Assembly (NCBI RefSeq): GCF_003315205.1
Contig: NZ_QNRR01000001.1
Coordinates: 806,001-870,000, forward strand
DNA from: Roseimicrobium gellanilyticum
GTDB lineage: Bacteria; Verrucomicrobiota; Verrucomicrobiia; Verrucomicrobiales; Verrucomicrobiaceae
Direction of reading: 5' to 3'
DNA: 64,000 nucleotides
Notes under the pieces: model-generated
Seen by the model: the letters and a program-made list of their open reading frames with translations, nothing else
Told to the model about the DNA's origin: nothing
Databases searched by the model: none
Position numbers and translations under genes: made by a program
Shown: positions 1 to 64,000 of the stretch, in pieces
Layout of the letters: each line of letters begins with the position of its first letter
Position numbering within the stretch: position 1 is the first letter of the stretch

Positions 1-1
1 T

Positions 2-625
2 CCTCTCCTCTACAAGGGGGTGAAACCTTTCACGCGCTGGCTGGAGCGCAAAGGGTGGGTCAAGCCGCCCCGTCCTGCCGTTGTGCAGGACAAAATCGTG
101 GTCGATGAGGCGGCGCATCCCGTGGTGGTGGTGGGGTATGGCCCTGTGGGACGAACCGTTTCGCGTATCTTGGAGGACAACGGGATCCAGGTGATCATCA
201 TCGAAATGAACATCGACACCGTGCAGCATCTGCGAGCTCAGGGACGCGCTGCCGTGTACGGCGATGCCACCCAGAGGGAGATTCTCCATCATGCCGGTAT
301 TGAGAAGGCGGAGGGCCTCATCATCGCCGCCTCTGGCGTGCCGGCGAGCGAGATTGTCGAGGCGGCCCGTGACCTGAATCCCAAGGTCCGGGTGCTGGCG
401 CGCACCTCCTACCTGAAGCAGGCGGAGAGCCTCCGGGCCTGTGGCGCCACGGAGGTCTTCGCCAGTGAAGGAGAGGTGGCCCTGGCCATGACGGACTACC
501 TCATGCGGTACATGGGGGCCACGGATGAACTGATTGGCCGCGAACGTGATCGCGTGCGCAAGGAGCTCTTCCTCCTGCCGCAGAACGGAAATGGCCATGG
601 GTCCGAGGCAAAGAGTGCCGGCTAG
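2..625 (+). CDS. Kef-type cation:proton antiporter, C-terminal part (partial)
   Basis: The reading frame is open from base 2, so the gene enters from outside the window and only its last 207 codons are seen. After a short cytoplasmic linker there is a Rossmann fold (VVVVGYGPVGRTVSRIL, GxGxxG type) followed by acidic strand ends and a pattern typical of TrkA-N/RCK domains, which bind NAD(H) and gate KefB/KefC-like K+/H+ antiporters or K+ channels. The transmembrane part is not visible, so an RCK-bearing channel is the alternative. The tail after residue about 185 is charged and non-conserved. The GTG at position 20 is internal, not the start. Confidence 0.8.
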   Translation, partial: PLLYKGVKPFTRWLERKGWVKPPRPAVVQDKIVVDEAAHPVVVVGYGPVGRTVSRILEDNGIQVIIIEMNIDTVQHLRAQGRAAVYGDATQREILHHAGIEKAEGLIIAASGVPASEIVEAARDLNPKVRVLARTSYLKQAESLRACGATEVFASEGEVALAMTDYLMRYMGATDELIGRERDRVRKELFLLPQNGNGHGSEAKSAG

Positions 626-645
626 GCTGCGTAGATCCCGCCGCC

Positions 646-822
646 ATGCCCACCGTCACCTGTCCTACCTGCTTCGAGGAGTTTGAGGTCCCGGCACCGT
701 ACATCACGGAAGTGCCGTGTACGGTGGATTACGACTGTGAAGTGTGCTGCCGACCCATGAGTATTGACTTCTGGGAGGAGGACGGCGAGGTCGTGGCGCA
801 GGCCAGCGGACTGGCGGAGTAA
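646..822 (+). CDS. CPXCG-family cysteine-rich small protein
   Basis: A 58-residue protein with four cysteines in two pairs: MPTVTCPTCFEEFEV near the start, then CEVCCRPM around residues 33-40. This is the layout of the Cys_rich_CPXG family (DUF, PF14255 type), small zinc-ribbon-like proteins of unknown function widespread in Gram-negative bacteria. The ATG lies 20 bases after the antiporter stop on the same strand, so the two may be co-transcribed. Zinc binding is inferred from the cysteine spacing. A short hairpin (880-898, 7-bp stem) downstream could end transcription. Confidence 0.75.
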   Translation: MPTVTCPTCFEEFEVPAPYITEVPCTVDYDCEVCCRPMSIDFWEEDGEVVAQASGLAE

Positions 823-928
823 TCCAAAACCGGCTGTAAGGCTCAGATATTCCATCTCGTAGGAGCCATCCATACGGGTAGGCGTGCTTGCCACGCCTTG
901 CCCTCCTCTACTAGCATGCGCCCGCGTC

Positions 929-1786
929 ATGACCCGGTTTCTTCGCAGCTATTTCCACACCGAGAGGGATGCCCTTCGCGGGGCTCTGTACCACACGGTG
1001 CGTGCGGGGCATTTGGTGGCAGACAAGGCCCACCACGTCGATCGCGAAACTCTCGCCGGGCACGAACTGGTCTACTGCCTCCGGGGGGGCGGCTCTGTGC
1101 GGGTGGGGGGCAGGACCCACCGGGTGAAGAGCCGGGGGCTGTACTGGATTTCCTGCTGGCACCCGCATTCCTACCGCTCGGACGCGGCTGACCCCTGGGA
1201 GCTCTACTGGGTGCGCATCGACGGACCCGGGCTCGATGCCCTGGCGAAAATCCTTCGCATCACGGATCTGCCAGTGTTTCCCACACTGGATGACGCCTCG
1301 GTGAAGTCCTGCTTCAACGAGATCTTCGACATCTTCGATGCTCCGTCTCCGGCCAGCCCCGCGCGCATGCATGCGAGCCTCGCCCGCCTCCTCGCGATGC
1401 TCTACGAGAGCCGCTTCCGCGATGTGGCGGACATGGATACCCTGACCTCCGTGCCCAGTGCATTGGAGCGTCCTCTGGTGCGCATGCGCCAGCACTACGC
1501 GGATCCCCTGCGTCTGGCGGATCTCTCTGCTCTCGCGGGCATGAGCGTGAGCCACTTCATCCGTACCTTCAAGCGGAGCATGGGCACCAGTCCCATCGAC
1601 TGGCTGCGCCGCGAACGCATCAGCCAGGCGAAGCGCCGCCTGATCGATACGGACGAGCCCGTGAAGGAAATCGCCCGCCAGTGCGGCTACCGTGACCCGT
1701 ACTTTTTCAGCAAGGATTTCAAGAAACTCACCGGCTTGCCACCCTCGAGCTACCGCGAGCGTGAGCGTGGTGCGCGACCCATCTGA
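929..1786 (+). CDS. AraC/XylS-family transcriptional regulator
   Basis: A 285-residue protein with an N-terminal cupin-like sensing domain (about residues 20-120; GGGSVRVGG strand, WHPHSYRSD) and a C-terminal double helix-turn-helix (about residues 190-280; LADLSALAGMSVSHFIRTFK, then VKEIARQCGYRDPYFFSKDF), the hallmark of AraC regulators. It probably binds a small sugar-like effector; the ligand and target cannot be read from the sequence. ATG 929 is preferred over an in-frame GTG at 884, which would add 15 residues with no domain. No obvious sugar operon is adjacent. Confidence 0.9.
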   Translation: MTRFLRSYFHTERDALRGALYHTVRAGHLVADKAHHVDRETLAGHELVYCLRGGGSVRVGGRTHRVKSRGLYWISCWHPHSYRSDAADPWELYWVRIDGPGLDALAKILRITDLPVFPTLDDASVKSCFNEIFDIFDAPSPASPARMHASLARLLAMLYESRFRDVADMDTLTSVPSALERPLVRMRQHYADPLRLADLSALAGMSVSHFIRTFKRSMGTSPIDWLRRERISQAKRRLIDTDEPVKEIARQCGYRDPYFFSKDFKKLTGLPPSSYRERERGARPI

Positions 1787-1804
1787 GGTGTGTGGAAAAA
1801 TGAG

Positions 1805-1830
1805 GTGACGTTTTGCCTCCAAAACGTCAC
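1805..1830. promoter_or_regulatory. Perfect 26-bp inverted repeat upstream of the sigma factor gene
   Basis: GTGACGTTTTG, a CCTC spacer, then CAAAACGTCAC form an 11-bp perfect dyad 36 bases before the sigma factor ATG and 18 bases after the AraC-family gene. There is no T-run after it on the plus strand, so it is not a classical terminator for the upstream gene. It could be an operator for the sigma factor/kinase pair or a factor-assisted terminator. On the minus strand a short T-run follows, but no minus-strand gene is present. Confidence 0.6.
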
Positions 1831-1866
1831 GCATCTGTGGCACGCTGCTGTTGCCCTGCTCATACC

Positions 1867-2595
1867 ATGACCACTGACTCCCCAGGCATCCAGTCGGGCG
1901 CTGTCTTCCACACCACGCGCTGGACGCGGGTCTGCCTGGCCAAGGTGGACTCGGAAGATGGGCGGCGGGCGCTTGCGGAACTATGCGACGCGTACTATGA
2001 GCCCGTGGTGGCTTTCTTCCGCTGCGAGTTGCGCAATGCAGATGCTGCGCGCGAGATGAGCCACGCTTTTTTTGCCCAGATGCTGGGCGGCGGCGCCATC
2101 AGGACGGCAGAACGGGAGCGCGGCCGCTTCCGCTCCTACCTTCTGGGTGCGGCCCGGCATTTCCTCTTCAATCAGCATGCGGCTGGCTCCCGGCAAAAGC
2201 GAGGGGGAGGGGCGGCGATTCTTGCCATTGATGATGAAGAAGCCCGTGAGGTGGCGGATGCACGGCAGGTGTCCCCCGATGCGGAGTTTGATCGCCAGTG
2301 GGCGCTCACGGTCCTGGCTCGCGCCCTGGATGCACTCAAGGCGGAGTGTACCTCAGAGGGGCGAACGATGGTCTTTGAACGGGTCAAGCCGTGGCTCATG
2401 GGGGATGCCGACCATGGGGATCAAGCAGGGCTCGCCGCAGAACTCGGACTGAGCCCGAGTGCCTTGAGGATGTCCGTGCATCGCCTGAAGCAACGGTTCC
2501 GCCACCTCGTGAAGGGGGAGATAGCGGGCACGCTCGATGACCCGGCCATGGTGGATGAGGAAATGCGCAGTCTCTTTGCCGCACTCGGAGGGTGA
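1867..2595 (+). CDS. ECF-like RNA polymerase sigma factor
   Basis: A 242-residue protein. Its N-terminal half carries a region-2-like helix set (WTRVCLAKVDS, FFRCELRNADAAREMSHAFFAQML, about residues 17-75). The C-terminal helix-turn-helix (LAAELGLSPSALRMSVHRLK, about residues 192-212) is followed by a conserved end of the type GEIAGTLDDP...EEMRSLFAAL. This architecture matches the divergent ECF-type sigma factors of Verrucomicrobia and Planctomycetes, which nearly always precede a Ser/Thr kinase gene, as here. ATG 1867 is chosen because the upstream extension to 1813 runs through the inverted repeat. It is likely co-transcribed with the kinase 46 bases downstream. Confidence 0.85.
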   Translation: MTTDSPGIQSGAVFHTTRWTRVCLAKVDSEDGRRALAELCDAYYEPVVAFFRCELRNADAAREMSHAFFAQMLGGGAIRTAERERGRFRSYLLGAARHFLFNQHAAGSRQKRGGGAAILAIDDEEAREVADARQVSPDAEFDRQWALTVLARALDALKAECTSEGRTMVFERVKPWLMGDADHGDQAGLAAELGLSPSALRMSVHRLKQRFRHLVKGEIAGTLDDPAMVDEEMRSLFAALGG

Positions 2596-2641
2596 GAAAA
2601 AACGGTGTTACACTTGGTTGGCCACACGTCAGGACACAGGC

Positions 2642-5359
2642 ATGAGCGCATCTTCTTCTTCCCGCCAGTGCGTCCGTTGTGGAGCCGAGCTTCAGGAGGC
2701 GACAGAGGGGCTGTGCCCGCGCTGTCTCATGTCTGAGGCCATGAAGCCGACACAGGCGGGGGGCGTGACCATCCCCATGCCTGCGCTGTCGCCTGCGGAC
2801 CTCGCGCCTCATTTTCCCCAGTTGGACATTCTGGAGTGTCTTGGCCGCGGCGGCATGGGAGTGGTGTACAAGGCGCGCCAGAAAACTCTCAATCGCCTCG
2901 TCGCTCTGAAGTTGCTTGCTCCCGAGAGGGCGGATGATCCGAGCTTTGCCAGCAGGTTCACCCGCGAGGCCCAGGCGCTGGCCGCGCTGAATCACCCGCA
3001 CATTGTAAGTGTGCATGACTTCGGGCAGGCCGGTGGATTCTACTACCTGATGATGGAGTACGTGGATGGCGTGAATCTCCGCCAGCTCCTCCGCTCGCGG
3101 AAACTCACTCCGGAAGAGGCCCTGCGCATTGTGCCTCCCATCTGTGATGCCCTGCAGTGCGCACACAATCGCGGGATTGTGCACCGTGATATCAAGCCGG
3201 AGAACCTGCTCATCGACAAAAGTGGGAATGTGAAGATCGCGGACTTCGGAATCGCGAAGATGGTTGGTACACCGCTTTCCCCTTCTGAAAGTGAGCCTCA
3301 TGCTACGAGTGAGGCCACATCGGAAGCCACCATGGCCGTGGGCACCCCGGACTACGCCGCGCCTGAGCAGCACGAAGGCTCCGCTACCACGGATCACCGG
3401 GCGGACATCTACAGCCTCGGTGTCGTGTTTTACGAAATGCTCACGGGCGAGCGTCCGGGGAAAGAACTCATTCCACCCTCCAAACGTGTGCTCGTGGACG
3501 TGCGCGTCGATGAGATCGTGCTGCGTGCTCTGGAGAAGACACCTGAGCTGCGCTTCCAGACGGCGGACGAGTTTCGCACCCGGGTGCAGACCGTCGCACA
3601 GGGCACCGCATCTGGAGTCACGGCGCATTCACCATCGCCCCGAGTGCTGAGAGTGTCCTCAGGCACCTTCGCCACGCCCGATCGCATGGTCAGCGCCTCC
3701 GATCAGTTCTGGCACTTCAGCCGTTGCCGTGGGCATTTGGTGCTGGACGACCGCCAGATCACCTTCACCAGGCATGGCCACTCCACGGTCATTCCGCTCG
3801 CATCGATTCAGGATCTCAGCCTCGGCCAGTATCCCCGCGTGATGAATCCCGCTGGTATCAAACTCATCAGTGTCTCGTATGGGGACGGCGGAAGTGTGAA
3901 GCAGGTGTTTCTCATGCCGCAGGAGGGCTTCTTTGGCTTACCATCCCAGTTCAATCACGCCACGGAGGACTGGTGGGCTGAGGCGCGGCGGGCAGTGGAG
4001 CGCATCACGGGCAGGCCACCGCAGCAGACTCCAGCGGAGAATCTGGGCGTGCCTCCCAGCTCCCCTTGGGTCTTGATCGCGATTTTGAGTCCAGTGCTGC
4101 TGTCGTTTCTACTAGCTGCTTGGTTTGTGCGTCGCGTCGATGGGCTCGAAACGTTCGTGGATTCGCTTCTGCGCTCATCCACGTTGTTGCCGCCGATAGT
4201 GGCCGCAGGCTTTCTGTTCGTGCTGATGCTGGGCCGCATCCGTGGGAAACGCGGAAGGCCACTTTCCACGGATGGCCCCGCCTCGGCCCACTCCAGCGCC
4301 ACTACGATCGTCACGCCTCGCACCGGCACGGCAACTACAGGTGAAACTTCGCGCGAATCTACAGCATCGCCACTGGCGGGAGCGGCAGCGTTCTTCGCGG
4401 CCTTCAGCGGCATCTTGGGCGCCTGGGCCTGGCTGAGTGACGGAGAATCGGCGGTCTTGTTCAACTCCATCCTCGCTACCGCCCTGCTGGGTATCTTCCT
4501 CGCCATACCCGTCGCGCGGCAACCCTTCGGCAAGGCCGCCTTGATCGTGGGCAGCATCAACACCGCTCTCTGGATATTCTTCTCCGTCGTCCGGGTGCCC
4601 GTGCCCGCAGCGACAGTGACTCTCGCCCCGCCCCAATCCGTTTCCACCGCATCGCATCAATACAACCTGGTAAAGCAAGCCGAACTCACCCAAGCCCAGT
4701 CTGAACTCCTGCAGAAGGACGCCGCCTACAAAGCTGGCATCCTCAGTGCCACCGAGTACGACGCAACCAAAGACAAGGTGGACCTCCTCGCTGCGGAACT
4801 GACAGGTGACCCCGTGCAGGTGGCCGAGGTCACGCTCGCCGCCGCACAGCGACGGCTGGAGCGCCTGAAAACTCTCTACGAGAGTAAAAGTGTCTCTGCA
4901 CAGGAGAAAATAAAGGTCGAAGGCGAGGTGGCCATTGCGATGGCCAGGCTGATGGAAGCGAAGGCCAGTGCCGCGGGAGTGAAAGAGAATCCCACACCTC
5001 AGCGACAACCCTCCAGGCAAGTCCGGGAAGCACAACTGCAGGCCGCACAGGCCGAAGCAGCACTGCTGAAAGCCATGTTCGAAGCAGGGCGCGTTGACGC
5101 CTTGGAGAATCAAGCAGCTCAACTCAAGGTCGAGGTGCTCCAAGCAGAACTCACCGGCGACCCCGTAAAGGTGGCCGAAATCCACCTGCGCGCCGCACGA
5201 GAACATCTGCAGATGATCTCCCAACTCGTAGCCCAAGGGCAGCGGGACACCCTGGAACAAACCCGCGCCGAAGGCGAAGTCGCCATTGCGGAAGCCCGAT
5301 TGAAAGAAGCGATCGCCAGACTGAAGGAAGCAACACCCAAAGCTGGCGACTCGCGCTAG
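2642..5359 (+). CDS. Membrane Ser/Thr protein kinase with zinc ribbon, PH-like and duplicated coiled-coil regions
   Basis: A 905-residue protein. Residues 10-28 form a Cx2C...Cx2C zinc ribbon. A Hanks-type kinase domain follows (about 60-330), with the glycine loop LGRGGMGVVYKA, lysine in VALKLL near 90, HRDIKPEN near 181 and a DFG motif near 200. Next comes a beta-rich PH-like segment (about 355-450), then about five hydrophobic segments (roughly 475-660), then an Ala/Glu-rich coiled coil (670-905) containing two copies of an approximately 80-residue unit marked by AELTGDPV(Q/K)VAE. All catalytic motifs are intact. It probably signals with the adjacent sigma factor. ATG 2642 is preferred over 2537, which overlaps the sigma gene out of frame. 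Confidence 0.9.
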   Translation: MSASSSSRQCVRCGAELQEATEGLCPRCLMSEAMKPTQAGGVTIPMPALSPADLAPHFPQLDILECLGRGGMGVVYKARQKTLNRLVALKLLAPERADDPSFASRFTREAQALAALNHPHIVSVHDFGQAGGFYYLMMEYVDGVNLRQLLRSRKLTPEEALRIVPPICDALQCAHNRGIVHRDIKPENLLIDKSGNVKIADFGIAKMVGTPLSPSESEPHATSEATSEATMAVGTPDYAAPEQHEGSATTDHRADIYSLGVVFYEMLTGERPGKELIPPSKRVLVDVRVDEIVLRALEKTPELRFQTADEFRTRVQTVAQGTASGVTAHSPSPRVLRVSSGTFATPDRMVSASDQFWHFSRCRGHLVLDDRQITFTRHGHSTVIPLASIQDLSLGQYPRVMNPAGIKLISVSYGDGGSVKQVFLMPQEGFFGLPSQFNHATEDWWAEARRAVERITGRPPQQTPAENLGVPPSSPWVLIAILSPVLLSFLLAAWFVRRVDGLETFVDSLLRSSTLLPPIVAAGFLFVLMLGRIRGKRGRPLSTDGPASAHSSATTIVTPRTGTATTGETSRESTASPLAGAAAFFAAFSGILGAWAWLSDGESAVLFNSILATALLGIFLAIPVARQPFGKAALIVGSINTALWIFFSVVRVPVPAATVTLAPPQSVSTASHQYNLVKQAELTQAQSELLQKDAAYKAGILSATEYDATKDKVDLLAAELTGDPVQVAEVTLAAAQRRLERLKTLYESKSVSAQEKIKVEGEVAIAMARLMEAKASAAGVKENPTPQRQPSRQVREAQLQAAQAEAALLKAMFEAGRVDALENQAAQLKVEVLQAELTGDPVKVAEIHLRAAREHLQMISQLVAQGQRDTLEQTRAEGEVAIAEARLKEAIARLKEATPKAGDSR

Positions 5360-5423
5360 CGACCCGTTGCATCGTAGTAGACTGACAGATGCTCGATGGG
5401 CAGTGATGGATGAAAAACATTCG

Positions 5424-5540
5424 AAGCCGCAGCCTGAAGGGCTGCAGGAGCACAGCCCAGGGTTAGGGAGCCTCAGCGACCGACACCCTGGGTGTGATAC
5501 AAAATATCATTCGACCCTGAAGGGGTCGCGGAGAGGGTGC
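5424..5540 (+). repeat. Dispersed intergenic stem-loop repeat, family B, copy 1
   Basis: The gap between the convergent kinase and chrA genes holds a modular palindromic sequence: a GCAGCCTGAAGGGCTGC hairpin, then CAGCCCAGGGTTAGGGAG, a CCGACACCCTGGGT arm that pairs with CCCAGGG, then a CGACCCTGAAGGGGTCG hairpin. The core AGGAGC..AGCC.AGGGTTAGGGAG recurs in the opposite orientation around 39547-39614. It may also act as a bidirectional terminator or RNA-stability element. The small ORF that crosses it is not considered coding. Confidence 0.7.
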
Positions 5541-5559
5541 CATGGTCTGTAATATCGAA

Positions 5560-6879
5560 TTACATCCCCAACCCCAACTTCCACACCAGCCCCAGCACCG
5601 CACACACACCAATCACCTGCATCACCCCCGCCTTGAATCTTGTCAGCGCCACGAATGCTGCTGTCGACACCACCAGCACATACCAATCGAATCCGCCCTC
5701 TGGCGGGCGCAGCGCGTGCCAGGCGAACCACACCGCGAGATTGACGATCACCCCCACCACCGCTGCGGTGATGGATGTTAACATGACCGCGAGTGTGGGG
5801 CGCGAGCGCAGGTGTTCCACATGAGGACCACCGAGAAACACAAACAGAAAACAGGGGAGGAAGGTGGCCCAGGTGGTGATGAGCGCTCCCAAAGTGCCGG
5901 CGGCGAGAGGGCTCAAGCCTCCGGGATGCTGCCATGCACCGACGAACCCCACAAACTGCAGCACCATAATCAGTGGACCCGGTGTGGTCTCCGCGAGCGC
6001 GAGACCACTCATCATCTGCGGCTGGGAGAGCCAGTCATGATGCTCCACCGCCTGCTGCGCCACATACGGCAGCACCGCATACGCGCCGCCGAAGGTCATG
6101 AGCGCTGCTTTGCTGAAGAAGACACCCTCTTGAAAGATCGCACTCGCCAGGCCCTGCCATGCGCCAACCAGCGCGATGGGAATCCACCAGAGCGCACAGC
6201 AGACCAGGGTGATTTTCACGGTGCGGGTCCAGGTGGCGGACTGGCACGGAGGCAGCTTGAGAAAGCCATCCTCACCATCGTCGTCCTCACCCCCATGCGA
6301 TGCTCCTGCGGGAAATTGCCCCGGCAGCACCCGTGAGCCAACCCAGCCAATCAGTGCTGCTGCAAGGATGATGATCACAAAGGACACCTTGAAGTAGAAG
6401 ATGGCCACCAAGGAAGCCGCGGCCAGCAGCCACAGAGCGGGAGTCTTGAGTGCCTTCTTCCCGATGCGTAATCCTGCGCTGGTGATGATGGCAATCACGG
6501 CGGGCACCAGCCCATAGAAGATGGACTTCACCCAGCCCACATCCCCGTGCGTCATGTAGAGCCAGCTCAGCGCCCAAAGAATGAGCACTGAGGGCAGCAC
6601 AAATAATCCCCCGGCTGCGATGCCTCCGCGCGCGCCATGCAACCGCCAGCCGAGGTAGGTGGCGAGTTGCTGTGCCTCGGGGCCAGGGAGCAGCATGCAG
6701 AAATTCAACGCATGCAGGAAGTGTGGCTCGCTGATCCATCGCCGTTTTTCCACCAGCTCCTTGTGCATGATGGCGATCTGCCCCGCAGGCCCACCAAAGC
6801 TGATGAAGCCCAGTTTGATCCAGAATTGCAGTGCCTCCCGGAAGGATGGAAAGGTGGGTCCGGGGGCAATTTCAGGCAT
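5560..6879 (-). CDS. chrA: Chromate transporter ChrA
   Basis: A 439-residue polytopic membrane protein with the two homologous CHR domains of full-length ChrA. The first starts with FWIKLGFISFGGPAGQIA and has LLPGPEAQQLATYLGW; the second has KAALMTFGGAYAVLPYVAQ and ETTPGPLIMVLQFVGF. About ten hydrophobic segments are visible. The family exports chromate, probably by chromate/sulfate exchange across the inner membrane. A charged Asp/Glu-Gly stretch (GGEDDDGEDGF) links the halves. It is a single-gene unit divergent from the Thr-rich protein at 6982. Length fits the long-chain CHR family. Confidence 0.93.
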   Translation of the reverse strand: MPEIAPGPTFPSFREALQFWIKLGFISFGGPAGQIAIMHKELVEKRRWISEPHFLHALNFCMLLPGPEAQQLATYLGWRLHGARGGIAAGGLFVLPSVLILWALSWLYMTHGDVGWVKSIFYGLVPAVIAIITSAGLRIGKKALKTPALWLLAAASLVAIFYFKVSFVIIILAAALIGWVGSRVLPGQFPAGASHGGEDDDGEDGFLKLPPCQSATWTRTVKITLVCCALWWIPIALVGAWQGLASAIFQEGVFFSKAALMTFGGAYAVLPYVAQQAVEHHDWLSQPQMMSGLALAETTPGPLIMVLQFVGFVGAWQHPGGLSPLAAGTLGALITTWATFLPCFLFVFLGGPHVEHLRSRPTLAVMLTSITAAVVGVIVNLAVWFAWHALRPPEGGFDWYVLVVSTAAFVALTRFKAGVMQVIGVCAVLGLVWKLGLGM

Positions 6880-6981
6880 GACTCATGCTGAAGAGTCGAT
6901 TTAATCTGCCAAGTGACTTTTTTGGGGACGAACGTCGTCTGTAGAAACGTTGTCATACCTAACACCTCAAATTCTGCCGCC

Positions 6982-7530
6982 ATGAAGACTCTCGCAATGC
7001 TTCCTCTGGCATGCGCGCTCTTTGCAGTCACCGCGCACGCCGCACCGCCCAAGCAGGCCGCCATCGTCACCAAGGGCAAGGACATGTCCGCAGGCAACCT
7101 CAGCCTGAACATCGCCACCATTCCTACACCACCCACCGGCACGACACAGACCGACCGAGGCAGCAGTGGCAGCATTGATCGACAGTCGTACACCACGCCC
7201 ACGGGTACCGTCATCACGCGTGATGGTCGCGGACGCATCATCGCCAGTTCCACCACGACGACAGCAGGCGAGACTTCCACCACCACGCATCGCGATGGCG
7301 ATGGTCGTATCATCGGCAACACCTACAAGTCTCCCACGGGTACGGAGACCACGCGGAACGCGCGTGGCGTGATCACCACCACTGCCACCACGACCACCGC
7401 AGGGGATACTTCCACCACAACCTATCGTGATGGAAGCGGCCGCATCATCGGCACCAAGTACGTGAGCCCCGTGGGCAACGTGACCTATCGCGATGGCGAT
7501 GGCCGCATCACGGGGCCGGATTTCAAATGA
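6982..7530 (+). CDS. Secreted Thr-rich protein with RDGxGRI repeats
   Basis: A 182-residue protein with a clear signal peptide (MKTLAMLPLACALFAVTAHA, cleavage after AHA). The mature part is built of about three imperfect repeats of around 35-40 residues: SPTGT..TR, a run TTTTTAG(E/D)TSTTT, then (Y/H)RDGxGRIIG. The RDGxGRI pattern with preceding aromatic/polar residues recalls YD/RHS-type beta repeats but is shorter, so I assign no family. The likely location is periplasm or outer surface. It is divergent from chrA and convergent with the lipoprotein gene at 7564; no function can be inferred. Confidence 0.75.
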   Translation: MKTLAMLPLACALFAVTAHAAPPKQAAIVTKGKDMSAGNLSLNIATIPTPPTGTTQTDRGSSGSIDRQSYTTPTGTVITRDGRGRIIASSTTTTAGETSTTTHRDGDGRIIGNTYKSPTGTETTRNARGVITTTATTTTAGDTSTTTYRDGSGRIIGTKYVSPVGNVTYRDGDGRITGPDFK

Positions 7531-7563
7531 GAAAGGACGGACTCACAGATGCGAGGGCCATTC

Positions 7564-7893
7564 TCACTTATATCGGATGGCCACTCCGCTGGCGAAGCGT
7601 GTAATCGCCCAGCCATCGTTGATCAGGCCTTCGTCCGTGATGATCACGGCGTTCGCACCCAGGGTGGAAGCTTTTGCCCGGAGACCATTGTGCATCTTGG
7701 CGATTTCAGACGGGCCAAAACCCATGGCATCAACGGCACCCAGCTCTTCATAGCTGCGCTCAGGGCGGGTCTTGAGGACCTCCACGAAGTTCGGATTCGT
7801 GGAAGCGTAAGTTCCCTTGGACGTCTTGGTCACTTGAACGTTGGCGCAAGAGGCCAGTGTCAGGGCAATCAGGCTGCAAAGAAGGATTCTCAT
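7564..7893 (-). CDS. Small lipoprotein of unknown function
   Basis: A 109-residue protein starting MRILLCSLIALTLASCANV, a lipoprotein signal with lipobox LASC (Cys 16). The remainder contains a region resembling heavy-metal-binding/YbjQ-like folds (YEELGAVDAMGF...LRAKASTLGANAVIITDEG): a small alpha/beta domain in which a helix with LRAKAxxLGANAV is followed by a strand. The upstream in-frame extension to 8148 is antisense-like and overlaps the neighbouring gene, so ATG 7893 is used. It begins one base after the stop of the upstream lipoprotein gene, so the two form an operon; both contain the same kind of domain. Confidence 0.75.
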   Translation of the reverse strand: MRILLCSLIALTLASCANVQVTKTSKGTYASTNPNFVEVLKTRPERSYEELGAVDAMGFGPSEIAKMHNGLRAKASTLGANAVIITDEGLINDGWAITRFASGVAIRYK

Positions 7894-7894
7894 G

Positions 7895-8248
7895 TTATTT
7901 GAATTTGATGACTGAAGCAGTGGCGCGTGTGTAAATCCCATTGATGGGAGCTTCGGATGGGCTGATGGCGCCCAGGTAGACGGGGCCGCCCACGCGCTTG
8001 AAGATGATGGCGTCGCCTCCGAGGCTGGCAGCCCGCTTCTTATAGAAGGATTCCGGAGCGCCATTGGCCTGAATATCCGCCACCAGATCGTATTTGCGGT
8101 TGGGAGGCTCGCTGTAGACCTCGATTTGTGCACCAGGCTTCGCGGCAAGCGTCATGTAGACCTGCTCTGCGTGATCCTGGTAGACGCACGCATTCAAAGT
8201 GAGGCACAGCGTGGCCAGCGCAGACCACATCCCGATTTTTCTGGTCAT
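7895..8248 (-). CDS. Small lipoprotein of unknown function, paralogue-like neighbour
   Basis: A 117-residue protein beginning MTRKIGMWSALATLCLTLNACVYQD, with a lipobox-like LNAC. The mature part (KYDLVADIQANG...FYKKRAASLGGDAIIFKRV) has the same helix-Gly-Gly-Asp-Ala-strand arrangement as the downstream lipoprotein, suggesting a diverged tandem duplication. An alternative ATG at 8287 would add 13 residues (MSQQPPFFHHVLS) before the signal peptide and is less likely. The function is unknown. The promoter should lie in 8249-8432, where I see no other gene. Confidence 0.72.
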   Translation of the reverse strand: MTRKIGMWSALATLCLTLNACVYQDHAEQVYMTLAAKPGAQIEVYSEPPNRKYDLVADIQANGAPESFYKKRAASLGGDAIIFKRVGGPVYLGAISPSEAPINGIYTRATASVIKFK

Positions 8249-8432
8249 AGAAAGGACGTGATGAAAGAAAGGCGGTTGCTGCGACATGATTTTCTCAATC
8301 TCCCCATGAAGATTTTTTGCATTGAGTCAAGGGGTTTGGTGATGGTGTATCCAACTCTGAGATGATCATCCGTGACTTTCACACGCCGCTTGTCTCCGAC
8401 GTGAGACCCCTGGGCAATAGCAACAGGCATGC

Positions 8433-8942
8433 CTAGCTCATCTCCCAATCATCATGCGGCAGGTAGGGTTGGATGCTGCCAGCAGCCGCCATCTCCTTTG
8501 CGAAGGCCGTGCTCATGAACTCTGCAGAGGGGATGATGCTCACTCGCCCCAGATCCAGCCGGTCCGCATCCCAACACGTGCCGATGGTCGGGTCATGGTG
8601 ATGGTGGCCGTCCGTATGCCACGTGCACGCATAGTGAAGCAGCTCGAATTGATCGTCTGAGATATTCCCCAGCCACTCCTTGCGCAGCTGCGTGGCAAAC
8701 TCCGCTCCGCGTCCTCCATGCCCATGGTCCCAGCCATCATTCGTGCGGCGACTGTCATGAAACACCGAGAAAAGCCGCACCACCACGGGATCCGCCCCCG
8801 TCTTCGTAGCCAGCAGCAAACCATTTCGCCTCACCCGCTTCCAATGCGCAGGTCCGTGGATGGATTCCAGCCGCCCCTGATATTGGGACGCAATGTGCTG
8901 CCAGAGCAGGGTTTCTTCGAAGGGCAGAGCAGGGGAGGGCAT
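8433..8942 (-). CDS. HD-domain-like hydrolase
   Basis: A 169-residue protein with motifs of a metal-dependent HD phosphohydrolase: His 33 in IHGPAHWKRV, the HD pair at 62-63 (FSVFHDSRR), a Gly/His-rich GHGGRGAEF segment, a HTDGHHHHD cluster, and a late Asp in CWDADRLDLGRV. This order (H, HD, H, H, D) fits the HD superfamily, which cleaves phosphate esters of nucleotides or related compounds. The substrate is not deducible. Start ATG 8942 is used; ATGs at 8957 and 9017 are in frame but upstream of any conserved sequence. Confidence 0.72.
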   Translation of the reverse strand: MPSPALPFEETLLWQHIASQYQGRLESIHGPAHWKRVRRNGLLLATKTGADPVVVRLFSVFHDSRRTNDGWDHGHGGRGAEFATQLRKEWLGNISDDQFELLHYACTWHTDGHHHHDPTIGTCWDADRLDLGRVSIIPSAEFMSTAFAKEMAAAGSIQPYLPHDDWEMS

Positions 8943-9040
8943 GCCGCAGCCTATCATACTGTCGTGCCAAGATCGATGAAGCCTGAAACCGGCACCCGAT
9001 TTCAGGCTATCAACCATCGACCAAAAACTATCAACCCTCC

Positions 9041-9979
9041 CTAGTGCATCTCCACCGCCACCGAGCCGATGCCGCCGCGGTAGTAGTTGAACTGCACATT
9101 CGGATGGTCCGCCAGGAGTGACATCGGCACGGCGGAGTCGGCGATGCCCTTGGAAATCATGAACGCGGTCAGGCGCTGGCCCAGCGGATTGTCATGTGCG
9201 CCGGCGTGCCAGATGCTGACCTTGTCGGCCATCCAGGTTTCCTTCGGCCCCACGGTGATGGCCATCTTCGGCACCATGGTCACATTGCCGCCGCCGCTGG
9301 TGCGCGCGTTCTGGGCAAGTGTCACGGGGTGCAGCTCCACCACGCGGGTGCCGAGCTTGCGGTATTCCTCAGGCGAGGGCGGCGCGCTCTTGTACTTACC
9401 GGTACGCTTCACGGGATCGTTGAAGGCCCAGTGCTTGATGTCGCCCTGTCCACCCTGCATCACCGCGCAGCGCACGCCGGCTTTCCAGCTCTTCACGTAC
9501 TCCCTCACATCGCCCAGGGGGAAATGCAGATTTGAATCCGGCATCACCAGCTTGCGGTCGATGCGCTTGAAGCACAGCTCACGATCGGCCTTTTCAAATG
9601 AGAGAGGATGGGTGATGGGCACCTCCTTCTTGGTGGTCACGTCATACCACTCGTCCATACCCCAGAAGTGGGCTGTCTTCAGCGAGATGCCCAGCTCATT
9701 CACGAGACGGGCTACGAGAGGCAGCTGCTCCGTGGGTCCAATCGGCCCGCAGATACCCACCGGATTGTCTGCCGTGGATTGGCGCCAGGCATGGATATAC
9801 TCCAGGGCCTCCGCGAGGTAAAAGTCCTCCAGCGTGTCATACATCACGACCTTGAACCCAGGGCGCGAAAGCTGCTGCAGGTCGCGTGCCGAGAGACGCG
9901 CGGCGTCGTTGATCAGGGAGTCATCAAGGGTGGTGTAGTCCCACCAGTCGGGGGCGATGTGGCTTTGTTTGCGGGGCAT
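9041..9979 (-). CDS. Glucosamine-6-phosphate deaminase/isomerase-like protein
   Basis: A 312-residue NagB-family protein. Visible family features are the early [15 protein letters not shown] loop (about 80-95), GMDEWYD (NagB has DE(Y/W) here), and the active-site-like [15 protein letters not shown], corresponding to G-x-G-x-D-G-H-x-A-F-N-E-P of NagB with a GDIKH variation. It also has long inserts relative to the usual ~260 residues. It probably isomerises or deaminates an amino-sugar phosphate, but the altered active-site loop means the exact substrate may differ. It lies downstream of PIG-L deacetylase and Gfo/Idh genes on the same strand, supporting amino-sugar catabolism. Confidence 0.8.
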
Positions 9980-10150
9980 GAGAGGAAAGTCGAAAGTTGG
10001 TTTGTCGAACTGCGGATGATGGCTGACTGCAGAGTGGCCAACCTTAACGCAGCATTCGCCTATTCCTGAGCGCAGAATGCACAGAGGTCATCCGGCATTC
10101 TGATTTCGTCATTTTTTGAGGAGGGGCGCGGGAAACGAGGCCGGCAGGCC

Positions 10151-10942
10151 CTACTCCTCCAGCCACTTCTCATAGTCCACGCTGATGAGGCAATCCGAGC
10201 CCAGCGCTTCCTTGAGGGGATCCGTCTCCGCGCTGCTGAAGCCGAGGTGCAGGTGGCGGCGCCAGCCTTCCGCATGGGTGAAGTGCTCCGAGAGCATGCC
10301 TACGGCGAGGGACATTTCATCCATGGTGATGAGGTAGGAGTCCATGCCCTGGCTCACGTCCAGCCAGTGTTTCTGGCTTTCGTGCGCGGCCAGCGCCTTG
10401 CGCTTCTGTGCGTGCACCTTGGTGGTGTTCACATACTGCCCGGCGCGGATGCGCTTGCGCAGCGGATCGCGCAGGCCATGAGGCATGGCGTGATACACCG
10501 CCACATCATGGAAATAGGCGTCACGCGGCGGGTCGCTCGCAAGGTTGGGGATGCCATGCATGAAGGCCGCACTCACCGCAAGGCGGGAGGCGAACATGTG
10601 GTCCTCCATGTAGTCCTGCGGCGAATGCGTCAGCACAATGCTGGCCTGCGACTCCCGCACCACGGCAGCCACCTTGCGCAACAGTTCGGGGGTGTAGTTC
10701 AGTTCCAGATCGTGGCAGATGGGCGGGTAGAACGTGGCTCCGAGGATCTTCGCGGCCTCCTTACCCTCCTCCAACCGCTTGGCTGCTGTGTCCTCCGCAT
10801 TCATCTGCACCGAGCCTCCGTTGCCAGAGCACAGGTTCATGTAGTGAATGTCCCAGCCCTCCTTCTTCAGCAGCAGCAGCGTGCCGGCGGCGACGAATTC
10901 AATGTCATCAGGGTGGGCAAAGATGGCGAGAGCGGAGGGCAT
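10151..10942 (-). CDS. PIG-L family N-acetyl-sugar deacetylase
   Basis: A 263-residue protein with the PIG-L/LmbE signature AHPDD at residues 9-13 and a second metal-ligand block THSPQDYMEDH around 105-115, together forming the zinc site that removes N-acetyl groups from GlcNAc-containing substrates. There is no signal peptide, so it is cytoplasmic. It sits between a lipoprotein gene and the NagB-like gene on the minus strand. A route GlcNAc-conjugate to deacetylated sugar to NagB-like step is a reasonable inference. Length is normal for the family. Confidence 0.88.
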   Translation of the reverse strand: MPSALAIFAHPDDIEFVAAGTLLLLKKEGWDIHYMNLCSGNGGSVQMNAEDTAAKRLEEGKEAAKILGATFYPPICHDLELNYTPELLRKVAAVVRESQASIVLTHSPQDYMEDHMFASRLAVSAAFMHGIPNLASDPPRDAYFHDVAVYHAMPHGLRDPLRKRIRAGQYVNTTKVHAQKRKALAAHESQKHWLDVSQGMDSYLITMDEMSLAVGMLSEHFTHAEGWRRHLHLGFSSAETDPLKEALGSDCLISVDYEKWLEE

Positions 10943-10999
10943 GGGTGTTGGGCTGGATGGAAAATGTGTCGAAAGGAGGAGATGGGCGGTTTGGAATCT

Positions 11000-11677
11000 T
11001 CAAGGGAGGGGAGGCCTGTCTGAAACTGCTTTTGGTTTCCCCGATGCAAATGGAGAAGGCGGTCCAGCACGGAAGGGGAAGTCGTTTCTGGATTCCCTCT
11101 CGCGGCCGAATTTCACACCATGCTCCTGGGTGGGGTGAATGGTGTATGCGGGGATGCCGAACTCCGCTGGGTGCTCATCCTTGAGATGCACCTTGGATAC
11201 TGACAGAATGATGTCGTCTGGATTTTCTTTTGAGTTCGTCTCACCATCCGCGAATTGGGTTTGGGCAGACGCTTCCATCAACAATTTGCCAATCGTATCC
11301 AGTGTGATTGGATGCATGGAAGAGAGATTGACCGGTGTGCCGTGCATGGACCGTTTGCGTCTCTTGTACTCATTGCCATTCTTCAATTGGTAGGAGACTT
11401 CCAGATGGCATTCCGGATCCAGTTCGTGTCTTTCGTGGTGTGCCCAGTACATCAAGACACCTGCGAAGGCGCAAACGCTGGGCGGCTGGGCCGTGGGCTT
11501 CTTGTGCGGCGGAAGTACTGCATAAAGCTGCCGCCGGTACATTCCCGGCTTCACCGTCTTCAGCAGCGCATCGTATCCTTCCTTTCGAAGTTCGGCACCG
11601 GACTTTTCCTTCTTGAAGCTGGCGCAGGAGGTTAATCCTGCGCCAAGCAGCAAGGCAACAACGGCTGTTCGCATCAT
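11000..11677 (-). CDS. Lipoprotein of unknown function
   Basis: A 225-residue protein starting MMRTAVVALLLGAGLTSCASF, with lipobox LTSC. The mature sequence has a helical start (AELRKEGYDALLKTVKPGMYRRQL, reminiscent of SmpA/OmlA-type G(M/Y)xRxxV openings), two central cysteines, and a charged Pro-rich C-terminus. I recognise no family firmly. ATG 11677 is chosen so that the lipoprotein signal is N-terminal; the ORF extends to 11740 upstream. It follows the Gfo/Idh gene by 52 bases on the same strand. Confidence 0.65.
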   Translation of the reverse strand: MMRTAVVALLLGAGLTSCASFKKEKSGAELRKEGYDALLKTVKPGMYRRQLYAVLPPHKKPTAQPPSVCAFAGVLMYWAHHERHELDPECHLEVSYQLKNGNEYKRRKRSMHGTPVNLSSMHPITLDTIGKLLMEASAQTQFADGETNSKENPDDIILSVSKVHLKDEHPAEFGIPAYTIHPTQEHGVKFGRERESRNDFPFRAGPPSPFASGKPKAVSDRPPLP

Positions 11678-11729
11678 GGAAACCATCAGCGTTCTATCAG
11701 CGCCCATGAGCGGTCCGACAAGTCGATTA

Positions 11730-12761
11730 CTACAGCTCACTGAGTTTCACCGGGCGACCGCCTTCCTCAGCGCTCTTGTCCGCGGCGAAGAGGACTTCGA
11801 AGCTGCGAAGAGATTCGCGGAAGCTGGTGAGCGGCATGTCCTCGCCCTTCTCCAGCGCGTCGAAGAACGCCTGGAACTGGGTCTGGTAGGGGTGGTCGCT
11901 CACATCACCGCTGTCGAGCATCTTCAGGTTCAGCTTGCTCCAGCCGCTCTTGTCCGCACCCAGCTTCATGGAGTGGAACTTGTCATCCAGCAGGCTGCCT
12001 TCGCTGCCGCAGAGGTGCGTGTGGAAGTAGTAGGGCTGCAGGCAGTCCACCACGGCGGCGCACTTGCCCACGCGGCCACCCTTGAAGTTCACAATCGTGA
12101 CGCTGGTGGTGTCGTACTGATAAGGCTCAAAAATCGAGCTCTTCGACTTCGTGGACAGGCTGGAGACGCTTTCGACATCATTGCCCATGCAGAGGAGCAG
12201 GGCATCGAGCGCATGGCAGCCGGCGGTGAGCAGGGCGCTGCCGCCGTTTTCCTTGCCGGTGTTCCAACGGAATTGGCCGTACCAGGGTCCGATGCCGTGG
12301 TAGTAGTCCACTTCCGCGTAGTGCAGTTCGCCCAGCAGGCCCTGATCCAGCACCGACTTGGTGGCGAGGAACTGGCCGGAGTACCGGCACTCGAAGCACA
12401 CACAGCCCTTCACGCCATTCTTCTCCGCTGCCGCCACGATGGCGCGGCAGTCGGCGATGTTCATGGCCATGGGCTTTTCCAGGATGATGTGCTTCTTCGC
12501 ATTCGCCGCTGCGATGGCCTGTTCGGCGTGCAGTGCTGGCATGGAGCAGATGTCCACCACGTCGATGCCGGAGTTCAGGAACTCATCGAAATCCGTGTAG
12601 GTCTTGATGGTGCCACCGTGGCGTGCGCTCACCTCGGCGTCGTCGAGTTTGCGGGCGGAGTAGACTGCCGTGACCTGTGCGTGGGTGGTGGCGTTGATGG
12701 CTGCGATGTGCGCGCCCGCCGCCCAGCCGTAACCGATGATGCCGACTTTGTATTTCTTCAT
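11730..12761 (-). CDS. Gfo/Idh/MocA-family NAD(P)-dependent oxidoreductase
   Basis: A 343-residue protein with an N-terminal Rossmann fold (KVGIIGYGWAAGAHIAAI, GxGxxG-like), the family EKPMAMN motif near residue 95 and the catalytic GCHALDALL block (G-x-H-x-x-D) near 180. Enzymes of this family oxidise or reduce sugars, inositols or their derivatives; the substrate is not predictable here. It is first in a minus-strand group with a lipoprotein, PIG-L deacetylase and NagB-like gene. ATG 12761 begins exactly at the Rossmann strand; the upstream in-frame 38 residues are discarded. Confidence 0.9.
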   Translation of the reverse strand: MKKYKVGIIGYGWAAGAHIAAINATTHAQVTAVYSARKLDDAEVSARHGGTIKTYTDFDEFLNSGIDVVDICSMPALHAEQAIAAANAKKHIILEKPMAMNIADCRAIVAAAEKNGVKGCVCFECRYSGQFLATKSVLDQGLLGELHYAEVDYYHGIGPWYGQFRWNTGKENGGSALLTAGCHALDALLLCMGNDVESVSSLSTKSKSSIFEPYQYDTTSVTIVNFKGGRVGKCAAVVDCLQPYYFHTHLCGSEGSLLDDKFHSMKLGADKSGWSKLNLKMLDSGDVSDHPYQTQFQAFFDALEKGEDMPLTSFRESLRSFEVLFAADKSAEEGGRPVKLSEL

Positions 12762-12998
12762 GGAGTTCCTGGCGTTGAGTAGAAAGAGTGAGTCTGAAGT
12801 GGGGACAGAAAAGGTCGTACGCTCTCCTGTGTCAATCCTTGCGTCTCGCCCGTGAACAGCTGCACAGGCGTTCACCAGAGCCTAATTCGCAAAAGTACCG
12901 AAACACGGCAGAAAAGCGGAGGGGGCCGGTGCGACGTTGAGCGGTGGACGGTGCGACAGCAGCGGCCAGAATTTTGGCGTGAGGTTATGCACTGAGTT

Positions 12999-13027
12999 TT
13001 GACACAGAGACAGACACTTTGTATTTT
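12999..13027 (+). promoter_or_regulatory. Sigma-70-type promoter for the 13036 gene
   Basis: TTGACA at 12999-13004 and TATTTT at 13022-13027 are separated by exactly 17 bases. A start site 7-9 bases after the -10 box would fall at about 13034-13036, on or next to the ATG of the following gene, implying a leaderless or nearly leaderless transcript; no ribosome-binding site is visible between. The rest of the gap 12762-12998 shows no gene. Confidence 0.55.
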
Positions 13028-13035
13028 TTAGACCG

Positions 13036-13686
13036 ATGTGCAGACCTACTAGCTTTTGGTGGTTGAAGACCTGGCTTTGGTCCTTGCTCGCAGTGCTGCC
13101 CTTGCTGTGCTCAAGAGGTGAGGAGCTCCAGGTGCGATATGCGGACCTCGCCGTCCTGCTTCGTGGCAAGCAGCCGGCCGTGGGGCTGATTTATCCCCAA
13201 GATGGAACGCTTTCAGCAAAGGCGAATTTTCCTGGGGTCAGCAAGTTGGAAGACGTGCCCGGAATGCCACGCGATGTTCTCGATATCAAGTTGCTGGCGC
13301 CTGTAAACGCGAAGCTTGTTCAGGTGCGCGCGAGCGGGGTTCTGACCATCGGGGACGAGGCGGCAGAACTGGCCAAATTGAGCACAGCTCCCGTGAAGGC
13401 TGGCAAGTACAGTGGATTTGACTTGCTGGAAAAAGCGCTGGCAGGTCATCCTCACATCAGTCTCGCAAAGATTGGCATGGGAGGGCAACGGATGGGTGGT
13501 GTGATTGAGCTGAAAACAGATCTTTCCAGCATTTCGTTGCTTGATCTGATGTTCTTAATCACAAAGGAACAAGGTGGAAACTTCTGGTCCATTGGTCCTT
13601 CGGAGATGAAGCTGCCCACTCCAGAAGGAGCTAAGAAGCCTGTTCTCTTGCTGCCTTTCGTTCTGCTGGCTACGCCACCGAACTGA
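13036..13686 (+). CDS. Exported protein of unknown function
   Basis: A 216-residue protein with a Trp-rich N-terminal signal sequence (residues 1-28, WWLKTWLWSLLAVLPLLC then SRG). The mature part is basic-hydrophobic with a predicted mixed alpha/beta pattern and no motif I recognise. A lipobox-like LPLLC is visible but lacks the usual small residue before Cys, so lipidation is uncertain. It is preceded by a strong TTGACA promoter and followed by a GGGGG-ACT-CCCCC hairpin with a short T-run (13697-13712) that may end the transcript. It has no functional link to the next gene. Confidence 0.65.
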   Translation: MCRPTSFWWLKTWLWSLLAVLPLLCSRGEELQVRYADLAVLLRGKQPAVGLIYPQDGTLSAKANFPGVSKLEDVPGMPRDVLDIKLLAPVNAKLVQVRASGVLTIGDEAAELAKLSTAPVKAGKYSGFDLLEKALAGHPHISLAKIGMGGQRMGGVIELKTDLSSISLLDLMFLITKEQGGNFWSIGPSEMKLPTPEGAKKPVLLLPFVLLATPPN

Positions 13687-13806
13687 ACGAGGACTTGGGG
13701 GACTCCCCCTTTCGGAGTATCGCACGGCCAGGTTGAGTGGTGACAGATTTCTTGCCAGACGGGATGAGTAAAAAGATTTCGTGCTCGTCTCCGTATCGAC
13801 CTGTGC

Positions 13807-16005
13807 ATGAAATCCATCGCGCGCGTCCTCTCCGAGTTGCCTTCGCTCAAGTCCATCGGGGCTACAGTGGTACTCCTTTCGTCCCTCACGACGTTTGCCC
13901 ATGCTGCGGATCCTCCCGCGACCGTGCCCGTGCGTGAGCTGCGCGATCTGAACAAGAGCTACTTCCCCTTCACCCCGGTGAAGTCCAAGGAGGAATGGGC
14001 GGTGCGCCGCGCGGAAATTCTACGGCGTACGCAGGTGGCCTGCGGACTCGTGCCCATGCCCACCAAGACACCACTCAACGCGGTGATTCACGGTCGTGTG
14101 GAGAGGGACGACTTCACGGTGGACAAGGTGTATTTCGAATCGGTGCCCGGTCACTACGTCACCGGCAATCTCTACCTGCCGAAGAAGCCCGGGGAAAAGA
14201 TGCCTGTGGTACTCTGCCCGCATGGTCACTGGCCGAATGGTCGCTTCATGAACTTGAACGATGCCGGTGTGAAGAAGGAAATCGCCACCGGTGCCGAGCG
14301 CTTTGAGAACGCCGCCCGCTCACCATTGCAGGCCCGCTGCGCGCAGCTCGCGCGCATGGGCTGTGCAGTCTTCCACTATGACATGCTGGGCTATGCCGAC
14401 AGCCTGCAGTTCGCCGACGCCAGTGGAAATATCGAGCATCGTCATGGACCCAAGGCGCATGGATTCATCAGCGCGGATGCCGAATCGCAACTGGTCGGCT
14501 ACTTCAATCTCCAGACGTGGAACAGCATTCGCGCGTTGGATTTTGTGCTCTCTCTGCCCGGCGTGGATTCCGCACGTGTTGGTTGCACCGGAGCGAGTGG
14601 TGGGGGCACACAGACGATGATCCTCAGCGGATTGGATGAGAGGGTCACGGCTGCCTTTCCCTGTGTCATGGTCAGCACGGCCATGCAGGGCGGATGCACC
14701 TGTGAGAACACCAACCACTTGCGCATCGACCAGGGGAACATCGATTTCGCCGCGCTCACCGCGCCGCGCCCGATTGGCATGACCACGGCGAATGACTGGA
14801 CCAAGGAGCTGGATACCAAAGGTTTCCCCGACCTGAAGAACCTTTACACGATGCTGGGCGTGCCGAACAACGTGACAGCCCTCTTCGCCGCGCACTTCCC
14901 GCACAACTACAATCACGTGTCGCGGACAGCGATGTACAACTTCTACAACAAGCACTTCAAGCTTGGTCTTGAGGAGCCGGTGCTGGAGCGCGACTTCCAG
15001 CTTCTCTCGGAGGAAGAGATGAGCGTCTGGAATGCGAAACATCCGAAACCCGCCGGGGACAAGATCGGCGAGTCGCATGAGAAGGCACTGGTGAAGTGGT
15101 TCACGGAGGACACCGCGAAGCAGGCTGCCCCACTGCTGGCACCCAGGACAGAGGCGGATGTGGCAAAGCAACGGGAAGTGCTCGGTGCTGGCTGGCAGGT
15201 GCTGATTGGCGGCAAGATGCCCGCGAAGGGAGAATCCGTGCACGGCCTCGGCGCGAAGGAGGATAAGGGTGGCTACCTGCTCATGCGCGGCATCACCACC
15301 AGCAAACTGGGTGGCGTGGACACCACCTTCATCTATCCAAAGCAGTGGAACAACAGTGTGGTGCTCTGGGTGTCGCTGAAGGGCGAGGCTTCCATTTTGG
15401 ATGGCAATGGCGATCTGACTCCGGCGGCCACCAAGCTCCTTGCGGAAGGCTTCTCCATTGCCTGCCCGAACCTCTACATGAAGGACGCCAAGAAGAATCC
15501 GAATGTGTATGACGATGGCAAGAAGAAGCTCGATTCGTTCTACGGCTACGCGGGCTACCAGTATGGCTACAATCCCTCACTCTTCGCCGAGCGTGTACGC
15601 GACGTGATGGCCAGCATCGCCATGATTCGAGACAACGACAAGTATCGCACTGAAACGCTCTACGTTGCTGGCGTGGAAGGCGCGGGACCGATTGCCGCCG
15701 CCGCTGTGGGCATCGCGCAGTCGAAGGTGAACCAGCTCTTCGTGGATACCGAAGGCTTCCGATTCGCGAAACTTGATGACGTGTGGGACATGAACTTCGT
15801 CCCCGGTGCCGTGAAGTACGGCGACGTGCCTGCCCTGCTCAGCCTCTGCGCTCCCGTGAAGACCACCGTGGTGAATGAGACGAAGGAAAGCATCGCTCCA
15901 GCCGTGGCGACCTTCGGCGCAGGGAAGGCTTCGCTGGAGTTGGTTGGCAAAGCTGAAGGAAAGGGAACAGAGGCAGTGGTGAAGGCGTTGGTGGAGCGGA
16001 GATGA
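13807..16005 (+). CDS. Secreted alpha/beta hydrolase with two hydrolase-like halves
   Basis: A 732-residue protein with a signal peptide (ends ...TTFAHA, about residue 33). The first half is an alpha/beta hydrolase of the acetyl-xylan-esterase-like group: LCPHGHWPNGR oxyanion segment, nucleophile elbow GASGG with Ser 264, and a His-containing AAHFPHNYNHVS block near 365. The C-terminal half (about 490-732) again has hydrolase-like strands, but the elbow position reads GVEGAG, lacking a serine nucleophile, so it is probably non-catalytic. It likely cleaves an ester in plant or algal polysaccharide outside the cytoplasm; substrate is inferred, not shown. Confidence 0.78.
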   Translation: MKSIARVLSELPSLKSIGATVVLLSSLTTFAHAADPPATVPVRELRDLNKSYFPFTPVKSKEEWAVRRAEILRRTQVACGLVPMPTKTPLNAVIHGRVERDDFTVDKVYFESVPGHYVTGNLYLPKKPGEKMPVVLCPHGHWPNGRFMNLNDAGVKKEIATGAERFENAARSPLQARCAQLARMGCAVFHYDMLGYADSLQFADASGNIEHRHGPKAHGFISADAESQLVGYFNLQTWNSIRALDFVLSLPGVDSARVGCTGASGGGTQTMILSGLDERVTAAFPCVMVSTAMQGGCTCENTNHLRIDQGNIDFAALTAPRPIGMTTANDWTKELDTKGFPDLKNLYTMLGVPNNVTALFAAHFPHNYNHVSRTAMYNFYNKHFKLGLEEPVLERDFQLLSEEEMSVWNAKHPKPAGDKIGESHEKALVKWFTEDTAKQAAPLLAPRTEADVAKQREVLGAGWQVLIGGKMPAKGESVHGLGAKEDKGGYLLMRGITTSKLGGVDTTFIYPKQWNNSVVLWVSLKGEASILDGNGDLTPAATKLLAEGFSIACPNLYMKDAKKNPNVYDDGKKKLDSFYGYAGYQYGYNPSLFAERVRDVMASIAMIRDNDKYRTETLYVAGVEGAGPIAAAAVGIAQSKVNQLFVDTEGFRFAKLDDVWDMNFVPGAVKYGDVPALLSLCAPVKTTVVNETKESIAPAVATFGAGKASLELVGKAEGKGTEAVVKALVERR

Positions 16006-16029
16006 GCGTGATAGCCGGCGTGCGAAGCA

Positions 16030-16061
16030 CCTTGGACTGCGGCAGCCTGCTGCCGCTTTCC
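16030..16061 (-). repeat. Dispersed intergenic repeat, family A, copy 1 (minus orientation)
   Basis: Reverse complement of the family core: GGAAA, then a perfect hairpin GCGGCAGC-AG-GCTGCCGC, then AGTCCAAGG. A second small hairpin CAGC-AG-GCTG lies just outside the core (16069-16079). It sits directly after the alpha/beta hydrolase stop and faces copy 2 at 16168. Confidence 0.7.
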
Positions 16062-16124
16062 AGAGTCCACAGCCTGCTGTGGCGATGGGGGCACTCCCTC
16101 GTAGTGTGATGTGTCCTGAAAACT

Positions 16125-16215
16125 TGGCGACTTCGTCGCGGTGAAGCGTGCAGCAGGCTGCACTTTGGGAAAGCGGCTGCAGGCATCCGCAGTCCAAGGA
16201 CGCTGCGCGTCGGAG
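16125..16215 (+). repeat. Dispersed intergenic repeat, family A, copy 2
   Basis: About 85 bases that align with the copy at 45236-45322: CTTCGTCGCGGTGA..., CAGCAGGCTG hairpin, GGAAAGCGGCTGCAGGCATC, CGCAGTCCAAGG at the end of the core (core 16168-16199), and CGCTGCGCGTCG. The central hairpin is imperfect in this copy. An in-frame upward extension of the racemase ORF crosses this repeat, which argues for the later start at 16265. Confidence 0.7.
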
Positions 16216-16264
16216 TTTCATTCGAGCGCTTGCGCGCTTGGGAAGTCAGGAGTTGGTTGTCTGC

Positions 16265-17707
16265 ATGAAGTATGGGAGATTTCAGCGGGTCGTCGCTTGG
16301 GCAATCGGCGTGTTGCTTTCAACCTCGGTGCCTTCGTTGCCCGCCGAAACTCCACCCGCACTCCTTCCCGCGCTCGACCCTCTCATCCAGCACGTTGCCT
16401 CCCACCCAGACGGCACCGCAGCGAACAGCATCGACTTCGCTGCGCTGAAAGGGGACCGCTCAGAGCTTCCCATCGGCGTCTTCGATTCCGGCATTGGCGG
16501 ACTCACGGTGCTGGAGGCCATCCTCAAGCTCGACAGCTTCAACAACAAGACTCTCCAACCCGGTGCCGACGGCGTGCCCGACTTCGCGGGCGAGAGGTTC
16601 ATCTACCTCGGCGACCAGGCGAACATGCCGTATGGCAACTACCCCTCCCAGGGACGGGAGGATTACCTGCGCGAACTCATTGTGAAGGACATGGTGTTCC
16701 TGCTCGGGAAGCGTTACCACGGCGCCGAGGGACCACGTTTCGACAAGCCGGCGGTGAAGGCGGTCGTCATCGCGTGCAACACGGCCACGGCGTATGGCCT
16801 CGATGACATGCGCGCCGCGCTCAAGACGTGGCAGCTAGACGTGCCAGTCATTGGCGTGGTGGAAGCAGGAGCTCGTGCGGTGGTGGAGCAGTTGCCCGCC
16901 GATGGCCCGCCGCCCACCGTGGGTATCTTGGCTACAGTCGGCACCTGCGCCAGCAATGCGTATCCCAAAGCCATCGCCCGCGCTGCGGGTCTCGTGGGTA
17001 AACCGGTGCCTCGTGTCATCCAGCAGGGCAGCATTGGGTTGGCGGGTGCGATTGAGGGGAATCCTGCCTACGTCTGGAATGGGGTGGGGGAACGGCCGGT
17101 GGCGTATGCAGGTCCGGACTCGACGGTGTTGAACTCTGTCGTTGAGTACGCCAGATACGATATCAACAAAATGGTGCAGGAGCCGAGGGTGGCGGAAACG
17201 GTGACTGGCAAAAAGTTCGATCACAAAACTCCCGGCCTGGGCATGCTTGTTCTGGGATGCACCCACTTCCCTCTGATTGAAAACGAGTTGAATGCTGCGT
17301 TGAAGCTACGGAGCGAGGCTCAACTTGTTGATGACATTCCTCCCTCTGAGATCCTTGTGGCTGAACGCGTCGCTTTCATCAATCCCGCCGAGCTGACCGC
17401 CAAGGAGCTCTTCCGCGAACTCACCAAGGCCAAGCTGCGCACCAAGGCTGCTGCGGCGCATGAGTCTTCTGCACCATTGAGCAGCTTCTATCTTAGTGTG
17501 CCCAATTCCGCCGCTGCCGGGGTCAAATTAGCTGCGGACGGCTCGCTGGATACCGTCTACAAGATTGGTAGGAAAACAGGCGAGCCCGAGAAGGAGGACA
17601 CCAAGGTTATCCCGATGACCATGAAGACACTGCCGGAGTCGTCGCGCCTGCTCCTGGAAAAGCTGCCCGCGGTGTCTGCTCAGATCAAAGAAGCGCGTCA
17701 GGAATGA
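16265..17707 (+). CDS. Exported glutamate racemase-like protein
   Basis: A 480-residue protein of the aspartate/glutamate racemase superfamily, matching MurI motifs: GVFDSGIGGLTVL (Asp 74, Ser 75), GDQANMPYGN, ACNTATAYG (Cys 171), ATVGTCASNAYPKAI and LGCTHFPLIE (Cys 332, His 334). Both catalytic cysteines are present. Unlike MurI (about 265 residues, cytoplasmic), it starts with a signal-like sequence (residues 1-28, ending LPAE), has inserts in the catalytic part, and ends in a roughly 110-residue extra domain. Export of an active racemase could supply or scavenge D-amino acids at the cell wall; this is inference. Repeat copies precede the gene. Confidence 0.82.
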   Translation: MKYGRFQRVVAWAIGVLLSTSVPSLPAETPPALLPALDPLIQHVASHPDGTAANSIDFAALKGDRSELPIGVFDSGIGGLTVLEAILKLDSFNNKTLQPGADGVPDFAGERFIYLGDQANMPYGNYPSQGREDYLRELIVKDMVFLLGKRYHGAEGPRFDKPAVKAVVIACNTATAYGLDDMRAALKTWQLDVPVIGVVEAGARAVVEQLPADGPPPTVGILATVGTCASNAYPKAIARAAGLVGKPVPRVIQQGSIGLAGAIEGNPAYVWNGVGERPVAYAGPDSTVLNSVVEYARYDINKMVQEPRVAETVTGKKFDHKTPGLGMLVLGCTHFPLIENELNAALKLRSEAQLVDDIPPSEILVAERVAFINPAELTAKELFRELTKAKLRTKAAAAHESSAPLSSFYLSVPNSAAAGVKLAADGSLDTVYKIGRKTGEPEKEDTKVIPMTMKTLPESSRLLLEKLPAVSAQIKEARQE

Positions 17708-17808
17708 TGGCCCAGGCAGGAGGCTGCCGGGGTTTCCCCATGGAATGTCACAGGGCGCCCTGATGTTCACATGCATTGAGGACAGCCTGTTGTTTCAGGC
17801 GCCCCTCC

Positions 17809-18426
17809 ATGAAAAGCCTCCCTGCCAGTATTCTGAGAAACATCATCCACCCCGCCCTTGCCCTTGGTCTGACCTTGACTGCCTTCGCTGGCGGCAATGG
17901 GCCCGTCATCACGACCGGACCGGTTGAACGTCATCCAGATATCAAGATTCCCAGGCCGGACCTTGTGCCGCTGGGATTCACTGCCACCCGCAAGCAGGAG
18001 TATGACAATCAGTGGCATCGCGCCTACTCCGCGAAGGTGACTGTGGCGAACTGGGGCACGGCCAAGTCGGATCACTTTGCCTGCATCTTTGGCTTCAAGG
18101 TGCTCGCGACTGAAGATCCTGTTAAATACCCGGTCGGTTCCAAGGGATTATGTGGATTTGTCTCCTTCACTGAAGGACTCGAGGTCACGGAAATTGCCGA
18201 TGAAAGCTCCACCGTTTCCTTCAGCATTCCCAAGGGCGTCACCAAGATCGAGATTTACCTCTTGGTGGACCGCTACCTGTGGGGTACCGACGACGACTGG
18301 GAAAATGACACGGGAGCGGAACTGACGGGCAATATCGTCGAGTCCAACGAACTGAACAACGTCTGGGGACCCAAGGTATATAGCTTCATCCCTGTGCCGA
18401 ACACGCCTCCCGTCGTTTCCTGGTAG
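17809..18426 (+). CDS. Secreted CARDB-like protein
   Basis: A 205-residue protein with a signal peptide (MKSLPAS...LTLTAFAGG). The mature part reads as an Ig-like beta sandwich of the CARDB type: RPDLVPLGFTA opening, AKVTVANWGTAKSD strand (CARDB proteins have V.V.N.G...), then VTKIEIYLLVDRYLWGTDDDWENDTGAELTGNIVESNELNNVWGP, where the VD....E..E.NN end is typical of CARDB domains. Such domains are cell-adhesion or binding modules. It is a single domain with no enzyme. A rho-independent terminator follows at 18459. Confidence 0.7.
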   Translation: MKSLPASILRNIIHPALALGLTLTAFAGGNGPVITTGPVERHPDIKIPRPDLVPLGFTATRKQEYDNQWHRAYSAKVTVANWGTAKSDHFACIFGFKVLATEDPVKYPVGSKGLCGFVSFTEGLEVTEIADESSTVSFSIPKGVTKIEIYLLVDRYLWGTDDDWENDTGAELTGNIVESNELNNVWGPKVYSFIPVPNTPPVVSW

Positions 18427-18458
18427 TCGAACGGGATCATTCTGAAACCCTCCGCGTG

Positions 18459-18492
18459 CACGGGATGCTGAAATGCATCCCGTGTTTGCTTT
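18459..18492 (+). terminator. Rho-independent terminator after the CARDB-like gene
   Basis: CACGGGATGC and GCATCCCGTG form a perfect 10-bp stem with a six-base loop (TGAAAT), followed at once by TTTGCTTT. It separates the CARDB-like gene from the coiled-coil gene at 18595. Confidence 0.8.
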
Positions 18493-18594
18493 GGCGTCCA
18501 GGGGGCCAAGCCAATCCGACTTTCGTCCCATCTGTTTACTCTAGACATTTAGAGAGGAGGGCGGGCATACTCGGGGCGCAACACCTTCACCGTT

Positions 18595-19536
18595 ATGCAC
18601 TCATCCCTCTCTCGCGCGAGCGCAGTGCTGGCAGTCCTGCTGGCTGGTATGACGACAGACCTCGATGCGCAGTCGCCGCCGGCTCCGCTCGACAAGGCCC
18701 AGCTCAAAGCGCAGGTGGATGCGAGACAAAAACGATCGGACCTGATGCTGGATGAACTGAAGGCGTCTGATGCCCGAATCGAAGCAACGGTCGATCGAAT
18801 CATCGAGACCTTGAAGATGGTGGGGGACTCGAAAGACTCCCGCACCAAGGTGGCGAGGCTGAAAGAGGACACGGTGAAACGCCTGGCGAAGAACATCGAA
18901 TTCTACCAGCGGAAGCGGGCTGACCTGATGGAGCAGATGCGGCGGCCCACCTTGAATCTCACGATGGAACAGAAGCAGCGCGCCATTGCGAAAGTGGATT
19001 CCCGCATGGAGAAGCGCGTGCAGCAAATCCTCGCCCTGAACCAGTCGATGCCCCAGCACCAGGACTACGACAAGTACAAGGAGATCGACAATGGGTGGTA
19101 CGGCACCACATTCGCGGTGAACGAGGACTACAAGCAAAACCAGCGCCTGATGACGCATACCAATGCCCAGAGGGGAAAAATCCTTGAAGGCTTGCAGAAG
19201 AGTGTGGATCGACTGGAGCAGTACAACAGGACCCTCAATGGATGGCTAGCCAAGGCTACGGGTGACGAGCATCGCAAAACTCTCCAGGGGGAAATCGCCA
19301 GGAATGAGGAGCTCTTGAAGGAGCGCCGCACGCAGATAGTCGACCTGGCCAAACCGGCCCTCGACACCTCACGCCCCATCAGCGGCAAGGAAGCGCAGGA
19401 CATGGATATGGCCCTACGTAAGACGGTGGACTCCCTGCAACGTGAATTCACGACCTTGTTCCAACGGTACTCGACGTACCTCCAGGAGCTCTCGAGCGTG
19501 AATACGGCGAAGGCCGCATTGGCTGCTGCGAAATAG
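18595..19536 (+). CDS. Secreted coiled-coil protein of unknown function
   Basis: A 313-residue protein with a signal peptide (cleavage around DLDAQ, residue 25). The rest is almost entirely charged helix rich in Lys, Glu, Arg and Gln with heptad-like spacing (LKEDTVKRLAKNIEF, LEGLQKSVDRLEQYNRTL), so an elongated periplasmic coiled coil is expected. A short non-helical interruption with aromatics (YKEIDNGWYGTTFAVNEDY) lies near residues 160-180. No family is recognised. The gene stands alone between a terminator and the ribosomal operon promoter region. Confidence 0.72.
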   Translation: MHSSLSRASAVLAVLLAGMTTDLDAQSPPAPLDKAQLKAQVDARQKRSDLMLDELKASDARIEATVDRIIETLKMVGDSKDSRTKVARLKEDTVKRLAKNIEFYQRKRADLMEQMRRPTLNLTMEQKQRAIAKVDSRMEKRVQQILALNQSMPQHQDYDKYKEIDNGWYGTTFAVNEDYKQNQRLMTHTNAQRGKILEGLQKSVDRLEQYNRTLNGWLAKATGDEHRKTLQGEIARNEELLKERRTQIVDLAKPALDTSRPISGKEAQDMDMALRKTVDSLQREFTTLFQRYSTYLQELSSVNTAKAALAAAK

Positions 19537-19778
19537 GAAGCAGCTCGCGGAAAACACCTGCTATAGGCATCCGCATCTGGGAGATGGGGCCAGGAAGTGA
19601 TCCCCTGTGCCGTGATCTATCAAAAATTATTTCGGATATCTGAAATAGACATCGCTCACAAGGGCATTTAGAAGCTTTTGAGGGTGGAAAATTGCCCCTT
19701 CCGGGCCTTTGAGCCCGGATGGAGGGTGAAAAATGTCGTTTTCGGTTCAAAAAATCCGGGGAGAAGCGCAAAAAGGAG

Positions 19779-19806
19779 TTGCACGGTTTGGACAACTCCG
19801 TAGTAT
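19779..19806 (+). promoter_or_regulatory. Putative promoter of the str-S10-spc ribosomal operon
   Basis: TTGCAC (19779-19784), 16-base spacer, TAGTAT (19801-19806). It lies about 165 bases before the rpsL ATG in a 434-base gap (19537-19970) that otherwise has no gene. A 6-bp hairpin CCGGGC/GCCCGG is upstream at 19701-19718. Confidence 0.5.
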
Positions 19807-19826
19807 CTGCGCTCCCACAGCCTCGG

Positions 19827-19872
19827 CCCCGGTAACACGGGGTGGTTTTTAAGGCCCGCTTCGGCGGGTCTT
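19827..19872 (+). promoter_or_regulatory. Structured 5' leader of the rpsL mRNA
   Basis: Two stem-loops lie just inside the predicted leader: CCCC/GGGG (19827-19842) and a seven-pair stem GGCCCGC/GCGGGTC with a TTCG tetraloop (19853-19870), followed by only a short pyrimidine run. They could be a ribosomal-protein autoregulatory site or an attenuator of the operon. No match to a known L- or S-protein leader is claimed. Confidence 0.4.
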
Positions 19873-19970
19873 CCTATCGGAAGCAGCCCCGGACAAGAAG
19901 CGCAACCCACAAGGGTGACGTGTCTTTCCGTTTCGTGACCGAACGAGCGAGAATCTTTGACACCGTCGAT

Positions 19971-20378
19971 ATGCCCACCATCAATCAACTCGTGCGACAT
20001 GGCCGCCAGGATAAAGCGGCCAAATCCAAGTCCCCTGCACTGGCGAATTGCCCTCAGCGTCGTGGTGTATGTCTTCAGGTGATGACCAGAACGCCCAAGA
20101 AGCCGAACTCGGCTCTTCGTAAGGTTGCCAAGGTTCGTCTCACGAATGGTTTCGAGGTGATTGCGTACATCGGCGGTGAAGGCCACAATCTTCAGGAGCA
20201 CTCCATCGTGCTGGTGCGCGGTGGACGTGTGAAGGACCTTCCGGGTGTGCGTTACCACATTGTCCGTGGCACGCTGGACTGCCTTGGCGTGGACAAGCGC
20301 CGTCGTGGCCGTTCGAAGTACGGTGCGAAGCGTCCGAAGCCCGGTGCTGCTGCTGCTCCTGCCAAAGGCAAGAAGTAA
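19971..20378 (+). CDS. rpsL: 30S ribosomal protein S12
   Basis: A 135-residue S12 with the invariant decoding-centre motifs [19 protein letters not shown] and [24 protein letters not shown]. Lys in TPKKPNS is the classical streptomycin-resistance position and is wild type here. The C-terminus carries an Ala/Pro/Lys tail (residues about 122-135). It is the first gene of the superoperon. The ORF is open upstream to 19842, but ATG 19971 matches the universal MPTINQLVR start. Confidence 0.98.
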
Positions 20379-20420
20379 GCCCTGAAGTCCTGATAGCGAA
20401 ACTTTTAACTGCCTCACCAC

Positions 20421-20894
20421 ATGTCCCGCAGGAAGCGCACTTACACCAAGCATACCTACAAAGACGCCCGCTATGACAGCGAGCTCGTCGCCGGCCTCAT
20501 CAGCAAGCTGATGGTCAGTGGGAAGAAGTCCCTCGCCGAGCGTCTGGTCTATGCTGCCATCGATCGCCTCAACGAAAACAGCGAAGCCGTTGATCCGCTT
20601 GAGCTGGTGACTCGCGCGATTGAAAATGTGAAGCCTCGCGTGGAAGTGAAGCCTCGCCGTGTGGGTGGTGCTACCTATCAGGTGCCCCTTGAAGTTGCCC
20701 CCAATCGCTCGCTGGGCATGGCCCTTCGCTGGATTGTTGGTTTCGCCCGTGCCCGCAAGGGTGTGCCGATGCATGTCGCCCTCGCCAATGAGTTGAAGGA
20801 CGCCTCGGTCAACCAGGGCAGCGCCATCCGCAAGCGTGACGACGTGCACAAGGCTGCCCAGGCCAACCGCGCGTTCGCCCACTTCCGCTGGTAG
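20421..20894 (+). CDS. rpsG: 30S ribosomal protein S7
   Basis: A 157-residue S7, which organises the 3' major domain of 16S rRNA and contacts the E site. Characteristic segments are the KPRVEVKPRRVGGATYQVP beta hairpin, RSLGMALRWIVGFAR and a C-terminal end KRDDVHKAAQANRAFAHFRW. Length is normal. It follows rpsL by 42 bases and precedes fusA, the usual str order. Confidence 0.98.
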   Translation: MSRRKRTYTKHTYKDARYDSELVAGLISKLMVSGKKSLAERLVYAAIDRLNENSEAVDPLELVTRAIENVKPRVEVKPRRVGGATYQVPLEVAPNRSLGMALRWIVGFARARKGVPMHVALANELKDASVNQGSAIRKRDDVHKAAQANRAFAHFRW

Positions 20895-20950
20895 TCGGTT
20901 TTCCTCTGAGCTGTACGTCGCAAGTCCACATTACCTGATCTTCTTCCCCC

Positions 20951-23107
20951 ATGTCCGCCAATCTCAATTCCCCCAACCGCAGTTTCCCGCTGGAGCGCAC
21001 GCGCAACATCGGCATCTGTGCGCACATTGATGCGGGAAAGACCACGCTGACCGAGCGTATTCTTTTCTACACGGGCATGATTCACAAGATCGGTGAAGTG
21101 CACGACGGCGCTGCTACCACAGACTGGATGGAGCAGGAGCGTGAGCGTGGCATCACCATTACCTCGGCCGCTGTTACCACAAACTGGAAGCAGCTTCCCG
21201 AAGCGGACATCTTCAAGCTCTACACGGGCCAGGATATTCGGGTGAACATCATTGACACCCCTGGTCACGTGGACTTCACGGCTGAGGTGGAGCGCTCCCT
21301 GCGCGTGCTCGACGGTGCGATTTTCGTCCTTTGCGGTGTGGCTGGTGTGCAGCCCCAGTCTGAGACGGTGTATCGCCAGGCTGAGAAGTACGGTGTGCCT
21401 CGCATTGCTTTCGTGAACAAGATGGACCGCACCGGCGCGAACTTCGCCCGTGTTGTGGAAGACGTCCGCACGAAGCTGGGTGCGAATGCCTGGCCGATTC
21501 TCATCCCGATTGGCGCCGAAGATCAGCTCAAGGGCCAGATCGACGTGGTGAACCAGAAGGCTGTCATCTATTCGGACGACGACAAGTGGGGTTCCACTTA
21601 CCACACCCGCGAACTCGAGGGTGATGAAGTTGCCACTGCCAAGAAGGCCTACGACGAACTCGTCGAAGAGCTCTGCAACGTGGACGACGAGATGGGCATG
21701 ATGTTCCTCGAGGAAAAGCCCATCACGAAAGAAGATGTCAAGGCAGCCCTGCGCCGTGCCGTGATCAGCCTGAAGATCATTCCGATGGCTGGCGGTTCCG
21801 CCTTCAAGAACAAGGGTGTTCAGTATCTCGTGGACGCTGTGGTGGACTACCTCCCTGGCCCGCTCGACATTCCTGCCGCCAAGGGTCAGAGCCCTGATGA
21901 TGCTTCGATCGTCATCGAAGCCCGTCCGGACGACAATGCAAAGTTCGTCTCCCTCGCGTTCAAGCTCTGGAGCGACAAGTTCGTCGGCAAGCTGGTGTTC
22001 TTCCGTGTGTACTCCGGCTGCGTCCGCAAGGGCGATGTGGTTTACAACCCCCGCACCCGCAAGACGGAACGCGTGGGCCGCTTGATTCAGATTCAGGCCA
22101 ACCAGCACAAGGACATTGATTGCTGTTACTCCGGCGACATCGCCGCCATGGTTGGCATCAAGAACGTCACGACGGGTGACACGCTCGCAGAAGATGACTA
22201 TGACATCCTGCTTGAGCCCCCGTCCTTCCCCGAGCCTGTTATCTCCATGGCCGTGGAACCCAAGGCCAAGGGCGACCAGGAGAAGATGGCTCTCGCGCTT
22301 CAGCGCCTTTCCGACGAAGATCCAACTTTCGTGGTCCGCACGGACGAAGAGACCGGCCAGACGATCATCGCGGGCATGGGCGAACTTCACCTCGAAATTC
22401 TGCGCGACCGCATGCTGCGCGAGTTCAAGGTGGACACCAACGCTGGCAAGCCCCAGATCGCCTATCGCGAAACGCTTACCCTGGCAGCCGACGGCGAAGG
22501 AAAGCTCGTCAAGCAGTCCGGTGGTCGCGGTCAATACGGCCACGTGATTCTCAAGGTCTATCCGAGCGAGCGCGGCAAGGGTGTGACGGTGGACAACAAG
22601 GTTGTCGGCGGCACGATTCCGAAGGAATACATCAACGCTTGTAAATCTGGTGTGCTCGAAGCGGTGACGAACGGCATCATTGCCGGCTACGAAGTCATCG
22701 ACATTCACATCGACCTCCTTGACGGTTCGAGCCACGATGTGGACTCCAACGAAAACGCGTTCAAGATGGCGGCCATCTTCGCCGTGAAGGATGCGCTCAA
22801 GAAAGCCAAGTGCATCATGCTTGAGCCCATCATGGCGGTGGAAGCCACCACCCCTGAGGAGTACCAGGGTGATATCATGGGTGACCTCAACCGTCGCCGT
22901 GGCAAGATCACCTCGATCGACAGCCGCAACAACATGAGCATCGTGAAGGCCGAGGTGCCGCTCTCCGAAATGTTCGGATACAGCACCACCATCCGCACCC
23001 TGTCCAGCGGACGCGCCTCCTACTCCATGCAGCCCTCGCATTTCGAACAGGTGCCCCAGCAGATCGTGGATCAGATCGTGGAGCAGCGCGGCGGCAAGAA
23101 GTCCTAA
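20951..23107 (+). CDS. fusA: Translation elongation factor G
   Basis: A 718-residue EF-G, the GTPase that drives ribosomal translocation. G-motifs are intact: AHIDAGKTT (P loop), [10 protein letters not shown] (switch I), DTPGHVD and NKMD. Domain II-V features ([49 protein letters not shown]) are complete. A small insertion after [11 protein letters not shown] ([16 protein letters not shown]) matches a class of EF-Gs with a longer switch region. No tuf gene follows; rpsJ starts 35 bases later. Confidence 0.98.
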
Positions 23108-23142
23108 CCTGAGAATATTTTCACCCGAGCGGGATACACACC

Positions 23143-23451
23143 ATGCAAAGTCAACGCATCAGAATTCGCCTGCGGGCTTACGATTACCGTGTGCTGGACA
23201 AGTCCACTGCGGAAATCGTGGAGACGGCCAAGCGCACCGGCGCCAAAGTGGCGGGCCCCATTCCTCTGCCCACCCGCATTGAGAAATTCAATGTGAACCG
23301 CTCACCGCACGTGGACAAGAAGTCCTCCGAGCATTTCGAAATCCGCACGCACAAGCGCCTGCTGGACATCGTGGACCCCACGGCCCGCACCGTGGACGAG
23401 CTGAAGAAACTGAACCTGCCGTCCGGCGTGGACATCACCATCCGCATCTAA
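23143..23451 (+). CDS. rpsJ: 30S ribosomal protein S10
   Basis: A 102-residue S10 of normal length. [14 protein letters not shown] opening, [35 protein letters not shown] signature and the [25 protein letters not shown] end are all present. It belongs to the 30S head and also the NusB-NusE antitermination complex. It is the first gene of the S10 section, here fused to the str section without tuf. Confidence 0.98.
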
Positions 23452-23476
23452 GCGGGCACCTAGGAAGACGACTCCC

Positions 23477-24118
23477 ATGAAAATTGGTTTGATTGGCAAA
23501 AAGCTGGGTATGACCCAGGTGTACACGGACAAGGGCGAAGCGCTTCCGGTAACCGTCATTCAGGTGGCGGGAAACCAGGTGGTGCAGGTCAAGACCGTGG
23601 AGAAGGATGGCTACAGCGCTGTTCAGCTTGGATTCGGTGACAAGAAGGAAAAGAGCGTGAACAAGCCTGAAGGCGGTCACTTCAAGAAGGCCGGTGCCTC
23701 TCCGAAGTACGTGTTGAAGGAATACCGCGTGGATGGCGAGGCTCCTGCCGCCGGCACCGTGTTCGGTCCTGAGGTGTTCGAAGTTGGCGACGTCGTGGAC
23801 GTCATCGGCACCACCAAGGGCAAGGGCTTCCAGGGTGTTGTGAAGCGCTATGGCTTCGCCGGCCAGCCCATGTCCCATGGTTCCATGATGCACCGTCGTA
23901 CTGGTTCCATCGGTTGCCGTCTTACCCCCGGTCGCGTTTGGAAGAACCAGAAGATGCCCGGACACACCGGCACCACCAATCGCACCACGCAGAATCTGCA
24001 GATCGTGCAGAGCCGCACTGAAGAGGGCGTCATCCTTGTGAGAGGTTGCGTTCCTGGCCACAACAACTCCTACGTCTTCGTGCGTCCTGCCATCAAGAAG
24101 GCCGCCGCCAAGAACTAA
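23477..24118 (+). CDS. rplC: 50S ribosomal protein L3
   Basis: A 213-residue L3 starting GLIGKKLGMTQVY, with the conserved central loop that reaches toward the peptidyl-transferase centre (GTTKGKGFQGVVKRYGFAGQ, SHGSMMHRRTGSIG, KMPGHTGTTNRTTQNL). Length is typical. It is 25 bases after rpsJ and 22 before rplD. Confidence 0.98.
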   Translation: MKIGLIGKKLGMTQVYTDKGEALPVTVIQVAGNQVVQVKTVEKDGYSAVQLGFGDKKEKSVNKPEGGHFKKAGASPKYVLKEYRVDGEAPAAGTVFGPEVFEVGDVVDVIGTTKGKGFQGVVKRYGFAGQPMSHGSMMHRRTGSIGCRLTPGRVWKNQKMPGHTGTTNRTTQNLQIVQSRTEEGVILVRGCVPGHNNSYVFVRPAIKKAAAKN

Positions 24119-24140
24119 CTTCTGAGTCGAGCCCATCGTC

Positions 24141-24752
24141 ATGTCCGCAACTACTCTTACACTCGACGCCGCAAAGCAGGCCAGCATCAATCTGGTCGAG
24201 GATCCTGCCAAGGGTCTCCAGGCTCTGCATGAAACCGTCGTGGCCTATCGCGCCAACCGCCGCCAGGGCACTGCCTGCACGAAGACCCGCAATGAAGTTG
24301 CGGGCTCCGGCAAGAAGCTCTGGAATCAGAAGGGCACCGGCCGTGCTCGTATGGGCAGCGTCCGCTCTCCCATCTGGCGTGGGGGTGGTATCGTCTGGGG
24401 CCCCCGCCCTCGCGATTACTCCAAGAAGATCCCGCAGAAGATCAAGTCGCTGGCCCTCCGCCGCGCCCTGACCTCCCGCATTGAAGACGGCGCTGTTCTC
24501 ACCACCGCGAACTTCTCCATCCAGGACGGCAAGACCAAGAGCTTCATCAAGACGCTCAGCGGTCTCACCGACGCGAAGAAGGTACTCGTGCTTGCCAGCG
24601 CCTTCGATGAAAACACCTTCCTCAGCGGTCGCAATGTTGCCAGCGTGCAGCTTCTGAATGCCGCCGACGTGAACGCTGAACACCTCCTCAACTTCGAGAA
24701 GATCGTCGTAGTGGGAGACGCCCTTGAAATCCTTGCCAAGAGGACTGCCTAA
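24141..24752 (+). CDS. rplD: 50S ribosomal protein L4
   Basis: A 203-residue L4. The exit-tunnel loop is visible (YRANRRQGTACTKTRNEVAGSGKK...KGTGRARMGSVRSPIWRGGG). The C-terminal half gives the Rossmann-like fold. In Enterobacteria L4 also represses the S10 operon; whether that holds here cannot be told. The stop is immediately followed by the rplW ATG. Confidence 0.98.
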   Translation: MSATTLTLDAAKQASINLVEDPAKGLQALHETVVAYRANRRQGTACTKTRNEVAGSGKKLWNQKGTGRARMGSVRSPIWRGGGIVWGPRPRDYSKKIPQKIKSLALRRALTSRIEDGAVLTTANFSIQDGKTKSFIKTLSGLTDAKKVLVLASAFDENTFLSGRNVASVQLLNAADVNAEHLLNFEKIVVVGDALEILAKRTA

Positions 24753-25034
24753 ATGAAAGACCTTTCCTACGCCATCAAAACGATCCGCCTCAGTGAGAAG
24801 GCCACCCTTCTCGGTGAGAAGCTGAACGAATACGTCTTCAAGGTCGATCCACGCGCCAACAAGATCGAGATCAAGCAGGCCGTGGAGAAGCTCTTTGGCA
24901 AGAAGGTCGTCGACGTTCGCACCATGAACTACTCCGGCAAGGAGCGCCGCCGTGGCGCCCGCGCTGGCCAGACTTCCGACTGGAAGAAGGCCGTTGTCCG
25001 CCTCAAGGAAGGCGAAACCATCGAGCTCGCCTAG
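24753..25034 (+). CDS. rplW: 50S ribosomal protein L23
   Basis: A 93-residue L23 with KATLLGEKLNEYVFKVDPRANKIEIKQAVEKLFGKKVVDVRTMNYSGKERRRG, the standard fold that sits at the tunnel exit and docks trigger factor and SRP. It starts directly after the rplD stop (no gap), so translational coupling is likely. Confidence 0.98.
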   Translation: MKDLSYAIKTIRLSEKATLLGEKLNEYVFKVDPRANKIEIKQAVEKLFGKKVVDVRTMNYSGKERRRGARAGQTSDWKKAVVRLKEGETIELA

Positions 25035-25083
25035 TCGATATCCGCCTCGTTCGTCCCTGTAGAAATTTTCCCCTTATCGCGTC

Positions 25084-25920
25084 ATGGCTCTTAAGACATT
25101 CAAGCCCAACACGCCCTCAAACCGGTTCAAGCAGCTCCCTGCCTTCGAGGAAATCACGAAGCACACCCCGGAGCGCAGCCTGACCGAGGCCCTGCGCAAA
25201 TCGGGTGGCCGCAACAACACGGGTCGCATCACCTGCCGTCACATCGGCGGTGGTCACAAGCGCCGCTACCGTCTCATCGACTTCAAGCGCTCCCGCCGTG
25301 ATGAAGCTGCCAATGTAGTTGGCATCGAGTACGATCCAAACCGCTCCGCTCGTATTGCGCTCATCCAGTTCCCGGATGGCCAGAAGAGCTACATCCTTGC
25401 TCCCGCCAACCTCGAAGTGGGCGCCAAGGTGACCGCCGGTGAGAAGGCCCAGCCCGAACTTGGCAATGCCCTTCCGCTGCGCAACATCCCGCTCGGCACG
25501 CAGATTCACAACATCGAGATCAACCCTGCCCAGGGTGGCAAACTCGTTCGTGCTGCCGGCCAGGCCGCGGTGCTTTCCAACCGTGAAGGCCGCTACGCGC
25601 TCATCCGCCTGCCCTCCGGTGAAATCCGCAAGATCCTTGCTGACTGCTACGCCACCATTGGTCAGGTCGGCAACACCGACCACATGAACGTCATCAGTGG
25701 CAAGGCTGGCCGTACCCGCTGGCTGGGCGTCCGCCCCACTGTTCGCGGTATGTGCATGAACCCCATCGACCACCCGAACGGTGGTGGTGAAGGCCGCTCC
25801 AAGTCCGGTGGTGGTCGCCAGCACCTCCTCAGCCCCTGGGGCCATGCCAAGGGCCAGAAGACCCGCAGCAAGAAGAAGCATTCGAACCGCCTCATCGTGC
25901 AGCGTCGCAACGCCAAGTAA
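25084..25920 (+). CDS. rplB: 50S ribosomal protein L2
   Basis: A 278-residue L2, the largest primary-binding protein of the peptidyl-transferase region. The catalytic-site loop [27 protein letters not shown] is intact, with the usual [21 protein letters not shown] near the N-terminus. The common Val-Ala of RGVAMNP is Met-Cys here, a mild variation. Length is normal. Confidence 0.98.
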
Positions 25921-25956
25921 TCTTTTCCGAACCTCTGACTTAGCTCGTTACCTGCC

Positions 25957-26235
25957 ATGGGACGCTCACTTAAAAAAGGACCTTTCATCAACCAGAAGCT
26001 GCTCTGGAAGATTGACACCCAGAATGAAGCCGGGACCAAGCGCCCCATCAAAACTTGGGCTCGCGCTTCGATCATCCCTCCGGATTTCGTTGGCCACACC
26101 TTCCTGGTGCACAATGGCAAGGACTTCATCAGCGTGTATGTGACCGAAAACATGGTCGGACATCGCCTCGGTGAATTCTCGCCGACCCGCGTATTCAAGG
26201 GCCACGGCGCGCACACCGCCAAGGTCACCAAGTAA
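25957..26235 (+). CDS. rpsS: 30S ribosomal protein S19
   Basis: A 92-residue S19 ([56 protein letters not shown]). It forms a 30S head pair with S13. Normally rplV follows within tens of bases; here an unrelated gene of 264 codons begins 41 bases downstream. Confidence 0.98.
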
Positions 26236-26276
26236 AGATACCTGTCACCGAGTTTCCCATCTCTTTCTCCACCGTC

Positions 26277-27068
26277 ATGTCACTTCTCCGCAACATCGCC
26301 CGCAAAGGCACTGCCGCGCTTCTCGCGCTGGTGGCGCTTGGCGCTGGCCATGTGCAGGGACAGCAGAACCTGGCGGTGGAATTGAAGGAAGCTCAGATGA
26401 CCCTCACGGCGGCGCTTACCCGCGTCTCCGACGTCGAAGCGCGTCTAACCAAGGCGCGCGAACAGGTGAACGCCCTGGCGGAAGCCCTCGCTGCCGCCAA
26501 CGGTGAGTCCCAGCAGACCCGCGAGGCCTATGAACGCATCCGCGTGCAGATGGAAGGTCTCGGTATGGCTGCGCTGGACGCCAGCAACAACGAGACGAAT
26601 CAGCGTCTGCTCGCCGCTCTGAGCGACATCCGCATCTTGGAGACCCAGAATCGCTCCCTCACGGACGCGCTCTATCAGCTCTCGGTAGCCAGTCTCGAAT
26701 ATGCCAAGGCTGCCGGTCCTGTGCAGGGCCAGCCCAAGATCAAGTTTGATGAAGGCCTCGCCTCTGCGGAGAAGGCCCTCGCAAAAGTGCAGTCCGCGAA
26801 GCAGCCAGTCGGCGACTTCGACCTTCAGAATGCCCGTGTCGTGAGCCTGAAGGACGACGCTGGTATCCTCATTCTCAATGTCGGATCGCGCCACGGGGTG
26901 CATCCCGGCATGCCCTTTTCCATCTACCGTCAGGACAAGCCTGTCGCCCGTGCTCTCGTTGTCGATGTCCGCAATGGCATCTGCGGGGCCGTGTTGCAGG
27001 AGCTCGTCAGCAAGGATGAACCCGTCAAAGTAGGGGACACCGGCCGCGTCGAGCCCGTGAAGAGTTAA
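26277..27068 (+). CDS. Secreted coiled-coil protein inserted in the S10 operon
   Basis: A 263-residue protein with a signal peptide (LLALVALGAGHVQG, cleavage near residue 28), a long Ala/Glu/Leu-rich coiled coil (about 33-150, LTAALTRVSDVEARLTKAREQVNALAEALAA), and a C-terminal small beta domain (about 185-263: DAGILILNVGSRHGVHPGMPFSIYRQDKPVARALVVDV...VKVGDTGRVEP). That end resembles FlgT-C-like/OB-like periplasmic modules (GxxxGVxxGMxFxVxR...VGD). It is not a ribosomal protein. The codon use looks like its neighbours and spacing is tight (41 bases before, 18 after), so it is co-transcribed with the ribosomal genes. Function unknown. Confidence 0.88.
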   Translation: MSLLRNIARKGTAALLALVALGAGHVQGQQNLAVELKEAQMTLTAALTRVSDVEARLTKAREQVNALAEALAAANGESQQTREAYERIRVQMEGLGMAALDASNNETNQRLLAALSDIRILETQNRSLTDALYQLSVASLEYAKAAGPVQGQPKIKFDEGLASAEKALAKVQSAKQPVGDFDLQNARVVSLKDDAGILILNVGSRHGVHPGMPFSIYRQDKPVARALVVDVRNGICGAVLQELVSKDEPVKVGDTGRVEPVKS

Positions 27069-27086
27069 CTGGAAGCAAGCCAAGCC

Positions 27087-27485
27087 ATGGAAGTCAAATC
27101 CGTCACGAAATTCGCAAGAATCTCCGATCTCAAGGCCCGGGAAGTTGCCCGCGCCGTGCAGGGGATGCCCGTCTCGCAGGCCCTCAGCGTGCTCAACTTC
27201 ACTCCGAAGAAGGCCGCCCTCTTGATCGGCAAGACCCTCCGTTCCGCCATCGCCAATGCGGAGAACAATCATGAGCTTGATGCGGATGACCTTTACATCA
27301 AGAGCGCCACGGCCACGAAGGGCCCGGTCCTCAAGCGCATCATGCCCCGCGCCCGTGGATCCGCAGCCGGCATCAAGAAGCGCATGAGCCATCTCACGAT
27401 TGTCCTGGCCCAGAAGCCGGAAGAAAAAGAAGAAGCGAAACCCAAGCGCGCCGCCAAGTCGAAGAAGGCCGCTGAGAAAGCCTAG
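27087..27485 (+). CDS. rplV: 50S ribosomal protein L22
   Basis: A 132-residue L22; the core (residues 1-110) has ARISDLKAREVARAVQGMP and the exit-tunnel hairpin GPVLKRIMPRARGSAAGIKKR. A Lys/Ala/Glu-rich tail (EEKEEAKPKRAAKSKKAAEKA) of about 20 residues extends beyond E. coli L22. It starts 18 bases after the inserted secreted-protein gene. Confidence 0.97.
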   Translation: MEVKSVTKFARISDLKAREVARAVQGMPVSQALSVLNFTPKKAALLIGKTLRSAIANAENNHELDADDLYIKSATATKGPVLKRIMPRARGSAAGIKKRMSHLTIVLAQKPEEKEEAKPKRAAKSKKAAEKA

Positions 27486-27518
27486 TCAGCAGCCAGATTC
27501 CCAACCCTTTCAAATACT

Positions 27519-28331
27519 ATGGGCCAAAAAGTCAATCCAATCGGATTCCGTCTCGCCGTCAACAAGGACTGGCGCTCGAAGTGGTACGCCCCGGAGAAGG
27601 ACTATGCGGAGTTCCTGCATGCTGACCTTGCCATTCGCGACTACCTCAAGAAGAAGCTTTCCTCAGCGGCGCTCGCCAAGATCGTCATCGAGCGCGCCTG
27701 GAATCTGGTTCGCGTCACCCTGCACACCGCGCGTCCCGGTCTCGTGATCGGTCGCAAGGGCCAGGAAATCGAAGTGATGAGCAACGAAATCTCCAAGATG
27801 TGCGGCGGCAAGTCCGTGAAGATCGACATCCTTGAGATCAAGCAGCCCGAGATCGACGCCCAGCTCGTTGCTGAGAGCGTGGCGACCCAGCTTGAGCGCC
27901 GTATCTCTTTCCGCCGTGCGATGAAGCGCGCCGTGCAGACCGCGATGGACATGGGTGCTGATGGCATTCGTATTCGCTGCGCCGGCCGTCTCGGTGGTGC
28001 GGACATCGCCCGCGCTGAGCAGTATCGCCAGGGCAAGGTGCCGCTTCAGACTCTTCGTATCAACATCGACTACGGCTTCACCGAAGCCCGCACCGTGTAC
28101 GGCATCATTGGCGTCAAGTGCTGGCTCAACCGCAAGCCTGAAGTGGAAGGAGCTCCCGCTCCTGAGCGCCGCCAGGAACGCCGCCCCCGCCGTGAAGGTG
28201 ATCGTGGCGACCGTGGTCCGCGTGGTGGTGGTGGCGGCGGATATCGCGGTGGTGACCGCGGTGATCGTGGTGGTGACCGTCAGGCCTCCGCGCCTGCCCC
28301 GGCTCCCGCCGAAGCGCCCGCTGCGCAGTAA
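27519..28331 (+). CDS. rpsC: 30S ribosomal protein S3 with RGG-like tail
   Basis: A 270-residue S3. The core has MGQKVNPIGFRLAVNKDW, the KH domain (RPGLVIGRKGQEIEVM) and GADGIRIRCAGRLGGADIAR. After about residue 212 comes a tail rich in Arg, Gly and Asp (RRPRREGDRGDRGPRGG, six glycines, GDRGDRGGDR) ending in Ala/Pro. E. coli S3 is 233 residues, so the tail is an extra disordered RNA-binding-like extension. Located at the mRNA entry site, it could contact mRNA; that is inference. Confidence 0.97.
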   Translation: MGQKVNPIGFRLAVNKDWRSKWYAPEKDYAEFLHADLAIRDYLKKKLSSAALAKIVIERAWNLVRVTLHTARPGLVIGRKGQEIEVMSNEISKMCGGKSVKIDILEIKQPEIDAQLVAESVATQLERRISFRRAMKRAVQTAMDMGADGIRIRCAGRLGGADIARAEQYRQGKVPLQTLRINIDYGFTEARTVYGIIGVKCWLNRKPEVEGAPAPERRQERRPRREGDRGDRGPRGGGGGGYRGGDRGDRGGDRQASAPAPAPAEAPAAQ

Positions 28332-28379
28332 GTTTTTTGAATCGCTTTTAACACTGGAAACAAAGGAAGGATCTGAGTC

Positions 28380-28802
28380 ATGGCAATGCTGCCCAGCAGA
28401 GTTAAGTATCGCAAAACCCAGCGCGGAAGCCGCGCGGGCAATGCCACCACGTGCAACAAGATCAGCTTCGGCGAGTATGGCCTGCAGGCTCTGGACCGTC
28501 ACTGGCTCAAGAGCAATCAGATCGAGGCCTGCCGTGTGGCGATTACCCGCCACCTCAAGCGTAAGGGCAGCGTGTTCATCCGCATCTTCCCACACAAGCC
28601 TGTCACGGCCCGTCCCCCGGAAACCCGAATGGGTAAAGGTAAGGGCGCTCCCGAATTCTGGGTGGCAGTGGTGTACCCCGGCACGATGCTTTTCGAAATC
28701 TCCGGTGTGAGTGAAAACCTTGCGCGTGACGCCTGCCGTCTGGCCGCCAACAAGCTGGGTATCCGTACCCGCTTCGTGACCCGCCAGTCCATGATGCACT
28801 AG
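28380..28802 (+). CDS. rplP: 50S ribosomal protein L16
   Basis: A 140-residue L16 of normal length: [70 protein letters not shown]. It binds near the A-site tRNA elbow and its assembly completes the 50S subunit. Usual position between rpsC and rpmC. Confidence 0.98.
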
Positions 28803-28851
28803 TCATCCCCGAGCAACCAAGCTGCAGAACAGAACGCGCCAAACCAGCGAT

Positions 28852-29166
28852 ATGAAAGTCCAGGAACTCAGGGAACTGACCAACGAAGAAATCGCCGTCC
28901 GTCGCCGCGAGGCGAGGCAGGAACTGCTGCACCTCAGCGTGCAACAGGCCAGCGGACAGGTGGAAAACACCGGACGGTTCCGTCAGATCAAGCGCGGTAT
29001 TGCGCAGATGGAAACCATCCTTTCCGAGCGTCGCCTCAACATTGTGGTGACCAGCGGACCGAAGAAGGAGAAGAAGGCCAAGGCCGAAGCTCCCGCGGCT
29101 GACAAGCCCGCCGCAAAGAAGGCAGCCAAGAAGGCCGTGAAGAAAGCCGCCAAGAAGGCTGAATAA
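28852..29166 (+). CDS. rpmC: 50S ribosomal protein L29 with Lys/Ala-rich tail
   Basis: A 104-residue protein; the first 65 residues are a standard L29 ([56 protein letters not shown]). The remaining ~35 residues are a KAAKK-type tail ([16 protein letters not shown]), histone-H1-like in composition. L29 lies at the tunnel exit, so the tail would be exposed near the nascent chain or rRNA surface. Confidence 0.96.
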
Positions 29167-29189
29167 GCAATTCAACAGAGACACCAACG

Positions 29190-29474
29190 ATGAGCGAAAC
29201 GCAAACCAGTGCAGCCACCACCGAACCGCGCCAGGCGGTGAAGAAGACCCGTGTGGGTGTGGTCGTGTCCGACAAGATGTCCAAGACCATCGTGGTCGAA
29301 GTGGAGCGTCGGGTGCCGCATGCCCTCTTCAAGAAGATCGTCCGCAAGACCTCCAAGTTCTATGCGCACGATGAAGAGGCGAAGGCCAAAATCGGCGACA
29401 AGGTGCGCATCGAGGAGACCCGTCCGATGAGCAAGCTGAAGCGCTGGAAGCTCGTCGAAGTGCTCGCGCACTAA
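29190..29474 (+). CDS. rpsQ: 30S ribosomal protein S17
   Basis: A 94-residue S17 with an OB fold: [43 protein letters not shown] and [21 protein letters not shown]. About ten extra N-terminal residues ([10 protein letters not shown]) precede the core. Order rplP-rpmC-rpsQ-rplN is conserved. Confidence 0.97.
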
Positions 29475-29522
29475 ATTATTTTACGAAACCCCAACTGAAC
29501 CACTCGAGGGAGGATCTGGCTT

Positions 29523-29891
29523 ATGCTGCAAATGGAGTCCGAAATCGCGATTGCCGACAACACCGGCGCTCGCATGGCTGAGATGATTGGTGTCATCGGC
29601 CGCAAGAACAAGCGCACCGCGGACATCGGTGACATCATCACCGCGCACGTGCGTGTTTCCACCCCCACCGCCCAGGTGAAGAAGGGTGAAGTGGTCCGCG
29701 CCGTGGTGGTGCGCACCGCCGCCCCCATCCGCCGTGCGGACGGTTCCGTCCTGCGGTTCGACAAGAACGCGATTGTCATCATCGACAAGGACAACAATCC
29801 CCGCGGCAGCCGCATCTTTGGCCCAGTGGCCCGTGAGCTGCGTGACCGCAACTTCATGAAGATCGTTTCTCTTGCCCCAGAAGTGCTATGA
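29523..29891 (+). CDS. rplN: 50S ribosomal protein L14
   Basis: A 122-residue L14 of standard length ([63 protein letters not shown]). It contributes to intersubunit bridges with 16S rRNA. Its stop overlaps the rplX start by four bases (ATGA), so rplN and rplX are translationally coupled. Confidence 0.98.
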
Positions 29892-30130
29892 GCCGTATCA
29901 AGACCCACGTTAAGAAGGGTGACCTCGTCGAGGTGACCTCCGGAGTAGAACAGGGCAAGCAGGGCCACGTCCTGCAGGTCCTTCCCCAGAAGGGCTACGT
30001 GCTCGTGGAAGGCGTGCGCATGATCAAGAAGTCAGTGCGCCCCTCCCAGGACAAGCCCCAGGGCGGATTCGCCGAGCGCGAAGGCACCATTCACATTTCG
30101 AATGTGAAAGTTGTTGAATCCAAGAAATAA
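29888..30130 (+). CDS. rplX: 50S ribosomal protein L24
   Basis: An 80-residue L24 with a KOW motif ([25 protein letters not shown]) and [27 protein letters not shown]. It initiates 50S assembly. It overlaps rplN by four bases. The 74-base gap after it contains an 8-pair GC-rich hairpin (30158-30178) but no T-run, so transcription is expected to continue into rplE. Confidence 0.97.
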
Positions 30131-30204
30131 CAAGCCATCTTGACAGCCCGTTTTTCGCGGCCCCCCGATGGGGCTGCGGGGTTAGAAACCAAGGGAATCT
30201 GCTA

Positions 30205-30786
30205 ATGCAACCGGAACTGCTTACTCATTACAAAGAAAAGGTCGTCGACCAACTTCGCAAATCACTGGAGCTTGAAAACGTTCACCAGGTGCCTCGCCTG
30301 GAAAAGATTGTGCTGAACTGCTCCGTGGGCAAGGAACCCGACCGTAAGCAGGCTATCGAAGATGCGGTGAAGGAAATCAGCCTCATCACCGGTCAGAAGC
30401 CCGTCATCACCCTCAGCAAGAAGGCCATCGCCAACTTCAAGCTTCGTGAAGGTGAAGCCATCGGCGTGAAGGTCACCCTGCGTGGCCGCCGCATGTATGA
30501 CTTCATGATGCGTCTGGTGAAGACCGCCATCCCGCGTATCCGCGACTTCCGTGGCGTCACCCCCCGTGCCTTTGACGGCCGTGGCAACTACACGCTCGGT
30601 GTTGCTGAGCAGAGCATCTTCCCCGAAATCGAGCTGGACAAGATCAAGCGCTCCCTCGGCTTCGACGTGACCTTTGTCACTTCCACGAACAACGATGACC
30701 ATGCACGCGAGATGCTGCGCGCACTGGGCATGCCGTTCCGCACCCGCACGCAGCAGCCCAAGAAGGAAGAAGCTGCCTCCGCCTAA
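30205..30786 (+). CDS. rplE: 50S ribosomal protein L5
   Basis: A 193-residue L5 ([77 protein letters not shown]). It binds 5S rRNA and P-site tRNA. A short charged tail is present. The rpsN gene usually found next is absent: rpsH starts only 30 bases downstream. Confidence 0.98.
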
Positions 30787-30816
30787 GCCGCCAAAAGTAT
30801 AGACTGAGGATTATCC

Positions 30817-31218
30817 ATGAGTGTTGTCACCGACCCAATCGCCGACTTCCTGTCGCGAATCAAGAACGCCAGCCGCGCGGCCAAGACTGAGGCACTTGTG
30901 CCCTTCTCCCGCATGAAGGCTGAGATCGCCCGTATTCTGCAGGAAGAAGGCTATGTCTGGTCTTACGAAGTTGTCACCCCGGAAGGTGGCAAGCCCACCA
31001 TCAAGGTGAAGCTCAAGTATCAGGGCCGTACTCCCGCCATCACGGATGTGAAGCGCGTGAGCAAGCCTGGTCTGCGTCAGTATGTGGGCTCCGATGAAGT
31101 GCCCAAGGTGCTTGGTGGACTCGGAATTTCCATTCTCTCCACGCCGAAGGGCGTGATGACCGGCGCCAAGGCGCGTCGTGCGAAAGTCGGCGGCGAACTG
31201 CTCGCTCAAATTTGGTAA
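30817..31218 (+). CDS. rpsH: 30S ribosomal protein S8
   Basis: A 133-residue S8 (DPIADFLSRIKNASRAAKTEALVPFSRMKAEIARILQEEGY; GLGISILSTPKGVMTGAKARRAKVGGELLAQIW). The C-terminal ISTxxGxMT...GGE(L/V)L motif binds 16S helix 21. In E. coli S8 represses the spc operon. It directly follows rplE, with no rpsN between. Confidence 0.98.
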   Translation: MSVVTDPIADFLSRIKNASRAAKTEALVPFSRMKAEIARILQEEGYVWSYEVVTPEGGKPTIKVKLKYQGRTPAITDVKRVSKPGLRQYVGSDEVPKVLGGLGISILSTPKGVMTGAKARRAKVGGELLAQIW

Positions 31219-31232
31219 GGAGGACCTGAATC

Positions 31233-31769
31233 ATGTCACGCGTAGGTAAACAACCCATCCAGCTCCCGGACAAGGTCACCGTGAAGGTGACGGACTCCAA
31301 CGTCCATGTGGAAGGTCCCAAGGGCAAACTCGACTACACCCTTCCCGAAGGTGTGAACGTCTCCCAGGAAGGCCAGAACATCGTGGTGAAGCGTGAGAGC
31401 GAAGACCGCAAGGTCCGCGCCATGCACGGCACGGTGCAGCGCCTCATCAGCAACATGGTCCAGGGCGTGAGCGCAGGCTTCCGCAAGGATCTTGAAATCC
31501 ACGGCGTGGGTTTCCGTGCTGCGGTGAAGGGCACCAATCTGGACCTCAGCCTTGGCTACTCCCATCCGCTGCTTCATCCCATCCCGAAGACCCTCAAGGT
31601 CGCCGTTGCTGAAAACACCAAGATCAGCATCGAAGGCATCGACAAGCAGCTCGTCGGTCAGTTCGCGGCAGATGTCCGCAACTACTACCCGCCGGAACCC
31701 TATAAGGGCAAGGGCGTGCGCTACGTCGGCGAATACGTCCGTCGTAAGGAAGGCAAGAGCGTGAAGTAA
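31233..31769 (+). CDS. rplF: 50S ribosomal protein L6
   Basis: A 178-residue L6 ([92 protein letters not shown]). Two tandem L6 folds are present and the length is normal. It is located near the GTPase-associated centre. Confidence 0.98.
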
Positions 31770-31791
31770 CGAATCTTTTCAGGCAATCATC

Positions 31792-32148
31792 ATGGCTACG
31801 ATCAATCGCAAAGCTAACCGGCGCCGCATTCATGCGCGTATCCGGAAGAACCTCACCGGCACGGCGGAACGTCCGCGTCTGGCGGTTCATTTCTCCAACA
31901 AGCGCGTGTACGCCCAAATCATCAATGATGAAGAAGGCAAGACGCTTGTGTCTGCCTGCACGACCGAGAAGGCCCTCGCCGCGACCCTCGCGAACATAGC
32001 CAATGCCACCAAGGTGGGTGAGGCAATCGCCGAGCGCGCCCTCCAGGCCAACATCAGCCAGGTCGTCTTCGACCGTGGTGGTCACGTCTTCCATGGCAAG
32101 GTGAAAGCCCTCGCCGATGCCGCCCGCGCCAAGGGTCTCCAGTTCTAA
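31792..32148 (+). CDS. rplR: 50S ribosomal protein L18
   Basis: A 118-residue L18 ([72 protein letters not shown]). It binds 5S rRNA with L5. Normal length and position between rplF and rpsE. Confidence 0.97.
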
Positions 32149-32169
32149 TATCCGACACCGAATTTCATT

Positions 32170-32703
32170 ATGGCCGCTACCAATAGCAGAAGAGACAACC
32201 GCGGAGCCGACGATGGCGAAAAGAGCGACATGCTCGAGAAGGTTGTGTTCATCAACCGATGCGCCAAAGTCGTGAAGGGCGGTCGCCGCTTCAGCTTCAG
32301 CGCCCTCGTCGTCGCCGGTGACCAGAAAGGTCGCGTCGGCTTCGGCTTCGGCAAAGCGAACGAAGTTTCGGACGCCATCAAGAAGGCCAGCGAATCTTCC
32401 CGCAAGGACCTCCAGACCGTGAATCTCCTCAATGCCACCATCCCCCACGAGGTGACCGGTGAGCACGGTGGTGGCCGCGTGCTGCTCAAGCCCGCATCCC
32501 CTGGTACCGGCATCATCGCTGGTGGTGGGGTGCGCGCCGTGTGCGAAGCCGCTGGTGTGAAGGACGTGCTGGCCAAGTCCCTTGGCTCCAGCAACCACGC
32601 CAACGTGGTGAAGGCCACGCTGGCCGCTCTCTCCGCCCTGCGCATGCCGGACGAAATCCTCAAGATGCGCGGCAAGAAGATCGCCTCCAAGCAGGCCATC
32701 TAA
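32170..32703 (+). CDS. rpsE: 30S ribosomal protein S5
   Basis: A 177-residue S5 ([92 protein letters not shown]). The translational-fidelity and mRNA-helicase regions are conserved. The rpmD (L30) gene that often follows is not present: only 34 bases separate it from rplO. Confidence 0.98.
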
Positions 32704-32737
32704 GCCCCGCAACCCAACTCTTTTCCAGTAGACTATC

Positions 32738-33187
32738 ATGAGACTTCACGACCTCAAACCCACCAAGGGCGCCCGCCATCGTCGCAAGCGCGTTGGCTGC
32801 GGTGAAAGCTCCGGCCACGGCAAGACCTCCGGCCGCGGCAACAAGGGCCAGAAGGCACGCTCCGGCGGCGCCATCCGCCCCGGCTTCGAAGGTGGCCAGA
32901 TGCCCCTTTACCGCCGTCTTCCCAAGAAGGGCTTCAGCAACGCCATGTTCAAGAACGTGACTGCCGTGGTGAATCTCAGCGACCTCAACGAGCGCTTCGA
33001 AGATGGCGCGGTGGTCAACGAGGAGAGCCTGCGTCAGGCTGGCCTGGTCAAGGGCACGTACGACGTGGTCAAGGTGCTCGGTGCCGGCGAGGTGACGCGT
33101 AAGCTCACCGTGGAGGTGTCCAGCATCAGCGCCTCCGCCAAGGAAAAAATCGAAAAGGCAGGCGGTACAGTCACGCTGAAAGCATGA
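32738..33187 (+). CDS. rplO: 50S ribosomal protein L15
   Basis: A 149-residue L15 ([43 protein letters not shown] opening; [20 protein letters not shown]). It is a late-assembly 50S protein. It is followed by a 98-base gap with a hairpin (33233-33257, 10 pairs including one G-U, TTGGT loop) that may modulate expression of secY. Confidence 0.98.
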
Positions 33188-33285
33188 CAGGCCGGCGTTT
33201 CCGCCACACTTTTTCCATTTTGATGTTTGCGGGCGGCTCAGTTTGGTACTGAGTCGCTTGCCATTTCAAGACACGACTCCCCTCC

Positions 33286-34791
33286 ATGATCTCCGCCTTT
33301 GTAAACATCTTCAAAATTCCGGATCTGCGGCAGCGGATTCTGTTCACCCTGGCCATGATTGTCATCGTGCGCATCGGGTACGCGATCACGCTTCCCGGCG
33401 TGAATCCGCATGTGCTCCAGGCGTGGATTGACCTCAAGCAGGCCGACTCGGGCAACAATCCCTTCGCTGCGGCAGCGGCGTTGGTGAACGTGTTCAGCGG
33501 TGGTGGTCTGCAGCGGTGCGCGATTTTCGCCCTCGGGATCATGCCCTACATCAGTGCGAGCATCATGATGCAGCTCCTCACTGCGGTGGTGCCCAGCATG
33601 AGCAAGCTTTCCCGTGAAGACGGCGGCAGGCAAAAGATCAACCAGTGGACCCGGTATGCCACCGTGGCGCTTTGTCTTTTCCAAGGCTACCTCCTCGCTG
33701 CTTCACTCAAGAATCCGGGACAAAACATCTTCCTCGATGGCCTGGATAAGGCCATGACGGCCGTCGGCAGTCCGCTGGTGCCGGATCACAATCTGGGCTT
33801 CATCATCACTGCCGTGCTTACCATGACGGCGGGCAGCATGTTCATCATGTGGATGGGTGAGCAAATCACTGAGCGCGGCATTGGCAACGGTGTGTCGCTT
33901 CTGATCTGCATCAACATCGTGGCAGATCTCCCCGGCGCTCTCGTGCGGGTCTGGAAGACTTTCATTGCCAATGAGCAGGCGAGCACCATGGATGCCATGA
34001 AGCTTCTGGCCATGCTTGTGCTGCTGGTGGCGGTCATCGCGGGCATCATTGCGCTGACCCAGGCGCAGCGCCGCATTGCCATCCAGTACGCGAAGCGCGT
34101 GGTGGGCCGCAAGGTCTACGGCGGGCAGACGCAGTACATGCCTCTGAAGGTGAACTATGCGGGGGTGATGCCCATCATCTTCGCCCAGGCCATCCTGCTC
34201 TTCCCTGCGCAGATCATCGGCTTCATGTTCCCCCACCAGGCTGCGGTGCAGGAGTGGGCGAACTGGCTCGCCAACGGCTGGCCGAATATCATCATCTCCA
34301 CCACGCTGATCTTCTTCTTCAGCTATTTCTGGGTGGCGACGATGTTCCAGCCCAACCAGATTGCGGAAGACCTCAAGAAGAGCGGTGGTTACATCCCCGG
34401 TCAGCGCCCCGGCAAGCCCACGGCGGACTTCCTTGATTACACCATGAGCCGCCTCACTTTCGCGGGCGCACTCTTCCTGACCCTCATCTATCTGCTTCCA
34501 CTTCTGGTGCAGCGCAGCATGAAGATCGACCCCACGGTGGCCCAGTTCTTCGGCGGTACCAGCATCCTGATTCTCGTGGGTGTGGTGCTCGATGTGATGC
34601 GCCAGGTGGAAACCCATCTTCTGCAGCGCCACTACGACGGCTTCCTGCGCAAGGGCAAGATTCGCGGACGCTTCGAGCGCCAGAGCGGTGGTGGCCTTGC
34701 CGCCGACCCCAAGATGGTGGTGATGCTCTGGACGGCGATCGCGATTATCGCCATCGTGGGAGTGGCCTTTGCGGCACTCCACGGCAAATAA
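33286..34791 (+). CDS. secY: Preprotein translocase subunit SecY
   Basis: A 501-residue polytopic membrane protein with about ten transmembrane helices, the channel of the Sec translocon. Typical segments are LALAMIVIVRIGYAITLPGV-like TM1, GIMPYISASIMMQLLTAVVP, MWMGEQITERGIGNGVSLLI, KVNYAGVMPIIFAQAI and the cytoplasmic loop MFQPNQIAEDLKKSGGYIPGQRPGK. It is longer than E. coli SecY (443), partly through extra sequence between TM1-TM2 (IDLKQADSGNNPF) and in periplasmic loops. Last gene of the superoperon before the terminator. Confidence 0.97.
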   Translation: MISAFVNIFKIPDLRQRILFTLAMIVIVRIGYAITLPGVNPHVLQAWIDLKQADSGNNPFAAAAALVNVFSGGGLQRCAIFALGIMPYISASIMMQLLTAVVPSMSKLSREDGGRQKINQWTRYATVALCLFQGYLLAASLKNPGQNIFLDGLDKAMTAVGSPLVPDHNLGFIITAVLTMTAGSMFIMWMGEQITERGIGNGVSLLICINIVADLPGALVRVWKTFIANEQASTMDAMKLLAMLVLLVAVIAGIIALTQAQRRIAIQYAKRVVGRKVYGGQTQYMPLKVNYAGVMPIIFAQAILLFPAQIIGFMFPHQAAVQEWANWLANGWPNIIISTTLIFFFSYFWVATMFQPNQIAEDLKKSGGYIPGQRPGKPTADFLDYTMSRLTFAGALFLTLIYLLPLLVQRSMKIDPTVAQFFGGTSILILVGVVLDVMRQVETHLLQRHYDGFLRKGKIRGRFERQSGGGLAADPKMVVMLWTAIAIIAIVGVAFAALHGK

Positions 34792-34809
34792 GATGGATTC
34801 ATGATTTGA

Positions 34810-34851
34810 GTGCCTGCGCGTCATTGAGTTGATGCGCAGGCACGTTTGTTT
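34810..34851 (+). terminator. Rho-independent terminator after secY
   Basis: GTGCCTGCGC and GCGCAGGCAC form a perfect 10-bp stem with a 14-base loop, followed by GTTTGTTT. It marks the end of the ribosomal superoperon; map then starts 31 bases later. Confidence 0.8.
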
Positions 34852-34882
34852 GACCTTTGAGCGATTTAGGCTGAGTTAAGAC

Positions 34883-35707
34883 ATGGCATTTGGCTTCGAC
34901 AGGATACCCACCCGGAGTGGCAAGGCGCTCGACGGGATGCGACGGGCATGTGGACTCGCACGCGACGTCCTGCTCAAGGCCGCGTCCATCGTTCAGCCAG
35001 GAGTAACCACGGCGGAAATTGATCGTCTCGTGGCCTCTGAGATCAAAGCAGCCGGTGCCGTAAGCGCATTCCTGAACTACCAGGTCGGTAAGAAGCGCTT
35101 CCCTGGCTACGCGTGCATTGGCGTGAACGAAGTGGTGGTGCATGGCATCGGCAATGACCGCCCGATTCAGCCTGGCGATATTGTGAAGATTGATGTTGGC
35201 CTGCACAAAGACGGCTGGGTGGGGGACAATGCTTTGACCGTGCCCGTGCACCCGATTGCACCAGATGTGCAGAAGCTGCTCTCCGCCACGGAAGATGCAC
35301 TGCAGGTGGCCCTTGACTGGGCGCGTGATGGCATGATGCTGGGAGATCTCTGCCACTCGGTGGAAGCCTATGTGCGTCGTTTTGGCTTCACCGTGGTGCG
35401 CGATTACGTGGGCCATGGCGTGGGTCGCAAGCTCCACGAAGAGCCTCAGGTGCCCAACTACGGCGTGAAGGGTGCCAAGCCCCGCCTGCGCGCCGGGATG
35501 ACGCTGGCGGTGGAGCCGATGATCAATCTTGGCACGGAAGAGACGGTGACGCTCGATGACGAGTGGACGGTGGTCACTGCTGACCGCAAGGCCAGCGCGC
35601 ATTATGAGCACGTGGTCCTCGTAACCACCGGTGAGCCTGAGGTGCTGACCTGGCGTGAGCGCATCAATCCACCACTCACACAGCCGCTGAATTATACGGT
35701 GGCCTGA
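34883..35707 (+). CDS. map: Methionine aminopeptidase type I
   Basis: A 274-residue MetAP that removes N-terminal Met from nascent proteins. Metal ligands are in place: KIDVGLHKDGWVGDN (two Asp), GHGVGRKLHEEP (His), AVEPMINLG (Glu) and SAHYEHVVLV (Glu), plus the substrate-binding His in NEVVVHGIG. It follows secY as in many bacteria but lies behind a terminator, so it probably has its own promoter or relies on read-through. No infA/rpmJ/rpsM genes follow. Confidence 0.97.
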   Translation: MAFGFDRIPTRSGKALDGMRRACGLARDVLLKAASIVQPGVTTAEIDRLVASEIKAAGAVSAFLNYQVGKKRFPGYACIGVNEVVVHGIGNDRPIQPGDIVKIDVGLHKDGWVGDNALTVPVHPIAPDVQKLLSATEDALQVALDWARDGMMLGDLCHSVEAYVRRFGFTVVRDYVGHGVGRKLHEEPQVPNYGVKGAKPRLRAGMTLAVEPMINLGTEETVTLDDEWTVVTADRKASAHYEHVVLVTTGEPEVLTWRERINPPLTQPLNYTVA

Positions 35708-35723
35708 TGAGGGCTGCCGGCGC

Positions 35724-36494
35724 ATGGCCATGACGCGTTTCCGTCCCTGCATCGACCTTCACGACGGCAAGGTGAAGCAGATCGTCGGCTCGACCCTGCG
35801 GGATGCTGGGGAAGGCCCACGTGAAAACTTTGTGAGCGAGAAGCCCGCGTCCTGGTATGCGGAACTTTACAAGAAGGACGGGCTTACCGGCGGACATGTG
35901 ATCATGCTGGGGAAGGGAAATGAAGAAGCGGCGCTCAGTGCGCTGGAGGTCTTCCCTGGCGGCATGCACATCGGAGGGGGCATTCGTCCGGATAATGCGC
36001 GGAAGTTCCTCGACGCTGGTGCCAGTCACGTGATCATCACGAGCTATGCCTTCGATGAGCAGGCGCGTTTCCGCGAAGACCGCGTGCGAGAGATGGTGGA
36101 CACGGTGGGACGTGAGCGTCTCGTTCTCGATCTGAGTTGCCGTGCCACGACGGATGGCTGGGTGGTGGCGATGAACCGCTGGCAGACCATGACGGACCTC
36201 ATCGTCGACGCGGATGCCTTCAAGCGCCTGTCACCGTATTGCGATGAGTTCCTCATCCATGCCGTGGATGTGGAGGGCAAGTGCGAGGGCATTGATGAAG
36301 CGCTGGTGAAGTGCCTCGGTGTCTGGTGCGACAACTCGGTGACGTATGCTGGTGGTGCGCGGAGCGTGAAGGACCTGGAGCGTACTCAGGAGCTGAGTGG
36401 CGGGAAGGTGGATGTGACGATTGGGAGTGCGCTGGATATCTTCGGTGGGAAGGGCGCGAGATATGAGGAGTGTGCGGGATTTAATCGCCGGTAG
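35724..36494 (+). CDS. hisA: Phosphoribosylformimino-AICAR-ribotide isomerase, eukaryotic type
   Basis: A 256-residue TIM barrel. It opens with RFRPCIDLHDGKVKQIVGST and continues with DGLTGGHVIMLG, GGMHIGGGIRPDNA, ASHVIITSYAF, RLVLDLSCRAT, DEFLIHAVDVEGKCEGIDE, VTYAGGARSVKDLER and VDVTIGSALDIFGG. These match the fungal/plant HisA (HIS6/HISN3) pattern more than the usual bacterial HisA (which begins IIPAIDL.DG). The likely reaction is ProFAR to PRFAR in histidine synthesis. Catalytic aspartates are probably the D of PCIDLH and of LDLSC. It is 16 bases after map; no other his gene is nearby. A second ATG at 35730 is possible. Confidence 0.85.
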   Translation: MAMTRFRPCIDLHDGKVKQIVGSTLRDAGEGPRENFVSEKPASWYAELYKKDGLTGGHVIMLGKGNEEAALSALEVFPGGMHIGGGIRPDNARKFLDAGASHVIITSYAFDEQARFREDRVREMVDTVGRERLVLDLSCRATTDGWVVAMNRWQTMTDLIVDADAFKRLSPYCDEFLIHAVDVEGKCEGIDEALVKCLGVWCDNSVTYAGGARSVKDLERTQELSGGKVDVTIGSALDIFGGKGARYEECAGFNRR

Positions 36495-36498
36495 TGGA

Positions 36499-36945
36499 TT
36501 AAGGTCGGTAGTACACGACCGTCGCATCCGTTACTCCAAGCTCCTCGAGGATGATTTGCAGGATGGTCTCCCAATCACCACCGGCGAGGCCTGCACTGAT
36601 CTGTGGTAGTCCGATTTTTGCATTGGGGAAGTCCGCGGCGACTTTTGCCAGGCATGACCGAATGGCGTCGTAGTCGGCTTTCTGACCAGAACCTTGCCAG
36701 TGGTGTTGTGTGTAGGCGTTTATGATCGTGAGGTCATTCACCTTCGCGGATGAATAGGTGCCCAGCTTGTTGCGGTCGCCTTTCGGAGTCCGGCAGTCGG
36801 CTTCATAGGCTGCGGGAAAGGTGGCTTTGATCTGCTTCGCGATGCCGGCACCCATGGTGCAGAAGCAATTGCAGCCGTGTACGATCATATCAAAGTCCCC
36901 AGCGAGGGCCATTTGAATCAAGTCACCGTGAGTGTCTCGAATCAT
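36499..36945 (-). CDS. Macrodomain (ADP-ribose-binding) protein
   Basis: A 148-residue single macrodomain: GDLIQMALAGDFDMIVHGCNCFCTMGAGIAKQIKATFP, then LPQISAGLAGGDWETILQII. The segment around CNCFCTMGAGIA corresponds to the ADP-ribose pocket (N.(A/C)N...G.GVA), and QISAGLAGG to the phosphate-binding loop. Such proteins bind or hydrolyse ADP-ribose derivatives (deacetylating O-acetyl-ADP-ribose or de-ADP-ribosylating). ATG 36945 is used; the longer ORF overlaps the next gene. It ends four bases after the convergent hisA stop. Confidence 0.85.
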   Translation of the reverse strand: MIRDTHGDLIQMALAGDFDMIVHGCNCFCTMGAGIAKQIKATFPAAYEADCRTPKGDRNKLGTYSSAKVNDLTIINAYTQHHWQGSGQKADYDAIRSCLAKVAADFPNAKIGLPQISAGLAGGDWETILQIILEELGVTDATVVYYRP

Positions 36946-36953
36946 GCAGTGAT

Positions 36954-37229
36954 TCAGGGGTCCCTGGGGGCTTCGCCGTTGGGAGCATTCACCGCATGGA
37001 TGCAGAATTTCACCATGACGATGGCCAGCAGGATGCCGGCGACGATGCAGGCTGGAGTCGAAGACGGGCGCAGCGAGGGCCACGTCTCAAAGATGGGGAT
37101 GGGTTCTGACGACGCCAAATAGAAGACTTCGAATAACACAATTGAGAGAACGATGCTGCCAAGAATGCCTGGGCGCAGGACAAACAAGGCGAGAATGGTC
37201 CAGAGGATGGCAGCGCCTGCGTGGTGCAT
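36954..37229 (-). CDS. Small membrane protein of unknown function
   Basis: A 91-residue protein with two or three hydrophobic segments (AAILWTILALFVLRPGILGSIVLSIVLFEVFYLA and PACIVAGILLAIVMVKFCIHAV) separated by a polar, Pro/Ser-rich loop. No family is recognised. It lies 8 bases upstream of the macrodomain gene on the same strand, suggesting co-expression. ATG start. Confidence 0.55.
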   Translation of the reverse strand: MHHAGAAILWTILALFVLRPGILGSIVLSIVLFEVFYLASSEPIPIFETWPSLRPSSTPACIVAGILLAIVMVKFCIHAVNAPNGEAPRDP

Positions 37230-37305
37230 CTGAGTTGTCCGATGAAATCAGATGTACGGTGCGAAGCAAAGATCTTTTGAAGGCACGAGGTGGTCCCTTG
37301 GAAGT

Positions 37306-37752
37306 TCAGCCACGCAGTTCAAGCGGTGGAATCTTGTTGTTGAGTGGCTGGGGTAGGGGTGCCAAGTCCGGAGGAACGAAGGAGGCTTTCGCCTCAGGAG
37401 ACATGATGCGGTCACGAGAGTAGAACAGCAGCAGGGTCCGCTTTCCGTTCAGTTGGGATTGGGCGTCGAAGAACGCATCAGCATTCTCCGCCGGGCCGAA
37501 CTGGCAGAGCGTGGTGTGCACCAGGTGCAGCCATGCCTGGGTCATGGTCTCGTGATAGCCACCAGTGGGGGTGTCCTTGATTCCCTTTGCAGCATTATAG
37601 GCACGGATGCCGGTTTGAAGGCGGCTTAGCGTTTCTTCAAAGGAGAATCGCAGGAGGTAGAGGTAGGCCACCTTCAGGTGAGCGCGATGATTCCAGAGTT
37701 CGATGGGCAGGGTGTGATCCTCGAAGCGTTGAAGATGTTCGTCGTCGTTCAC
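37306..37752 (-). CDS. Conserved protein of unknown function (HLxxFExxTLP type)
   Basis: About 148 residues, all-helical in appearance. Distinct motif-like patches are HLQRFEDHTLPIELWNHRAHLKVAYLYL, then GGYHETMTQAWLHLVH and LLLFYSRDRIMSPEAKASFVPPDL, with several His/Glu/Asp that could bind a metal (H in WNHRAH, H in GYHET). I know similar helical His-rich proteins only as uncharacterised. A GTG start at 37752 is chosen next to the conserved part; TTG at 37809 would add 19 residues. It lies in line with the ACT and histidine decarboxylase genes. Confidence 0.65.
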   Translation of the reverse strand: MNDDEHLQRFEDHTLPIELWNHRAHLKVAYLYLLRFSFEETLSRLQTGIRAYNAAKGIKDTPTGGYHETMTQAWLHLVHTTLCQFGPAENADAFFDAQSQLNGKRTLLLFYSRDRIMSPEAKASFVPPDLAPLPQPLNNKIPPLELRG

Positions 37753-37819
37753 GCGGATGCCTTTGGTGGTGACATTCCGATGAAACTCCAAAGCCTTGCT
37801 CTCAGGCAAGCGTCAATTC

Positions 37820-38227
37820 TCAAGCCCCTCGGCCCTCACCCACAATCACGTCGCGTAGAATCTCTGCGGCCTTCGTGTTGTCGGAGGCCACGAGGCTGGC
37901 GTAGGTCTGGCCGCCATCGCGGCGGAGGATATGCATGGAGCGGAGGTCGAGTCCGGCGTCGCGCAGGCGGATGGCGACGGCGGCGAGGGCACCGGGTTTG
38001 TCGTCCAGGCGCACGAGGAGGGTGTCTTGGGTGATGGCACGGAAGCCTTCGTCCACCAGAGCGCGGAGGGCTTCGTCGTAGCGGTCCACGGAGAGGGTGA
38101 CGATGCCCTGGCTTTCGGCGCCTTCGATGTCGATCTCCTCGATGTTCACCCCACGCTCTGCCAGGCACGTGGTGAGGCGTGCGGCGATGCCAATCTCATT
38201 GGGGACGATAACCGTGAGCTGTTTCAT
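37820..38227 (-). CDS. Double ACT-domain regulatory protein
   Basis: A 135-residue protein of two tandem ACT domains: LTVIVPNEIGIAARLTTCLAERGVNIEEIDIEG (residues 4-36) and LLVRLDDKPGALAAVAIRLRDAGLDLRSMHI (about 70-100). The second resembles ACT domains with the DKPG turn that bind amino acids. It has no enzyme domain, so it likely senses an amino acid and acts on a partner. It starts 21 bases after the stop of the histidine decarboxylase gene, so histidine or histamine is an attractive ligand (inference). Confidence 0.85.
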   Translation of the reverse strand: MKQLTVIVPNEIGIAARLTTCLAERGVNIEEIDIEGAESQGIVTLSVDRYDEALRALVDEGFRAITQDTLLVRLDDKPGALAAVAIRLRDAGLDLRSMHILRRDGGQTYASLVASDNTKAAEILRDVIVGEGRGA

Positions 38228-38248
38228 GATACAACGGCGGTGGGAGAA

Positions 38249-39418
38249 TCAGGTGAGGGGCTTCCCTGCGAGGGCGGCGGTGAAGTCGGAAACGAAGGCA
38301 TCGATGCATTCCTTCGTGACGTGCGGCATGGTGATGAGGTGACCGATGTCCTTCTTCGGAGCGATGATCCACTTCTGCATGATCGCGGTTGGAGGACGGG
38401 GGAAGACGACGGTGACGGAGTTGGCGTTGCGCCAGGAGGCGATACCGGCGGCATTGAGTTTTTGCACGGCGTATTCCGCAGTGTCCAGGCAGTCCTGCAC
38501 CAGTTTTCTGAGGCCGGCATCGCCCAGGACACGGAGTCGGTACCAGAGCATGAGTGGAGTGAAGGCATTGCGTGAACCGGCGATGGTAGTATCTAGAGCA
38601 CCCACGTACTCGATGGAGCGGGCAATGCGGTCCACGTTCTTCTTCCGTGCCAGGGCAACTCCGCAGGGAAGGGGCGAGCCGAGGAACTTGTGGCCGCTGA
38701 TGGCGATGCTGTCTGCACCATCAGCAAAGTCCCATGCCTGTGGTGCGTCTACGAAGGGCAGGATCATGCCACTGAGTGCGGCGTCGGCGTGGATGTAGTA
38801 GTTCGGTATCGCCAGGTCATCGAGCACGGCACGGATCTTCGCGAGGTCGTCCACGGCACCTTTCATCGTGGTGCCGATGTTGGCGAAGATGATGGGCGGT
38901 ACGTCGCGGTGGATGCGCAGGGTTTCATGCAGGTCATCGTAGTCCAGCTCGCCGTTGGGCTGGCTTTTTAACATGATGTTGCGCGTGTGCTGGAGGCGTA
39001 GAATCTTCGCGACGCTGTAGTGGGTATCTTCGCTGAAGTAGCAGATGCCATCCGGGTACAGCTCGCGGGCGACGTAGAGACCATACATGTTCCCCTCGGT
39101 GCCGCCGTTGTTCACGTAGCCCCACCATTCATTTTCTGGGGCTCGGGTGTAGCGGGCAAAGTCGGCGAGGACTTCGCGTTCGAAGTCCTGGGTATTCAGC
39201 CGGTAGTTGGTGGCATTGAAGGGGTCACCAACGTTGTTCGCGCTGAACTCTAGGAAGCGGAAGAGTTCCGAGTAGTCGAAGTTCTGGTTGCAGGGGTAGC
39301 CGATGTTACCGGGTTTCAGGGAGGAGAGGCGGGTGTACAATTCATCCAGTCGCTCCCGCTCTGCGGGTGGCAGGACTGGAGGACCCAGTGCGGAGGTGCC
39401 CGATTTCATGGCGTGCAT
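38249..39418 (-). CDS. hdc: Pyridoxal-phosphate histidine decarboxylase
   Basis: A 389-residue group II PLP decarboxylase. It has GYPCNQNFDYSEL, the substrate/PLP region NNGGTEGNMYGLYVAREL, FANIGTTMKGAVDDL, HADAALSGM and the PLP lysine SGHKFLGSP (Lys 244). This pattern (TEGN..G, SGHKF(I/L)G) is that of bacterial histidine decarboxylases of Morganella/Klebsiella type (about 378 residues). It would form histamine from histidine; a related aromatic or amino acid substrate cannot be excluded. It is first in a minus-strand group with an ACT protein. Start ATG 39418; a second Met follows at residue 3. Confidence 0.85.
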   Translation of the reverse strand: MHAMKSGTSALGPPVLPPAERERLDELYTRLSSLKPGNIGYPCNQNFDYSELFRFLEFSANNVGDPFNATNYRLNTQDFEREVLADFARYTRAPENEWWGYVNNGGTEGNMYGLYVARELYPDGICYFSEDTHYSVAKILRLQHTRNIMLKSQPNGELDYDDLHETLRIHRDVPPIIFANIGTTMKGAVDDLAKIRAVLDDLAIPNYYIHADAALSGMILPFVDAPQAWDFADGADSIAISGHKFLGSPLPCGVALARKKNVDRIARSIEYVGALDTTIAGSRNAFTPLMLWYRLRVLGDAGLRKLVQDCLDTAEYAVQKLNAAGIASWRNANSVTVVFPRPPTAIMQKWIIAPKKDIGHLITMPHVTKECIDAFVSDFTAALAGKPLT

Positions 39419-39496
39419 GTCATTACAGACAATGCGCGCTGAAAATTGCTGACTGCGAGTTGTTTAGATTGGGGCAAGAAGAGTACGCTCGGCTTT

Positions 39497-39800
39497 GCGA
39501 GCGACTCCGCGACTCCTTCAGAGTCGAGCATCTTTTGTCGCCAACCTAGGGTGGCTGTCGGCTTAGACTCCCTAACCCTAGGCTGGGCTCCTGTGCCCCT
39601 TCAGGGCACGGCTGCGAACTTACTTCCTGACTGGATACGGCCAGTTCTGGTGAAAGCTTTTCCTCCAACAGCCCTTTTGTTGAACGCTTTCAGCGTTCAG
39701 CATCTCGATATCGCAACCCAAGGTGGCGCTTGCCGCTTCGCGGCGAAGCTTACCTTGGGCTGGACAATGTAAAACGCCTTCGGCGTATTCCTGAAATCGG
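39497..39800 (-). repeat. Dispersed intergenic stem-loop repeat, family B, two tandem modules
   Basis: The 420-base gap 39419-39838 lacks a gene but is full of hairpins. Module 1 (39511-39614) contains GACTCCTTCAGAGTC, CCTAGGGTGGCTGTCGG...CTCCCTAACCCTAGG and GTGCCCCTTCAGGGCAC; its reverse complement matches the 5.4-kb copy. Module 2 (about 39683-39790) has the same plan with other bases: AACGCTTTCAGCGTT, CCCAAGGTGGCGCTTGCCG...TTACCTTGGG, ACGCCTTCGGCGT. The stems are conserved while sequence drifts, pointing to a folding RNA or DNA element. Confidence 0.7.
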
Positions 39801-39838
39801 CGGTAGTGTCAGCGGATGATTCAAGCAGAGAATACTGA

Positions 39839-42250
39839 TTACTTCTGCGTCACCGTTCCTTGAATCTCGGGCAGGTCTTGAGAGGCAGAAAGGACGGCGA
39901 TGTCCTGCAGCAGCTTTTGCACGCTGAACTGGTTTTTCTCAAAGGACTGGCGGAGGCCTTCGAGAGTCTCGGGGCCGTAGGCGAGGTGGGGTTGCTTGAC
40001 GGTGTGATTGAAGAGGTGACGGATGAAGGCGAGGTGGCCGGCGGGATTCGCCACGGCGTACTGCGCGATGTCGCGAGGTCCGGTGAGCTTCAGTGTTTTG
40101 CCGTCGTGTGTTTCCAGTTCGCTGGTGGCGTCCACGGGCTTGTTGTTGTCCTGCAGGCGGAAGCGGCCGATGGCGTCGTAGTTCTCAAGGCTGAAGCCGA
40201 GAGGATTGATGGTGCCGTGGCAGCCCATGCAGGCGCCGGACTTGGTGAGCTCCGTCACCTTTTCACGCATGGTCAGCTTTGGATTGAAGTGCGCGTCGTC
40301 GAACTTCACATCATCCGGCGGTGGCTTGATGTCCATACCCACGATGTTCCGTGTGATGAAGACGCCGCGGTGAATGGGGGAGGATTGATTGGTGTAGGCG
40401 AAAGACGAAAGCAGGTAGGGATGCGTGAGCACGCCGGTGCGCTGCTTGTTTTCAAAGGAGACGCGCTGAAACTCGGAGCCAGCGGGCTTTTCCTTGCCGC
40501 CACTGTAGAACTTGGCGAGACGCTCATTGAGCATGAGGTAGTCGGCTTGCAGCAGTTCGCGATAGTCGGAGCGCTCGCTCCAGATCACCTGATCGATGAA
40601 CATCCACAGAGATGAGCGGAGGTCAGCCACCACGGCGGCGCTGAAGTCGGGGAAGGTCTTGGAGTCCTTCGCAATCATCTCGGCGCGCTCGAGCTCCAGC
40701 CAGTGATGGAAGAAGCCATGCAGCTTCGCTTTGGTGCGTGGGTCGGTGACCATGCGCACGGCTTGGGAGCGAATCTCCTCTTTCTTGCGCAGCTTGCCCT
40801 GAGCGGCGGCTTCGAGCAGGCGCTTGTCGGGAATGGAATCCCACAGGTCGAGCGCGAGACGCGTGGCGATCTTGTAGTCCGGCTTATCCTGTTGATCTGC
40901 CAGTCCGGGATAGAGGAACACGGGGGACTTCAATGCGAGCAGCACCACACGCTTCACGCCCATCTCGGGTGTCGGCGCCTTGGTGAATTGTCCATCAATG
41001 AACACCTGTTGTTCCTCCGGCGTGAGGGGACGTCGATAGGTGGCCTCGGCGAAGCGCTTGGCGAAGTCCTTGAGTTTATCGGCGCGATCAGGAGCGCCAG
41101 CTTTGGTACCAGCGAGACGGTCGAGACGCTTCTCCACGTACTCTGCCAACTCAATGGCCGCGTCAGTGGTGGCTTGTTCCCAGTCTTTCGACATGCCGGT
41201 GCCGCGCTCGTAGCCATCGCTGCGGTCATCGGCGGGGAAGTTGGTGGAGGACACAAACACTTCACTACCACGCTGGGGAATCAGGAAGCGGCTGGGGATG
41301 TTCTCCTGCACGCCGTGCGGTGGTTTCCACTGCAGAGCGACGGAAGCGGTTTTGTCCTTGAACTTGAAAAACTCGACGCTGATCGGATAAACGCGGCCTC
41401 CGATGAGGTGGATGGATTTCTTCTCCTCGCGCACGTCAGGTCCGGGGGTGACCCAGGCATCGATCAGGCTTTTCTCGAAATCGTTGATGGTCAGGCGGAC
41501 GCCGTTCTCCGTTTTCAGGATGAACTCGTAGCTACCTGTCTCTTCCACAATCAGCGAGCCTTCCCAGCGGATGGAGAACTCGTCCGAGACGGCTTTGCCA
41601 GGTGCGGGACTGTCTGCGCCAAAGCTGAATGCCACCTGCGGGTCGAGCCGCTCCATGCGGAACTTGGGCCGTTCGCGATCTTCGTCGACGACGGGTTCGA
41701 GCTTCTTCTTCCCGGGGCGAGGTGGGCCGTGCAGCGGCGGCGGGGGAGGCTCGATTTCAAAGCCGTTGTATCGTCCCTTCAATCCGCGCTCGTTCGGCAG
41801 GCGCTCCAGAGGCTGGCGGAAGCGCGCCATGATGTCTGCCACGGAGGTACGGTACTGGGAATTCGTCAGGTGGGTGAGATCACGCAGAGGGGCGGGAGCG
41901 TTGCGGGCCTGCGCTTCCGCTGAATAGAAGGCGTGGTAGATGTACTCCGCCACGTTCTTGGCGTCATCGCCCACGCAGGTGCCTTCCTTGCCCTCGGGCA
42001 TGGTGCGCTCGATGCGCTTCGTGAGGGACTCCAGCGAACGTTCGCCGTGCAAAGGATCGTCATACTTGCCGGCCACGCCTTCGCCCTTCGCCCCATGGCA
42101 TTCCAAGCAGGTGTTCCGGTAGATGACCGCGCCGGGGTGATTCTGGTCCGGGGCTACGGAGGCTCCATGGAGCGCCGCAGTCGTGGGGAACAGGCCCATC
42201 AGCAGGAGTGAGGGGAGGATGGGGGCGCGACGGAGGGTGGGAACAGGCAT
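39839..42250 (-). CDS. DUF1592-type cytochrome c/PA14 protein
   Basis: An 803-residue exported protein. Signal peptide (LLLMGLFPTTAALHGAS), a cytochrome c haem motif CLECH near residue 48, the PSD3/DUF1587-like block, a PA14 sugar-binding beta domain (about 205-330, SLIVEETGSYEFILKTENGVRL), then DUF1592-DUF1588-DUF1585 order with second haem-like CMGCH, typical of planctomycete/verrucomicrobial cytochromes. It probably has an electron-transfer role in polymer breakdown outside the cytoplasm; in these phyla it often pairs with DUF1552 genes, which are not seen here. ATG 42250 places the signal peptide at the N-terminus. Confidence 0.88.
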   Translation of the reverse strand: MPVPTLRRAPILPSLLLMGLFPTTAALHGASVAPDQNHPGAVIYRNTCLECHGAKGEGVAGKYDDPLHGERSLESLTKRIERTMPEGKEGTCVGDDAKNVAEYIYHAFYSAEAQARNAPAPLRDLTHLTNSQYRTSVADIMARFRQPLERLPNERGLKGRYNGFEIEPPPPPLHGPPRPGKKKLEPVVDEDRERPKFRMERLDPQVAFSFGADSPAPGKAVSDEFSIRWEGSLIVEETGSYEFILKTENGVRLTINDFEKSLIDAWVTPGPDVREEKKSIHLIGGRVYPISVEFFKFKDKTASVALQWKPPHGVQENIPSRFLIPQRGSEVFVSSTNFPADDRSDGYERGTGMSKDWEQATTDAAIELAEYVEKRLDRLAGTKAGAPDRADKLKDFAKRFAEATYRRPLTPEEQQVFIDGQFTKAPTPEMGVKRVVLLALKSPVFLYPGLADQQDKPDYKIATRLALDLWDSIPDKRLLEAAAQGKLRKKEEIRSQAVRMVTDPRTKAKLHGFFHHWLELERAEMIAKDSKTFPDFSAAVVADLRSSLWMFIDQVIWSERSDYRELLQADYLMLNERLAKFYSGGKEKPAGSEFQRVSFENKQRTGVLTHPYLLSSFAYTNQSSPIHRGVFITRNIVGMDIKPPPDDVKFDDAHFNPKLTMREKVTELTKSGACMGCHGTINPLGFSLENYDAIGRFRLQDNNKPVDATSELETHDGKTLKLTGPRDIAQYAVANPAGHLAFIRHLFNHTVKQPHLAYGPETLEGLRQSFEKNQFSVQKLLQDIAVLSASQDLPEIQGTVTQK

Positions 42251-42421
42251 CTTCAGGGGACAAAGGAGTACGCCTTTCCCAGCAGGACTCTTGCCGCTGG
42301 GCAGGACGCTGGAGTAATTCGCTTTTCGCAATAACCGTGAGGGGACTGCGACCTGATTCAATGGCCGCAAAAGAACGTAAAAGACGCAAAGGATGAGGGC
42401 TTTGGGAGGGGGGCCACTTTC

Positions 42422-43021
42422 TCAAGTGGTCGGAGGTTCGTCCTTGATGTAGCCGAGCCAGCGCAGGAGCACTTCACCCAGAGCGCAGAGGGAGATGAGT
42501 GAGACCAGGATGAAGGGGAGAGAGGCGAGGTTCACAAGCCATGGCATCCACCACGTGGTGAAGGTGGAAGGAGAGGAGGCAGTGGTGTTTTGAATGAAGG
42601 CATTGATCTCAGCCGCCATGGTCTTGGGACGTGTGCCGAGCGAGGGTGTGTACAGTGGAGACTGCCACTCGGAGCCGTTTTTTGAGATGAGCACGAGTCG
42701 CTCGGAGGTATTGGAACGACGGGTGACACCCGATTGAGTGGTGCTCTTCACGAACTCGCCCTTGGCGGTGATGACATCCGGGAGCGACTCGGAGGTGATG
42801 GGAATCCAACGAAGCAGTTTGCGCTGCACGGTGACATAGACGGTTCCATCTGCTGCGCGATCACATTGCACCACGATGGCGAGGCCAAACCAGAGGAGTA
42901 CGCCGGTGAGGAAGACAAAGAGCGCCATGATGAGCCAGGCGAGCCACTTGGGCATCTTCTTCTGCCTGGCTTCCTTGCGAAGCTGACTCTTGGTTCGGCG
43001 TATGGGTTCCGCCTCGCTCAT
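42422..43021 (-). CDS. Membrane protein of unknown function
   Basis: A 199-residue protein: basic N-terminus (RRTKSQLRKEARQKK), one TM helix (about 27-50, WLAWLIMALFVFLTGVLLWFGLAI), a roughly 100-residue polar extracytoplasmic domain, and a C-terminal hydrophobic pair (WWMPWLVNLASLPFILVSLISLCALGEVLLRWLG). No family is recognised. Start ATG 43021 (MSEAEPIRRT) is preferred over 43045. It lies upstream of the DUF1592 gene on the same strand, 171 bases away. Confidence 0.65.
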   Translation of the reverse strand: MSEAEPIRRTKSQLRKEARQKKMPKWLAWLIMALFVFLTGVLLWFGLAIVVQCDRAADGTVYVTVQRKLLRWIPITSESLPDVITAKGEFVKSTTQSGVTRRSNTSERLVLISKNGSEWQSPLYTPSLGTRPKTMAAEINAFIQNTTASSPSTFTTWWMPWLVNLASLPFILVSLISLCALGEVLLRWLGYIKDEPPTT

Positions 43022-43106
43022 GGTGGGAGCATGCCATTTAACCAACCAGAATGCAACGCTCCCACTATTTGAGCAGGAGGCATCTCTTGAGAGCTATACG
43101 AAGAGG

Positions 43107-43487
43107 TTATTCAGCATTGCCCTCCGGCTTCTCTTTGCGCATGCGCAGCAGTTGAATGGTGTCGAAGGGAAGAAGCACCGTGTCCAGGGCCACAGAGACA
43201 GGCAAGTCGACAATGGAACCTGCGCCATACATGAGTCGTTCACCGGTACTATTGCGCGCATTGGGGTCGGCCATGGCCATGAGTGGCTCTCCTTGTATGC
43301 CAGCAGCCCAGAAGAACCCGATGTCGAAGGCAGTCGCCGGATAGGGGTGCTCGACTTTGGTGGGATTGTCCTGACGAACGAGGGCGGTTGCGCAAGAACT
43401 GAGGCTTGCGACCAGGCACGCCGAGGTGACAACATGCAAAGCGAAACACTTCAGTGTCGGTGAAGGAAGGAACGCTTCGATAGACAT
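43107..43487 (-). CDS. YceK/YidQ-family lipoprotein
   Basis: A 126-residue protein with a lipoprotein signal (VVTSACLVASLSSCATAL, lipobox LSSC). Its conserved part is YPATAFDIGFFWA and VDLPVSVALDTVLLPFDTIQ, which matches the D(L/V)P.S...DT..LP.D pattern of YceK/YidQ (DUF1375) outer-membrane-linked lipoproteins. Function is unknown in the family. The charged C-terminus ends KPEGNAE. It is a single gene, minus strand. Confidence 0.75.
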   Translation of the reverse strand: MSIEAFLPSPTLKCFALHVVTSACLVASLSSCATALVRQDNPTKVEHPYPATAFDIGFFWAAGIQGEPLMAMADPNARNSTGERLMYGAGSIVDLPVSVALDTVLLPFDTIQLLRMRKEKPEGNAE

Positions 43488-43561
43488 GCACGCATGTGTC
43501 GACTCACACCTTGTTCAGCGCAAGGATACAATGAACGAAGAATAGAAGCCTGGTGCGCTCG

Positions 43562-45217
43562 CTACTGCTTGGCTTCTTTCTTATCGCCAGCGTCCGCCTT
43601 CCACGCAATCACCTGCCCACGCTCCAGCAGGCGCGCTTGCAGCTTCGGAACATCGATGGACTGCACATCGGCATTCGCTCGGATGGCGTGAGCGGCGGCG
43701 ACGCCGGAGGATTCACCGAGGACGCAGAAGACGGGCTCCATGCGGGCGGAGGCGTAGGCGATGAAGCTGGCGGAGAAGCAGGTGGGCACGATGAGATTGG
43801 TGCATTCCGATGTCTTTGGCACAATGCTGCGGTAGGGGACGGGGTAGGGATGGCCGGTGCCTTTGGCGCCGCCGATGAACATGTTGCCTTCGGTGGCCAC
43901 GCCGAGTTCCTCGGTCTCTGGATGGAGCGCCACGTAGCGGCGCACGGGATAGATATCCACACCGTAGAGGGCGAGGCCCACGCCGTCTTTTTCGTCCGTC
44001 TTGTTCAGCACATCGGCATGAGTGAGGATGTAGTCGCTCTGCATGCGGCGAGAGATGCGCACGTAGAGCTGGTGAGGCCAGCCTTCGGTGTCCGGGTGCA
44101 TGGTTTTGTTCAGGCCGAGGGCGGCGGTCTCTTTGCGGAAGTCCTCCGGCACACGTGCATCGGTGCTCAGGAAATGATGCAGCCCGCGCAGGTAGTCCAC
44201 GTGCTGGCGCCAGACTTTTGATTTGGTGATCCAGTCGCCGTCTTGATAGAAGCGACTGATGCCCAGAGGCGACATGGTCACGAGTGACTTGCGCTGGTAG
44301 TTGTATTCGCCTTCGTTTCTCCAACCGGGGAAGATGCCTGCGAGGCTCTCCTTGAGTTTCTTCGCATCGGAGCCTTGGGTCTTCACGAGATGCTCTACAT
44401 AGCGGCCCACGAGTTCGTATTGGGCGGGGTTGTAGTCATCGGGTGGAGTGAGGGCGGCACGCTTTTCGGGATCGGAAGTGACGTAGAAGCGGAAGTTGTA
44501 GGCCTGCGTGTAATCGTCACCCGCGTGGCGTGGCTTGCCGTGATCCTTGTCCACCCACGGCAGCATACCACTCGCGGGATCTCCTGGTGTGATGAAAGGT
44601 GATATAGGGGTCCAATTCGTGGGAGGGCCTACGCCGGCCACGGATTCGTTGAACTTGTCCTTTGGCTCACGGCCGGAGGTGTAGCTCACTTTGGCGGCGG
44701 GGAGGAAGTCGCCTTCGTAGCTGGCATCGATGAAGACCTTGGCGGTGACGATGGTGTTGGAATCATCGACAGCGCTGGGGACGGGGATGCCCCACTTGTC
44801 CGGCGGTGCGTGGTCGAGATGAATCTTGGTGATGCGGGCGCCTTCCTTGTCGGCGCTGCGGAGGCGATGCTCGAAGATGATGGGGATGCCTTCGTCCTTG
44901 AGCCATTGGGAGAAGGACTCGCGGATCTGGGGTGGGCTGTTTCCGGCTTTGAAGATCTTGGTGGTGGTGAGTCCACCCACGGCACGTGGCTCCGGGCAAT
45001 CCTGCATGGGCTTGATGCCGGCGCCGAGGATGCCACCGACCCAACGGCTCGGCTCGATGAGCACCACGGAGAGGCCTTCCTGTTTTGCGGCGACGGCGGC
45101 CGTGATACCTGCAGGCGTGGCGCCGTAGACGCAGACGTCGGCCTCACGGAAGGTGGGTTTGGCGTGGAGGGGTGACCACGTCAACGGGAGGATGGCAGCG
45201 AGGAGGAGGCGTTTCAT
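43562..45217 (-). CDS. Exported FAD-dependent oxidoreductase
   Basis: A 551-residue protein with a signal peptide (LLLAAILPLTWSPLHA) and an N-terminal FAD-binding fold DVCVYGATPAGITAAVAAKQEG...LIEP (G-x-(T/P)-x-(A)-G variant of GxGxxG). Later blocks are VFIDASYEGDFLPAAKVSYTSGRE, ATEGNMFIGG and IVPTCFSASFIAYASARMEPVFCVLGESSGVAAA, the pattern of the large FAD-oxidoreductase family common in Verrucomicrobia/Planctomycetes polysaccharide loci (xanthan-lyase-associated). It probably oxidises a sugar or polyol in the periplasm. A homologue follows upstream at 45325; the pair arose by duplication. Confidence 0.85.
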   Translation of the reverse strand: MKRLLLAAILPLTWSPLHAKPTFREADVCVYGATPAGITAAVAAKQEGLSVVLIEPSRWVGGILGAGIKPMQDCPEPRAVGGLTTTKIFKAGNSPPQIRESFSQWLKDEGIPIIFEHRLRSADKEGARITKIHLDHAPPDKWGIPVPSAVDDSNTIVTAKVFIDASYEGDFLPAAKVSYTSGREPKDKFNESVAGVGPPTNWTPISPFITPGDPASGMLPWVDKDHGKPRHAGDDYTQAYNFRFYVTSDPEKRAALTPPDDYNPAQYELVGRYVEHLVKTQGSDAKKLKESLAGIFPGWRNEGEYNYQRKSLVTMSPLGISRFYQDGDWITKSKVWRQHVDYLRGLHHFLSTDARVPEDFRKETAALGLNKTMHPDTEGWPHQLYVRISRRMQSDYILTHADVLNKTDEKDGVGLALYGVDIYPVRRYVALHPETEELGVATEGNMFIGGAKGTGHPYPVPYRSIVPKTSECTNLIVPTCFSASFIAYASARMEPVFCVLGESSGVAAAHAIRANADVQSIDVPKLQARLLERGQVIAWKADAGDKKEAKQ

Positions 45218-45235
45218 GCGGGAAGAAGATTGAGG

Positions 45236-45322
45236 CGGCTTCGCCGCGGTGATACGCCCAGCAGGCTGGGGCTCAGGAAAGCGGCAGCAGGCTGCCGCAG
45301 TCCAAGGCCGCTGCGCGTCGAG
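45236..45322 (+). repeat. Dispersed intergenic repeat, family A, copy 3
   Basis: Lies between the two FAD oxidoreductase genes. It aligns end to end with 16125-16215: GGCTTCGCCGCGGTGA, CAGCAGGCTG, core GGAAAGCGGCAGCAGGCTG then CCGCAGTCCAAGG (45276-45307), and CGCTGCGCGTCG. The core has a perfect GCGGCAGC-AG-GCTGCCGC hairpin. Confidence 0.7.
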
Positions 45323-45324
45323 AG

Positions 45325-46944
45325 CTACGGAAGGTCCAAGGCTTGTTTTTGGGCGAGGAGGCGTTGACGGAGTTTGGAGTATTCCAATTTTTGCACAGGC
45401 TCGCCACTCTTTCCGGCTATGGCGGCGGCGATGCCGGCGCTTTGGCCGATGGTCATCCAGCAGGGTTCGACGCGTACGGAGCTGTAGGCCACATGCGTGG
45501 AGGAGAGGGCGACGGGCACGAGGAGGTTGGAGCATTCCTCCGCCTTGGGAGTGATGGAGCGGTAGGGGATTTGGTAGGCGTAGCCGCGCTTGGTGTTCGG
45601 CACGCGCACGGGGAAGATGGTGCCTTCATTGACCACTTCGCCATCGCCGCGGGCGACGCGCTGACAGTCGTGGGAGTCGATGGGGAAGGACGCGAGCGCG
45701 ATGGAGTCTTCTTTCGCGGGACTCTTCAGGATGTCGCCTTCGGTGATGACATGCGCGCCACGCATACGCCGGCCTTCGCGAACATAGAGCTGCGGCGACC
45801 AATGGCCGTACTCGGCGAACTCATCCTTGCAGAGGCCGTAGGCGGCGAGCTGGTCGCGGAGGTTCTGCGGCACGGCGGGGTCGGTGGTGAGGAATTGGTA
45901 GAGCTCCAAGATGTACTGCTTGTGCTCCTCCCAGATGCGGGCGCGCCCGGCTTCATCCGCCTCAGACCAGCCATTGCAGCCCCCGACAAGGCCCATGGAG
46001 AATTGTTTTCCGATGCCGTTGTTGGCATCCACCTTGTTGCCGGGGAGGGGATAGAGATCCCAGAGGAGGATGGGCTTCTTCTCCTGGGCGAAATAACGCC
46101 GCACGACTTCGAAGCGGGCTGGGTCATACTTCGCTGGCGCGGGGAAGGGCACGCGATTTGCGGCGTCGGTGGTGAGGCACAGGCGGAAGCTGTAGACCAT
46201 CACGTTCTTGTCGCCTTCTTCTTCGGGGCCGGCGTCTTTGGTGGTGAGAAGGGGGAGGAGATTGCCTTTGTCATCGAGGCCGGAGATAGGCATGGGCTTC
46301 TTCGGATACTGTTTGCCCGCGTAGGTTTCATTGAACTCCTTGCGACCTTCACGACCGATGACCCAAGTCACGCCTGCGGCAGCCATGAGATCGCCTTCAT
46401 AGGTGGCGTCGATGAAGGCCTTGGCGGAAAAGGTATCGCCGTCCTTGGTGGTGAAGCTGGAGATCTTGCTGCCGTCCTTCTTCACGGTAGTGAGCACCTT
46501 CTTGCCCAGCACGGTGACCTTGGCTTCGTCCAGCATGGCCTTTTGCACACGTGCGGCGACGTGGGGCTCATAGGTCCAGGGTTTGTGATCATCTTTTACA
46601 GAGACGTCGTAGGGCAGCTTCACGCCGCGACTCTTGTAGTCGGCTTCCATGCGAAGGTGGAACTCTTCAAACACGCCCTTGAGATGCGTGCGGAACATCT
46701 GGTTGGAATCGCTGAAGCACAGGCCGCCGGTATTCACTCCACCGATGTGAGCCGTGGGTTCCGCCAGAATCACCGTGGCGCCTTCACGGGCGGCACCGAT
46801 GGCCGCACAGAATCCCGCAGGCGTGGCGCCGTAGATGACGACATCGGCTGAGTGAGTCTCTGCCTGGAGAGCAGGGCTGAGGAGGATGCCTGCGAATGCA
46901 CAGGTGATGGAACGGAAAAACCGATGGCGGGTCAAGGAGAGCAT
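45325..46944 (-). CDS. Exported FAD-dependent oxidoreductase, paralogue
   Basis: A 539-residue paralogue of the 43562 protein: signal sequence (SITCAFAGILLSPALQA), FAD-binding VVIYGATPAGFCAAIGAAREGATVILAEPTAHIGG, FIDATYEGDLMAAAGVTWVIGREG and VALSSTHVAYSSVRVEPCWMTIGQSAGIAAA. The set of conserved aromatic/Arg residues differs from its neighbour, so the substrate probably differs. Start ATG 46944 (MLSLTRH) is used; the frame is open to 47211. The two genes are parallel and separated by the family A repeat. Confidence 0.85.
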   Translation of the reverse strand: MLSLTRHRFFRSITCAFAGILLSPALQAETHSADVVIYGATPAGFCAAIGAAREGATVILAEPTAHIGGVNTGGLCFSDSNQMFRTHLKGVFEEFHLRMEADYKSRGVKLPYDVSVKDDHKPWTYEPHVAARVQKAMLDEAKVTVLGKKVLTTVKKDGSKISSFTTKDGDTFSAKAFIDATYEGDLMAAAGVTWVIGREGRKEFNETYAGKQYPKKPMPISGLDDKGNLLPLLTTKDAGPEEEGDKNVMVYSFRLCLTTDAANRVPFPAPAKYDPARFEVVRRYFAQEKKPILLWDLYPLPGNKVDANNGIGKQFSMGLVGGCNGWSEADEAGRARIWEEHKQYILELYQFLTTDPAVPQNLRDQLAAYGLCKDEFAEYGHWSPQLYVREGRRMRGAHVITEGDILKSPAKEDSIALASFPIDSHDCQRVARGDGEVVNEGTIFPVRVPNTKRGYAYQIPYRSITPKAEECSNLLVPVALSSTHVAYSSVRVEPCWMTIGQSAGIAAAIAGKSGEPVQKLEYSKLRQRLLAQKQALDLP

Positions 46945-47211
46945 GGTGGGGATGTGCGGGGGCACTGGATGATTGGGCTGCTGAAGAGCCAGCGGAGACA
47001 TGAGTGCCGATGTGCACGATTTTGGACAATGCGGAGGGGTGCGATGGTTGTCGGGATGCGGCTGGGTGTGGCAGGCTGCATTGGATTCAACACAGAGACA
47101 CAGAGACGCAGAGGAACTTCGGAGACTGAAACTGAGAGCGCGGGAGGCGAGGGGACTTCGTGGTCTCCAGGGACCCATGCGGCCGCAATGGCCGAGGTAC
47201 TTTTGCCGCAT

Positions 47212-48360
47212 CTACCGTTTCCCGCCCCAATTCGTCACTGCGCCGATCAAGGCCCCGGCGACCACACCTGCGGCTGTCACCGCGACCACGGTCTTCATGC
47301 TGGTGGGAGTGTTTCCGTTGTAGTGCTGGGTGGTGTGCTCCAGCACGGCTTCTTCTCGTGGAGAGAGGGAATGCCCGGGTCGCCAGACGACGGAGTCTGG
47401 GTTGGGTTCGGTTCCTTTTGTACTTGGAGAAGGCAGGCCGCTTTGCGCGCGTGCTTCCTCGGTCACCGGTTTTGCATCGGGCTCGGGAGCAATCTTCTCC
47501 GCCATCACTTGGGTGTAGGCACGGGTGAACTCCGCGCCGAAGAGCAGGATGCAGGAGGAGTAGTACACCCAGAGCAGCAGCAGGACCACGGACCCCGCCG
47601 CGCCAAAGCTGGAGAGCGTGCTCTCGCGACCGAGGTAGTAGGCGAGGCCGAGCTTCCCTGTTTCAAAGAGCACCGCCGTCACTGCTGCGCCGAGCCACAC
47701 GTGACGCCAGGCGATCTGCACATCCGGCAGCACTTTGAGGATCATCGCGAAGAGGGTGGTGACGATGGCGAATGAGAGGACAAAGTTTGCCGTGGTCCAC
47801 ACAAAGGCCGGCACGCCAAAGCGGCCCTGCAGGTAGGTATTCAAGCTGGCCACCGCAGCACTTAGCAGCAGCGAGGTGAGGAGGAGGAAACCTATCACCA
47901 GGACCATGGCAAAGCTCAGCAGGCGATTGTGGATGAAATCGCGCACCACGCTCGTGGTCTTGAGCTGGACTTCCCAGATGGTGTTCAGCGAGTCCTTGAG
48001 CTGACCGAAGACACCCGAGGCGCCAATCATCAATGCGGCAAGACCCAGGGCCAGCGCGAATCCTCCACGCAAGGGCTGGTGGGCGCTCTTCACCAGGGCC
48101 TGCACCGCGGTGGCGGCTGGAGTGCCAATGTAGTTTTCAAGCTGCGACTCGAGCTGGCCCTTGGCCGCGTCTGGACCGTAGAACACGCCGACGATATACA
48201 CCGCCACAATCAGCAGCGGGGCGATGGAGAAGATGGAATAGTAGGAGAGCGCGGCGCTCAGTCGCAGCACGCCGTCCTCCGCAAAGCCCTCCACACTGCG
48301 GCGCAGGATGACGAAAAAGCGGCTGGCAGTCAGGGCCTTCAATCGTAGAGCCGCTCGCAT
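47212..48360 (-). CDS. YihY/BrkB-family inner-membrane protein
   Basis: A 382-residue protein. Residues 1-290 form the YihY/virulence-factor BrkB fold: six TM helices with LSAALSYYSIFSIAPLLIV, GVFGQLKDSLNTIWEV and VVLLLLWVYYSSCILLFGAEFTRAY. After that comes a Pro/Ser/Glu-rich cytoplasmic or periplasmic linker and a C-terminal extra TM (TVVAVTAAGVVAGALIGAVTNW), an addition to the usual architecture. The family is suggested to be transporters; substrate unknown. It is a single gene, minus strand, with the 267-base gap 46945-47211 behind it showing nothing clear. Confidence 0.88.
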   Translation of the reverse strand: MRAALRLKALTASRFFVILRRSVEGFAEDGVLRLSAALSYYSIFSIAPLLIVAVYIVGVFYGPDAAKGQLESQLENYIGTPAATAVQALVKSAHQPLRGGFALALGLAALMIGASGVFGQLKDSLNTIWEVQLKTTSVVRDFIHNRLLSFAMVLVIGFLLLTSLLLSAAVASLNTYLQGRFGVPAFVWTTANFVLSFAIVTTLFAMILKVLPDVQIAWRHVWLGAAVTAVLFETGKLGLAYYLGRESTLSSFGAAGSVVLLLLWVYYSSCILLFGAEFTRAYTQVMAEKIAPEPDAKPVTEEARAQSGLPSPSTKGTEPNPDSVVWRPGHSLSPREEAVLEHTTQHYNGNTPTSMKTVVAVTAAGVVAGALIGAVTNWGGKR

Positions 48361-48388
48361 ATCCCATCCCCATCGTGCGAGGTTCGGG

Positions 48389-48748
48389 TCAGTTCAAGGG
48401 GCGCTGGAAGAGCTTGGTCAGACTACCCGGTGCCTCCCGATGGAGGTCGCGGGGGAGATTGTCCTGGAGTGTGGTCAGCCACTTTGGAGAGAGCCCATCG
48501 AGGATGGCTCCATTCACCTCCGGAGGAGCGGCAAAGGCCCAGCGCTCGGGCTGGTGGGCTTGGAGGAGGCGCGCGACATGTCCGGCAGCCTGCCGGGCAA
48601 AACTATCGCGGGAAAGGCGAGTGTCCTGGTCGCCAGGCGTATCCGTGATGGCGATGGCATTGATGAGTCGGAGGCGCTGGCCACCTTCCGAGGAAAAGGC
48701 CTTCAGCGTCCGGCGGTCAGCCACCAGGATGAATGGGGGGGGATTCAT
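48389..48748 (-). CDS. Host-attachment-protein-like protein
   Basis: A 119-residue protein reading FILVADRRTLKAFSSE at the start, then RQAAGHVARLLQAHQPERWAFAAPPEVNGAILDGLSPKWLTTLQDNLPRDLHREAPGSLTKLF. The order (V.D...L..F, ...AP....L...L...L......DL.......L...) is that of the bacterial host-attachment/AtsE-like family (related to archaeo-eukaryotic release-factor domains). Usual members are ~140 residues, so this is slightly short, lacking a middle segment. Role unknown. ATG 48748 fits; the longer ORF from 48808 adds no domain. Confidence 0.7.
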   Translation of the reverse strand: MNPPPFILVADRRTLKAFSSEGGQRLRLINAIAITDTPGDQDTRLSRDSFARQAAGHVARLLQAHQPERWAFAAPPEVNGAILDGLSPKWLTTLQDNLPRDLHREAPGSLTKLFQRPLN

Positions 48749-48841
48749 GCACCCATGCATCGCAACAAATCGGGGCGACGGATGGGTATGGCATGCACTT
48801 TGCCGCACTCAGGATGATGGCTGACCGCGTTGGCTATGAAG

Positions 48842-49123
48842 CTAGCGGCGCAGAATGATGGTGTCGCTGGTGTTGGCCACGACCGTCCAGCCTTCCCTGG
48901 CCTGTTGATCCAGCACAGTCTGGAGCACTTCAGGCGCGGTTTTGTGGGGTGGCCCGGACAGGTGGTCAAGATCGATGGCGCGGTATTCGCCCGCAGGATC
49001 AGAAGTAGCGAACTGGGTGAGCACTCTGGAGGGCTCACCTTGCGCCTCCTGCTGGACAAGGGCCACCAAAGTCATGAACGCCAGCGCAGCGCACACAGCA
49101 ATGGTTGAGGGGTTTGCTTTCAT
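48842..49123 (-). CDS. Small secreted DUF4177-like protein
   Basis: A 93-residue protein: signal peptide (TIAVCAALAFMTLVALVQQEAQG), then EYRAIDLDHL...LQTVLDQQAREGWTVVANTSDTIILRR, the beta-alpha-beta pattern of DUF4177 (E(Y/F).......L...L...(G..GW.(L/V)....). Function is unknown. The final strand IILRR is typical. Solitary minus-strand gene before the divergent exonuclease. Confidence 0.65.
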   Translation of the reverse strand: MKANPSTIAVCAALAFMTLVALVQQEAQGEPSRVLTQFATSDPAGEYRAIDLDHLSGPPHKTAPEVLQTVLDQQAREGWTVVANTSDTIILRR

Positions 49124-49260
49124 GGAGGGTTTTTAGTTACAGGAAGGAATCGTTGTCCGGCGTTGCCATGGATCTGTATGGAGGATTTTTGCTGGCATGA
49201 GCAGTGTGGATTTTTGCCATGATGTCGGGCATTGTGCCGCAACTCCGGTCCCCAATTTCA

Positions 49261-49779
49261 ATGAGCTACATCATGGTCGACGTAGAATCCGATGGTCCCA
49301 TTCCCGGGGACTTTTCGATGGTCTGTTTCGGCGCTGTGGTGGTGGAGCCGGAACTCGGGCAGACGTTTTACGGACGGCTGAGGCCGATCTCAGAAAAGTG
49401 GATCCCAGAAGCGCTGGCGGTAAGTGGATTCACTCGTGAGGAGGTACAGGCATTTGCGGAGCCCGTTGAAGTCATGAGCGACTTTGCGACATGGCTGAAG
49501 GAGCACTCGCAGGGCCAGCCCATGTTCATCTCGGACAACAACGGGTTCGACTGGCAGTTCATCAATTGGTACTTCCATCACTTCACCGGAGCCAATCCCT
49601 TCGGCTTCTCCTCCACAAATCTCGGGTCTCTGTACAAAGGGCTGGTGAAGGATACCTTTCAGAACTTCAAGCACTTGAGGCGTACGAAGCACACCCACGA
49701 TCCGGTGGATGATGCCCGGGGAAATGCAGAGGCGCTGCTCACCATGAAGGCTGAGATGGGCCTGAAAGTGCGCTTGTAG
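49261..49779 (+). CDS. DEDD-family 3'-5' exonuclease-like protein
   Basis: A 172-residue protein with exonuclease motifs: MVDVESDGP (D-x-E, Exo I), FISDNNGFDWQFINWYF (Exo II Asp), and HTHDPVDDARGNAEALL (Exo III H...D). This is the DnaQ/RNase T-like DEDDh order, with DVESDGP as in a group of uncharacterised exonucleases. Its substrate may be DNA or RNA ends; none is assigned. The ATG 49261 (MSYIMVDV) is used; an ATG at 49273 is also possible. It precedes the Bat-like operon by 99 bases. Confidence 0.8.
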   Translation: MSYIMVDVESDGPIPGDFSMVCFGAVVVEPELGQTFYGRLRPISEKWIPEALAVSGFTREEVQAFAEPVEVMSDFATWLKEHSQGQPMFISDNNGFDWQFINWYFHHFTGANPFGFSSTNLGSLYKGLVKDTFQNFKHLRRTKHTHDPVDDARGNAEALLTMKAEMGLKVRL

Positions 49780-49878
49780 GCAGTGCCACCTCCGATGGTT
49801 TGGCCGGATTCCAGGGAGAGTGAGAATACCTGCATTTTTCTTGAGTCTTTGGCGCAGTTGTCGCGTTACACTTCATGC

Positions 49879-52503
49879 ATGGCGGGTGCATTCTGGTCGA
49901 CTCAGGCACACCTGGCGGGGCTCAGCCTCGCGGCCTGCGCATCTCTGGTGCTCATCCGTCCCGTTTCTGCACAGGAATTGGATGTTGCCCGGGTGTTCGA
50001 CGAACGGAACATCGAGCCCATGCGGGAGCTCTACCAGCAGGGGGAGTATGAGCGGGTGGCGGAGATTGCGAAGGTCTTCATTGAGCGTGGCCAGCCTTCG
50101 CCGGAGTGGTGGATTTTCCGCCTGAAGGCCTGCCACGATCTGGGTCGGGTGGATGAACTGGTGCAGGCCGCGAATGAAGCGGCGCAGAGGCATGCCAAGG
50201 AACTGCCGGTGCTCATCACCTGCCATGAGGTCCTGACCGCGTGGGGCAAGAAGGAGGAGGCGGCGAAGATTCTCCAGCAGATCAACACCGTGGCCAAGGG
50301 GAAGCCGACCAGCCAACGGACAGCGCGGGACATGGTGGCGCTGGGCCGGGCTGCTTTGGCGGCGGGCGCGGATCCACAAAAGGTGATCCAGCAATTCCTG
50401 GACCCCGCGAAGAAGAAGGAGGCGAAGCTGAAGGACACCTACCTGGCTCTGGGGGAGCTGGCCCTGGCAAAGTCTGACTATGCTCGCGCGGCCAATGAAT
50501 TCCGCGATGGGCTAAAGCACCACGATGCCGACCCGGACCTGCGCTATGGGCTGGCCCGAGCCTTCCAATCCAGCGACCGGAAGAAGAGCATGGAACTTGT
50601 GGAGCAGATCCTGCAGGGCAATGCTTTGCACCCCGGTGCGCACCTGCTGAAGGCGGAGCATCACATCAATGCGGAAGAGTACGACGAGGCACGGCTCGCA
50701 CTGGAGCCTGCGATTGAGGTAAATTCCAATCATCCCGAGGGTTGGGGCCTGCGCGCCGTGCTCTCGATTTTGCAAGACAACAAGCCCAAGGACGCGGAGG
50801 AGGCCCGGAAGCAGGGATTGAAGCTCTGGGCGCAGAATCCAGCGGTGGATATCATCATCGGGCGCTCCCTGTCGCGCGGGTATCGGTTCAAGGAAGCGGA
50901 GGAGCACTTGCGCGAGGCGCTCAAGCTCGACCCGCAGTCTCTCTCCGCCAAGGTGCATCTCTGCCAGGCGCTTTTCCGTTTGGGGAAGGAGGACGAAGCA
51001 TGGAAGGTGGCGAAGGAGGTGCGTGATGCCGACGGCTACAATGTCCAGGCTTACAATATTGGGCTGCTGGAGGCGGAGATGAAGGGATTCAAGGTGCGGG
51101 AGACGCCCGATTTCGTTCTGAAGCTACCGGCGAAAGATGACGCGGTGTATGGTGACCGGGCGCTGGAACTTCTTACGGAAGCGAAGCAGGTGCTGTGCGC
51201 GAAGTATGGCCTCACGTTGGACCATCCAGTGCTGGTGGAGTTTTTTCCCTCACAGCAGGACTTTGCGATTCGCACCTTCGGCAATCTCGGTGGGCAGGGG
51301 ATTCTTGGCGCTTGCTTCGGCTCGGTGGTGACGATGAACAGCCCCCAGGGAGTTGCCTCGAACCGCAGCAATTGGGAGGGTACTTTGTGGCATGAGTTCT
51401 GCCACGTGGTGACGCTTACCGTCACGCACAATCGCATGCCTCGCTGGCTGAGTGAGGGCATCTCCGTATATGAGGAATCGAAGCGCGATCCTTCCTGGGG
51501 CATGCGGATGAATGCAAGCTATCGCCGCATGACGCTGGATGAGGAGACGCTCACGCCCATGAGCAAGATGAGCCGCGCCTTCCTGAGTCCGAAAAGCAGC
51601 GAGCATGTGATGTTCGCCTACTATGAGTCCTCCCAGGCGGTGGACTGGTTGCTGAAGACGTATGGCGAGAAAAAATTCCAGGCTGTGCTGAAGGACCTCG
51701 CGGACGGTCGTCGCATCAATGAGGCGCTGGCGCGCCATTGTGGCAAGGTGGAGAAGCTGGATGAGGACTTCGCGAAGCACATGCGGAAACTGGCGGAAGC
51801 GTTTGCGCCCAAGGGGGACTGGGAGAAGCCGGAGCGTGAGGAAGTGGATCCGCGCAATGAGGCCGCAATCGCGGAATATCTGCGAGAGCATCCCAACAAC
51901 CTCTGGGCGCTCGAATTGAGAACGCGTCGTCTGGTGGCTGGAGAGCAATGGACTGAGGGGCTGGAGCTCGCCAAACGACTCATCGAACTGGCGCCGGACA
52001 ACGCAGGCGAAAACAGTGGCTATCACTTCGCGGCGCAATGTTTCCGTGGCATGAAGCAGACCGAGGGTGAGGCGGCGATGCTGCGCGAGTGGGCGAAGCG
52101 CGATGGCGGTGCGCATGAGGCCTTCCTCCGGTTGGTGGAGCTCGATGCGGCGGCGAAGAACTGGAAGGGTGTGAGTGAGAACGTGCCCAAGCTGCTGAGC
52201 ATCCAACCCTTCCTGAAGCAACCGTATGAGTTGATGGCGCAGGCGTCGGAAACACTGGGTAACAAGGATGCCGCAGTGTGGGCGCTGCAGAAGTTGATAT
52301 TCCTCGGCCCGGACCATCCCGTGGAGGTGAATTTCAGTCTGGCCCGCCTGCTCCGCGAAAAAGATGATGCGGCGGCAAAGCGTCACCTGCTGGACGCCCT
52401 CGCGGAGGCTCCGCGTTTCCGTGATGGACACAAGCTGCTGCTTGAGTTGCAATCAGCGAAGCCCGCGGGGAAACCACCGGCGGTCACACCTTCCGTTCCA
52501 TGA
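49879..52503 (+). CDS. TPR-repeat protein with gluzincin-type metallopeptidase domain
   Basis: An 874-residue exported protein. Signal peptide (LSLAACASLVLIRPVSA). Residues about 40-420 are TPR/Sel1-like helices (ALKLDPQSLSAKVHLCQALFRLGKEDEAWKV). A peptidase-MA-like domain follows with zinc motif HEFCH (His 505, Glu 506, His 509) and downstream LSEGISVYEE (Glu 526 as third ligand). More TPR helices finish the protein. It probably cleaves or scaffolds an envelope protein. It overlaps the next gene by four bases (ATGA), making it the first gene of the operon. Start ATG 49879 gives the signal peptide. Confidence 0.85.
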   Translation: MAGAFWSTQAHLAGLSLAACASLVLIRPVSAQELDVARVFDERNIEPMRELYQQGEYERVAEIAKVFIERGQPSPEWWIFRLKACHDLGRVDELVQAANEAAQRHAKELPVLITCHEVLTAWGKKEEAAKILQQINTVAKGKPTSQRTARDMVALGRAALAAGADPQKVIQQFLDPAKKKEAKLKDTYLALGELALAKSDYARAANEFRDGLKHHDADPDLRYGLARAFQSSDRKKSMELVEQILQGNALHPGAHLLKAEHHINAEEYDEARLALEPAIEVNSNHPEGWGLRAVLSILQDNKPKDAEEARKQGLKLWAQNPAVDIIIGRSLSRGYRFKEAEEHLREALKLDPQSLSAKVHLCQALFRLGKEDEAWKVAKEVRDADGYNVQAYNIGLLEAEMKGFKVRETPDFVLKLPAKDDAVYGDRALELLTEAKQVLCAKYGLTLDHPVLVEFFPSQQDFAIRTFGNLGGQGILGACFGSVVTMNSPQGVASNRSNWEGTLWHEFCHVVTLTVTHNRMPRWLSEGISVYEESKRDPSWGMRMNASYRRMTLDEETLTPMSKMSRAFLSPKSSEHVMFAYYESSQAVDWLLKTYGEKKFQAVLKDLADGRRINEALARHCGKVEKLDEDFAKHMRKLAEAFAPKGDWEKPEREEVDPRNEAAIAEYLREHPNNLWALELRTRRLVAGEQWTEGLELAKRLIELAPDNAGENSGYHFAAQCFRGMKQTEGEAAMLREWAKRDGGAHEAFLRLVELDAAAKNWKGVSENVPKLLSIQPFLKQPYELMAQASETLGNKDAAVWALQKLIFLGPDHPVEVNFSLARLLREKDDAAAKRHLLDALAEAPRFRDGHKLLLELQSAKPAGKPPAVTPSVP

Positions 52504-53408
52504 AACGCACCCGCCTTGCTCTGCTCTGCGCCTCTGTGATGGCCGCCTTCACGGCCATCCTGTACGCGCAGTCGCCGACTGCTGCAGGAGGAGGGCCACA
52601 ACCGAAAAACTTTGGATCGAAGGACACGGAAACGCCGGAGGATCCCCGCGAGTGGGGGCGCGATGGTCAGTTTCTCGATTTCCCCACGTGGAAAGTCAAT
52701 GGGGAGCTGCCCAACGATGTCTTCACCTTTGCGCGTGTGCGGTACAATTCGTATGGCGGGCGTGGCTATGGACGCCGACGTGGAGGCAACTGGATGACGG
52801 ACTATCCCGATGCCGATCTCAATTTCTCCTATCGGATGCAGCAGCTCACAGCGATGCAGGTGAATCCGAAGGGCGCGGTGGTGGACATTGATCCAGAGCA
52901 GCTCAAGCACTACCCCTTCCTCTATCTGATCGAGCCTGGGGACATCACCATCAGTGACCAGGAGGCCAAGGTCTTGCGGGACTATCTCCTGAATGGCGGG
53001 TTTCTCATGGTGGATGATTTCTGGGGGTACCATGAGTGGGACACATTTTACACCGCCCTCAAACAGATCTTTCCTGATCGTGAACCGAAGGAACTGCCGA
53101 TCGAGCACGAGATCTTCCACATCGTTTTTGATCTCAAGGTGAAGCCGCAGATACCCAGCGTGGGTGCCGCCATGGCAGGACGCAATCGCGGCATCACCTA
53201 TGAATGGGGCAAGCCTGGGTCAGAGGAAGTGCACTACAAGGGAGTCTTTGATGACAAGGGCAGAATGATGATGATCATCTGCCACAACACGGATTTGGGA
53301 GATGGCTGGGAAGAGGAGGGCACGGACCCGTGGTACTTCCGGGAGTTCTCGGAGAAGTATGCCTATCCGCTGGGCATCAACATCATTTTTTACGCGATGA
53401 CGCATTGA
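52500..53408 (+). CDS. DUF4159-domain secreted protein
   Basis: A 302-residue protein with a signal peptide (ALLCASVMAAFTAILYAQ). The body contains FTFARVRYNS, then GGNWMTDYPDADLNFSYRMQQLTAMQVNPKGAVVDI and FLMVDDFWGYHEWDTFYTALKQIFPDREPKELPIEHEIFH, a DUF4159 signature (W.TDYP..D....R..). DUF4159 often sits next to MoxR/VWA genes in Verrucomicrobia and Planctomycetes. A Gly/Arg-rich run (YGGRGYGRRRGG) lies near residue 85. Unknown function, envelope location. Overlaps the TPR gene by four bases. Confidence 0.88.
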   Translation: MKRTRLALLCASVMAAFTAILYAQSPTAAGGGPQPKNFGSKDTETPEDPREWGRDGQFLDFPTWKVNGELPNDVFTFARVRYNSYGGRGYGRRRGGNWMTDYPDADLNFSYRMQQLTAMQVNPKGAVVDIDPEQLKHYPFLYLIEPGDITISDQEAKVLRDYLLNGGFLMVDDFWGYHEWDTFYTALKQIFPDREPKELPIEHEIFHIVFDLKVKPQIPSVGAAMAGRNRGITYEWGKPGSEEVHYKGVFDDKGRMMMIICHNTDLGDGWEEEGTDPWYFREFSEKYAYPLGINIIFYAMTH

Positions 53409-53421
53409 ACCTACACCCACA

Positions 53422-53988
53422 ATGAGAGCGCAACAAAGGAGAGGAATCATTGCTGGCATCGTTCTGGGTGTGCTGGTGGTTTCGCTTCTCCTTTTCAAGC
53501 ATCTGGAGTTGTGGGTGCTCGAACCCGAGGGGAGGCCCGTGGGTAAAATTGAAGCTTTTGTTGCCGCGGAACTCTCCAAGGCCAAGCAGGTGGTCATCTA
53601 TTCCTTGGATCCGGTGAAACTCAATCATCGCAGGGAAATTGCGGGCTCTCCCTCGAATCGTCCCTTGTTTCACGAGTGGGAGATTCTTGGGCAGGTGGAT
53701 CTGACTTTCTCCAAGGAGAGAGAAACTGTCAGGGCAGCCTTTCTCGACAGCCTTCGGTTGGCGCGAGACGAGACTTACATGTGCTTTTCTCCCCGGCACG
53801 GACTCAAGATTTTGACTGTGGATGGGCGCGAAGCTTCGTTTGTGCTGTGTTTTGAGTGCAATGCAGTCCTGGCCTATGGGCTTCCTGCGGGCAAGGTCGG
53901 CGCCCACCTCGCTGATCTTGGAGAGAGTCGCCTGAATCGTTTGCTCGATAAGTACGGCCTCAAACGAGATGCACCCGCTGGTTCATAA
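53422..53988 (+). CDS. Signal-anchored protein of unknown function
   Basis: A 188-residue protein with an N-terminal TM anchor (GIIAGIVLGVLVVSLLLFKHL). The rest, facing out of the cytoplasm, includes AKQVVIYSLDP..., FHEWEILGQVDL, and a C-terminal HGLKILTVDGREASFVLCFECNAVLAYG strand-rich part. No family is recognised. It lies between DUF4159 and moxR and is probably part of that operon (13 bases after the former, 42 before the latter). Confidence 0.6.
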   Translation: MRAQQRRGIIAGIVLGVLVVSLLLFKHLELWVLEPEGRPVGKIEAFVAAELSKAKQVVIYSLDPVKLNHRREIAGSPSNRPLFHEWEILGQVDLTFSKERETVRAAFLDSLRLARDETYMCFSPRHGLKILTVDGREASFVLCFECNAVLAYGLPAGKVGAHLADLGESRLNRLLDKYGLKRDAPAGS

Positions 53989-54030
53989 GTTCAGAACACT
54001 CTTGCTACAGTTTCTTTACGTCCGTTCACC

Positions 54031-55077
54031 ATGTCCTCCATGCCACCCCCCATGCCCATCGCCGTGCCTGACACGGAAAGTGAAGCTGACGCTTATGTGC
54101 TCGAGCGCGACACCGTGGAACTGCTGCACACGGCGCATGAGCGGATCCTGAAGGAAGTGTCCAAGGTGATCGTCGGCCAGAAGGAGGTGGTGGAGCAGAT
54201 GCTCATCGCGCTGCTGGCAGGGGGGCATGGACTCATCACGGGAGCGCCAGGGTTGGCGAAGACGCTGCTCATCAAGTCACTTGCCCAAGTGTTCAGCCTG
54301 AGTTTCCAACGCATCCAGTTCACCCCAGACCTCATGCCTTCAGACATCACGGGCACGGAAATTCTCGAAGACACCGGTGAGGGCGGACGCGATCTGGTGT
54401 TTCACAAGGGGCCCATCTTCGCGAACATGATCCTCGCGGATGAAATCAACCGTACACCGCCCAAGACGCAGGCAGCGCTGCTGGAGGCAATGCAGGAACA
54501 TCAGGTCACGGTGGCGGGTCAGACCTTCACGCTGGAAGAACCGTTTTTCGTGCTGGCCACACAGAACCCGATTGAAATGGAGGGCACCTATCCGTTGCCC
54601 GAGGCACAGCTCGATCGCTTCATGCTCAATGTGGTGATCGACTATCTGGCCGAGGATGAAGAAGTGGCGGTGGTGATGCAGACCACTTCCAAGAAGTCCG
54701 ATCCCATTCAGCCGCTCTTCTCAGGCGAGGATCTCATGCGTTGCCATGACGTCGTGCGGCGTGTGCCGGTGGCCGATGAGGTGGCACGCTATGCCGTGCG
54801 CCTGGCTTCCGCCACACGTCCTCATCGTGCGGGTGCGCCGGACTTTGTGAACGTGTGGGTGAACTGGGGAGCGGGCACACGCGCGAGCCAGTATCTAGTC
54901 TTGGGGGGGAAGACGCGTGCGCTCCTGCAAGGGCGTGCCCATGTGACCTTTGATGATATCCGAGCCATGGCGCGACCGGTGATGCGCCATCGCATCCAGC
55001 TCAACTATCGCGCGGAAGCCGAGGGGATGACGGTGGACAAGTTGATCGCGAAGGTGGTGGAGACGGTGAAGCAGTAG
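54031..55077 (+). CDS. moxR: MoxR-family AAA+ ATPase
   Basis: A 348-residue MoxR ATPase: Walker A GAPGLAKT (71-78), Walker B ILADEINR (Asp 137, Glu 138), sensor-1 NPIEMEGTYPLPEAQLDRF and the MoxR-specific GTEILED and FHKGPIFANMILADE. MoxR proteins act as chaperones or metal-insertion factors for partner proteins with VWA domains, encoded just downstream here. The N-terminus (MSSMPPPMPIAVPDTES) is a short Pro-rich extension. Its stop codon lies in a 7-bp tandem repeat. Confidence 0.95.
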   Translation: MSSMPPPMPIAVPDTESEADAYVLERDTVELLHTAHERILKEVSKVIVGQKEVVEQMLIALLAGGHGLITGAPGLAKTLLIKSLAQVFSLSFQRIQFTPDLMPSDITGTEILEDTGEGGRDLVFHKGPIFANMILADEINRTPPKTQAALLEAMQEHQVTVAGQTFTLEEPFFVLATQNPIEMEGTYPLPEAQLDRFMLNVVIDYLAEDEEVAVVMQTTSKKSDPIQPLFSGEDLMRCHDVVRRVPVADEVARYAVRLASATRPHRAGAPDFVNVWVNWGAGTRASQYLVLGGKTRALLQGRAHVTFDDIRAMARPVMRHRIQLNYRAEAEGMTVDKLIAKVVETVKQ

Positions 55078-55099
55078 TCAGTAGTCAGTAGTCAGTAGG
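55072..55099 (+). repeat. Short tandem repeat (CAGTAGT-type, 4 units)
   Basis: Three copies of CAGTAGT and a final CAGTAGG overlap the moxR stop codon (TAG at 55075-55077). The rest of the gap to 55211 (55100-55210) has no gene. Confidence 0.85.
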
Positions 55100-55210
55100 T
55101 GGTTTTGCTATCGATTGAAATTTGTCATCACTTGATTCGCGACATTCATCTGAGGCCGTTCTCATTTCTACTTACTCCTAACTACTTACTTGCCCTGCCC
55201 TTCCTTTCCC

Positions 55211-56146
55211 ATGTCCACATCATCCACCGCTCCCTCTCCCGATCTCGCGACGCTGATGCGCATCCGGTCGCTGGAACTGCGGGCCAGGCTGGTGATGGAG
55301 GGGTTTTCCAAAGGATTGCACCGCAGTTTGCAGCACGGCTTTTCTGCGGAGTTCAGTGAGTACCGGCAGTATGTGACGGGAGACGATCCGCGTTTCATTG
55401 ACTGGAAGGTGATGGCGCGGAGTGACCGGTGTTATGTGAAGAAGTTCGAGGAGGAGACGAACTTGCGCTGCCAGCTCCTGCTGGATGTGAGTGCCTCGAT
55501 GGCTTATGGCTCCAGGGGCTATACCAAGCTCGACTACACCGCGACCCTGGCGGCGACGCTGGCGCTCTTCTTGAGAGAGCAGGGGGATGCGGCGGGTGTC
55601 ACGCTCTTCGATGAGAAGGTGCAGGAGCATCTGCCGGCCCAGGGACGTGCGGGCCAGTGGCATGCGCTGTTGCTCCATCTGCAGAAGGCGCATACGTCAG
55701 CTCGCGGTACGGGTACACGTTTTCCACTGCGCGCCTTGGGGGAGATGATCCGCCGGCGCGCTTTGCTGGTGATGCTGTCTGATTTCCTCACGCCGCTGGA
55801 CGATCTGGAGCGTGAGCTCGGTCTGCTCACCGCGATGCAGCATGATGTGGTCATCTTTCAGGTGATGGACCCGGCGGAGCTGGAGTTTCCCTTCGACGAG
55901 TCCGCGGCATTTGCAGACAGTGAGTCCGGCAGGAAGGTGCTGCTGGAGCCGGCGATGGTGCGGAAGAATTACCTCGCCCGGTTGCAGGCTCACCTGGATC
56001 GGCTGCGCAAACTCTGTGAACGCCACGGCGTGGAGTATCGCCTGATCCGCACGGACCGTCCGTTGGAGGAGGATCTCTTCGATTTCCTCAGCGCCCGTCG
56101 CAATCTCACCGCGCGGCATCGCGCCAGCCCGAGGCACGCCGCATGA
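55211..56146 (+). CDS. DUF58-domain protein (VWA-like)
   Basis: A 311-residue protein. The DUF58 core is recognisable: YRQYVTGDDPRFIDWKVMARSDRCYVKKFEEETNLRCQLLLDVSASMAYGS, where DxSAS is a MIDAS-like metal site. RGTGTRFPLRALGEMIRR and LVMLSDFLTPLDDL follow. No signal peptide or TM is visible, so it is cytoplasmic or membrane-associated and likely a MoxR substrate. Its C-terminus is Arg/Ala/His-rich. ATG 55211 is chosen over 55190. It overlaps the next gene by four bases. Confidence 0.9.
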   Translation: MSTSSTAPSPDLATLMRIRSLELRARLVMEGFSKGLHRSLQHGFSAEFSEYRQYVTGDDPRFIDWKVMARSDRCYVKKFEEETNLRCQLLLDVSASMAYGSRGYTKLDYTATLAATLALFLREQGDAAGVTLFDEKVQEHLPAQGRAGQWHALLLHLQKAHTSARGTGTRFPLRALGEMIRRRALLVMLSDFLTPLDDLERELGLLTAMQHDVVIFQVMDPAELEFPFDESAAFADSESGRKVLLEPAMVRKNYLARLQAHLDRLRKLCERHGVEYRLIRTDRPLEEDLFDFLSARRNLTARHRASPRHAA

Positions 56147-58281
56147 ACTTCCTCTTTCCACTCTTTGCGCTGGCGGCGGCCGCGGTGGCCATACCCATCC
56201 TGCTGCATTTCCGCAGGCAGCCTCCGCAGAAGGTGGTGCCCTTCAGCTCCCTGATGTTTCTGGAGCAGACGCCGGTGCCGCCCAAGACACGGAGGAAGCT
56301 GGAGGACTGGCTGTTGCTCGCGCTCCGTTGTCTTGCACTGATCCTGCTGGCACTCATGTTCAGCCGGCCCTTTGTGCGCTCGCAAAAGACGGCGTTCGCC
56401 GAGGGCGGCGTGAGCTGGTGCATCCTGGTGGACACCAGTGCCTCCATGCATCGCGAAGAAGTCTGGGAGCAGGTGGAGGAGAAATATGGCGTGGCCCTGG
56501 AACAGGTGGGTGAAGCTGACGCGCTGCTCGTGGCAACATTCGATGATCACCCGCGGTTGCTGCTGGATCATGAGGCGTGGGAGAAGGTGCCGGTGGGGAC
56601 ACGACGCGTGGCTGCCGCTTCGTTGCTGCAGGATGTGGAGCCCACGTGGGCGGGTACCAATTTGGGTGAGGCCCTGGTCTTTGCAGCTCAGCAGCTCTCC
56701 TCGGAAGGCACTGGCAAGCATGGAGAGCGGCGCATTGTGTTGATCTCGGATGTGCAGGAGGGAGCTGCGCTGGAAGCCCTGCAATCCACCTCGTGGCCTG
56801 AGCACGTGATAGTGGATGTGGATCCAGTCGAGGCACCGTGGAAAAACAACTTCACTCTGACTGCGGCTCCACCCGTGACTGAAGAGGCTGCTGCATCACT
56901 CGATGCCGTGCCGTCTTCGATGAATCGTGAAGGACAGGGACAGGTGCGCGTGCGGGTGACGAACAGCCGGGATAGCGAAGTGGAGAAGTTTTCCCTGCAA
57001 TGGTCCACGAGTGGCGATGTGGTCGAGGCCACGGTGCCTTCTGGGGGCAGCCGCATTTTGAATGCGCCTGCGCGCTCGGAGCTGGCCACGGATGGGCAAC
57101 TCAATCTGCGTGGAGACGGTGAGTCGCTCGACAATCACCTGTTCGTGGCAAAGCCCATTGCGCGTCCTGCACGCGTGGTGTGCGTAGGACAGGGATTGTC
57201 CAGGAATGAAACGGTCTCACCGCTCTTCTACCTGGAACGCGCGCTGAAGCCCACGGCTGCCTTCCTGCCTGAATTGGTCGTCACCAATTCTTCCGAACTG
57301 AGGGGCGTGGATCTGCAGGATGCTGATGTGGTGATGCTCTTCGGGGAAGCGCCCGAGGCTGCACGTGAAATTCTGCAGAACTGGGTGAAGGCCGGCGGTG
57401 CGCTTTTGGCGGTGGCCGCTTCTGGGGATCGCGGGGATACGCTCCGTGCGCTGGGCGCAGCACCTGAGGTGAAGCTCAAGGACGTGGAGGAGGATGCGCT
57501 TCTGCAGGATCTTGATTTTTCGCACCCTCTGTTGCGTACGTTCGCGGAGTCAGGTGTGCGGGATTTCACGCGCATCCGTTTCTGGAAGCACCGGACGATC
57601 GAAGGAGTCGAGGGGATGAAGAATGCTGCGGTGATCGCGAGGTTTGAGGGTGGTTCTCCGGCTTGGGTGGAGTGGCCTTTGGAGAAGGGACGGGTGCTGG
57701 CGATGATGGCAGGATGGCAGCCTTCAGACAGCCAGCTCGCGGTCGCCTCGAAGTTTGTGCCGCTGCTGTACTCGCTGCTCGACTGGGCACAGGGCAGTGA
57801 ATTATCCGCACAATCGCTGGTGGTGGGCGATGCCATCGCGGCGCAGCCGTCGTGGAAGGGAGTGCTCCCTGTGAAGCGCCCTGACGGCAGGACAGAGAAC
57901 TGGAATGTTGACGCCGAGAAGATGTGGCACGGAACGGACATGCCCGGAATTTATGTGGTGGGCACAGGGGATGCGGCCCGTTCCGTGGCGGTCAATCTCG
58001 CACCTAATGAAGGGCGTCTTGCCCCCATGGATATGCAGAGGCTCGCAGATGCCGGGGTGAAGCTCAAGAGCACCGGCGCATCGGCCATGGGCACAAAGAC
58101 GGAGGCCGAAGAGGCGGCCGCCGAAAGGCGTGTGGAAGATTCCGAGCATGAGCAGCGTCAAAAGGGATGGAAGGTCCTTCTGCTGGCGGCGCTGCTCGTG
58201 CTCTTCCTTGAAACGTGGCTCGCAGGCAGACGGAGCCGTGGAGTGCAGATGCGGAGCCAACCAACCACCCAGGCAGCATGA
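56143..58281 (+). CDS. BatA/VWA-type membrane protein
   Basis: A 712-residue protein. It opens with the BatA domain: TM helix (FLFPLFALAAAAVAIPILLHF), RRQPPQKVVPFSSLMFLE, then a second TM (DWLLLALRCLALILLALMFSRPF). A VWA domain with MIDAS DTSASM (Asp 97) follows, then a long beta-rich region, a second Rossmann-like domain (ADVVMLFGEAPEAAREIL), and a C-terminal TM (VLLLAALLVLFLETWLAGRRS). It is anchored in the inner membrane with the VWA part probably outside. It is a plausible partner of MoxR and DUF58. Confidence 0.88.
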   Translation: MNFLFPLFALAAAAVAIPILLHFRRQPPQKVVPFSSLMFLEQTPVPPKTRRKLEDWLLLALRCLALILLALMFSRPFVRSQKTAFAEGGVSWCILVDTSASMHREEVWEQVEEKYGVALEQVGEADALLVATFDDHPRLLLDHEAWEKVPVGTRRVAAASLLQDVEPTWAGTNLGEALVFAAQQLSSEGTGKHGERRIVLISDVQEGAALEALQSTSWPEHVIVDVDPVEAPWKNNFTLTAAPPVTEEAAASLDAVPSSMNREGQGQVRVRVTNSRDSEVEKFSLQWSTSGDVVEATVPSGGSRILNAPARSELATDGQLNLRGDGESLDNHLFVAKPIARPARVVCVGQGLSRNETVSPLFYLERALKPTAAFLPELVVTNSSELRGVDLQDADVVMLFGEAPEAAREILQNWVKAGGALLAVAASGDRGDTLRALGAAPEVKLKDVEEDALLQDLDFSHPLLRTFAESGVRDFTRIRFWKHRTIEGVEGMKNAAVIARFEGGSPAWVEWPLEKGRVLAMMAGWQPSDSQLAVASKFVPLLYSLLDWAQGSELSAQSLVVGDAIAAQPSWKGVLPVKRPDGRTENWNVDAEKMWHGTDMPGIYVVGTGDAARSVAVNLAPNEGRLAPMDMQRLADAGVKLKSTGASAMGTKTEAEEAAAERRVEDSEHEQRQKGWKVLLLAALLVLFLETWLAGRRSRGVQMRSQPTTQAA

Positions 58282-58406
58282 GCCGAACCCACCTTGCCAG
58301 AGCAGTAAAGAAGCGTCCGAATGGCCGTGAACACCCGGCTGTGGAAGCGTATTCTTTCCTGAGCCGCTGCCGCCACGAACAACCGTCAGCCACCCGCATG
58401 CCATGA
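58278..58406 (+). CDS. Possible 42-residue ORF linking two operon genes
   Basis: This ORF starts at the ATGA overlapping the stop of the BatA/VWA gene and stops in the ATGA of the next gene's start, so it would be translationally coupled at both ends. Its sequence (MSRTHLARAVKKRPNGREH..., Arg/His-rich with two Cys-proximal charged groups) has no known domain. The fit of both overlaps could be chance; there is no independent evidence of coding. It fills what would otherwise be the only 121-base gap between overlapping members. Confidence 0.3.
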   Translation: MSRTHLARAVKKRPNGREHPAVEAYSFLSRCRHEQPSATRMP

Positions 58407-61400
58407 AGCCGCCTACGCCTTCTGTCTTGGTAGCGCTGGAGCGTCGCCTGGAGCCGCTCATCGAAATGGAGCGCCTGATTCTCCGCCGCAAGCTGCTGGC
58501 TGCGGGGTTCGGCGTGGCAGCACTCGCTGCGTTTCTGGTGTGGTGGCAGAGTGGCGCTTTCGGCCTGAACCGATGGGAGCTGCTGCTTTGTGCGCTGGTG
58601 GGCTATGCCATCATCTGGTTTGGTTCCGACTGGTGGGCTGGCGCCCGAAAGGTGGAGCCACGCGAGATGGCACATCGCTTGGAGGCGGCACATCCGGACA
58701 TGCAGGCGGTGCTGCTCACTGCCATGGATCAGCACAGCGATGGTGGCCGGCTGACGTATCTGCAGCAGCGCGTGGTCTCTGATGCCGTGCGCCACTCCAT
58801 GTCGCATGACTGGCAGGAGCGGCTCTTTGGGAACAAGGCGAAGAATTGGGACTATGTGTCCAGCGGAGCGCTGGCGGTCTTCGCCCTGCTGGTGGCGCTG
58901 ACTTTCCCCAAGCTTACGGGCATCGACATCATGCAACACCAGGATCAGGTGGTGGTGAAGCAGGAAGAGGAGAAGAAAACAGATGCACCTGTCATCACCG
59001 TTGAAGTGCGTCCGGGTGACACGGAGGTGGAGCACAACACGCGCCTGGTGGTGGATGTGAAATTCACCGGCGGCACGCCTGCGCATGCGGTCATCGTGGT
59101 GAGCGAGGATGAGGAGGGAAAGCAGGAACGCGTCCGCGTGAACATGAATGCCACCGTGGAGAACAACGCCTTCGGTGGTGTGGTGAAGAGCGTGGAGCGC
59201 GATGGTTTCTACCGCGTGGAATATGAGGGAGGTGTCTCACCCACGTATCGAGTGACCACTTATGTGCATCCGGAATTGGTGCGCTCGGATGCGACCATCA
59301 CTCCGCCTGCGTATTCCGGACAGCCGGCGAAGGAGATCAAGAATACGCTGAACGTCACTGCGCTGGAGGGCTCTGACATCCGCTTCCGCATGACGGTGAA
59401 CAAGCCGGTCTCGGTGGCGGAACTCTATGGGGAGGACAAGAGCAGCATTCCGTTGACGCCGACGAAGGAGGATCCGCTGGTGCTGGAGGGCTCAATGAAA
59501 CCGGAGGATTCGCAGAAGTATCGCCTGCATCTGGTGGATGCGCAGGAACGAAGCAACAAGCAACCGCCTTGGATCAAGGTGAGTGTGCTGAAGGACAACC
59601 CTCCCAAGGTGGACATGGTGTTCCCAAAGCGTGACCTTGCTGTGTCACCACTGCAGGAGTTGCCGCTGGAGGCGAAGGTGTGGGACGATATTGGTGTGGA
59701 GAAAGCCGGAGCGGTGTTCATGCTGGGAGAGGCGACGACGGAAGTGCCGCTCAGTGATGGCAAGCTCGCGGGCAAGAAGTCCCATGATCTGAAGACGATG
59801 TTGGCGCTGGAGAAGCTCAAGGCGGAACCGCGTCAGCTCGTGAGCTACTATGTGTGGGCGGAGGACAATCATCCGCAGGGCGGCGTGCGTCGCACCATGA
59901 GCGACATGTTCTTTGCCGAGGTTCGCCACTTCGAAGACATTTTCCGGGAAGCTGAAGGTGGTCAGGGGCAAGGACAAGGTCAGGGACAGGGAGGGGTGGC
60001 AGACAAGCTGGCCCAACTGCAGAAGCAGGTGGTGAATGCCACGTGGCGTCTGGTACGTGAGGCAGGCGCGGGGAGGAAGTTTGAAAAGATGGAGAGCGAT
60101 GTGGGCACCGTGAAGGAAGGGCAGGACACTGCTTTGAAACAGACCGAGGAGGCGCTGGAAGAAGTGGAGGATGCGGAGATTCGTCAGGCTCTGGAAGACG
60201 CAGCAAAGGCGATGAGGCGTGCCTCGGAAACCCTGGATGGTGGCATCAAGAAGAAAGAGACGAATCCCTTGAAGGTCGCGCTGGCACCCGAGCGTGAAGC
60301 TCTGGAGCATCTCGGTCGCGCGCAGAGCCGGGAACATCGAGTGATGCGCGCCCAGAATCAGCAGCAAGGTGGCGGACAGAGCCAGCAGAACCAGCGCCAG
60401 ATCATGCAGCTCGAGCTGGCGCAGAAGGAGAAGATGTATGAGGAGGAGAGTGAGGCGCAGGAAGAGCAGACCATGGAGCAGCAGGAGAACCTACAGGTGC
60501 TCAATCGTCTGAAGGAACTCGCGCGCCGCCAGGAGGCGCTTGCGGAGAAGATCAAGGATCTTGAGGAGCAGATGGCCAAGGCGAAGACGGAGGAGGAGAA
60601 GGCCGAGATCCAGCAGCAGCTCAAGCGCCTGCAAGAGGAGCAGGAGCAACTCCTTCGTGATCTCGATGAGCTCCAGGAGCGCATGGAGAAGCCGGAAAAC
60701 CAGCAGAACATGGCGCAGGAGCGTGAGAAGCTGGACGAGGCTCGTGAGCAGGCGCGACAGGCGGCGGAGCAGCTTGCCCAGCAGCAGGCAAGCGCCGCTG
60801 CAAACTCCGCGACACGCGCCCAGGAGAACCTTGAAGAAGTGCGCGATGAATTCCGCCAACGCACGGCGAAGCGTTTCTCGGATGAAATGCGGCAACTCAA
60901 GCAACAGGCGTCGGAGCTGGAGGAGTCGCAGAAGCAACTTGCCGAAGCGATGAATCCCGAAGGCAAAAGCGCTGCCGAATCCAAGCCCGGTGAAAAAGGT
61001 GATACCACGGCAGAGCTGAAGAAAAACCTGGAAACGAATCAACTGCGCAGGCAGGCGGAGGCTCAAGGGGAAGCTCTGGATAAGCTTCTGGAAAACATGC
61101 AGCAACTCAGCCAGCAGGCGGAAGCGTCAGAGCCGCTCCTGGCCAATTCCCTGCACGATGCCGTGCGCAAGGCACACTCGGATGGCATCAAAGACGCGCT
61201 CGACGAAACGAAGATCAATCTGCAGTACTCTCCGGAGGACGCGCAGAGCAGTGAGCGCAAGGCCGCACAGGGAATTGAGGAATTGAAGAAGGGGGTGGAC
61301 CGTGCCGCAGAGAGCGTGTTGGGCAGCGAGACGGAAGCGCTGCGCATGGCTCGCAATGAATTGGACCGTCTCCTCAATGACGTGGAGAAGGACGAAGCGA

Positions 61401-62656
61401 AGCGTCAGCAGAATGCTGGTGGGGAACCTGGTAGTCCGCAACAGCAAACGGCACAGGGACAGCAGGGTAACGGCGAGCAAGGTCAACCCGGCAAGGGAAG
61501 CGAGAGTGCCGAGCGGCGCATGGCCGCGGCGGGTGATGCGGACAAGGAACGGGAAGGCCGGCAGGCTTCGCAAGCTGGACAGCAACAAGGTCAGCAGCCG
61601 CAGCAGGGGAGCCGGCCAGGACAAGGCGCTGAGCCGGGCAAGGAAGGGATGCGTGGAGGGCTCGCGGGCAATACGCCCGGCCAGGAACAACAACAACGCC
61701 AGCCTGGGCAAGGACAGCAGCCCGGGGAAGGGCAACAACCCGGCCAGGGGCAGGGAGAGCAGCAATCTCAGCAGCAGGCGCAGGCTGGTATGCAGCCGGG
61801 GCAAGGCCGAGGACAGGGCCAGCAGCCTGGTGAAGGTCAGTCACAGCAAGAGCAACAGCAGCAGGCCGCCAACGGCCGGCAACCTGGGCAAGGCCAAGGA
61901 CAACAGCCGGGTCAAGGTCAGGGGCAAGACGGCCAGCAACCGGGCCAGGGACAAGGCGAGGGAATGACTGCGGATAATACACCAGGCCAGGGGCAGCAGC
62001 CCTCTGGAAGTCAAGGGGGGCAACCATCCGGGCAACAGCAAGGCCAGGGACAGGGCCAAGGTCAAAGTCCCGGTGGCCAGCAGGGCATGGCTCAGGGTGG
62101 GCAGGGGCAGGGGCAGGGCCAAGGACAGGGAACTCAGGGGCAGCAACCTGGGGACGGACAGCGAGGTGAGGGCGGTCAGCTTGCGCAAGGCGGGAATCGT
62201 GCCGGTGGTGCGCGTCGCGGAAACACGGAAGGCAGTACCTCCGGTGGAGGAGGGGAAGGCGGACCGGGAGGAGATGGTGGCTGGTTCTTCGATGGTGCTG
62301 CTGAAACCGACAATGACAGCACGTTGACGGGTTCCAACTTCGGCGACTGGACAGATCGCCTTCGCAAGGTGGAGGAGGCGTTGGAGGACCAGGAACTCAG
62401 AAACCAAGCTGCCGGGGTCCTTGAAAACGCCCGGCAGATCCGCATGGATAATCGTCGCAATGATATGCCGCCTCAGAGTGATCTGGTGCAGATGAAGGTG
62501 CTGCAACCACTGGCGGAGTTGCGCGATCGTGTGTCGGAGGAGCTTGCGAAGCGCGAGTCCGCCAACCCCTTGGCGCCGCTGGATCGGGATCCTGTGCCAC
62601 ATCGCTACCGCGAGCTGGTACGTCGTTATTATCGGGAACTGGGAGGGGGCCAGTGA
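58403..62656 (+). CDS. DUF4175-like membrane protein with long coiled coil and Gly/Gln-rich domain
   Basis: A 1417-residue protein. N-terminal TM helices (LLAAGFGVAALAAFLVWW, ELLLCALVGYAIIWFG, YVSSGALAVFALLVALTF) and an external beta domain (about 190-500) resemble the DUF4175 family. From about 510 to 1000 it is a Glu/Gln/Lys-rich coiled coil. Residues about 1007-1293 are almost only Gly, Gln, Pro, Ala and Asn (many QPGQGQGQQ units). A small conserved C-terminal domain follows (GDWTDRLRKVEEALEDQELRNQAAGVL...YRELVRRYYREL). It follows the VWA gene in the operon. Such GQ domains are likely disordered and extended. Function unknown. Confidence 0.8.
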   Translation: MKPPTPSVLVALERRLEPLIEMERLILRRKLLAAGFGVAALAAFLVWWQSGAFGLNRWELLLCALVGYAIIWFGSDWWAGARKVEPREMAHRLEAAHPDMQAVLLTAMDQHSDGGRLTYLQQRVVSDAVRHSMSHDWQERLFGNKAKNWDYVSSGALAVFALLVALTFPKLTGIDIMQHQDQVVVKQEEEKKTDAPVITVEVRPGDTEVEHNTRLVVDVKFTGGTPAHAVIVVSEDEEGKQERVRVNMNATVENNAFGGVVKSVERDGFYRVEYEGGVSPTYRVTTYVHPELVRSDATITPPAYSGQPAKEIKNTLNVTALEGSDIRFRMTVNKPVSVAELYGEDKSSIPLTPTKEDPLVLEGSMKPEDSQKYRLHLVDAQERSNKQPPWIKVSVLKDNPPKVDMVFPKRDLAVSPLQELPLEAKVWDDIGVEKAGAVFMLGEATTEVPLSDGKLAGKKSHDLKTMLALEKLKAEPRQLVSYYVWAEDNHPQGGVRRTMSDMFFAEVRHFEDIFREAEGGQGQGQGQGQGGVADKLAQLQKQVVNATWRLVREAGAGRKFEKMESDVGTVKEGQDTALKQTEEALEEVEDAEIRQALEDAAKAMRRASETLDGGIKKKETNPLKVALAPEREALEHLGRAQSREHRVMRAQNQQQGGGQSQQNQRQIMQLELAQKEKMYEEESEAQEEQTMEQQENLQVLNRLKELARRQEALAEKIKDLEEQMAKAKTEEEKAEIQQQLKRLQEEQEQLLRDLDELQERMEKPENQQNMAQEREKLDEAREQARQAAEQLAQQQASAAANSATRAQENLEEVRDEFRQRTAKRFSDEMRQLKQQASELEESQKQLAEAMNPEGKSAAESKPGEKGDTTAELKKNLETNQLRRQAEAQGEALDKLLENMQQLSQQAEASEPLLANSLHDAVRKAHSDGIKDALDETKINLQYSPEDAQSSERKAAQGIEELKKGVDRAAESVLGSETEALRMARNELDRLLNDVEKDEAKRQQNAGGEPGSPQQQTAQGQQGNGEQGQPGKGSESAERRMAAAGDADKEREGRQASQAGQQQGQQPQQGSRPGQGAEPGKEGMRGGLAGNTPGQEQQQRQPGQGQQPGEGQQPGQGQGEQQSQQQAQAGMQPGQGRGQGQQPGEGQSQQEQQQQAANGRQPGQGQGQQPGQGQGQDGQQPGQGQGEGMTADNTPGQGQQPSGSQGGQPSGQQQGQGQGQGQSPGGQQGMAQGGQGQGQGQGQGTQGQQPGDGQRGEGGQLAQGGNRAGGARRGNTEGSTSGGGGEGGPGGDGGWFFDGAAETDNDSTLTGSNFGDWTDRLRKVEEALEDQELRNQAAGVLENARQIRMDNRRNDMPPQSDLVQMKVLQPLAELRDRVSEELAKRESANPLAPLDRDPVPHRYRELVRRYYRELGGGQ
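61421..62285 (+). repeat. Low-complexity Gly/Gln coding repeat
   Basis: Degenerate repeats of the type CAGGG(A/G)CAAGGCCAG and GGCCAGCAACC inside the DUF4175-like gene encode the QPGQGQ domain. Synonymous variation between units shows selection on the protein rather than a recent DNA expansion. Confidence 0.85.
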
Positions 62657-62713
62657 GGAGAGCAATGCAGATGAGCAAGAGCAAGTCAATGAACCGGGGA
62701 GGCTGTGGGAACC

Positions 62714-64000
62714 ATGGTTGAGGAGTGGTTCTGGCAGAGCGCCACGGGTTCATGGCCGAAGATCGCGATCGCTCTCAGCGTGGCGGCTCTAGGGGTGTTG
62801 TGGATTGCTTATCGCGGCGTGACGGGGCGTGCCTGGCGCAGGGAGGCGGCCATCCTTTGCAAGGTGCTGGTGTTTGCCCTGCTGTTGCTCATGCTCATGG
62901 AGCCGATGGCCATGACCCGGGTGCCGAAGCCGGGGCAGAATGATGTGCTCATCCTCGCAGACGACTCTGCCAGCCTTGCTCTTCTCGACAGCACCACCGG
63001 AAAACCGGCAGGTGAACCGGTAAAGAAGGCTCTGCATCGAGATGCGTCGTGGATAAGAGAGGTGGAGAAGACTTTCCGGACGCATGCCTATTCATTTGAT
63101 GATCGGCTGCACGAGCGCACTCAGCTGGATGCCTTGAAGTTTGCGAGCATGCGTTCCGCGCTGGCTGGCAGTCTGGAGAGCCTACAGCAGCGATATCTGA
63201 GACAGCCGGTTGCCGCCGTGCTGCTCTTCACGGATGGCAATGCCACTGATGCGGCGAAGCTGGAGGAGATGATGGCGAATTCCAAGGCGTCCGCTCCCAT
63301 CTTTCCTGTTGTGACGGGCGTGCGTGAGGTATCGAGTGATCTGGCCTTGAAGAGCGTGGACGTCACGCAGACCCCCTTCGAAGATTCACCCGTAGCCGTC
63401 ACTGCGAAGATTGCCGCCGCCGGCCTTGGTGATACCGGTGTCTCCCTCGTGATTCAGGATGAGGCCGGCAAGGTGGTGAAGACGGAGAATCACAAGCTGG
63501 CCAAGGCCCAGACGGAGCACACGTTCCAGACCCGCTTCCGACCGGAGAAGATGGGTATCTCCTTCTTCAAGGTGTCCGTGGTGAAGGATCAGGCGGTGTC
63601 GCATCTGACGGATCCCGCGAAACTGAAGGAAGTGTCCGCCGAGGCCACGATGGAAAACAACCAGCGCTTCCTCGCGATTGACCGGCGTAGCGGGCCCTAT
63701 CGTGTGTTGTATGTGAGTGGCCGGCCGAATTGGGAGTACAAGTTTCTACGCCGCTCGCTGGAACCGGATGATGAAGTGAAGCTCGCGGCGCTCATTCGCA
63801 TGGCCAAGCGCGAGCCGAAATTCCAATGGCGGGGCAGGGAAGGGGAGACGAGCAATCCGCTTTTCCGTGGATTCAAATCGAACGAGCCTGAGGAGGCGCA
63901 ACGCTATGACCAGCCGGTGCTGAAGCGGCTGAATGTGATGGATGCGTCTGAGCTCGCGGACGGCTTTCCCAAGACGCCCGAAGAACTTTTTGGAAAATTC
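62714..64000 (+). CDS. Membrane VWA/glutamine-amidotransferase-like protein (partial)
   Basis: The ORF begins at ATG 62714 (MVEEWFWQSATGSWPKIAIAL) and is still open at the right edge (429 codons seen). Two N-terminal TM helices (IAIALSVAALGVLWIAYRGV, VLVFALLLLMLMEP) are followed by a VWA-like domain: LILADDSASLALL (DxSxS, Asp 83) and LLFTDGNATDA. The region VLYVSGRPNWEYKFLRRSL, then DDEVKLAALIRMAKREPKFQW is a conserved block of proteins annotated as glutamine amidotransferase-like in these operons. It is the last visible gene, and the C-terminus and any amidotransferase domain lie outside the window. Confidence 0.8.
   Translation, partial: MVEEWFWQSATGSWPKIAIALSVAALGVLWIAYRGVTGRAWRREAAILCKVLVFALLLLMLMEPMAMTRVPKPGQNDVLILADDSASLALLDSTTGKPAGEPVKKALHRDASWIREVEKTFRTHAYSFDDRLHERTQLDALKFASMRSALAGSLESLQQRYLRQPVAAVLLFTDGNATDAAKLEEMMANSKASAPIFPVVTGVREVSSDLALKSVDVTQTPFEDSPVAVTAKIAAAGLGDTGVSLVIQDEAGKVVKTENHKLAKAQTEHTFQTRFRPEKMGISFFKVSVVKDQAVSHLTDPAKLKEVSAEATMENNQRFLAIDRRSGPYRVLYVSGRPNWEYKFLRRSLEPDDEVKLAALIRMAKREPKFQWRGREGETSNPLFRGFKSNEPEEAQRYDQPVLKRLNVMDASELADGFPKTPEELFGKF

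Follow-up and report, generated by a model that had tools for sequence, protein, structure and literature searches.

Few gene orders in bacteria are as conserved as the one to which the S10 operon belongs. A study dealing with two large groups details, in the accessible part of its text, insertions that lay between operons or in rpoBC, and describes none there inside S10 (PMC8046335). Here, we analyzed a stretch of 64,000 nucleotides from Roseimicrobium gellanilyticum (contig NZ_QNRR01000001.1, positions 806,001 to 870,000), referred to as the window in the following, in which a gene for an apparently exported protein, termed X, resides between rpsS and rplV. The described proteins that come closest to X are TsaP, a LysM protein (PDB 3jc8) with a LysM plus FlgT-C-like architecture, the flagellar H-ring protein FlgT, and MreC. 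FlgT forms a periplasmic ring and has further domains in addition to its C-terminal one. MreC exhibits an N-terminal hydrophobic segment, a coiled coil and a beta barrel part in the same order as X; according to the accessible sections of the published account, it is a scaffold that forms filament-like structures, its coiled coil is essential for dimers and the Escherichia coli protein has two barrels (PMC8804602), whereas both structural models obtained for X contain one beta module.

The open reading frame for X occupies positions 26277-27068 on the plus strand of the window, starts with ATG and comprises 263 codons for 263 amino acids. It is preceded by rpsS (25957..26235, +; Pfam PF00203 Ribosomal_S19, E 4.4e-35) and followed by rplV (27087..27485, +; Pfam Ribosomal_L22, E 6.5e-37), which is also the partner downstream of X in every locus identified by position. 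The spacers amount to 41 nt between rpsS and X (26236..26276, +) and 18 nt between X and rplV (27069..27086, +), so that the position, size and tight spacing given in the preliminary description of this DNA were all borne out. The S10/spc operon context extends from rpsJ to secY (23143..34791, +), with L2, S19, L22, S3 and SecY (encoded by rplB, rpsS, rplV, rpsC and secY) being confirmed by Pfam and the remaining genes assigned by eye from their translations. The gene rpsN, encoding S14, is missing between rplE and rpsH (window positions 30787-30816), and the single S14 match of the window genome (G000) is located on another contig (G000:C2:593353-593511). Neither a promoter nor a terminator had been thought to interrupt the arrangement around X, and a consensus pattern scan of positions 25000-28400, the 41-nt spacer included, indeed yielded no promoter-like and no plus-strand terminator-like site; the three terminator-like matches in this region, with 3.8 expected by chance, all lie on the minus strand. 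The X protein itself has one match in its own 7.93-Mb genome, while the profile described below yields five, with paralogues or weak matches accounting for the rest.

X is a real coding gene and is under purifying selection. It is 91% identical in the sister species, and dN/dS for this one species pair was 0.110 overall and 0.066 for the beta module, compared to 0.014-0.040 for L2, S19 and L22; on the basis of the identity and the dN/dS of 0.11 a chance open reading frame was rejected. With regard to codon usage, the adaptation of X to the ribosomal set (0.606) is the second lowest among the operon genes tested and falls inside the range of the ribosomal proteins (0.589-0.754 for the translation genes of the operon, leave-one-out). 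It exceeds that of 24 of the 26 other long, unannotated open reading frames of the window, two of which score higher, and the codon usage of X is thus in line with strong expression. The tight spacing, the blank scan for promoters and terminators and a codon usage close to that of ribosomal proteins are compatible with the idea that expression of X may follow ribosome synthesis.

A search with the X protein among 57 genomes of the order, i.e., the window's own and 56 relatives, returned matches in 55, including all 49 genomes with a completeness of 90% or more and a contamination of no more than 5%; the two genomes without a match are 75% and 87% complete. Gene order was read in 50 of the 55 positive genomes, own genome included, the five left out all belonging to family f2. 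In 49 of these loci, X is flanked by S19 and L22, with all three on one strand. In the 50th (L036), the contig starts just upstream of X, leaving rpsS out of view, and rplV follows X. The distance from rpsS to X has a median of 32 nt (range 12-92) in the loci of the order and that from X to rplV a median of 14 nt, with values of 26 nt or less in 44 of the 50 loci. Pairwise distances of X correlate with those of S3, L2 and L22 (Spearman 0.77, 0.79 and 0.79, respectively; n = 49), the highest correlation in 500 permutations being 0.42 and the value for L2 vs. S3 being 0.86. As its distances track those of S3, L2 and L22, X has been inherited with the operon, and this inheritance is vertical. The preliminary description had raised the possibility of an insertion unique to this contig, and homologues at the corresponding position of dozens of further genomes dispose of it. 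An assembly artefact was rejected because of the 55 of 57 genomes and 49 of 50 loci just mentioned, and the probability that X represents either an artefact or a chance open reading frame, for which we found no point in favor, is next to nil.

To cover a wider range of organisms, a profile was built from 27 members of the order. It found matches in 156 of 240 genomes of the phylum Verrucomicrobiota, which formed the scope of the survey throughout, also with regard to the possible verrucomicrobial specificity raised in the preliminary description. Since many of the matches obtained were weak or concerned other proteins, a positional test upstream of L22 was used instead: S19 and L22, or L22 by itself, were located, the intervening or upstream DNA was taken, and open reading frames upstream of L22 were scored with a profile that covered the last 95 residues and had been built without the family under test (leave-one-family-out). 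Start codons were assigned by a fixed rule, taking the first ATG or the first start codon, which certainly placed some N-termini incorrectly. The first 80 genomes consisted of the 49 members of the class that the draw contained outside the order, together with 31 genomes picked from the profile matches; one of them, G110, was dropped, as S19 and L22 both gave no match in it despite a stated completeness of 100%, perhaps due to an assembly gap in the operon. Another 80 genomes comprised 66 without and 14 with a profile match, from which three without L22 were dropped, and 50 genomes outside the order from the 240-genome draw were left out of the resulting count of 156. In this non-random sample of 156 genomes outside the order, 72, representing 34 of 54 families, contain X immediately in front of rplV, with E values of 1e-7 to 1e-30 (leave-one-family-out, scaled to 100 sequences). 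Both features by which the S10 lineage was delimited, i.e., the conserved beta module and an open reading frame directly upstream of rplV, were therefore found. The search of the rpsS-rplV interval in other Verrucomicrobiota that had been proposed at the outset thus shows the embedding of an apparently exported protein in the S10 operon to be widespread in the phylum, for a protein that in the window remains below the cut-off of every Pfam and NCBIfam model.

Among the 72 genomes outside the order that contain X, 41 have it between S19 and L22. In the other 31, X adjoins rplV, no S19 is present within the upstream DNA (0.3-1.8 kb) and, judged by eye, differing open reading frames precede X. 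Altogether, rpsS is not upstream of rplV in 46 genomes; X is kept there in 31 of them, and in 15 neither gene is present upstream of rplV (six from family f23, four from f24, three from f18 and one each from f29 and f34). As the positional test viewed only DNA upstream of L22, whole genomes were checked for members of the first set without rpsS upstream, and in 12 of 12 cases the best match of the order profile lay beside the L22 position. Where rpsS and rplV part, X therefore goes with rplV and not with rpsS, although, as the 15 genomes with neither gene demonstrate, X is not retained in every case of a broken operon. In one f18 genome, the open reading frame overlapping the start of X is tatC (L131, 373-1263; Pfam E 5.5e-55), and a tatC-like fragment, recognized by eye, overlaps the start of X in a second f18 genome (L199, 1-526).

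None of the members examined from families f8 (0/5), f19 (0/5), f24 (0/4), f25 (0/8), f26 (0/6), f35 (0/7) and f38 (0/5) contains X, so that X does not serve the entire phylum; in f9, X occurs in four of 19 genomes and is absent from 15. Intervals between rpsS and rplV that lack X measure 11-355 nt from the S19 to the L22 domain (f8, most of f9, f11, f19, f25, f26, f35, f38 and others). On a tree derived for L22, the distribution of X requires 19 changes, at least seven of them forced by well supported branches, compared with a mean of 61 for shuffled labels; this tree is based on 105 columns, has mostly weak branches, includes 27 of the 50 order loci and does not distinguish gain from loss. 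Early insertion followed by repeated loss appears to be the more economical explanation, as one would hardly expect a homologous gene to emerge at the same junction again and again.

With regard to the architecture of X, codons 1-28 (26277..26360) specify a basic and then hydrophobic N-terminus that reads as a cleavable signal peptide. The hydrophobic segment of the signal peptide claimed in the preliminary description was thus recovered, whereas its cleavage was judged by eye from hydrophobicity and sequence alone. An AlphaFold2 model based on a 52-sequence alignment (mean pLDDT 84.8) predicts helices for residues 29-99, 105-144 and 151-175, which make up a coiled-coil-like region (codons 29-175, 26361..26801), and beta strands between residues 186 and 258, in agreement with the long helices and C-terminal beta module described before. 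The beta module, a predicted FlgT-C-like barrel (codons 182-259, 26820..27053), is modeled well, with block means of pLDDT of 88-96 for residues 181-260, while the pTM of only 0.41 leaves the arrangement of the parts uncertain. Families f7, f9, f13, f14, f16 and f17 contain a short form of about 110-135 residues that consists of a signal-like segment and the beta module without the coiled coil; in the corresponding model, block means for the beta module are 90-98, and profiles of long and short forms match each other with an E value of 1.8e-14 and a probability of 98. A C-terminal beta-barrel of about 75 residues is therefore common to all forms of X and, being the only folded portion that the long and the short form have in common, makes up the core of the protein, the coiled coil being optional.

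A hydrophobic N-terminal segment, taken as a proxy for export and defined by a Kyte-Doolittle mean of at least 1.6 over 12 residues within the first 90 residues, is present in 117 of 122 X members, whereas six ribosomal proteins of the window do not exceed 1.43 by the same measure. By eye, some of these N-termini resemble cleavable signals and others uncleaved anchors, and three match the lipobox pattern; some of the five members without such a segment may have wrongly chosen starts. X is thus apparently exported.

A second coiled-coil/beta-module family, X2, occurs in the phylum and is related to X by profile comparison (E 9.7e-23, probability 99.5). X2 resembles X in having the same beta module, an N-terminal hydrophobic segment and a coiled coil, and differs from it in being located outside the ribosomal operon in two loci for which the neighbors were listed. 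In four of four f1 loci, X2 forms a tandem pair. That of the window genome (L262, 5668-6465 and 6517-7629, both on the minus strand) includes a second member with a long Pro/Ala-rich tail, and an Amidase_3 gene (L262, 1970-3607) is located at a distance of about 2 kb. With the X2 profile, matches were obtained in 77 of 80 genomes, among them those of family f8, which lack X; a part of the matches are other coiled-coil proteins or X itself.

The likeness of X to the C-terminal domain of FlgT that had been noted from the sequence holds at the level of fold and not at that of sequence. The modeled barrel superimposes on FlgT with Z scores of 11.1 (3w1e) and 11.6 (8z5n, a chain taken as FlgT from its title and length), the rmsd being 1.9-2.0 for 74-75 aligned residues. 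On the other hand, the Pfam model FlgT_C scores 16.5 bits with the window protein and thereby does not reach its gathering cut-off of 27; it matches 11 of 52 members at E values up to 0.1, with a best value of 0.0096. F1-ATPase barrels reach Z scores of up to 10.4 with long-form X, within one unit of the 3w1e row, and the short form scores equally well with F1/V1-ATPase barrels and with 8z5n (10.0-10.3). Due to this near-tie, the fold by itself does not prove a role as a scaffold. The model of X contains no other FlgT domain, and the identification of X as the flagellar FlgT was rejected, as flagellin searches gave no match in the window genome or in 34 of the 40 genomes searched.

Similarities of X to MreC and TsaP at the sequence level are weak. 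MreC structures appear in the Foldseek list for X (best E 4.1e-4), together with rotary-ATPase chains, and comparison of X with a profile of 15 MreC proteins from the phylum gave an E value of 1.1e-5 and a probability of 82. The NCBIfam model for MreC matches X at E 0.021 with 13.9 bits vs. a cut-off of 243 and weakly matches three of 52 members (best E 2.1e-4), while the Pfam MreC model gave no match for X at E values up to 10 with HMMER filters that drop weak matches. MreC was found in 76 of 80 genomes, both with and without X, and a separate, true MreC is encoded in the window genome. This coexistence led us to reject X as a replacement of MreC. In the three f2 genomes searched (G036, G043 and G055, 99-100% complete), X and X2-like matches are present and MreC matches are absent. 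X is therefore neither MreC nor tied to MreC. In a PDB sequence search, the best match of X was TsaP (whole-sequence E 4e-4), followed by MreC (E 0.024). The TsaP match spans a part of the beta module only, with an E value of 0.016 for the best stretch alone, and Pfam detected no LysM domain in X at E values up to 10, so the architecture of TsaP is not that of X. A defense-related role was likewise rejected, as PADLOC returned only weak coiled-coil matches (best E 0.0014). The PVC signature protein CT421.2, of unknown function, limited to related phyla and reported from four of them in the accessible part of its description, was set aside as a different protein on that description alone (PMC3444138).

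The gene, its conservation, its linkage to rplV, the selection acting on it and the hydrophobic N-terminus of its product, combined with the predicted fold, are best explained in our view by X being an ancient exported envelope scaffold with a single barrel that is made in one transcription unit with rplV and whose amount tracks ribosome synthesis, a tentative reading to which we assign slightly less than an even chance. An N-terminal signal peptide or membrane anchor would target the protein, an optional coiled-coil stalk would hold the barrel away from the membrane, and the one FlgT-C-like beta-barrel at the end would act as the functional core. By analogy to MreC and the FlgT ring protein, which use such barrels, X is probably a self-assembling periplasmic scaffold, and it may contact the cell-wall or inner-membrane machinery. 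If X and rplV share one transcription unit and are perhaps translationally coupled, coupling of the amount of X to growth rate would follow from that of the ribosome. The further proposal that operon membership links the supply of an envelope scaffold with that of ribosomes in Verrucomicrobiota, and that surface growth is set or limited by the dose of X proportionally to growth rate, appears unlikely to us as it stands.

The main rival of this scaffold reading is historical lock-in, according to which a gene for an exported protein landed upstream of rplV early in the phylum and could not easily leave without breaking the operon, such that its function needs no coupling to growth rate. The 19 changes on the L22 tree, at least seven of them forced, mark X as dispensable in places and fit this explanation, as do the 15 genomes in which both rpsS and X are missing upstream of rplV and the existence of paralogues of the same build outside the ribosomal operon. 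The retention of X beside rplV in 31 of the 46 genomes without rpsS upstream and the codon usage within the ribosomal-protein range point the other way, but both are compatible with lock-in too, and we judge it somewhat unlikely rather than implausible. That X is a cell-wall elongation factor, as a partner or variant of MreC, is improbable: the shared order of hydrophobic segment, coiled coil and barrel, the profile and Foldseek similarities and the weak NCBIfam matches have to be weighed against the occurrence of MreC itself irrespective of X, its apparent absence from all three f2 genomes searched that do contain X, the single barrel instead of two and the position of X beside rplV.

X might also be a periplasmic helper of protein export that is kept near the genes for ribosomal proteins and SecY because export load would scale with translation. 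The presence of secY in the same gene cluster would fit, yet secY is found in the S10/spc cluster in most bacteria; similarly, the tatC gene and the tatC-like fragment overlapping the start of X in two f18 genomes contrast with different open reading frames in front of X in other genomes without rpsS upstream. As, in addition, no Sec-associated chaperone was among the Pfam and NCBIfam matches of the window protein, a function of this kind is highly improbable. L22 is a ribosomal protein of the exit tunnel, and an exported-looking open reading frame directly upstream of its gene could be a secretion-monitoring or leader sequence that regulates translation of rplV in the way known for SecM and secA. 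The last residues of X are alike in seven of seven f7 members. Across the order, however, the C-terminal residues, i.e., the place of any arrest peptide, vary when inspected by eye, which makes such control unlikely, and the conserved part is a folded beta module. With ends alike only within families such as f7 and no common C-terminal arrest sequence, a SecM-like leader was rejected, its probability being very slight.

Searches of the open-licence literature on ribosomal operons of Verrucomicrobiota, judged by titles and the beginnings of abstracts, returned no paper on X. The types of parts that make up X are known, while their combination, their place and their wide retention are new as far as this literature search goes. 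For Verrucomicrobium spinosum, a saturated transposon library and targeted mutagenesis exist, and the accessible part of the 2025 transposon study gives 100 essential proteins of unknown function (PMC12283558); with these tools, the role of X can be tested now. An exported-looking protein that is kept inside the S10 operon across diverse families, often beside rplV in genomes with rpsS in another place, is indicative of selection on joint expression and suggests that X is an unstudied component of the cell envelope that is made together with ribosomes. If the scaffold reading is true, X would provide these bacteria with a simple, hard-wired link that matches growth of the envelope to the synthesis and supply of ribosomes.
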